DNA of 26,155 bases from a virus: IMG/VR virus record IMGVR_UViG_3300030101_000513, positions 1 to 26,155 of that record. One strand, 5' to 3'. Positions within the stretch are counted from its first letter, which is position 1. The number at the start of each line of letters is the position of its first letter. A program made the position numbers and the translations under genes. Positions 1 through 26,155 of the stretch are shown in pieces. The notes under the pieces were generated by a model. The model did no database searches, was not told the DNA's origin, and saw only the letters and a list, made by a program, of their open reading frames with translations.

Positions 1-27
1 GACTTGACAATCCTTGACGCCGACTGA
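1..27 (+). CDS. C-terminal end of an upstream gene (partial)
   Basis: Frame 1 is the only frame open from the window edge, giving an eight-residue tail (DLTILDAD) that ends in TGA at 25-27. That stop overlaps the next ATG by one base (TGATG), the junction used elsewhere in this genome for coupled genes. Too little is present to name a product. It could be chance, but the overlap pattern favours a real gene end. Confidence 0.4.
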   Translation, partial: DLTILDAD

Positions 28-227
28 TGAAGCTGGCGATGGAACCCGTACTCAAGACACAGATGGAACTTGAGGCACACGAGAAGGAGTGCGCCATCCG
101 GTATGCTGCTGTCCAAGAAAAGCTAGAGGGTTTGGACAAGCGCATGTGGCGTCTTGAAGCGATGATTATGGGTAGCACGATTATGGTGGTTGCTATGGTG
201 GTCACAGTATTTATGGGAATGAATTAG
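27..227 (+). CDS. Small coiled-coil plus membrane-anchor protein
   Basis: The 66-residue protein has a charged helical N-terminal part (about residues 10-44, rich in Glu, Lys and Arg, containing HEKECAIRYAAVQEKLEGL) followed by one hydrophobic segment (about residues 46-64, Met/Val/Ile-rich) at the C terminus. Small phage proteins of this shape (HEKEC start, coiled coil, single C-terminal helix) are common beside structural or lysis genes in marine phages and resemble XhlA-type or holin-associated proteins; that comparison is from memory. The start overlaps the upstream stop. No good ribosome site is visible before it, and a second ATG at 39 is an alternative. The next gene starts two bases after its stop. 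Its role may be membrane-linked (lysis or genome entry), but this is inference. Confidence 0.7.
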   Translation: MKLAMEPVLKTQMELEAHEKECAIRYAAVQEKLEGLDKRMWRLEAMIMGSTIMVVAMVVTVFMGMN

Positions 228-228
228 T

Positions 229-2271
229 ATGGCTGTATTCAGAGCATTTAAACCAGAAGCGATGAACAAAATCGCCAAAGCTATGGGCTATACAGGCAAT
301 ATGGGGCAGTTCCAAGACTTCATTGAGCAAGACCCTGCGCGTAAAGCACGTATGGAGCAGTTTAGAAATGCTGCCGTGCAGATGGCAAAGGGCGGTGTAG
401 TAAAGATGCAGACGGGTGGAACAATACAGTCTGAGGCAGTTAAACGCCTCTACAACCCGGCAGTCCCTGCTGGGGGTGTTACACAAGTTGCTATGACACC
501 TGTAACACAACAACAAGAACTAAGCAATCAAACTGGACAAGTTACAGGAGCAGTCGCTGTTCCTACAGCTATGGCTGCTACGCAAGAAGCTGCTGCCCCA
601 GTGCAACAACAAGCTGCACAAATGCAAGCTACTCAGGCGGCACCTGCGGTTGATACAGCAGTTGAAACAGTAAGAGCAGCACAGGCTGTGCCAGATGATC
701 CTCGCTCACAAGTTACAGCCGCACAACAAACTGCATCCAGCGTGGGTGATGTAACGGCTGCGCAAGGTAATGCCGTTCTTATTGACAATCCCGTACAACG
801 TGAAATTCAGTCTGGCGAACTAATATCTGGCGCAGCGGCAGATGCAAATAAAGCTGCGCAGTTCACAGAACAAGTTCAAGCGGCAGAGGCTACTCCATCC
901 GCACAGGCTACCGTACAAGGTCAACTGGCACAGCTTACTGCAAACTTTGATGCTGCCAACCCTCCTGCATGGGCTGCTGGTGCGATGCGTAATGCTACGG
1001 CTGCAATGGCCGCTCGTGGTCTTGGTGCTTCTAGCCTTGCAGGTCAAGCTATTGTACAAGCTACAATCGAAGCTGCACTGCCCATAGCACAGGCTGATGC
1101 TGCCACAACTGCACAGTTTGAAGCACAAAACCTTTCAAACAATCAACAACGTGCCATGCTTGCTGCACAGCAACGCGCACAGTTTATTGGTCAGGAGTTT
1201 GATCAGGCTTTTCAAGCACGTGTGCAAAATGCAGCTAGAATTAGCGATATTGCAAACATGAATTTTACCGCTGAACAACAGGTTCAGCTAGAGAATAGTC
1301 GCTTAACAAATACAGTAAATTTACAAAATTTATCTAACTCACAAGCTATGATTATGGCAGAGGCCGCAGCCCTTGCACAAATGGACGCAAGTAACCTGAA
1401 CAATCGTCAGCAAGCTGCTGTACAGAACGCACAGACATTCTTGCAAACTGACATGGCTAATCTATCTAACAGACAGCAGACTGACCTTTTCAAATCACAG
1501 CAGCGCGTACAATCACTGTTTACAGATCAAGCTGCAGAAAATGCCGCACGTCAGTTTAATGCCACTTCTCAAAATCAAGTAAATCAATTCTTTGCCAATC
1601 TAGCCAGTCAAACGTCACAATTTAATGCGGCTCAACGTAACTCGCAAGCGCAGTTCAACGCTGGTCAGGCAAACACTGTAGAGCGTTTCAATGCAGAGAT
1701 GAACAATCAGCGTGATCAGTTCAATGCACAGAACCAGCTTGTAATTGCACAGAGCAATGCGCAGTGGCGGCGTCAGATTGCTACCGCTGACACTGCTGCA
1801 GTCAACCGGGCAAACGAACTGAACGCAAAGGCTATTCTTGATATGAGTAATACCGCATATGATAATCTGTGGCAGTTTTACTCTGACAGTATGGAATTGG
1901 CATGGAAGTCGGCAGACAATGAACTTGATCGCCTAAACGCTCTTGCAGTAGCACAGCTTAGTGCTGATGCGACGACTAAAGCACAAGAAATGGCAAGCAG
2001 TTCTGAGGCTGGTGCGGCACTTGGCGGTCTTATGGGTACACTTGGTAGTGCCGCCTTGCAGTTTGGCTTTGGTAGGCTTTGTTGGGTTGCTCGTGAGGTA
2101 TATGGCCCGACAGACATTCGCTGGATGTACTTCCGTAACTGGATGTTGTACAAGGCACCTGCATGGCTACGTAATATGTATGTCAAGCACGGTGAGAAGT
2201 TTGCTGAATACATCAGTGACAAGCCAAAGATCAAGTCTGTTATTCGTTGGATGATGAACAAGGTACTGTGA
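229..2271 (+). CDS. Ala/Gln-rich helical virion protein with hendecad repeat and CFI-box-like C terminus
   Basis: This 680-residue protein has three visible parts. Residues 1-75 form a basic N-terminal domain with MAKGGVVKMQTGG. Residues 80-290 are low-complexity Ala/Gln/Val/Thr. Residues about 290-590 form a long helix-prone region built on an 11-residue period, with Asn recurring in phase at residues 301, 334, 345, 356, 367, 389, 400, 411, 444, 466, 477, 488, 499, 510 and 532; FNA or NLSN-like cores mark many repeats. After a Gly-rich hydrophobic stretch (596-616) comes a compact Trp/Tyr-rich C-terminal domain starting CWVAREVYG (618-626), which resembles the C-terminal boxes of marine phage tail-associated proteins and the CFIATAAYG box of bacterial surface proteins. 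Its position just before the two large internal-type proteins suggests a virion component, perhaps an elongated tail or ejection-apparatus protein. No enzyme motif is seen. Confidence 0.85.
   Translation: MAVFRAFKPEAMNKIAKAMGYTGNMGQFQDFIEQDPARKARMEQFRNAAVQMAKGGVVKMQTGGTIQSEAVKRLYNPAVPAGGVTQVAMTPVTQQQELSNQTGQVTGAVAVPTAMAATQEAAAPVQQQAAQMQATQAAPAVDTAVETVRAAQAVPDDPRSQVTAAQQTASSVGDVTAAQGNAVLIDNPVQREIQSGELISGAAADANKAAQFTEQVQAAEATPSAQATVQGQLAQLTANFDAANPPAWAAGAMRNATAAMAARGLGASSLAGQAIVQATIEAALPIAQADAATTAQFEAQNLSNNQQRAMLAAQQRAQFIGQEFDQAFQARVQNAARISDIANMNFTAEQQVQLENSRLTNTVNLQNLSNSQAMIMAEAAALAQMDASNLNNRQQAAVQNAQTFLQTDMANLSNRQQTDLFKSQQRVQSLFTDQAAENAARQFNATSQNQVNQFFANLASQTSQFNAAQRNSQAQFNAGQANTVERFNAEMNNQRDQFNAQNQLVIAQSNAQWRRQIATADTAAVNRANELNAKAILDMSNTAYDNLWQFYSDSMELAWKSADNELDRLNALAVAQLSADATTKAQEMASSSEAGAALGGLMGTLGSAALQFGFGRLCWVAREVYGPTDIRWMYFRNWMLYKAPAWLRNMYVKHGEKFAEYISDKPKIKSVIRWMMNKVL
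1129..1824 (+). repeat. Degenerate 33-base (11-codon) coding repeat
   Basis: This segment encodes residues 301-532 of the Ala/Gln-rich virion protein. Cut into consecutive 11-mers from Asn301, most units begin with Asn or Asp (NLSNNQQRAML, NLNNRQQAAVQ, NLSNRQQTDLF, NAAQRNSQAQF, NAGQANTVERF, NAEMNNQRDQF, NAKAILDMSNT). The DNA copies are diverged, so the period is kept at protein level. An 11-residue period is the hendecad spacing of nearly straight or right-handed coiled coils. Confidence 0.8.
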
Positions 2272-2272
2272 T

Positions 2273-2497
2273 ATGATTACTAATCCGTCAGCTATAGTAT
2301 ACGATAACCTAGATAAAAGCATGAAAGTGTCCAGCACGGCCACTGAAAAATCAGAACGTCAGGGTCTTCTTGGCCCACGTAAAACTATGGCACAAAAGAT
2401 GTCACAGGCGGGTGAACAGCCTTTGAACCGTGTTGCTGGATATGTATCGTACATTCGTGATAAACGTGAAGGAATGAATAAAAATGGTTCGGCCTGA
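2273..2497 (+). CDS. Small hypothetical protein in virion module
   Basis: A 74-residue hydrophilic protein, rich in Lys, Arg, Ser and Gln, with no hydrophobic segment and no motif I recognise. It starts one base after the stop of the preceding gene, with AAGG about nine bases upstream, and its end overlaps the next gene by 14 bases. Its place between structural genes suggests a minor virion or assembly factor. That is context only. Confidence 0.7.
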   Translation: MITNPSAIVYDNLDKSMKVSSTATEKSERQGLLGPRKTMAQKMSQAGEQPLNRVAGYVSYIRDKREGMNKNGSA

Positions 2498-2984
2498 TGA
2501 AGTACCATTCGTAGCACCTATTCCGGGTGAGTCCCTGACAGCACCTCTGGGTGGCCGTCCGTGGCAGACTCCTCCGCAGTTTACTACTGTAGAAGAGGCT
2601 ATGGAGTATTATATTCCACGCTTTGAGGATGACGATGTAGTGGATCAGCTTATTGATGTGCTTGAACTTGGCATTCCTGTGACCACAGTAGCTAATTCAA
2701 TCCAGCTTTCTAGCGTAATGGAAGGTAAGCACTCTGTAGATGTCGGTATGCTATTACTGCCAATTCTTGTTGAGTTGATTATGATGGTAGCTGACTCTCG
2801 TGGCATTGAGTACAGCACCGGCATGGACAAAGAAAAAGAACTGAATAGTAGCAAGATTGCACGTGCTATGAAAATACGTAAAGAAAAGACAAATAAAGAT
2901 GAGCCTGAAGAAGAAGTAGTAGAACAAGAAGAAGCTGTAGAAAATGAAGAGCCAAAGGGGCTTATGGCTAGGAGAGAACAGTAA
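2484..2984 (+). CDS. Conserved-type marine phage protein, Pro-rich N terminus and acidic tail
   Basis: The 166-residue protein opens with a Pro-rich segment (MVRPDEVPFVAPIPGESL, then PLGGRPWQTPPQF), followed by a helical middle containing a hydrophobic run (about residues 88-103, VGMLLLPILVELIMMV). It ends with a highly charged tail (about residues 110-166) rich in Lys then Glu. Proteins with this PFVAPIPG start and a MLL-P-V/L core are, as I recall, common just upstream of the large internal proteins of marine podoviruses; their function is not known to me. AAGGA lies ten bases upstream of the ATG. Its stop overlaps the next start (TAATG), which suggests translational coupling. Confidence 0.75.
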   Translation: MVRPDEVPFVAPIPGESLTAPLGGRPWQTPPQFTTVEEAMEYYIPRFEDDDVVDQLIDVLELGIPVTTVANSIQLSSVMEGKHSVDVGMLLLPILVELIMMVADSRGIEYSTGMDKEKELNSSKIARAMKIRKEKTNKDEPEEEVVEQEEAVENEEPKGLMARREQ

Positions 2985-5176
2985 TGTTTGGTCTTAATCT
3001 TGGTGAGTTTGGTAAGGGTTTTGTCGGTGGTCTGGCTAAGAGCGTTGATGTTGCCGTTCAAAACGACATGGAGCGTATCAATGATCGCATTGATAAGCTG
3101 TCAGAGTATCGTATTGAGAAAGCCCTAGATGATCAAGAAGCTGACGAGAAAGAACTTGACGATATTGTTGAGGCACTAGGCGAAGCAGAAGCTTTGTTTG
3201 GCACACATCCTCGTGCATCTGAGTTTGCAGCAGCAATGCTTAGTGATGCGGGTAGTATATCTAATCTTAGAACAGAGGTCAATCAGCTTAGAATTAATCA
3301 GAGAGACAATCCTCGTGATCTAGCAAACTTTTTTGAGCAACAAGAAAGCGAAAATCCAGTCGGCTCTACGTTGGACTATGCAAAGGCGTTTCAGAAACCT
3401 AGTCTTACCACCACTGACTATCGTATTCCTGAAGGTCTTGGTGAAGAGCGTAAGAGCCTGCTTTCTGGTCTTGGCTTTGATGTTGACATTACCTCTCAAG
3501 TACAAACCCGCATTGACGATGCGCTGTCTGCTCGTGGTATCACTACAGATACCCAAACTGTTGGTATGGCACTGCCCACTATCAAGTTCCGCAGAGAAGA
3601 TTACAACCTATCTCGTATGGCACCTGCAGAGCGTATTAAGTATCTTTCTGAGAAAAAACTTACTCCGGGTATGACTGAAGCAGAAGTGGACTTCTATGAC
3701 ACCAAACTGCAGGCCGCATATTTAGCGGCAGAAGAAAATGGTGATCTTGAAACACGCATTGATGCCATGACTCAACGTCTGCGGACTATGGACCCCGGCG
3801 ATGAAAGAGATAAACTTGTAACTCAAATACGTGGGTTGACAAACGAAAGAGACTTTATTGCTGCTGAGATCGAAGGTGATTTAACAAAACAATATGGAAT
3901 TAGAATTAATCAGGCTTTGCTTAAAAACCCACCTGACTTTGAAGAGGCTCATCGACTAAGGCTTGAACTAGCTGATAAAACTGGAAATGTACAAGCTGAA
4001 TTTGAAGCTAAGATTGCTGAAGCCGTCCGTAACAATCAGCCTGAAAAAGCGGCAGCGTTGCAGCGTGAACTGAACACACGTCTGGGTAATCCTGAGAAGC
4101 CAGAGGAACAACTCGTTAGGCTGGAAGCTGAACTTGAGCAAAAGGTAGCAGATAAAACCATAACAGTTGGAGACGCAACGCACACAAAAGCACTTGCAGA
4201 GTTAAAAAGACTAAGAGGCATTGTAAATAAATATGATTTCTCTGCCATCAATGGTGCCGGTCTAAGTCAAGCAGAAAACATGATCCAAGACTTCATTGAT
4301 GATGAAGTCAATAGACAACTTAAAAAGATGCCGGATGACCTCAAGGATTTGGTCAGGCGCGTCATTACAAGCCGTGAACAACTTAGTGAAGAAGATCAAA
4401 AACTCTATGAGGCTTATCTGGCTATTCTGCCGCAAGCAGAAGCCACTGTGCTTGCCCGACTTGAAGCTGGCTATGGCGACATGGAAAGCACTAATTACTG
4501 GCGGGAGATGGCAACCGCAATTGAGATGCGCCGTAATGGGGACATCCTCGACTCAGAAGTGAGCAACGAAGCTACAGGGGGTTCTGTCGTATCACAGGAT
4601 GCTGGTGCAGTTGCAGCAGACACGAGTGCAGATACTCCGCAACTCAGCCAAGAAGAAATAGAGGCTCATATGGAGTTTTATCCTGATACTAGACAGGGTG
4701 TTCTTAGTTCTGTGAGAACTGCGCTAGAGGCTGGAGATTCTATTGAAGAGATCATGTCCGATCTAAATCAACTTGGGTATACACCTTCAAACATAAGTGT
4801 CATTGACTATACAAAAATTCCTGATGTTGTCAAAGCCCTTGCTGGTGTTCCCCCACTAGAGGGAACCCGTGCGCGTATAAACATAGTTCAGGAAATGTTG
4901 GGCATGGAAGGTTTTGAGGCAGAATTTCTTGCTCCTGTTTTGATCGAAATGGCAGCAAAACAAAAAGCTGCCGCAAAAGAACAATCTGAAAGTAGGCGTC
5001 CCATGAGCGCATTTGAAGCAATAAGTGCAGTAAAAGCCGCCACTACTCTGCAGGAGTATGAGACTGCGGTTAGGACTGCTATGGAAGTTACAGGTAGGTC
5101 AGAAAATAGCATCAAAAGTCAAAATCCGCCACCTAGAGTTAGTCAAAAATCTGGCGGATTGATGTCAAGGAGTTGA
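2984..5176 (+). CDS. Putative internal virion / ejection protein (730 aa)
   Basis: The protein starts with a Gly/Phe-rich hydrophobic stretch (residues 1-22), followed by charged helical segments with coiled-coil character at about 27-60 and about 310-410 (Glu/Lys/Leu heptads, for example LEAELEQKVADK). The C-terminal 100 residues are Ala/Lys/Glu-rich and end in a short Ser/Arg-rich tail. I see no enzymatic motif. Its length, helical make-up and position directly before an 1174-residue protein parallel the middle internal core protein of T7-like phages (gp15, about 750 aa). The parallel is structural and positional, not sequence-based. The start is ATG with AGGAG nine bases upstream and overlaps the previous stop (TAATG). 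Confidence 0.7.
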   Translation: MFGLNLGEFGKGFVGGLAKSVDVAVQNDMERINDRIDKLSEYRIEKALDDQEADEKELDDIVEALGEAEALFGTHPRASEFAAAMLSDAGSISNLRTEVNQLRINQRDNPRDLANFFEQQESENPVGSTLDYAKAFQKPSLTTTDYRIPEGLGEERKSLLSGLGFDVDITSQVQTRIDDALSARGITTDTQTVGMALPTIKFRREDYNLSRMAPAERIKYLSEKKLTPGMTEAEVDFYDTKLQAAYLAAEENGDLETRIDAMTQRLRTMDPGDERDKLVTQIRGLTNERDFIAAEIEGDLTKQYGIRINQALLKNPPDFEEAHRLRLELADKTGNVQAEFEAKIAEAVRNNQPEKAAALQRELNTRLGNPEKPEEQLVRLEAELEQKVADKTITVGDATHTKALAELKRLRGIVNKYDFSAINGAGLSQAENMIQDFIDDEVNRQLKKMPDDLKDLVRRVITSREQLSEEDQKLYEAYLAILPQAEATVLARLEAGYGDMESTNYWREMATAIEMRRNGDILDSEVSNEATGGSVVSQDAGAVAADTSADTPQLSQEEIEAHMEFYPDTRQGVLSSVRTALEAGDSIEEIMSDLNQLGYTPSNISVIDYTKIPDVVKALAGVPPLEGTRARINIVQEMLGMEGFEAEFLAPVLIEMAAKQKAAAKEQSESRRPMSAFEAISAVKAATTLQEYETAVRTAMEVTGRSENSIKSQNPPPRVSQKSGGLMSRS

Positions 5177-5177
5177 C

Positions 5178-8100
5178 GTGGGCAGTTTACTTGAACGAGC
5201 AAGGAGAGGTGGCTCCGCATTATCACCTAACCTCTCCGCATCTCCATCTATAGAAGAGCCGGTAAGTGAAGCTATTCCTACAATACGTAAGAATAGAATG
5301 CTTGAGCGTACAAAAGGTCTTGTAGAAACAGAGGGTGCGGAGCGCTCTGTTGCAAACATGAATAAAAATTCTGCAATTCGTGAAGCAGCCAGCCGTTTTG
5401 CCCGTGATCGTTTTGGCATGACTAACATTGACGAAGATCAGGCTATGGAAGAGTTTATTGAACACTTCCGTGAGTTTAGCGTCAATGAGATTACTGCTGC
5501 TGGTGACTATAATTACGTATCTGCAGCGGCAGCAGATGCAACAGGTAAAACTGGTTTAAACATAAACGGTAAAGAACGTGCCGCTCAGAGGCTATCTGAC
5601 TACCGTCTTCTCTATCAAACATTTAATGAGATGCCTGCCTTTTCTGATGGCTTTTGGACAGCCACAGGTGACTATGCAGAGGGCATCTTCAAGGCACCGT
5701 CAACATATGTAGGTCTTTTGCTTCCGGGTGTAGGCAAAGGCTCTGGCGTTGCCGCGACACAAATGTCCAAACATCTAGTAAACAAAACACTCGCACAGGC
5801 TTTAAGATCGCCTGTGACCACTCTAGCCAATAAAGCTGCGTCCAACCCCATAAAAACAACTATGGCTGTTGAAGGTGTAGCTGGCACTCTCCAAAATATA
5901 GCTGAACAAAAGACTGAAATGGAAATTGACCTACGGGACGATTTTGACCTCTCTCAGACCGCTCTGGTTGGGGGAGTTAGTGCTGTTGCTCCTGTGGCAC
6001 TTGCGCCGTCTGCCATAAAGGGCTTGTTAAAGGGTAAGATTGAGGCAGAAACTGGTGAGATAACAGAAGCTGCTTTGCGTCAGCTAGAAGAGGCCAACGA
6101 AGCCGCTAACGAGGCAGCAGAAAAAACACTTAAATCTAAAAGTTCTGTAGCGCAGAAAGCTAGTTCTGTTCTACCCCCACTTGACCCTGCGAGGGTTGCA
6201 GCAGGTAGAGAGCAGTTTGCTGAAACTGCAGAGGACTTGGGAGTACCACAAGTAGGAGACAAAGAGGGTGTAGCAAGAACCATTGGTGCAGACCCCGATC
6301 AACTTGCCATAACATCTGACTTTGTGCTTAGTCTTGATCCAAACCGCACTAAGCGTATCTGGGCAGCAGCAACAGAGATACTTGCTAAATCACCTACTAT
6401 TAAGGATGATCTTGGTAAGCTGCGTATTACTGAACTTGTAGCTGATGTCATTCGTGACATGAACAAGAAAAAAGCAGGTAGAGGGGATAAGTTTTATCTA
6501 GCAACACTAAAAAGATACAACATTACACAAGATGACTTTGCCAATATGTTCATGGCAGATGTGTCTGACTCCGCTCGTAAATTGCGCATGGCTGCACAGG
6601 CAAAGCAAGACCTAACTGGTGTGGGTACAATATTCAGAGACTTAAACTCTGTAACAGCAGACACTATATTTGCATTAGATGATGTAGCAAAAAAGACTGT
6701 AGAAAAGCTAAACAAAGCTACACTAGATCAGGATGTAAGAAAGATTTTGCAGTCTGACAAAGAGGTTCGACAGGTAGCTGAACAGACGTGGCTAAAATCT
6801 CTAGATGCTTTGCGACTGTCAGCTATGACATCACAAACAGCCACCACTTTCCGTAACATGGTCAGTGGATATTCTCGCGTTGGTTTTGACATTGCAACTC
6901 GTGTGTTTGACAGGGCCATTGATGCAGGAATATCTAAGGTTTCAGGCCGTCAGGTAAGGCAAACTCCTAATGAGGATATCATTGCTATTGCTTATGGACT
7001 TGTTAATGGACGTGAATCAAAGGCCATTGAACAAATCTTCCGTATGGGATTCCACAACAAAGCATCACAATTGTTTCGTGAACTGCAAGACATCCCGGCA
7101 GACAATGTTGGTGGTAAGACAATGCGTATGCGTGGTTTAGCCCGTGAACTAAACGCACTAAATACGTTGTCAGATAACATGTTCAAACGTGCTGCGTTTG
7201 TAGGTGGACTGAAAAGATCACTAAACGAACTCTATACAATACGCAGCCGTAAAGCTGCAAAAGCCGGTAAAGAAGCACCAGACATAAATGATTACAATCT
7301 TGTTAATATCATTAAAGAAAACAAGTTTAACGATACCTTTACGACTAAAGAGGGCAAGGCACTTCTTGATAAAGCTGTGTCAGACGCATTGTATTTTACT
7401 TATCAGAGAAGCCCCGATAATCCTATATTCAAGGCTCTAATTCAAGGTGTACACAAGTACCCATTTTTAACATCATCTGTTGTACCTTTTCCACGCTTCA
7501 TTGCAAACGCTATGAGGTTTACCTATGAATACTCACCTCTGTATATTGTAGAGGGGGCAAAAAGAAATTTGTTTCGTGAGAGTGCCAACTACGATGAAAT
7601 AGGAAAGGCACTGGTAGGAACATCTTTTCTTATCGGCTCTATGGCATTTCGTCAAAGTGAATTTGCAGGAGAAAACTGGTGGGAAGCTAAGACATCAACG
7701 GGGCAGACATTTGATTTGCGCCCATTCTTTCCTGCAGCACCTTATTTGTTTGTAGCAGATTTGCTAAATCGTTACATGAGTGATAACGATGACCCTGTGC
7801 TGGGTGATAGAAACTTTATCACTGATGCTGTACAAGCACTAAGCGGAACACAATTCAGGGCTGGTTTTGGTATTTATGCACTCGACAGCGCACTTAAAGA
7901 CTTGTTTAGAGATGACATTGATGCCTCTAAAAAGATAGAGACTTTAGGCGTAAACTTTGCAGCGAATATTTTAAATACGTACACAATCCCTATCACGGCT
8001 GGTCAGGATTTGTACAACACATTTCTTGCTCCTGATGATGAAAGAATTGTAAGGCAGACAAACAGCAGCAACATTCTTGAACTAACTATAAACAAAACAT

Positions 8101-8702
8101 TGGCTCGTCTACCCGGAAACTATGCCATAGAAAAAATGCTTGCTGAACAGCTTGGTATAAATGCTCCAGACATATATGAGTCGCCTACACGTGACGATCC
8201 TCTGCGTAGAGTTACACCTATTACACGTCAGACATATGGTATTTTGTTAAACGATAGAAAGAATTTTCTTGAGAAAGAACTTGCAAGACTGAAGATATCA
8301 AATCGTATTCTGTCTCAGAAAACTGGTGTTCCAGAGGCGGACACAATGATCAATGCTTTGATTGGTGAGTATGCTACGGACTACATTGTTCCTATAATGA
8401 GGAACAGTGACAGGTACAAAGATATGAAGCCGGATGAGCAGAAGGAATATATAAGACAAGTAATACAAAATTATAAGTCAGAGGTCATGGCCTTTGTTAA
8501 GTATCGTGCTAGAAGAGGTGGTAGGGAACGCTACGGATTTGATCCTATGGAACGTGTAGAGTTCAATAGACTTAGGCCAATGGCACAGCGTAGGGCTTTG
8601 GAGAAATATCACAGGGTGTATGGAAAGCCCGAAGAGGGTCAGAAGTATGATTATGAAATACTGACCATCTACGGTAAAGATTTTCAGAAGGCTGGTCCAT
8701 AA
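5178..8702 (+). CDS. Putative large internal virion / DNA-ejection protein (1174 aa)
   Basis: This is the largest gene in the window. It starts at GTG with AAGGAG five bases upstream and one base after the preceding stop. The protein is mainly helical and charged. Short Gly/Ala/Val-rich hydrophobic patches occur near residues 175-195 (VGLLLPGVGKG), 255-285 (VGGVSAVAPVALAP) and about 810 (VGTSFLIGSMAF); an Ala/Glu coiled-coil-like stretch lies near 295-320; and the C terminus is strongly basic (KYRARRGGRERYG). I could not find a lytic transglycosylase or peptidase motif of the type carried by T7 gp16. Size, position last in the virion block and amphipathic patches fit a podoviral ejection protein that helps form a DNA channel through the host envelope. 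The assignment is by analogy. Confidence 0.7.
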   Translation: MGSLLERARRGGSALSPNLSASPSIEEPVSEAIPTIRKNRMLERTKGLVETEGAERSVANMNKNSAIREAASRFARDRFGMTNIDEDQAMEEFIEHFREFSVNEITAAGDYNYVSAAAADATGKTGLNINGKERAAQRLSDYRLLYQTFNEMPAFSDGFWTATGDYAEGIFKAPSTYVGLLLPGVGKGSGVAATQMSKHLVNKTLAQALRSPVTTLANKAASNPIKTTMAVEGVAGTLQNIAEQKTEMEIDLRDDFDLSQTALVGGVSAVAPVALAPSAIKGLLKGKIEAETGEITEAALRQLEEANEAANEAAEKTLKSKSSVAQKASSVLPPLDPARVAAGREQFAETAEDLGVPQVGDKEGVARTIGADPDQLAITSDFVLSLDPNRTKRIWAAATEILAKSPTIKDDLGKLRITELVADVIRDMNKKKAGRGDKFYLATLKRYNITQDDFANMFMADVSDSARKLRMAAQAKQDLTGVGTIFRDLNSVTADTIFALDDVAKKTVEKLNKATLDQDVRKILQSDKEVRQVAEQTWLKSLDALRLSAMTSQTATTFRNMVSGYSRVGFDIATRVFDRAIDAGISKVSGRQVRQTPNEDIIAIAYGLVNGRESKAIEQIFRMGFHNKASQLFRELQDIPADNVGGKTMRMRGLARELNALNTLSDNMFKRAAFVGGLKRSLNELYTIRSRKAAKAGKEAPDINDYNLVNIIKENKFNDTFTTKEGKALLDKAVSDALYFTYQRSPDNPIFKALIQGVHKYPFLTSSVVPFPRFIANAMRFTYEYSPLYIVEGAKRNLFRESANYDEIGKALVGTSFLIGSMAFRQSEFAGENWWEAKTSTGQTFDLRPFFPAAPYLFVADLLNRYMSDNDDPVLGDRNFITDAVQALSGTQFRAGFGIYALDSALKDLFRDDIDASKKIETLGVNFAANILNTYTIPITAGQDLYNTFLAPDDERIVRQTNSSNILELTINKTLARLPGNYAIEKMLAEQLGINAPDIYESPTRDDPLRRVTPITRQTYGILLNDRKNFLEKELARLKISNRILSQKTGVPEADTMINALIGEYATDYIVPIMRNSDRYKDMKPDEQKEYIRQVIQNYKSEVMAFVKYRARRGGRERYGFDPMERVEFNRLRPMAQRRALEKYHRVYGKPEEGQKYDYEILTIYGKDFQKAGP

Positions 8703-8725
8703 TTATTTTTAACGGTTATCACCAG
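8692..8725. terminator. Weak hairpin between convergent modules
   Basis: CTGGT (8692-8696) can pair with ACCAG (8721-8725), and ATAA (8699-8702) with TTAT inside it. The loop is AT-rich, and the hairpin spans the six-base gap and the stop codons of both convergent genes. There is no U-tract after either arm, so this would be a poor intrinsic terminator. It is listed because some transcription end is expected where the two blocks collide. Confidence 0.25.
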
Positions 8726-9116
8726 ACCCAGACAGAGTGCCACGCTTCTTTCTGTCAGCCAGCTTCTCTAAGTTCTTCTCCATGATATGACCCAAGTCCA
8801 TGTCTAGTTCTTCGGCAAGAACAGCGCAGTACCACATAACATCACCAATTTCATAGGCAATCTGTGTACGCTTGTCTGCATATTCTTTGCCCGTCAGGTA
8901 GCTGTGTGAATTTTTACTTGCACCATCCCGTATAAACTTCTTGACTTTGTTAGCTATCTCACCTGCTTCTCCTGTAAGGCCAAGAGTAAGATACTCCATA
9001 GCCATATGTTTAGGAAAGATGGCCGTATCACATGCAGCTAGTTGATACGCTTTTGCTGTTATACCATACATTGACTTCTCCCTCATCCAAGTTTTAGCTT
9101 CTTGCTCCAAGTCCAT
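8709..9116 (-). CDS. mazG: MazG-like nucleoside triphosphate pyrophosphohydrolase
   Basis: The 135-residue protein shows the all-alpha NTP pyrophosphohydrolase signature: GLTGEAGEIANKVKK (E50 and E53) and EIGDVMWY (E89 and D92), the acidic residues that bind magnesium in this superfamily. Family members hydrolyse NTPs or dNTPs to monophosphates and pyrophosphate. In phages they have been proposed to alter host (p)ppGpp or clear aberrant nucleotides; the substrate cannot be told here. The start has GGAG seven bases upstream and overlaps the preceding gene by 23 bases. It is the last gene of the minus-strand block and lies downstream of the ribonucleotide reductase, a nucleotide-metabolism setting. 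Confidence 0.85.
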   Translation of the reverse strand: MDLEQEAKTWMREKSMYGITAKAYQLAACDTAIFPKHMAMEYLTLGLTGEAGEIANKVKKFIRDGASKNSHSYLTGKEYADKRTQIAYEIGDVMWYCAVLAEELDMDLGHIMEKNLEKLADRKKRGTLSGSGDNR

Positions 9117-9309
9117 TTAGTTTCTCCAGATTATTAAAATATGCACAGTCCCAACCACGCTGCCATTCTTTATACGGCGTGGTATTCTTTTTCATAGGGT
9201 TAGATACCTGATGAAAAAACTTTCTTTTACGTAATACGACTTTACTAAAAGCAGCATAACCCTCTTCAAAAGCCATCTGCAACTTTTCATTTACTACATT
9301 CTGTTTCAT
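9094..9309 (-). CDS. RMF/CrpP-like small protein
   Basis: The reading frame extends further upstream, but the ATG at 9309 has a textbook AGGAG six bases before it, so I take this start (71 aa). The pattern EEGYAAF, then NP and PYKEWQRGWDCAYF resembles small proteins of the ribosome modulation factor / CrpP-like fold (GY-AG ... CPY ... WxxGW) found in many phages. The cysteine normally before the Pro-Tyr is replaced by Thr, so the match is partial. If it holds, binding to a ribosome or to nucleic acid is possible, but not shown. It overlaps the MazG-like gene downstream. Confidence 0.65.
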   Translation of the reverse strand: MKQNVVNEKLQMAFEEGYAAFSKVVLRKRKFFHQVSNPMKKNTTPYKEWQRGWDCAYFNNLEKLNGLGARS

Positions 9310-9310
9310 A

Positions 9311-9517
9311 TCAGTCTCCTTCAGGCCAGTTTTTAAGAATTGCGAGGCGGTCTTCATGCACAGCCATCTTATCTAGTTCACCCTGTATTGCTTCCATGAT
9401 ATCAGAGTGTTCACCAATACCAACAGGATTTTTAAGATAGGCTTCGATGTTCATCATGTGCAGATGAACATTTGACTGTGCGTGATTTTTCAACACGTTA
9501 ATCATTTTTGTTCTCAT
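9311..9517 (-). CDS. Conserved small phage protein (GIGEHSDIMEAI motif)
   Basis: This 68-residue protein has a helical, His-rich N-terminal half and the segment NPVGIGEHSDIMEAIQGEL followed by another helix. I recall near-identical NP-GIGEHSDI motifs in small proteins of many marine myo- and podoviruses; no function is known to me. The ATG has AAGGAG seven bases upstream. Its stop lies in front of the ribosome site of the next gene, so the two are probably co-transcribed. Confidence 0.8.
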   Translation of the reverse strand: MRTKMINVLKNHAQSNVHLHMMNIEAYLKNPVGIGEHSDIMEAIQGELDKMAVHEDRLAILKNWPEGD

Positions 9518-9647
9518 TCTCTTTCTCCTTTCGTTTCATCCACTCTTCATAACAAGGATGGTGACGAGGGGGATTGTATTGCACCCACCCATCACCTCGT
9601 TTCCATGCTAAACTAATCTCTTTTTTTTGCTGATTCTTTTTTACCAC
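9498..9647 (-). CDS. Small basic protein, GTG start (49 aa), read by hand
   Basis: The frame starts at GTG with GGAG seven bases upstream. It runs as VVKKNQQKKEISLAWKRGD, then GWVQYNPPRHHPCYEEW, and ends in a Lys/Glu/Asn-rich tail. It overlaps the preceding small gene by 35 bases and the following one by 20. The composed middle part (Trp, Tyr, Pro, His, Cys) does not look like out-of-frame noise, and the ribosome site is good. No family recognised. Confidence 0.6.
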   Translation of the reverse strand: MVKKNQQKKEISLAWKRGDGWVQYNPPRHHPCYEEWMKRKEKENENKND

Positions 9648-9723
9648 GTAAATACTCCGGTTGTTTTTGGAACTTAATAAATCTGCTGAGTAACTTTACT
9701 AGCATGTCAGCTATCTTATCCAT
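9613..9723 (-). CDS. Very small basic protein (36 aa), read by hand
   Basis: ATG at 9723 has AGGA about nine bases upstream and overlaps the stop of the previous small gene (ATGGATAA). The product begins MDKIADMLVKLLSRFIKF, an amphipathic helix, and ends in a Lys/Arg-rich tail. The amphipathic basic shape could bind membrane or nucleic acid, but that is speculation. It sits in a 320-base stretch that otherwise looks gene-free and is filled by a chain of three overlapping small genes. Confidence 0.5.
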   Translation of the reverse strand: MDKIADMLVKLLSRFIKFQKQPEYLRGKKESAKKRD

Positions 9724-9823
9724 TACGCTGCTTCCTAAACCTGTGCTTGAAGAATACAACTACATTAATAGCGGTGTTGACAGTGATAGCCAATAATAAC
9801 CACCACTGCCACCAGTTAGGCAT
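9716..9823 (-). CDS. Small single-span membrane protein (35 aa), read by hand
   Basis: The frame opens at ATG 9841, overlapping the stop of the ribonucleotide reductase gene (ATGA), but an in-frame ATG at 9823 has GAGG eight bases upstream and is preferred. The product starts MPNWWQWW, continues with a hydrophobic helix (LLLAITVNTAINVVVFF) and ends in a basic tail (KHRFRKQRNG). This is a typical small phage inner-membrane protein with a positively charged cytoplasmic end. Coupling to the reductase gene is likely; function unknown. Confidence 0.6.
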   Translation of the reverse strand: MPNWWQWWLLLAITVNTAINVVVFFKHRFRKQRNG

Positions 9824-9837
9824 GTCTGCACCCTCAA

Positions 9838-11778
9838 TCATGCTGCGTTCAGGTCTACGACTTCACATGCATCTGCAGTGCAGGCAAGTTCACGACCACC
9901 AGACGTGGTATCTTCTTTCTCATAGTCCTGTAGCCATGTCCAGTCAATTTTACTTGGCATTTTCTTTAGCATTTCACCATACTCTTCTACAGAACAGTCC
10001 TGATATGGTGCCTGTTTGTATGTGTGTTCACTAAACGGTAAGAAACTAATTCCAGATACCTCATCAAAGTGGTCATACACCCACGAGCCTACTTCCATCC
10101 ATTCATGCTCCTTGACGGAGATAGTAACAGATGGCTTGTGTTCACACCAATGACGCTGATAGAGAAGCCACAACTCAAGCTGCTCAATGGCTGTCATTTC
10201 GAACCGTGTAACAGCACCGTGCGGCGACTTCATGGGAAAGCTGAACACTGTTGTGCTATCCGGTTTCATCACATCGGGTTCTGCCGGAACACCCGCACTG
10301 ACCATAAACTGTGTTAGCGGGTCTTTGTTGTCGCCACGCACCGTGCGAATGTAATACGGGTTGTGACGCGCATGGATGCCACTGGCGCTGTCTACAAGCT
10401 GTGATACTGTGCCGGAAGGCTTTACACAGGTGATAGCTGCTGACTGTGGAATGCCAAGCTGCAGGGATATTACCTCGTTAGTTGTAATGGCCTGTTCCTT
10501 GAGTGCATTCAATGTGGCTGCAATATTATTGCCTAGATGTGTTGACTTACCTGACATCATAGCATTGTCCATGATACCTGTAAGTGAAACTCCAAGCAGC
10601 CGTTCCTCTTCTGTGTTTCTTTTCCACACATTACGCAGATATTTGAAGTCAGTCAGGGTAGATTGGAATGTACCAAGTATGGTAGCCAGACGAACCTTGT
10701 CTATCAGTGTCTGCTGTGTGTCTGATGCACGAACAACTACCTCTGACAAATTACAGAACTGATATGGACGCAATATAATTTCACTGCATGGATTGCATCC
10801 GAAATCTTGTTCTGCATCACGTCGACCATTTTTAGCAGCTTGTTTCTTTGCCGCTTTGCGGTTGAAGATACCACGCTCACCAGATTTGCTCTCATACAAA
10901 GACACCCACTCACGCATGAATGTACCCATCTCTGGCTTGCCTTTATAGGCAACGCTGTTGTTTGCAAGCGCACGTTGCCCCTCGCTCTCCCACCACTGAC
11001 CTGATTTAGCATGACGCATTTGATCGTCATTCAGGTTAGATAGACTGATGAGTGCGCTTCGTCGCACACCCCCAACGACGACAACCTCACCAATCTTACA
11101 CATCAAGTCGTGACACTCAATTGGAAAAAGCCGACGCCCTGATGCTTTATTAAACATGTCAACTGTAAACTGAAACAGTTCTTCAAGAGGGGCTGGGCCA
11201 CTAGCACGGCCACCAAAAGTCTTGAGACGTGCGCCAGCAGGACGAACCTGTGACGTGTCCCATTGTGGTACTTGTCCCGCATAGAGGAGCGAGATAAGTT
11301 CACGTAGCGATTTGGCCCAGCCCGGACGTGAGTCGCCAACTTTGATGACCGTATCTGTGTCATGCATAGTTTCGTTGACGACAGGTAGCTTCTCTGTGTG
11401 ATGACGCTCCACAGAAAAGCCTACACCAGTGCCGCACATGAGGATATACATTGTCTCGTCAAATGCACGAGGACTATCCACTGGTACGTAGGAGCAGTTG
11501 TAACCACCCACATGGCAACGGTCCAATGCGGGTCCAGCGGTCATCAACGCTCTCATGCTTGGCATGATGTCTTGGTTAAGCACAGACATTTCAAGTTCTG
11601 CACGAAGTTCATTCGACAGGACATACTTGTGTTTAGCTTTGAGATGATTGCTCATATAATCAAAGTATCGTTCGACTGTTTCACCCCAAGTCTCACGACG
11701 CTGTTCGTCATCCTTCCATCGGGCATACCGTGAAAGGGCTATAAAGTTTTGGTAGTCTGTAGGTAGATAATTGTTCAT
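9838..11778 (-). CDS. nrdJ: Adenosylcobalamin-dependent (class II, monomeric) ribonucleotide reductase
   Basis: The 646-residue protein matches the single-chain class II ribonucleoside-triphosphate reductase known from Lactobacillus leichmannii. Such enzymes make dNTPs from NTPs, using vitamin B12 coenzyme to generate a thiyl radical. Visible catalytic parts are NPCSEIILRPYQFCNLSEV, with N329, C331 (radical cysteine) and E333 plus C342 (redox cysteine); the partner cysteine C95 in GGYNCSYVPVDS; and the C-terminal electron-shuttle pair C633/C638 in CTADAC. No separate small subunit is needed or seen. At 646 aa it is shorter than the roughly 740-aa bacterial enzyme, so part of the regulatory region may be reduced. 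GGAG lies six bases before the ATG. Neighbours (MazG-like, DUF3310, nucleases) form a nucleotide-supply group. Confidence 0.95.
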   Translation of the reverse strand: MNNYLPTDYQNFIALSRYARWKDDEQRRETWGETVERYFDYMSNHLKAKHKYVLSNELRAELEMSVLNQDIMPSMRALMTAGPALDRCHVGGYNCSYVPVDSPRAFDETMYILMCGTGVGFSVERHHTEKLPVVNETMHDTDTVIKVGDSRPGWAKSLRELISLLYAGQVPQWDTSQVRPAGARLKTFGGRASGPAPLEELFQFTVDMFNKASGRRLFPIECHDLMCKIGEVVVVGGVRRSALISLSNLNDDQMRHAKSGQWWESEGQRALANNSVAYKGKPEMGTFMREWVSLYESKSGERGIFNRKAAKKQAAKNGRRDAEQDFGCNPCSEIILRPYQFCNLSEVVVRASDTQQTLIDKVRLATILGTFQSTLTDFKYLRNVWKRNTEEERLLGVSLTGIMDNAMMSGKSTHLGNNIAATLNALKEQAITTNEVISLQLGIPQSAAITCVKPSGTVSQLVDSASGIHARHNPYYIRTVRGDNKDPLTQFMVSAGVPAEPDVMKPDSTTVFSFPMKSPHGAVTRFEMTAIEQLELWLLYQRHWCEHKPSVTISVKEHEWMEVGSWVYDHFDEVSGISFLPFSEHTYKQAPYQDCSVEEYGEMLKKMPSKIDWTWLQDYEKEDTTSGGRELACTADACEVVDLNAA

Positions 11779-11781
11779 AAT

Positions 11782-11943
11782 TTACTCCGTTGTTGTCCTC
11801 ATGTGTCTTATTTCTGCGCCTTCTATGTCATAGAAAAACTCTCGTAAGTTGTCCTCTATTTCCAACCCCACATCTTCATCTGCAGGCACAGGATATTCTT
11901 CGGGGTCTATGTCTACTGTCATATAGACTTTAACTTTCATCAT
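11782..11943 (-). CDS. Small acidic conserved phage protein (53 aa), read by hand
   Basis: The frame starts with tandem ATGs at 11943/11940 inside the end of the DUF3310 gene, with GAAGG just upstream. It gives MMKVKVYMTVDIDPEEYPV, then an acidic helix containing EDNLREFFYDIEGAEI. A near-identical VDIDPEEYPVP small protein is, as I recall, frequent beside replication genes in marine podoviruses. It ends just before the reductase, and its stop is part of that gene's ribosome site (GGAGTAA). Its function is not known to me. Confidence 0.75.
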   Translation of the reverse strand: MMKVKVYMTVDIDPEEYPVPADEDVGLEIEDNLREFFYDIEGAEIRHMRTTTE

Positions 11944-12217
11944 AGCAGCCTTCTACTTCTACTACAAGTTTGTTTAGATACCACTGTGCTTTTTTCAAGT
12001 CTTCTGTACCATTTTTGTAACGATAACGCCATAGATACTTAATTATGTTACCTTGCAAATAATACTCGTAACCATCATCTGTTGCTGCTGCAATAGCATC
12101 AATACACTCAATGCCAGATTTGTTATAGTGTGGGGGGCTATTCACCATGTCCTTAACAACTATGCCTGCTTCATCTGCCTTCATAGCCGCTCGTTTCATA
12201 AATTCTTCATGCCTCAT
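11930..12217 (-). CDS. DUF3310 family protein (possible nucleotide kinase)
   Basis: The 95-residue protein carries the DUF3310 core: VNSPPHYNKSGIECIDAI, then GNIIKYLWRYRYKNG followed by LKKAQWYLNKL. The family includes T7 gp1.7, which was reported to phosphorylate dGMP and dTMP, so a role in dNTP supply next to the ribonucleotide reductase is reasonable, although most members are uncharacterised. The start overlaps the preceding stop (TAATG) and has AAGGA eight bases upstream. Its end overlaps the next small gene by 14 bases. Confidence 0.85.
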   Translation of the reverse strand: MRHEEFMKRAAMKADEAGIVVKDMVNSPPHYNKSGIECIDAIAAATDDGYEYYLQGNIIKYLWRYRYKNGTEDLKKAQWYLNKLVVEVEGCYDES

Positions 12218-12573
12218 TATGCGGTTCCTTTCGTATCTGTATTGAAATTTAAGTGGACCACATTACCATCTTCTGATTCTATTACAAGTCTTTTTTCTTG
12301 TTCGTAATACTCATCTTCATCTGCTTCCACAACATCCATTACGTATCTGTGTACTTTTTCTCTTATTGAGTTGTCGCTTTCCATTATTGGAACTGTTGCA
12401 CACATCATTTTACAAAAGTGCATAAGCTGTGTGTATCCCTCATCATCTAAAGGGTTGTCCGCAGAAGCAACGATTGAAATGTCAACCTCACCTGTCCACT
12501 CCGACTGATCCAGTCCGGGACGAATGCGTATGACAAAATCTTCTTCTTGAAATTTTATTTTTTTGATGTCCAT
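12217..12573 (-). CDS. Hypothetical acidic protein (118 aa)
   Basis: The protein begins MDIKKIKFQEEDFVIRIRPG and continues with a mixed alpha/beta pattern rich in Asp and Glu; there are no membrane segments and no catalytic motif I recognise. AAGGAG lies six bases before the ATG, and the stop overlaps the DUF3310 start by one base. Its location between a resolvase and a putative nucleotide kinase suggests an accessory role in DNA metabolism. That is context only. Confidence 0.75.
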   Translation of the reverse strand: MDIKKIKFQEEDFVIRIRPGLDQSEWTGEVDISIVASADNPLDDEGYTQLMHFCKMMCATVPIMESDNSIREKVHRYVMDVVEADEDEYYEQEKRLVIESEDGNVVHLNFNTDTKGTA

Positions 12574-12575
12574 AT

Positions 12576-13064
12576 TTATCTCCTTTTTACCTTTGTCCCA
12601 GTGAACTTTATAAACTTAGGGTGTTTGTTACGGCCTTTTTCTTTGAGCCAATCCTCTGGAATAATTCTGTCATAGTATAAAAAACCATAACGTATGCACC
12701 ATTCCCCATATGTTGACTTCGCACCTTTTCTAAGCTTACGCCTACTATTCTCAAAAACAAAACGTATGTCAAGCTTGGGGTGCTGCCTCTTAATTGCAAG
12801 ATGCTTTCGTCTATCCGCCGCTGTAAACATACCCTTTGTCTCAATAATTATCCCGTTATGCAGCACAAAGTCAGGTGTATAGGTTCTATAAGCTAAGTCT
12901 TCCCACTCAATCTTGAGTTTCTCGTATGTATACTGAACTTTTAATTCATCCAGATACAAAGAAAGCTTATGCTCTAGACCACTACGATACCCGTACTTAC
13001 GTGCTGCACGGAACGCTGTAAAATTAGGCACGACTTTATGTGTTGCGCCAAAGCGGAATGCCAA
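12576..13064 (-). CDS. T7 endonuclease I-like Holliday junction resolvase
   Basis: The sequence aligns by eye with T7 gp3 over nearly its whole length: GYRSGLEHKL, then TYTPDFVLHNGIIIETKG, then RRKHLAIKRQHPKLDIRFVF and TYGEWCIRYGFLY. The four active-site residues of the PD-(D/E)XK resolvase are present as E31, D65, E75 and K77 (T7 E20, D55, E65, K67). The enzyme cuts branched DNA and helps degrade host DNA and resolve replication intermediates. The start is uncertain: the frame has no ATG near its beginning, and the TTG at 13064 used here lacks a clear ribosome site; GTG at 13031 is an alternative. It overlaps the upstream gene by 29 bases, so coupled translation is likely. Confidence 0.92.
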   Translation of the reverse strand: MAFRFGATHKVVPNFTAFRAARKYGYRSGLEHKLSLYLDELKVQYTYEKLKIEWEDLAYRTYTPDFVLHNGIIIETKGMFTAADRRKHLAIKRQHPKLDIRFVFENSRRKLRKGAKSTYGEWCIRYGFLYYDRIIPEDWLKEKGRNKHPKFIKFTGTKVKRR

Positions 13065-13266
13065 AGGACGTTCTGCTGGTTTGATACGCTGTGCCTAATG
13101 CTTTCATCTCTTCACGAATCAAAGCATCTGCTTCGTTACGTGCCTCAATTGCTGCACGAAGGCCAGCAGTTTTTCGTTCACGATATTCCTTACGCAAGTC
13201 GCTAAGTTTCTGTTCAGTAGCGTTAATCTCCTCTGTGAGAGCATCAAGTTCAAGTTTTTCATCCAT
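13036..13266 (-). CDS. Small coiled-coil hypothetical protein (76 aa)
   Basis: ATG with AGGAG six bases upstream. Residues 1-55 form a highly charged helix with heptad-like Leu/Ala spacing (LDALTEEINATEQKLSDLRK), and the last 20 residues are less regular. The gene lies between the RecB-like exonuclease and the endonuclease I-like resolvase and overlaps the latter. No family recognised; it could be a small nuclease partner or regulator. Confidence 0.7.
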   Translation of the reverse strand: MDEKLELDALTEEINATEQKLSDLRKEYRERKTAGLRAAIEARNEADALIREEMKALGTAYQTSRTSFGIPLWRNT

Positions 13267-13279
13267 TTAATTCTCCTTT

Positions 13280-14035
13280 CTATTTCCATATCTTCCTAGC
13301 TTCTTCTTTCATCTTGTAACCCCAAGTCCATGAATCAAGATTTGGGTATACTAAAGAGGCCAACTCATGCTTATCATTACTTATAGATAAGAATCGTTGT
13401 ATTGTATATGCAACCTTTTCCAGTTGTTTTTTATACGCCGTCAAATTATCAAGCGTAAATTTTTTGTAGTCTTTAGGTGAGGCAAAGAACAAGTCTACCT
13501 TACTATCTGGATAAGCCATAGAGTACAGTGCCATCTGTCTTTTCTGCGCTTCTGTTGGCTCTGACGGCATCCTAGTTGTTGTTTTTAAGTCCACTATTCT
13601 GTCCTTAAATCTAAAGTCTATATATCCAAGTATAGGGACTGGCAAGTCCTCAAATTTAACCTCAACCTTTTCTTGATAGTTCTCCAAATTTTCATAGTCG
13701 AAGTTACTATCTATGACCTCTCCGAAGTTTTTCAATAGCCTCTTTTCTTTTTCTGCTCCTTTACTGTTTAAACTAACATCAGATTCCGCACATAGAGTGA
13801 GAAATTTAGCTTCTAATGTGTCATAGTTGAACTCCCCGTTCTCATATTTATTAGCGAGAGCAAACTCAGAAGATATGCCTCTTATTGCGGCGGCACCACT
13901 AGGAGACTTTACCTTAAACAGGTATCTAGCAACCCACATAGGTGGGTCACTTATATAGGTATTTATGCTGCTAGGAGACAGATGATGTATCCCGTGAGTA
14001 CGGAACACATCATTCTGCATAGGTCTGTCCGACAT
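13280..14035 (-). CDS. RecB/Cas4-like PD-(D/E)XK exonuclease
   Basis: The 251-residue protein shows the layout of phage RecB-like nucleases: LSPSSINTYISDP near the N terminus (residues 19-31), GYIDFRF with D140, IVDLKTTT with D149 and K151, then QMALY (Q167 to Y171, the QxxxY motif). The usual motif I histidine seems replaced by E57 in RGISSE. Such enzymes resect double-stranded DNA for recombination or host DNA breakdown, the role T7 gives to gp6. Its start overlaps the stop of the SSB candidate gene (TGATG), consistent with an exonuclease working with a strand-binding partner. Confidence 0.85.
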   Translation of the reverse strand: MSDRPMQNDVFRTHGIHHLSPSSINTYISDPPMWVARYLFKVKSPSGAAAIRGISSEFALANKYENGEFNYDTLEAKFLTLCAESDVSLNSKGAEKEKRLLKNFGEVIDSNFDYENLENYQEKVEVKFEDLPVPILGYIDFRFKDRIVDLKTTTRMPSEPTEAQKRQMALYSMAYPDSKVDLFFASPKDYKKFTLDNLTAYKKQLEKVAYTIQRFLSISNDKHELASLVYPNLDSWTWGYKMKEEARKIWK

Positions 14036-14925
14036 CAGGATTCATCCTCAATCTCAATGTCAACTAGACCCTCTACAACATCTTCATCTTCCTCATCCAT
14101 CTTGGAGTTAGTCTTTTCAGACCAAGAGTTCAAGATGTAATTGTTGTAGTTGTCGATCCAAGAGATGAAGTCACCAAATAATGCTTGATCTTCATCAGTA
14201 AGCTGGATCGTATTTGAGAGGTCCAACGAAACCTGTGGCACATAAAATGATGCACCTGTGGGAATCTTACGCTCCTGAGTGTTGGCAGTAATCATATGCT
14301 GGATAGGAAGACGTTGCATCTTAGCCAGAGTTTCAAATGATCCACCAACCTCTTTGAAAGCGTCACGATTGTCTATCTCCCAAATAAAAGGAGTGACATC
14401 GACCTCTGCCTCTTCACCTTTGTCAGTGGTAGCACGAAGCATATCAACTGTACCAAAGACAACACGAACACGCTTAATCTGGCGTATCAGTTCTTGTGTC
14501 TTCTCAGGTAATGCCTTGAAGTCTTTTATATAGCCAGCAGGCTTACCACAGTTAAAACCACCATCATTATCTTTGAGGTCAAGATTTAAATTATCTGACA
14601 TCAAAGTTTTAATGTACCTGTTAGGTGAAGTATCAGACCCCTTAACAAAACGCTTGTACATGAAGCGTTGCATAAACGGGCGAAACTTTACGTTAGACGA
14701 GAAGAAGGTAGGACCATCTGGTATCTCCAGCTTATACGTTCCACCTTCTACCACCTCAACATTTACATTCTTACCGTTCACCTCTGCAGTACCCATGATA
14801 GGTGAATGGTTGATACGCATACGAGCAAGACTACTGCTGCTGCTGCTGGAGCCTTCATTGGCAATACCCATTGCTTTAGCCATAGCTGCATAGTTGTTCG
14901 TATCAATAGTCACGAGTTGATTCAT
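14035..14925 (-). CDS. Candidate single-stranded DNA-binding protein
   Basis: The 296-residue protein has a flexible N terminus with a seven-serine run (residues 26-32), a central mixed alpha/beta region with many aromatic and basic residues (FRPFMQRFMYKRFVKG), and a strongly acidic C-terminal tail (about residues 276-296, DEEDEDVVEG onward) that ends the protein. An acidic tail of this kind is the protein-docking end of phage and bacterial SSBs such as T7 gp2.5 and T4 gp32. Placement between the polymerase and the exonuclease fits. I do not see a classical OB-fold motif, so the function is inferred. AGGAG lies seven bases before the ATG. Confidence 0.6.
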   Translation of the reverse strand: MNQLVTIDTNNYAAMAKAMGIANEGSSSSSSSLARMRINHSPIMGTAEVNGKNVNVEVVEGGTYKLEIPDGPTFFSSNVKFRPFMQRFMYKRFVKGSDTSPNRYIKTLMSDNLNLDLKDNDGGFNCGKPAGYIKDFKALPEKTQELIRQIKRVRVVFGTVDMLRATTDKGEEAEVDVTPFIWEIDNRDAFKEVGGSFETLAKMQRLPIQHMITANTQERKIPTGASFYVPQVSLDLSNTIQLTDEDQALFGDFISWIDNYNNYILNSWSEKTNSKMDEEDEDVVEGLVDIEIEDES

Positions 14926-14959
14926 TCTTATACTCCTTTCTTAGAAAGCCCTAGTTATA

Positions 14960-17002
14960 TCACGCCACGTCTTTCGTGTCAAGCCAGTTTGGTCCTATTT
15001 TTGCCTCAAGCAACAGGGGAACATTGAAATCAATGCCCCACCTGCTGTTTATCATACCCGTTATCTCCCTATTAGTTTTGCTGATAACTTCTATAACAGC
15101 CCTTTCTTCATCGGGATGAACGTCTATGACTATTGAGTCATGCACAGTGTTTACCACACATGAGTTCATGTATGCAAGTTCTTTTTCAATATAGAGCAGT
15201 ACGATAGGAACTATATCAGCAGTGGCAAAAGACTGCACTGGATAGTTCTTGATCTGCGTAAAGTGTGACACACGGCCACTTGACTTACGCACCACATCAG
15301 GGAAACAGAACTGACGCCCTGATGGTGTGACAATTTTACCCGTCTCTAAAGCCTCTTTAGCCAGTCTGGAATGCCAATGTGCGATGCCTTTATATTTTTT
15401 CGTGAAGTGTTCATAGTACTTTGCTTCCGCAGGCGTTCTCCCAAAGCCTGTTGCGCCATAAAGCGGTGCAAACGTGTGAGCCTTTGCAGTCTGGCGATCC
15501 GTAGGTTGACCAGCATCGGTAATAACTTTAGCGGTATATGAGTGTACATCAAACCCAGTAGATACTTCTTCAATTGCAACTCCATCTTGTGATAAGTATG
15601 CGGCTGTGCGAAACTCTAGTTGTGCAAAGTCAGCTTCCATAATCTTGCCGCTTTTCCAACGTGATACAAACACCTTCTTTACAGGAAATGTCTGACCACG
15701 TGGCATGTTCTGCATGTTTGGATCAACACTAGACAGACGCCCAGTAGAGGCTCTGTGCTGCAGCAGGCGAACATGCAGTTTACCGTCCTGCTTTGTGTGT
15801 ATGCGAATGCCTTCTACAAATGCTGACAGATAAGTCTCGACAGCACTAAGACGACGAACCTTTTCCAAAAAGGCTGAAGCATTTGCCATGCCTTTTGCAC
15901 GTGCAGCATTCTCTAGTATCTCAAGATTACCTTTGCTAGTGGTAAAGCCATTTGCAGATGCCCACTTTGGTGAGGGTGGCTTAAACTTAAACCCAGCGTA
16001 TTCATCTGTAGGTTTAAAGATATAACCTCTTGCATTACACGTGCCACACTTTGTAGGACGCGCAAACGGTTGTCCGTTCTTCTTTATCTTACGTATGCTA
16101 CCAGAGCCATTACAATCAGGACACCGCATGGCTACAGTTTTGTGTAGCTTTTCTGTTCCAGCATTTATAAGACTACGAAAGTCAGCATCATCCATGTATG
16201 GGTCAATCTGTGTTGTCCAGTTCTGTTTGTCAAGAACACGGCGACCATAGATGACCCATGATAGTTGTTCAGGACTGTTAAGATTTATTGGTGTGTCTCC
16301 CATGACCTGCTTAACGTGATTTCTTAGATCGTCAATAAGTTCTTTCCTTTCGTCCTCGTACTCCTGACGAACGACCTCAAGCGCATCTAAATCAACACTA
16401 AATCCACGTTGATAGATGCGGGACAGACAAACAGCAACCTGATTAGTTAGGTCAACGCTACTCATTAAACTTGCATACTCTTCTGTCATAAGCTTGCGCA
16501 TGAGCGTATCAGATAACTGCTGTGTAGCCTCAAGGTCCGCTATCAGATACTCTGTCAATTCGTTGTAAGGTATGGTGCGTGTTGTGTATCCCATCTTGAA
16601 ATATTCTTTTAGTGTATCCTGTTTTTTAGTGTCGAGATCATACCTCTCCGCACAGGCTTCAAGGGACAGAGGTTCTTTTATTCCACGTTGAACAATGTAA
16701 GCAGCCAACATGGTATCAAAGACAGGGCCATCATATTTGAACCCACACTCCCACAGCCACAACAGATCGTGGGCTGCGTTGTGCATGATAAGCACAGTTG
16801 CCTCATCAAGAAACCACTGCACATGCTTGTGATAGTCAGCATTGCTATCAATCTCTGCATGATCAAATGGAAACGTCTGGCACACACCCTGATCTGTCAG
16901 GACACCCACCATAGTCAAACTATTGTTTGGCTCAAATGGGTCCATGTGTTTTTTACGATTACGCACCGTTATCGTATTCTCTACATCAAGTGTTACCTTC
17001 AT
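14960..17002 (-). CDS. polA: Family A DNA polymerase with inserted DnaJ-type zinc finger
   Basis: Replicative polymerase of 680 aa. The proofreading domain keeps D6/E8 (LDVENT), HNAAHDLLW (74-82) and Y152/D156 (YLIAD). A DnaJ-like zinc finger follows: C294/C297 (CPDCNGSG) and C319/C322 (CGTCNARG), with a 21-residue loop. The polymerase core has motif A ADFAQLEFR (D457), motif B RQTAKAHTFAPLYG (K507, F511, Y515) and motif C VHDSIVID (H621, D622). F511 matches E. coli Phe762; motif C has Ser where most family A enzymes have Glu (HDE). The DnaJ-type insertion is the known hallmark of HMO-2011-type phages. The start overlaps the helicase stop (ATGA), with GAGG eight bases upstream. It works with the primase and helicase encoded just upstream. 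Confidence 0.96.
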   Translation of the reverse strand: MKVTLDVENTITVRNRKKHMDPFEPNNSLTMVGVLTDQGVCQTFPFDHAEIDSNADYHKHVQWFLDEATVLIMHNAAHDLLWLWECGFKYDGPVFDTMLAAYIVQRGIKEPLSLEACAERYDLDTKKQDTLKEYFKMGYTTRTIPYNELTEYLIADLEATQQLSDTLMRKLMTEEYASLMSSVDLTNQVAVCLSRIYQRGFSVDLDALEVVRQEYEDERKELIDDLRNHVKQVMGDTPINLNSPEQLSWVIYGRRVLDKQNWTTQIDPYMDDADFRSLINAGTEKLHKTVAMRCPDCNGSGSIRKIKKNGQPFARPTKCGTCNARGYIFKPTDEYAGFKFKPPSPKWASANGFTTSKGNLEILENAARAKGMANASAFLEKVRRLSAVETYLSAFVEGIRIHTKQDGKLHVRLLQHRASTGRLSSVDPNMQNMPRGQTFPVKKVFVSRWKSGKIMEADFAQLEFRTAAYLSQDGVAIEEVSTGFDVHSYTAKVITDAGQPTDRQTAKAHTFAPLYGATGFGRTPAEAKYYEHFTKKYKGIAHWHSRLAKEALETGKIVTPSGRQFCFPDVVRKSSGRVSHFTQIKNYPVQSFATADIVPIVLLYIEKELAYMNSCVVNTVHDSIVIDVHPDEERAVIEVISKTNREITGMINSRWGIDFNVPLLLEAKIGPNWLDTKDVA

Positions 17003-18222
17003 ACTGTATACCTCGCTGTCTGATTATCTAATTCACAATGCACTACTGTGTGTACACCTGTCAACTTATTCTTGACAATGTTTAGGTGACGTTGACAGTC
17101 CTCTTCGTCTTGTCCTTCGATAACGGGGTTCTTAGCTATCAGTATCATCAAGTCAGCCTCTGCTGCTTTACCTGTCCTAGAACCTTCCATCATGCTCTGG
17201 TTCAAAAGAACCTTACCCTCTGCCTCTGCTGAAAGCTGAGACATATAAAACATTGCACAACTGTGTTGCTTGGCAATCATACGAGCGTGGATAGCATTTG
17301 CTTTCAGTGCTTCATCCTGCCTAGCAAACCCACCGGACTTAGCAAACTTGTCTCCCATGTCAAGCAAAACAATGTCAGGCTTATATGTTTTACATACACT
17401 CTCAACCCAATCCATGTTGCGACCTGTTGCATCTTTGATCTTGATACGATCCTTAACAGGTGCGTACAGGTCACGTGCCTTCACAGGGTTCTCTTTTATC
17501 TGCCGCATTGTCATGCCTGTCGCTGATGTCAGATATCTTGCACCTACACGGTGATATCCTTCTTCATTGCACAGGATGATACAGTTAGCACCCTGATGAG
17601 CAAACCCACCGGGACTGGCAATCAAACTGGCGTGGAACGATGTCTTACCTGTGTTTGGCCGTGCGCCAATCTCAATCAAGTGTCCGTCGTTAACACCCTC
17701 TACCTTACGTGCCAGCGTTGGTATGTTAAACGTCCAACGTGCTTCGAGGTCATTGCGATCAAGCAACGTCTCAAGTTCAATGTCTTCCCACTCTACATTC
17801 ATGTTGGGAATAAAGTCATCACCGTAATGCTCCATCATCAGGCGTAGCTTCTCAAGCGACTGCCTATCGCCATTGTGCATGTCCACACCAATGTTAGCAA
17901 TCTGCTTGGCTACATGCTTACGGAACAGGTTAGACAGCACCTCACGTGCAATGTCTTTGCCCATAGGCTGCTCTTTTTTGATAGCTAGGAACAGGCTCTC
18001 AAACACCTGCTTCTGCGCCGTACTGAGGTTAGGGTTGTCCAAGAAGAACAACGCCTGCACTTCCTCTGTCGTAACAGACCTGTTGTACCGATCCATAGCA
18101 GAGGCAATGCACTTCTTGATCTTGCGAGTGTCGCCACTGAATATTTCATCAGGACAAGAGGCTCCACTGTGTTCGTCGTGGAACTTCTTGTCCATTAGGT
18201 TTTTAATAATTGATAATTCCAT
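16999..18222 (-). CDS. DnaB-type replicative DNA helicase
   Basis: The 407-residue protein has a helical N-terminal part of about 160 residues and a RecA-fold motor: Walker A GARPNTGKTS (G186 to S195, K193), a catalytic Glu pair at 220-221 (LCNEEG), Walker B DIVLLDMGD (D288) and the SQL motif (328-330) typical of DnaB/T7 gp4 helicases. It should unwind DNA at the fork as a ring, using NTP hydrolysis. Unlike T7 gp4, the primase is a separate gene, overlapping here by 20 bases. GGAG lies seven bases before the ATG, inside the primase coding end. The stop overlaps the polymerase start. Confidence 0.93.
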   Translation of the reverse strand: MELSIIKNLMDKKFHDEHSGASCPDEIFSGDTRKIKKCIASAMDRYNRSVTTEEVQALFFLDNPNLSTAQKQVFESLFLAIKKEQPMGKDIAREVLSNLFRKHVAKQIANIGVDMHNGDRQSLEKLRLMMEHYGDDFIPNMNVEWEDIELETLLDRNDLEARWTFNIPTLARKVEGVNDGHLIEIGARPNTGKTSFHASLIASPGGFAHQGANCIILCNEEGYHRVGARYLTSATGMTMRQIKENPVKARDLYAPVKDRIKIKDATGRNMDWVESVCKTYKPDIVLLDMGDKFAKSGGFARQDEALKANAIHARMIAKQHSCAMFYMSQLSAEAEGKVLLNQSMMEGSRTGKAAEADLMILIAKNPVIEGQDEEDCQRHLNIVKNKLTGVHTVVHCELDNQTARYTV

Positions 18223-18985
18223 TTAGCTTCTCCATATCTGTCGGGTTACGATATTTCAAGTCATCTTCAAGGTTAAGGATACGAACATCGTCAACGTATC
18301 CCCTTAGTTCTGTTGCCATGTCAAACGACTTGGCAAATGCGTCAGGGTCTAGTGCTATTACTGCTGTCGAGAACTGCATGAGATATACACGATGAGAAGA
18401 CAACAAGCTAGTTCCCATCAGTGCGACCCCGACCACATTACCTAGTGAACCAACAACACTAGCACTCACGCAGTCCTCGACAACCACTGCGACATTACCA
18501 GAACCAAATGAGTATGGCAAGTCACTTTTTCCATATCTTTTCCATTTAGGTATTTCATTCTTCAATGACCTACCCACCGCATCAACAATCTCATTTCCGT
18601 CCTTCACAGGAAACACAACACGGTCTTCCTTTACATCGTAATACAAATCAAGTTCACACGGGTTCAAGTCATATTGTGCTTCTGCCCAGTCTAGATTACC
18701 GTGTCCCTTAATTACATATTCAGGCATGATAAATTCATCACAACTGGATATCTCATCGGAATTACTCATTACACGAACAACGTCATCCACAGACATGTCC
18801 ACTTTGTTTGTGCCTTTCACAGTACAGGAAGCCTTGTAACAATTCCACAATATCCTGCCCATTTCATTGGACACTGTAAATGTATTCTTACCATCACACA
18901 TAGGACAGTTTGTTCTGTATGTTTCTCCACTAGATAGATTAACACTATCTAATAATTCACTTACAGTGTTATATACATTAACCAT
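18203..18985 (-). CDS. DNA primase (zinc-binding and Toprim domains)
   Basis: The frame extends 24 bases further, but ATG 18985 has AGGAG six bases upstream, giving 260 residues. A zinc-binding domain shows C27/C30 (CPMC) and C49/C54 (CYKASC). A Toprim core follows, with the catalytic Glu E170 in VVVEDCVSA and the metal-binding D213/D215 in IALDPDA. This is the T7 gp4 primase layout as a stand-alone protein: it makes RNA primers for lagging-strand synthesis. The start overlaps the end of the recombinase gene by eight bases, and the end overlaps the helicase gene. Confidence 0.92.
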   Translation of the reverse strand: MVNVYNTVSELLDSVNLSSGETYRTNCPMCDGKNTFTVSNEMGRILWNCYKASCTVKGTNKVDMSVDDVVRVMSNSDEISSCDEFIMPEYVIKGHGNLDWAEAQYDLNPCELDLYYDVKEDRVVFPVKDGNEIVDAVGRSLKNEIPKWKRYGKSDLPYSFGSGNVAVVVEDCVSASVVGSLGNVVGVALMGTSLLSSHRVYLMQFSTAVIALDPDAFAKSFDMATELRGYVDDVRILNLEDDLKYRNPTDMEKLNGIINY

Positions 18986-19916
18986 GTATATCTCCTTTCT
19001 TTGCGGCACTTGCTATGCTTTTACCATGCTTATTTCGTTCCGTCAACGCATGATTTGCACTCAGGTACGTATTTTTTAGATACGGCTTCACTGAACTTGG
19101 GTTACTATGTCCCGTAACCGACATTATCTGTGCTATACCTACCCCTGCCTCTACCATCTCAGTTGTGCCAGTTCGACGCAGGTCAGATAGTCGCAGTTCT
19201 TTTGGTAGACCAGCTTGATCCATCAGCTTACGTGCGTGAAGCGGTAGTTTGTGTAGCGTGTATGGCTGATACACACCACGATAAGGGAATGGACGTGGAG
19301 CCACATACTTTTGAAAGCCAAAGTCCTCGCGTTGTTCTTTCAGCATCTCAAAGAGATCATCATCAATGGGCAGGTGTACTTCTGCCTTACGCTTTGATTG
19401 CTCAATTTGCACAGACTGATTATCAAAATGTATATTGTCCCACTCAAGAAGACGCATGTCACCTAATCGCTGACACCACGCATAGGCCATGTGTGCAATC
19501 AAACCTATGTTACGGGTGCTAAAATCGCTGTAGGCAGCGTCTAGCAACTTCCGTATATCCTCCCTACTCCACACAGTCTTGCGCCTCTCTGTGGCTCTCC
19601 TGCGGATATTTGAGAATGGGTTCTTGTCACATAACTCCATACGCAGGCCGTGATTAAATACCATACGTGCCGCAGAGATGACATGATTCGCCATAGAAAT
19701 GCCTTTATCACACCACTGGTTGTATGCCTGCTTTGCGACACGTGTTGGTAGCTGCTTGTAGTCTGCTATAGATAGTAGTTCACCATCTACTTTAGTGTCG
19801 AGCATCACACCAAGAAAGTATTGATACTGTTTCTTAGTTTCATCTCGCAAGTTCTTGAAATCATATGAAGAATAGTAATCTTCAACCAGATTGTTAAGTT
19901 TACTTTTCACCCGCAT
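18978..19916 (-). CDS. Tyrosine recombinase (integrase family)
   Basis: The 312-residue protein has a SAM-like N-terminal DNA-binding domain (about residues 1-105) and a catalytic domain with R150 (AWCQRLGDMR), Lys 175/177 (SKRK), S244-xx-R247 (SDLRRTGTTE), H270 (VTGHSNPSSV) and the likely nucleophile Y279 (KPYLKN; Y284 is the alternative). The first position of the HxxR box is Ser instead of His, which occurs in related phage enzymes. It may integrate, excise or resolve phage DNA. No excisionase, repressor or attachment site was found, and the gene lies inside the replication operon, so a resolvase-like role is possible. ATG 19916 has GGAG directly touching it; GTG 19910, six bases after GGAG, may be the true start. 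Confidence 0.9.
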   Translation of the reverse strand: MRVKSKLNNLVEDYYSSYDFKNLRDETKKQYQYFLGVMLDTKVDGELLSIADYKQLPTRVAKQAYNQWCDKGISMANHVISAARMVFNHGLRMELCDKNPFSNIRRRATERRKTVWSREDIRKLLDAAYSDFSTRNIGLIAHMAYAWCQRLGDMRLLEWDNIHFDNQSVQIEQSKRKAEVHLPIDDDLFEMLKEQREDFGFQKYVAPRPFPYRGVYQPYTLHKLPLHARKLMDQAGLPKELRLSDLRRTGTTEMVEAGVGIAQIMSVTGHSNPSSVKPYLKNTYLSANHALTERNKHGKSIASAAKKGDIHG

Positions 19917-20343
19917 CTCCCTCTAAATATGTGATAGCACGGCGTAGTGTGGCTACATTGTCCTTTGCCATACCCAGCATACGATTGCATTGATGACACA
20001 ACCATCCCCGAAACATGCCGGTATCGTGATTGTGATCTAAGCACCATGAGTTGTGGCTTTTGTGATCTGTGCCTTTGATACCGTCTTTGTCACGCAGACA
20101 AACAGGGCAGACATGATTGTCAGGCGGAGGAGCAGTGACCTTTTTTAGCTTGGCCGTCTGCATCCTTGCCTTTTTACGACAATCTGTACACTCTGGTCTA
20201 CGCCTCACATCCCCATTGGCGTGATACGCATCAATGTCAAAGAACTCAATAGGCAGAGTTGTTTCACACTTTATGCAGGTGCGTATCTCACCAGAGGCAG
20301 TGAAAAGAGGCTCTTCACCGCTGAACAGATCGAACTGGTTCAT
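19900..20343 (-). CDS. Endonuclease VII-like HNH (beta-beta-alpha metal) nuclease
   Basis: A GTG lies further upstream, but ATG 20343 overlaps the previous stop (ATGA), giving 147 residues. The C-terminal part is the recombination endonuclease VII core: C79/C82 (CPVC), LDHNHDTG (D103-H104 catalytic, residues 102-109), then C116/C119 (CHQC) completing the structural zinc site. An extra N-terminal zinc ribbon is formed by C23/C26 and C52/C55. T4 endonuclease VII resolves Holliday junctions and trims branches during packaging; short phage members of this family may also act as homing or nicking enzymes. The end overlaps the recombinase gene by 17 bases. Confidence 0.88.
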   Translation of the reverse strand: MNQFDLFSGEEPLFTASGEIRTCIKCETTLPIEFFDIDAYHANGDVRRRPECTDCRKKARMQTAKLKKVTAPPPDNHVCPVCLRDKDGIKGTDHKSHNSWCLDHNHDTGMFRGWLCHQCNRMLGMAKDNVATLRRAITYLEGDAGEK

Positions 20344-21185
20344 GCCGCCAGAGACAGGAACTTGTCGTTGCTGATCCACTTGGCTACTTCCTGCTCACGT
20401 GACCACATGGATGTGGCGGCAGTATCGTTGCCTGTGTTTCTAAGAGAGAAGCCGTTACGCTCATCTGCATAGCTGGCGTAGTTGGTGAAGGCAGAGTACA
20501 ACGCCCACATGTTACGGCCACGATTAGAAACCTCTTGGTTGTACAAGCTAAACATCTTCTCAGACTTGCGATCTGATTTGATGATGCTTTCCAAGAGAGC
20601 CTTAACATCAACCGTGTGCAGCTTAGTCTCTGCCCATGCCTGATACATGTCAGCCGTATTGTGGAAGTCAGACACCGTGTGTTGCAGTTCGTTAATGAAA
20701 GTCTCCAGATCAAAGCCACTGGTGTTTTTACGCCTGATTTTGTCGTAGTCACCAGTGATCATGCCGTTGGTGCAGAAGAAGTCGATGGCACCGTAGTAGA
20801 CCTGATTGGAGCAACTGCCGTCGATGCCGTGCAGGGCAATCAGACGAGGGGCAATGGTAGTCGTGTGCTTGTCTGTCTCAATCTTGCGCAAGACGTTAGG
20901 CATACGCATGTCCATCTTTACCCACGCATTGTTACGCGCCGTGTCGTAGCTGATGTTCATGCTGTTACAAAAAGTCTCACCAAGATTATCAGAGACAGCA
21001 TTGTGTACACGAGTAAAGAAGTCACCGTGGCTGGCACATTTGAAGGTGCGGCCAACGATGCCGATATACTCACCCGTGTTACCGTTGATGACATACTTAG
21101 ACTTGTCATACTTGGTTTGCTCAAACTCCACAGGGAAGTTGATGTGGTCAGGCATGAGTTCGTTTGCAGTAAAATCAAGAGGCAT
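20340..21185 (-). CDS. DUF932-like phage protein
   Basis: The 281-residue protein resembles the phage/plasmid DUF932 family: YVINGNTGEYIGIVGRTF near the N terminus, IDFFCTNGMITGDYD in the middle, and a C-terminal WALYSAFTNYAS helix. Family members occur widely in phages and plasmids, often near DNA-processing genes. Their biochemical role is unsettled. AGGAG lies seven bases before the ATG, and the end overlaps the endonuclease VII-like gene (ATGA). The assignment is by pattern, without alignment. Confidence 0.65.
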   Translation of the reverse strand: MPLDFTANELMPDHINFPVEFEQTKYDKSKYVINGNTGEYIGIVGRTFKCASHGDFFTRVHNAVSDNLGETFCNSMNISYDTARNNAWVKMDMRMPNVLRKIETDKHTTTIAPRLIALHGIDGSCSNQVYYGAIDFFCTNGMITGDYDKIRRKNTSGFDLETFINELQHTVSDFHNTADMYQAWAETKLHTVDVKALLESIIKSDRKSEKMFSLYNQEVSNRGRNMWALYSAFTNYASYADERNGFSLRNTGNDTAATSMWSREQEVAKWISNDKFLSLAA

Positions 21186-21235
21186 GATGTTTCTCCTTTC
21201 GTAAAGTTAACTGATAGTTTGTTGTACCACAGGCG

Positions 21236-21295
21236 TCACAAAAGCGCAACAGCAAATAGTACAAAAAAGACTGCTAGTCCAAATAGTACATCCAT
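21236..21295 (-). CDS. 19-residue hydrophobic peptide, read by hand
   Basis: ATG at 21295 lies six bases after GGAG, which itself encodes the end of the cell-wall hydrolase gene. The product is MDVLFGLAVFFVLFAVALL followed by TGA. It is a single uninterrupted membrane-spanning helix with almost no polar residues. It fills most of the only gap between the hydrolase and the DUF932-like gene. Such a short frame could be chance, but the strong ribosome site, exact helix length and location after a lysis-type gene support it as a real membrane peptide. Confidence 0.5.
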   Translation of the reverse strand: MDVLFGLAVFFVLFAVALL

Positions 21296-21298
21296 ATA

Positions 21299-21718
21299 TT
21301 ACTCCCATCTGTAGAAAATATGTTCGCCAATCTGGACGATTGGCCTCTTAGTCTCTGCCCACTCAGGCAGAACATAGACAGCGTGGTAATGTGTAGCACC
21401 TTCCACGAAGTCATCTAGATTGCCAGTGTGTACGCCCTGCGCAATCACAAGGGCTTGCTCCCACGCTGTCTGATCAGGTGTAGCATCAGACTTGCCGTCA
21501 CAGTACCAGCTAAACTGACAGCGGTGACGCACAGGAAAGTCGGGCTTCCAAGAGTATGTCGGGCCTTGCATGACCACCTCACATACATCATCAGGATACC
21601 TGTCATCATACACACGGTTCATCACCACTTGGGCCACCGCAACCTGCCCAATGAAGGGCTGGTCACGGGCCTCGTGATACACGTTGAGTGCAAGGCATAC
21701 GAGTGCTTCTGCAAACAT
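21299..21718 (-). CDS. SleB-like cell-wall hydrolase (candidate endolysin)
   Basis: The 139-residue protein matches the Hydrolase_2 / SleB catalytic domain: LALNVYHEARDQPFIGQVAV with catalytic E16, VVMNRVYDDRYP, CQFSWYCDG, GATHYHAVYVLPEW and GEHIFYRW at the end. Members cut peptidoglycan glycan strands. It has no signal peptide beyond the domain's own first helix, so export would need a holin. Start 21718 overlaps the preceding stop (TAATG), with AGGAGG about ten bases upstream; the longer frame has no such support. It could be the phage endolysin, although it lies in the early-type block rather than beside the virion genes. Confidence 0.88.
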   Translation of the reverse strand: MFAEALVCLALNVYHEARDQPFIGQVAVAQVVMNRVYDDRYPDDVCEVVMQGPTYSWKPDFPVRHRCQFSWYCDGKSDATPDQTAWEQALVIAQGVHTGNLDDFVEGATHYHAVYVLPEWAETKRPIVQIGEHIFYRWE

Positions 21719-21948
21719 TAGTCGTCGTCCTCCTCTGCCAGCACCCAATCTGCATATTGCATACGATGGCCGTCCTCGTCCTCTTTGGGTACGAACTTCA
21801 AGATGCGGTGCAGGTCACAGTATAGGCTCTCCAACTTGCCCACATCGGACATCCAGATATCCTGACAATCCCAGATAGTCTGCAGGATAGTCTTCAGGTC
21901 GTTGTGTGCTTTCAATAAAGCTAGTCTGTCGTCATGCGTAATGTTCAT
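21718..21948 (-). CDS. Small acidic hypothetical protein (76 aa)
   Basis: Of several in-frame starts, ATG 21948 is chosen because AGGAG lies seven bases upstream; ATG 21954 is too close to that site. The product begins MNITHDDRLALLKAHNDL, is helical, and ends in the acidic tail EEDDD. No family recognised. Its stop overlaps the start of the cell-wall hydrolase, so the two are likely translated together. Confidence 0.75.
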   Translation of the reverse strand: MNITHDDRLALLKAHNDLKTILQTIWDCQDIWMSDVGKLESLYCDLHRILKFVPKEDEDGHRMQYADWVLAEEDDD

Positions 21949-21950
21949 TG

Positions 21951-22505
21951 TCATTCTCCTTTCATCCAGTAAGGCATCTCTCTGCCGCCCTTGTCCCATC
22001 GGGCAAACGCAGCCTTGTCTATCTTGTAGAAGGCACGGTATGCCTCAATAGGCCAAGCCTCGTCCGTCTTGCAGTCATCGTGTCCGCTGAAGCACTGCGG
22101 GTGTGAAGTCAACCCTGTGTATGGGCTAAGTGGGTCTTTCTGTGGAAACACAGGCTCACGAGTGGTAGGTATGAGAGGTGCAATGAAACGCAAACTCTTC
22201 AACGCTTTCCTGTGCTTACCTGCACCATGTTCTCTGCCATAGCGAAATGTATATTCTTTCAGCATTGCATCGTACAATGCAAAGGCAAAGGCAAAGTTAC
22301 CTGATGACTTCATTACCCACAGTGTGCAAGGATGTTTTTTATGCACGGGTTTGTACAAGTCATATTTCTCTGCCCATCTAGGCTCAAGTTCCCATACTGC
22401 CGTACACATCATTTGTGCTTCCTCCAGTGGCATTTTGACAATGTGCTGGTCACACAAAGACTTGGCAATGTCTTCTGGGTGGTGTTCAATCAGAAACCTG
22501 TTCAT
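21951..22505 (-). CDS. Conserved phage protein with CDQHIVKM ... HPCTLWV motifs (184 aa)
   Basis: ATG 22505 is preferred over the longer frame because GGAGG lies eight bases upstream and the previous stop overlaps it (ATGA). Conserved-looking blocks are CDQHIVKMPLEEAQMMCTA near residue 18, YKPVHKKHPCTLWV near 50, YTFRYGREH near 85, and a C-terminal AYRAFYKIDK ... PYWMKG. I recall similar proteins in many phages and some bacteria, with the same His/Lys/Glu block and a terminal Trp. I cannot attach a function. The conserved His, Glu and Cys would fit an enzyme. Confidence 0.75.
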   Translation of the reverse strand: MNRFLIEHHPEDIAKSLCDQHIVKMPLEEAQMMCTAVWELEPRWAEKYDLYKPVHKKHPCTLWVMKSSGNFAFAFALYDAMLKEYTFRYGREHGAGKHRKALKSLRFIAPLIPTTREPVFPQKDPLSPYTGLTSHPQCFSGHDDCKTDEAWPIEAYRAFYKIDKAAFARWDKGGREMPYWMKGE

Positions 22506-22645
22506 CCCATAATCCTCCCTGCAATTCCAATGGCGACATGATACAGCATCCAGCCTATGCTGGCCCATATACATGCAAACAGAAACATCTCAATGCCGTC
22601 ATGCGTGAGGTAGTAGTCCCTCACCCTGTGCCACAGTTTATTCAT
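22502..22645 (-). CDS. Small single-span membrane protein (47 aa)
   Basis: The longer frame starts upstream, but ATG 22645 has GGAG seven bases before it. The product begins MNKLWHRVRDYYLTHDG and has one hydrophobic helix (about residues 18-44, MFLFACIWASIGWMLYHVAIGIAG). A basic N terminus suggests an N-in orientation. Its stop overlaps the next start (ATGA). No family recognised; small membrane proteins of this kind are common in early phage regions. Confidence 0.7.
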   Translation of the reverse strand: MNKLWHRVRDYYLTHDGIEMFLFACIWASIGWMLYHVAIGIAGRIMG

Positions 22646-22829
22646 TCTCACTCTCCAATAAAGGACCAACATCATTCCAAACAGCAACTGTTTTTAATTC
22701 ACACAGCCTGCGGGATAATATGTCGTTTACTTCTTCCCATGCCTGCTCTTCGGAATCGGCGTACACATCAATCGTTAGCTTACCACCAAACGAAACTAAA
22801 GTAACTTCGATAAAAAATCGCTTACTCAT
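22638..22829 (-). CDS. Small hypothetical protein (63 aa)
   Basis: ATG 22829 is chosen over the longer frame because GGAGG lies five bases upstream. The product begins MSKRFFIEVTLVSFGG and shows strand-helix-strand character (KLTIDVYADSEEQAWEEV). It overlaps the previous gene end by eight bases and the next gene by eight. It resembles small single-domain phage proteins with a beta hairpin and helix, but no named family. Confidence 0.7.
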   Translation of the reverse strand: MSKRFFIEVTLVSFGGKLTIDVYADSEEQAWEEVNDILSRRLCELKTVAVWNDVGPLLESENE

Positions 22830-23103
22830 GCTCACCTCCATTGCCTCTGCCAAGCCCACCGAAATACTGCGGCTTACGCTTGGCTGTCTCAAACACACCT
22901 GCCGTAATGAACACGCCAGCAATCAGCATGGCATGGGCAATCGCACTGATGCCAAAGGCTACGACGCTACCCACCCACATGCTGAAGATGATACACCACA
23001 TCCATGCCAGCACCTGCATTACCATGTGCCGTGTATTCATGTCGGGTATGTGGGACAGCGGGTTGTACCGCCAGTCCATGATTAGTTCCCATGTATTACG
23101 CAT
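22822..23103 (-). CDS. Two-helix membrane protein (93 aa)
   Basis: ATG 23103 is used; the longer frame begins with TTG two codons earlier. The N terminus (MRNTWELIMDWRYNPLSHIP) is followed by two hydrophobic segments at about residues 26-48 and 50-70 (VMQVLAWMWCIIFSMWVG, then AIAHAMLIAGVFITAG) and a basic, Gly-rich tail. I recall similar NTWELI-DWRYNPL membrane proteins in marine phages. Two closely spaced helices are compatible with a holin, but the hydrophilic N-terminal extension is unusual for that. Function unknown. Confidence 0.7.
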   Translation of the reverse strand: MRNTWELIMDWRYNPLSHIPDMNTRHMVMQVLAWMWCIIFSMWVGSVVAFGISAIAHAMLIAGVFITAGVFETAKRKPQYFGGLGRGNGGEHE

Positions 23104-23362
23104 TTTCAAGCACCCGGTTCACTTTCTTCATGCCTTCTAGATCAGGAAGATCATTCAGCTTGTCATGTAACACGTGCTTGGCACGATTGATTGTTTGTCT
23201 TGCTCGTTCGACATCGAAGGTTAGTTCCATCTGTGCATCACTGAGCATAGACATAACCACCATCATGTAGCCCATGCGGTCATTCCATTCAGTGTACACA
23301 CCCTCTTCAAGTTCAGCTTCTGTCATACCATACATGTTGATCTGTTGTTCTTGGGTCAGCAT
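23096..23362 (-). CDS. Hypothetical helical protein (88 aa)
   Basis: ATG with AGGAG six bases upstream. The protein is rich in Met, Glu and Asp, starts MLTQEQQINMYGMTEAELEE, and continues as a long helix (VERARQTINRAKHVLHDKLND). The first 25 residues read like a short helix-turn segment, but no DNA-binding motif is convincing. The gene follows the first of three palindromic repeats and a GC-rich hairpin, so its expression may be set there. It overlaps the next gene by eight bases. Confidence 0.75.
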   Translation of the reverse strand: MLTQEQQINMYGMTEAELEEGVYTEWNDRMGYMMVVMSMLSDAQMELTFDVERARQTINRAKHVLHDKLNDLPDLEGMKKVNRVLENA

Positions 23363-23389
23363 ATCATTCTCCTATACTGATAACGGTAA

Positions 23390-23410
23390 GGGGCGACACC
23401 GCGCCGCCCC
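23390..23410 (-). promoter_or_regulatory. GC-rich hairpin in leader of the 88-aa gene
   Basis: On the minus strand GGGGCG (23410-23405) pairs with CGCCCC (23395-23390) around a nine-base loop. No U-tract follows, so it is not a standard intrinsic terminator for the gene ending at 23437. It lies 28 bases before the next ATG and beside a palindromic repeat. It may be an RNA-processing or stability hairpin, or an attenuator. Confidence 0.45.
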
Positions 23411-23412
23411 AT

Positions 23413-23440
23413 GAAAAGTTTTGACTGGTAAAAAGTTTAC
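23413..23440 (-). repeat. Palindromic intergenic repeat, copy 1
   Basis: Contains the 15-base core AAAAGTTTTGACTGG (plus strand, 23414-23428) shared by three gaps, followed by the palindrome GTAAAAAGTTTAC (23428-23440). It overlaps the stop codon of the gene ending at 23437 and precedes the 88-aa gene. Likely a protein-binding or promoter element. Confidence 0.7.
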
Positions 23441-23682
23441 CGTGCCTCGTGGATCACGAAGTCGTTACCATTCTTGGACACGATCCGGTACAGGTTGTAG
23501 AAGGGCATACCATAGTAGCGGATGTGCTTGCCGTCATTGACCTGAAGGAACTGACCATTCTCAGATGGGCCAACGTAGTATTTCCCCATATGATTGAAGT
23601 CGCGAAGGTTAGTGCGATCAATCGAAGGCTTGGCACCTGATACGGCGTGGACGAGGTTGGTAAGTTTGACTTTGATAAACAT
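23437..23682 (-). CDS. Small basic hypothetical protein (81 aa)
   Basis: ATG 23682 is chosen because AGGAG lies eight bases upstream; a longer frame starts six codons earlier. The product begins MFIKVKLTNLVHAVSG and has a beta-rich pattern with many Tyr, Asn and Gly residues (YYVGPSENGQFLQVNDGKHI). It looks like a compact beta domain. No family recognised. Its stop codon lies within repeat copy 1. Confidence 0.75.
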   Translation of the reverse strand: MFIKVKLTNLVHAVSGAKPSIDRTNLRDFNHMGKYYVGPSENGQFLQVNDGKHIRYYGMPFYNLYRIVSKNGNDFVIHEAR

Positions 23683-23708
23683 GAATTGTTCTCCTTTCAT
23701 GTGTTGGT

Positions 23709-23903
23709 TTAGTTATCACGATTGTGAGTATTCATATAATACTCCTGAAAGTTGCGCTTGGCAACCCTTGCAGCCTTACGCGCTTTCTTTTGTTCTTCGC
23801 GCTTGGCCTTACCTGTAGTCTTACGCACAGGAATCTTTTGAAAGACAGACACATCGTGCCAGTCATGGTCGAAGTCAATCATCATCTTTTTTGCGTTCGG
23901 CAT
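23709..23903 (-). CDS. Small Lys/Arg-rich protein (64 aa)
   Basis: ATG with AAGGA eight bases upstream. The N-terminal half (MPNAKKMMIDFDHDWHDVSV) is followed by a strongly basic helix (about residues 29-52, with KAKREEQKKARKAARVAKR) and a polar tail. The basic helix could bind nucleic acid or be surface exposed. It overlaps the preceding small gene by 29 bases. Function unknown. Confidence 0.7.
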   Translation of the reverse strand: MPNAKKMMIDFDHDWHDVSVFQKIPVRKTTGKAKREEQKKARKAARVAKRNFQEYYMNTHNRDN

Positions 23904-24018
23904 CTTTCTTGTCCTTATCTCTGTTGTATGAACCTTTGCCCTTCTTGGGCGGGACTACCTGTGGACGACGACGATTAGCCGCCGCCACTGGATTATGTAT
24001 ACGAACTATCCTAACCAT
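23875..24018 (-). CDS. Small basic protein (47 aa), read by hand
   Basis: ATG 24018 overlaps the stop of the preceding gene by eight bases (ATGGTTAG). The product runs MVRIVRIHNPVAAANRRRP, then QVVPPKKGKG, and ends in a Lys/Asp-rich tail. There is no strong ribosome site, so coupled translation is assumed. It fills the 107-base gap between its neighbours and has consistent composition. No family recognised. Confidence 0.55.
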   Translation of the reverse strand: MVRIVRIHNPVAAANRRRPQVVPPKKGKGSYNRDKDKKDAERKKDDD

Positions 24019-24262
24019 TGTCAAGTAGTTTGACAGGATTAAAGTTCATATCAACTTCCCATGATGTGCGGCACTCAGCCTCACGCCGTGCTTCGTGAAA
24101 CGTGTTGTGTGTCGAGAAGTTACGCTTACCGTCATCATTCTCAATCATCAACGTCCAGCATCCAATCTCTTTGGTTATAGCCACATGGCTGTAGCAATTG
24201 ACACCAAAGTAGGTGCCGCGAGTCTCCGGCATAAGTTGGAACTCTGAAATATACTGTGTCAC
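24011..24262 (-). CDS. Small hypothetical protein (83 aa), GTG start
   Basis: GTG 24262 overlaps the previous stop (TAGTG) and has AGGAG eight bases upstream. The protein looks like a compact alpha/beta domain: MTQYISEFQLMPETRG, then VAITKEIGCWTLMIENDDG and NTFHEARREAECRT. Two of its three cysteines flank the central part. No family recognised. Confidence 0.75.
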   Translation of the reverse strand: MTQYISEFQLMPETRGTYFGVNCYSHVAITKEIGCWTLMIENDDGKRNFSTHNTFHEARREAECRTSWEVDMNFNPVKLLDNG

Positions 24263-24570
24263 TATACATTCTCCTCAAGATACTCGTGGCGTTTAAACAC
24301 AGCGTCGATGTCAGCAATAGTCGTGCAATCTTTCAACGCATACCTAGCATAGCCCTTGTTAGTCCAAGATGCAAGCCAGTCCTTACAGCCTTCATAGTCC
24401 ATATAGAACTCGTACTGTTCGACATTGTATATCCCATACTCAGCCCAATGGTCAAGGTCATTGGTCACGATACCAATCCACAGTCCCGGCTCATTAGCCA
24501 TGCGCTTGCGACTTTGGTCATTCACACTGTCAATGTGATTGCGCAGTTCAATTTGTTCTTGCGTGTGCAT
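24262..24570 (-). CDS. Hypothetical acidic protein (102 aa)
   Basis: ATG with GGAG seven bases upstream, inside the end of the membrane-protein gene. The product is rich in Asp, Glu, Tyr and Trp (LWIGIVTNDLDHWAEYGIYN; YEFYMDYEGCKDWLASW), acidic overall and without membrane segments. Small acidic early phage proteins are often inhibitors or DNA mimics of host enzymes, but nothing specific supports that here. Confidence 0.75.
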   Translation of the reverse strand: MHTQEQIELRNHIDSVNDQSRKRMANEPGLWIGIVTNDLDHWAEYGIYNVEQYEFYMDYEGCKDWLASWTNKGYARYALKDCTTIADIDAVFKRHEYLEENV

Positions 24571-24573
24571 GGT

Positions 24574-24744
24574 TTATCTCCACTTCCGATAGATTGTGCT
24601 GATAGCCGCCTGCCCCAGAACAAGGGACAGGGTGTACAGTGCCGTCTCAATGGGTGACGTGTAGCCAACCATAATAGGCAGGGTGATAGTGACGCCGATC
24701 ACGCAGAGGATCAGTGTGGTTACGATAAGAGTTTTCTGAATCAT
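24574..24744 (-). CDS. Two-span small membrane protein, holin candidate (56 aa), read by hand
   Basis: ATG 24744 has AAGGA seven bases upstream. The product has two hydrophobic helices, about residues 5-27 (TLIVTTLILCVIGVTITLPI) and 36-51 (ALYTLSLVLGQAAIST), joined by a short polar turn (GYTSPIE) and ended by a basic tail (IYRKWR). Length, two spans and a basic C terminus fit class II-type holins. It is about 2.9 kb upstream of the SleB-like hydrolase rather than adjacent. Repeat copy 2 lies just before its ribosome site. Confidence 0.65.
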   Translation of the reverse strand: MIQKTLIVTTLILCVIGVTITLPIMVGYTSPIETALYTLSLVLGQAAISTIYRKWR

Positions 24745-24758
24745 GGTTCATTCCTTCC

Positions 24759-24787
24759 GAAAAGTTTTGACTGGTAAAAAGTTTTAC
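24759..24787 (-). repeat. Palindromic intergenic repeat, copy 2
   Basis: Carries the shared core AAAAGTTTTGACTGG (24760-24774, plus strand) followed by the perfect palindrome GTAAAAAGTTTTAC (24774-24787, two-base centre). It overlaps the stop codon of the GP88-like gene and precedes the ribosome site of the 56-aa membrane protein, the same arrangement as copy 1. Confidence 0.75.
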
Positions 24788-25659
24788 GCAGCAACATGGT
24801 TTACAAAGCCGGACGTGTCTTTCCACGCATCCGGCCCTTTGGGGAGCAAACCCACAACGACACTGCGTGGGTCACTAGGACGATAGTCGTGTGCGTCACC
24901 ATTGATGACATCATACCCTCTGAATGTTTTGGGCAGTGTCTTGTCTGGTGTGCATAGAACAGCCGCCACATTCCAGCCCTTGCCAATGGCTGTCTCAAAG
25001 AACAAACCATTTGCCTCATTGAGTGAGAACGTCAAGCTATAGTTTGGTATGTGATCGACATCCCTGTTGATATCTTTGGTGTAGTCGTAGAACACTACGT
25101 CAGGAAAAGCACTAAACATCTCAGGGAATAGTTTTTCCCATAAAGTATCCTGCACCACATTAGGACGCACGGCACACGTGACACCTAGTTTGTCGGCCTT
25201 ACGCTTGTGCAAACCTATCTCATGCAACAGCCTAGTCTTGAATTGATCACGGTATTCCATCCACAACAACATGCGAGTGATACGAGCAATGTGAACATTG
25301 TGTCGCCCATCAATGACCATGTGTTTCTGCCCATGCCCACTGAAAGTAAGACAGGCCAAGCCGCACCCGATAGATGCATTATTGCACCCGTTGTAGCCAG
25401 ATGCCCACGATGCCGCTTTGGATATACCAGCAGTGAGAACATATTCCTTGTCTGACTTAACGAGCTTGGGATTGCGAGTCAAAAGCTTGGGTAACTTAGA
25501 CCAATCAAGAACACCATCAGGGCGTAAGGCATTAGCAATCTTGGAACGTGCCGCCTCACGACAGGCAAGAACAAGCGGGTCATTGTCGTAGTGGTCACGC
25601 AATGTCTTGTTAGCAGTGCGCATATAGTCACGATAGTTTTTGAGATTGTGGGTGGTCAT
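24784..25659 (-). CDS. GP88-like phage protein
   Basis: ATG 25659 is preferred over the in-frame GTG three codons earlier because GGAG sits eight bases upstream (291 aa). The region GYNGCNNASIGCGLACLTF (C92, C99, C103), an Arg-rich helix (RHNVHIARITRMLLWMEYR), LLHEIG, and AVRPNVVQDTLWE reproduces the order of motifs in the mycobacteriophage GP88 family. Those proteins have a Cys-rich segment, then AR-KT helices, then VRLN-SDI-WE. Their function is unknown to me; the motifs suggest a metal or nucleic-acid enzyme. Repeat copy 3 lies in front of it and copy 2 at its end, so it may form its own transcription unit. Confidence 0.7.
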   Translation of the reverse strand: MTTHNLKNYRDYMRTANKTLRDHYDNDPLVLACREAARSKIANALRPDGVLDWSKLPKLLTRNPKLVKSDKEYVLTAGISKAASWASGYNGCNNASIGCGLACLTFSGHGQKHMVIDGRHNVHIARITRMLLWMEYRDQFKTRLLHEIGLHKRKADKLGVTCAVRPNVVQDTLWEKLFPEMFSAFPDVVFYDYTKDINRDVDHIPNYSLTFSLNEANGLFFETAIGKGWNVAAVLCTPDKTLPKTFRGYDVINGDAHDYRPSDPRSVVVGLLPKGPDAWKDTSGFVNHVAA

Positions 25660-25676
25660 GTCATTCACTCCGAAAT

Positions 25677-25704
25677 GTTTTTACCAGTAAAAAGTTTTGA
25701 CTGG
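25677..25704 (-). repeat. Palindromic intergenic repeat, copy 3
   Basis: Holds the shared core AAAAGTTTTGACTGG (25690-25704) but in a different frame of symmetry: CCAGT (25684-25688) and ACTGG (25700-25704) form the arms of an interrupted palindrome around AT-rich sequence. It lies in the 85-base gap before the GP88-like gene, upstream of its ribosome site. Confidence 0.7.
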
Positions 25705-25744
25705 CTGGGTTGGATTGATAGCGTCCTTACACACTACCAAAAGA

Positions 25745-25987
25745 TTACTCGCGTGTCAAGCTGTCCCAATCGACTAAATCATTGACGATATCTGACGCAA
25801 GCTGTTCACGTTGTTTGTCATTGAAAGCCTCAGTACCGCAGTCCATGAGATTGCCCACACCCATGCGAGTGATAGGATGGACACGCTCTAGCCGCATTGG
25901 ATTGACATCAGGCATGTCTGTCCAAGCCGCACGTAGTCGCGTAGGTGCCTGCACCATAGGCGAGTCGTTTTCCCATACAAGCTTCAT
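25745..25987 (-). CDS. Small hypothetical protein (80 aa)
   Basis: ATG with a GGTGG-type ribosome site seven bases upstream, overlapping the previous stop (ATGA). The product starts MKLVWENDSPMVQAPTRLRA and ends with an acidic helix (LASDIVNDLVDWDSLTRE). It is rich in Asp, Arg, Met and Pro, with no membrane segment. No family recognised. It is followed by an 85-base gap with repeat copy 3. Confidence 0.75.
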   Translation of the reverse strand: MKLVWENDSPMVQAPTRLRAAWTDMPDVNPMRLERVHPITRMGVGNLMDCGTEAFNDKQREQLASDIVNDLVDWDSLTRE

Positions 25988-26154
25988 TCTACTTCCACCT
26001 TTCCAAAGTTTGAGATTAACACTGATCTAACACGCGCCATGAAACCTTGCACCCGCAATTCCTGCGCCACGTTGTTGGCGGCACGTTGTGAGTGCGTGGC
26101 AGTCTTGCAGACCCAATTCTCAGGGTCAGTCCAATGTGCGTAAGTTATGATTAA
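25984..26154 (-). CDS. C-terminal part of a gene running off the window (partial)
   Basis: One minus-strand frame is open from the window edge to a TGA at 25986-25984 that overlaps the next ATG. It encodes at least 56 residues, including YAHWTDPENWVCKTATHSQR and FMARVRSVLISNFGKVEVE at the end. It has mixed helix and strand character; no family recognised. The true start lies beyond position 26155. Confidence 0.7.
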   Translation of the reverse strand, partial: LIITYAHWTDPENWVCKTATHSQRAANNVAQELRVQGFMARVRSVLISNFGKVEVE

Positions 26155-26155
26155 T

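Follow-up and report, generated by a model that had tools for sequence, protein, structure and literature searches.

Three copies of one palindrome in the early block of a marine phage fragment are probably stoperator-like operators of a phage-encoded repressor of ~200 aa, whose specificity would have co-diversified with its sites as immunity groups; judging from sequence, we put the probability of this reading at about 0.8. The array, its placement, its swaps between relatives and the covariation of regulator and operator can be read directly from the DNA and proteins compared here.

The window, the whole stretch of DNA that was analysed, is a fragment from IMG/VR and has 26,155 bases. It encodes a DNA polymerase with 71.9% identity, over the full length, to the enzyme of Puniceispirillum phage HMO-2011, followed by genes for RNR, DnaB helicase, primase and integrase, in a block resembling that of HMO-2011. 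On this identity and gene content we assign the window to an HMO-2011-type marine podovirus. HMO-2011-type phages are among the dominant phages of the sea. Megablast of the early block against phage records gave no match, and the sequence of the closest relative by primase (L269, 87%) stops short of the early block.

A palindrome repeated three times in the window

There are three exact copies of AAAAGTTTTGACTGG in the whole window, at 23414, 24760 and 25690, the positions that an earlier note on this DNA had given. In 60 dinucleotide shuffles of the window, no 15-mer reached three copies. The genes around the repeat are transcribed on the minus strand, and read on that strand all three copies have the organisation GTMAAA(A)C-TTTTTAC-YR-GTMAAAAC: a half-site GTMAAA(A)C, an inverted half-site TTTTTAC, two bases and a further half-site GTMAAAAC. 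Because they share this organisation, copy 3 is not the different kind of palindrome for which it had been taken. The distance to the extra upstream half-site GTMAAA(A)C varies among copies; that between the last two half-sites is constant in all three, and we therefore take the dyad TTTTTACYRGTMAAAA (23419-23434, 24765-24780 and 25678-25693) as the core. The sites and their neighbours, in transcription order, are:

25745..25987, minus strand: early ORF of 80 aa, before operator copy 3
25731..25759, minus strand: possible sigma-70-like promoter, TTGACA-N17-TAGTGT; 37 bp separate the end of its -10 from operator copy 3 downstream
25678..25693, minus strand: putative operator copy 3, the first along the direction of transcription; its core dyad is TTTTTACTGGTAAAAA, and the extra half-site widens it to ~25670-25704
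24784..25659, minus strand: GP88-like early gene (phrog_1617, PF17338), between copies 3 and 2
24765..24780, minus strand: putative operator copy 2; core TTTTTACCAGTCAAAA, extended 24756-24786, overlapping the GP88-like stop codon
24574..24744, minus strand: early ORF of 56 aa, behind operator copy 2
23419..23434, minus strand: putative operator copy 1; core TTTTTACCAGTCAAAA, extended 23414-23439, overlapping the stop codon of ORF 23437-23700
23390..23410, minus strand: GC-rich 8-bp hairpin without a T tract (-16.7 kcal/mol), directly downstream of operator copy 1
23096..23362, minus strand: early ORF of 88 aa, behind operator copy 1

Copy 1 overlaps the TAA stop codon of ORF 23437-23700 and copy 2 that of ORF 24784-25668, as had been noticed. 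From the end of the site to the next start codon it is 19 nt at copy 3 and 21 nt at copy 2; at copy 1 the hairpin precedes the next gene. That the copies occupy the only sizeable gaps was overstated, as minus-strand gaps without the repeat are found at 23904-24010, 22575-22821, 21186-21298 and 9518-9837 in a mechanical ORF call, some of which may hold small genes.

The array is kept in relatives and its sequence replaced

At the stringency used, a search of viral contigs for the operator pattern of the window had no other match, and the sequence is also missing from five contigs that carry the same GP88-like gene (81-83% aa identity). Each of these five has six to seven copies of a palindrome of its own in the corresponding gaps, TTTTCAYSATGAAAA, GTGTTAWWTAACAC or GTAACGCCGTTAC. 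Spacing is similar, successive copies being 913 and 1346 apart in the window versus 905 and 1364 in contig G005. The GP88-like gene is conserved and flanked by operators in the window and in relatives, where small genes similar to the 80-aa ORF also lie between operators. The earlier note had proposed a search of close relatives for the core. The literal sequence is absent from them, but arrays of other palindromes stand in the corresponding places, and the test taken literally would have misled because one palindrome has been swapped for another.

The swap is clearest between G003 and G005, whose GP88-like genes are identical at 843 of 870 DNA positions. At three orthologous sites the downstream flanks are identical (60/60) and the upstream flanks agree at 39/69, 55/62 and 58/62 positions; the palindrome itself has been replaced, GTGTTAWWTAACAC versus GTAACGCCGTTAC.

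We then took as bait a conserved gene oriented divergently to the early block, fetched 80 more loci, and searched their early sides for palindromes de novo. The loci come from metagenomes, and near copies occur among them. Around the conserved divergent gene there are ~15 palindrome sequence types, a number that depends on the threshold, and every type is a near-perfect dyad. Every relative with a gene of ~200 aa in the slot that opens the early block has an array of its own, of 3-12 copies, at the same junctions between genes and mainly within that block. Cultured phages have such palindromes too: those of HMO-2011, CRP-345 and CRP-1 are GTCCGACAGCGGAC versus GTCCAACGTTGGAC, and HMO-2011 has five copies of TAGTCCGACAGCGGACTA.

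A candidate regulator gene accompanies the array

The ~200-aa gene is the first of the early block in relatives, and the arrays begin around it. Co-occurrence was scored in the 47 loci whose early side extends for 3 kb or more. An array is present in 30/30 loci with the slot gene, with scores of 15-68 against at most 8 in shuffles, and absent from 17/17 loci without it; the latter include L035 and L038, which have a slot-size ORF of an unrelated family and were set aside after their sequences had been seen, the table otherwise reading 30, 2, 0 and 15. The ~200-aa ORFs in or near the slot of the array-less L028, L035, L038 and L066 form one separate BLAST group. CRP-207 gp01, another ~200-aa protein of a different family at an array-less locus, matches DUF7178.

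The slot genes fall into ~ten BLAST groups (again a threshold-dependent number), each with its own operator type. In the largest family, A5, with 58 non-redundant proteins, the operators are GTCC-R-A...T-Y-GGAC palindromes. The motif GTCCRANN[TG]YGGAC is present in 3-7 copies in all 18 bait loci with an A5 gene and in none of the 29 without; among cultured phages it has 5-6 copies in HMO-2011, CRP-1 and CRP-345 and none in CRP-2, CRP-207 and CRP-603. HMO-2011 gp74, CRP-345 gp01 and CRP-1 gp01 are the slot proteins of their phages.

The A5 profile had no detectable relative among Pfam (scan of 58 members), PHROG and PDB sequences, and fold searches of the PDB with a full-length model (pLDDT 67) and a domain model (pLDDT 82) gave no match. 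A fold search of BFVD returned one strong match, S4S2E1 (205 aa, 38% identity), which is presumably HMO-2011 gp74, and one weaker match to an unnamed phage protein. Between regulator families with different operators there is mostly no sequence homology, so that a single mechanism for all of them is an assumption; hhalign of two families found no homology, with just four sequences on one side. Because the window has no regulator gene, the pairing for its own sequence is drawn from relatives, and the regulator of the window presumably lies beyond the contig end.

One residue and one operator base covary in family A5

In A5 operators, GTCC is followed by A at 36 loci and by G at 22. Residue 112 (numbering of the L044 protein) is T with GTCC-A in 36/36 and S or K with GTCC-G in 22/22, an agreement of 58/58 non-redundant proteins. 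On a regulator tree built without column 112, the operator base changed at least nine times, seven of these changes being forced by well-supported branches, and residue 112 moved with the base in all seven independent pairs on such branches. It is also the sole column of 125 that differs in all nine hand-picked near pairs. As column 112 is the best pick of the whole alignment, the sign-test p (0.016) is no fair p-value. A better check is that all 49 left-out loci, HMO-2011, CRP-1 and CRP-345 among them and most of them near copies, agree with the rule. Residue 112 falls in a predicted helix of an all-helical domain (model with pLDDT 82).

One A5 operator copy often lies inside the regulator gene, where it encodes K-S-N/D-V-G in the linker (L044 and relatives). 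Column 143 covaries with the operator trivially, because its codon belongs to this internal copy, and it was left out of the covariation evidence. Also left out was a raw association, ignoring kinship, in which the purine or pyrimidine flanking the operator matches K/R at residue 81 and R,K/Q at residue 65 with no exception.

Sites lie downstream of promoters, at gene junctions and inside genes

We surveyed 436 sites in 83 loci for sigma-70-like promoters (score >= 6) within 100 bp upstream. They precede 24% of sites versus 9% of random positions, the excess being mainly at the third and fourth site (40-43%) and most other sites being much nearer background; the -10 mostly ends 0-60 bp before the palindrome. 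In the window such a promoter is found at copy 3 alone and none at copies 1 and 2; its weight-matrix score is 7.0, and with 8/12 consensus bases it falls below the cut-off of a simple scan. Sites typically end ~16-23 nt before a start codon. Some lie inside coding sequence, and some have no start codon behind them. In roseophages CRP-345 (record 7079) and CRP-1 (record 6868) an operator copy is found inside the integrase gene.

Where the centre of the palindrome is asymmetric, its orientation is biased ~4:1 or more, although both orientations occur and the inverted one makes up a sizeable minority. A purely symmetric operator would not require such a bias.

Of the two functions proposed for the repeat in the earlier note, operators for a dimeric regulator are strongly supported by dyad symmetry, conserved placement and covariation with an adjacent phage gene that reaches the level of one residue and one base. 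Phage-specific early promoters, in which a phage RNA polymerase or sigma factor would recognise the palindromes, are a very improbable explanation. The position of sites just upstream of gene starts would suit promoters; their dyad symmetry, their occurrence in both orientations and inside coding sequence, the separate sigma-70-like promoters upstream, the promoterless sites and the lack of an annotated RNA polymerase gene in HMO-2011 argue against them.

A proposed mechanism and its alternatives

We propose that an operator array controls the early block and ends with the three window palindromes, and that a phage-encoded protein of ~200 aa, its gene in relatives lying among the operators, binds the palindromes, probably as a dimer. 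At a site with a promoter upstream, such as copy 3, the bound protein would block initiation or early elongation. At promoterless junction sites, such as copies 1 and 2, the bound protein would stand as a roadblock in the way of elongating polymerase, as at stoperators. On the simplest account the regulator would be autoregulated and would act on operators and on promoterless, stoperator-like sites along the early block. Palindrome and protein change together between phages, which would let the repressor of each lineage ignore the operators of its neighbours, as in immunity groups. Binding, dimerisation, repression, the block to elongation and the part played in lysogeny and immunity are what we infer from these sequence patterns. 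We favour repression over activation because the sites lie downstream of promoters and inside genes, and immunity because specificity diversifies fast, many HMO-2011-type phages are reported to have an integrase (PMC6918029, PMC9038755, PMC8528129) and CRP-3, of the HMO-2011 phage group, has been shown to integrate (PMC6918029). A more inclusive proposal, to which we give slightly less than even odds, is that these marine phages, abundant worldwide, have a modular immunity cassette of a new kind. One genomic slot would accommodate any of ~ten repressor families unrelated in sequence, each with its own palindromic stoperator array in the genome, which would have to be rewritten at 5-12 sites at every change of cassette, and within one family residue 112 (T versus S/K) would set the operator base.

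The same operators and protein might instead serve the lytic cycle, as an early-gene shut-off or an activator, with no role in lysogeny or immunity. We consider this unlikely, though it is the most serious of the alternatives. HMO-2011-type phages were isolated by lysis, and searches of bacterial genome contigs with the divergent gene and the regulator found no relatives and no prophage. The integrase does not track the regulator and array, being present in regulator-less contigs too, and co-occurrence therefore lends no support to a role in lysogeny. (The integrase match regions of G021, G027 and G028 contain in-frame stops, possibly from decayed genes or profile overrun.) Against a lytic regulator, the repeated specificity switches and whole-cassette replacement fit selection for non-cross-reacting repressors, a regulator that only timed the lytic cycle would have less cause to diversify, and the integration of CRP-3 is that of a member of the same phage group.

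Control at the RNA level, by a protein that binds mRNA hairpins before the ribosome-binding site and blocks translation, would account for the distance of ~16-23 nt from site end to start codon and for the biased orientation. We think it improbable, because the window copies form next to no RNA structure (0 to -0.2 kcal/mol), some sites are inside genes or lack a start codon behind them, and a sizeable minority of copies have their asymmetric centres inverted. Sets of several short palindromes to which a phage protein binds also occur in the partition systems of phages and plasmids, and the array could in principle be a partition centromere or a set of replication-origin iterons. The sites are spread one to a gene junction rather than clustered, a subset has promoters upstream, relatives have no ParA- or ParB-like annotation and the slot protein has no Pfam match, which together leave this explanation a very small chance.

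Comparison with known systems

The proposed system would work most like the stoperator system of Cluster A mycobacteriophages, yet it is no member of it. In Cluster A (L5, Bxb1; PMC6550527, PMC9283540), as here, a short site recurs between genes both with and without a linked promoter, the regulator covaries with the site sequence from one phage group to another, and it has ~200 aa. The L5 sites are 13-bp and asymmetric, number >20 per genome (~20-30, genome-wide), and are bound by a monomer with two DNA-binding domains (PMC6550527, PMC9283540). Those described here are palindromic, three in the window and 3-12 in relatives, and are mainly in the early block; their candidate regulator has no sequence kinship with that of Cluster A, no L5 gp71 homology being detected, and whole non-homologous regulator-operator cassettes are exchanged. 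Cluster A sites are oriented along the direction of transcription, and their repressor blocks elongation and makes the cell immune to superinfection; in the present loci the bias in orientation is ~4:1 or more, with both orientations represented.

Lambdoid CI/Cro operators are palindromic sites of a phage regulator with heteroimmune variants. They share with the present sites the palindrome and a probably dimeric phage regulator; unlike them, the present sites recur along the early operon and inside genes, not just at a divergent promoter pair, and a Pfam scan of 58 regulator family members found no CI-type HTH, with or without peptidase S24. The SAS/ESAS of Cluster K mycobacteriophages, 13-bp and non-palindromic, are conserved across the cluster, and their supposed role is in translation (PMC3203893). 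They too are short sequences repeated just upstream of the start codons of non-structural genes, whereas the sites here are palindromic and, from one relative to another, are exchanged for a different sequence along with a gene. The word 'repressor' does not occur in the texts of PMC6918029, PMC8528129 and PMC9038755, which name no repressor or operator.

Differences in the palindrome-protein 'password' could blind the switch of one phage to the sites of another, and fast-diversifying specificity is what is expected of superinfection-immunity groups. Two aspects seem to us of wider interest: that many operator sites are rewritten in concert while the DNA around them stays nearly identical, and that in a protein family with no known relatives one residue can be linked to the base that it would recognise. 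As a candidate regulator gene and predicted binding sites are now available in three cultured phages, lysogeny and mutual exclusion are directly testable.

Other features of the window

The gene at the window end, tried as a lead to further relatives, reached only contigs with another operator type (L349 and L350, which are the contigs of L045 and L046). Rfam and tRNA scans of the window returned nothing. At 21951-22574 on the minus strand, the window encodes a protein that matches the pyrimidine-dimer glycosylase family PF03013 above the curated cut-off.
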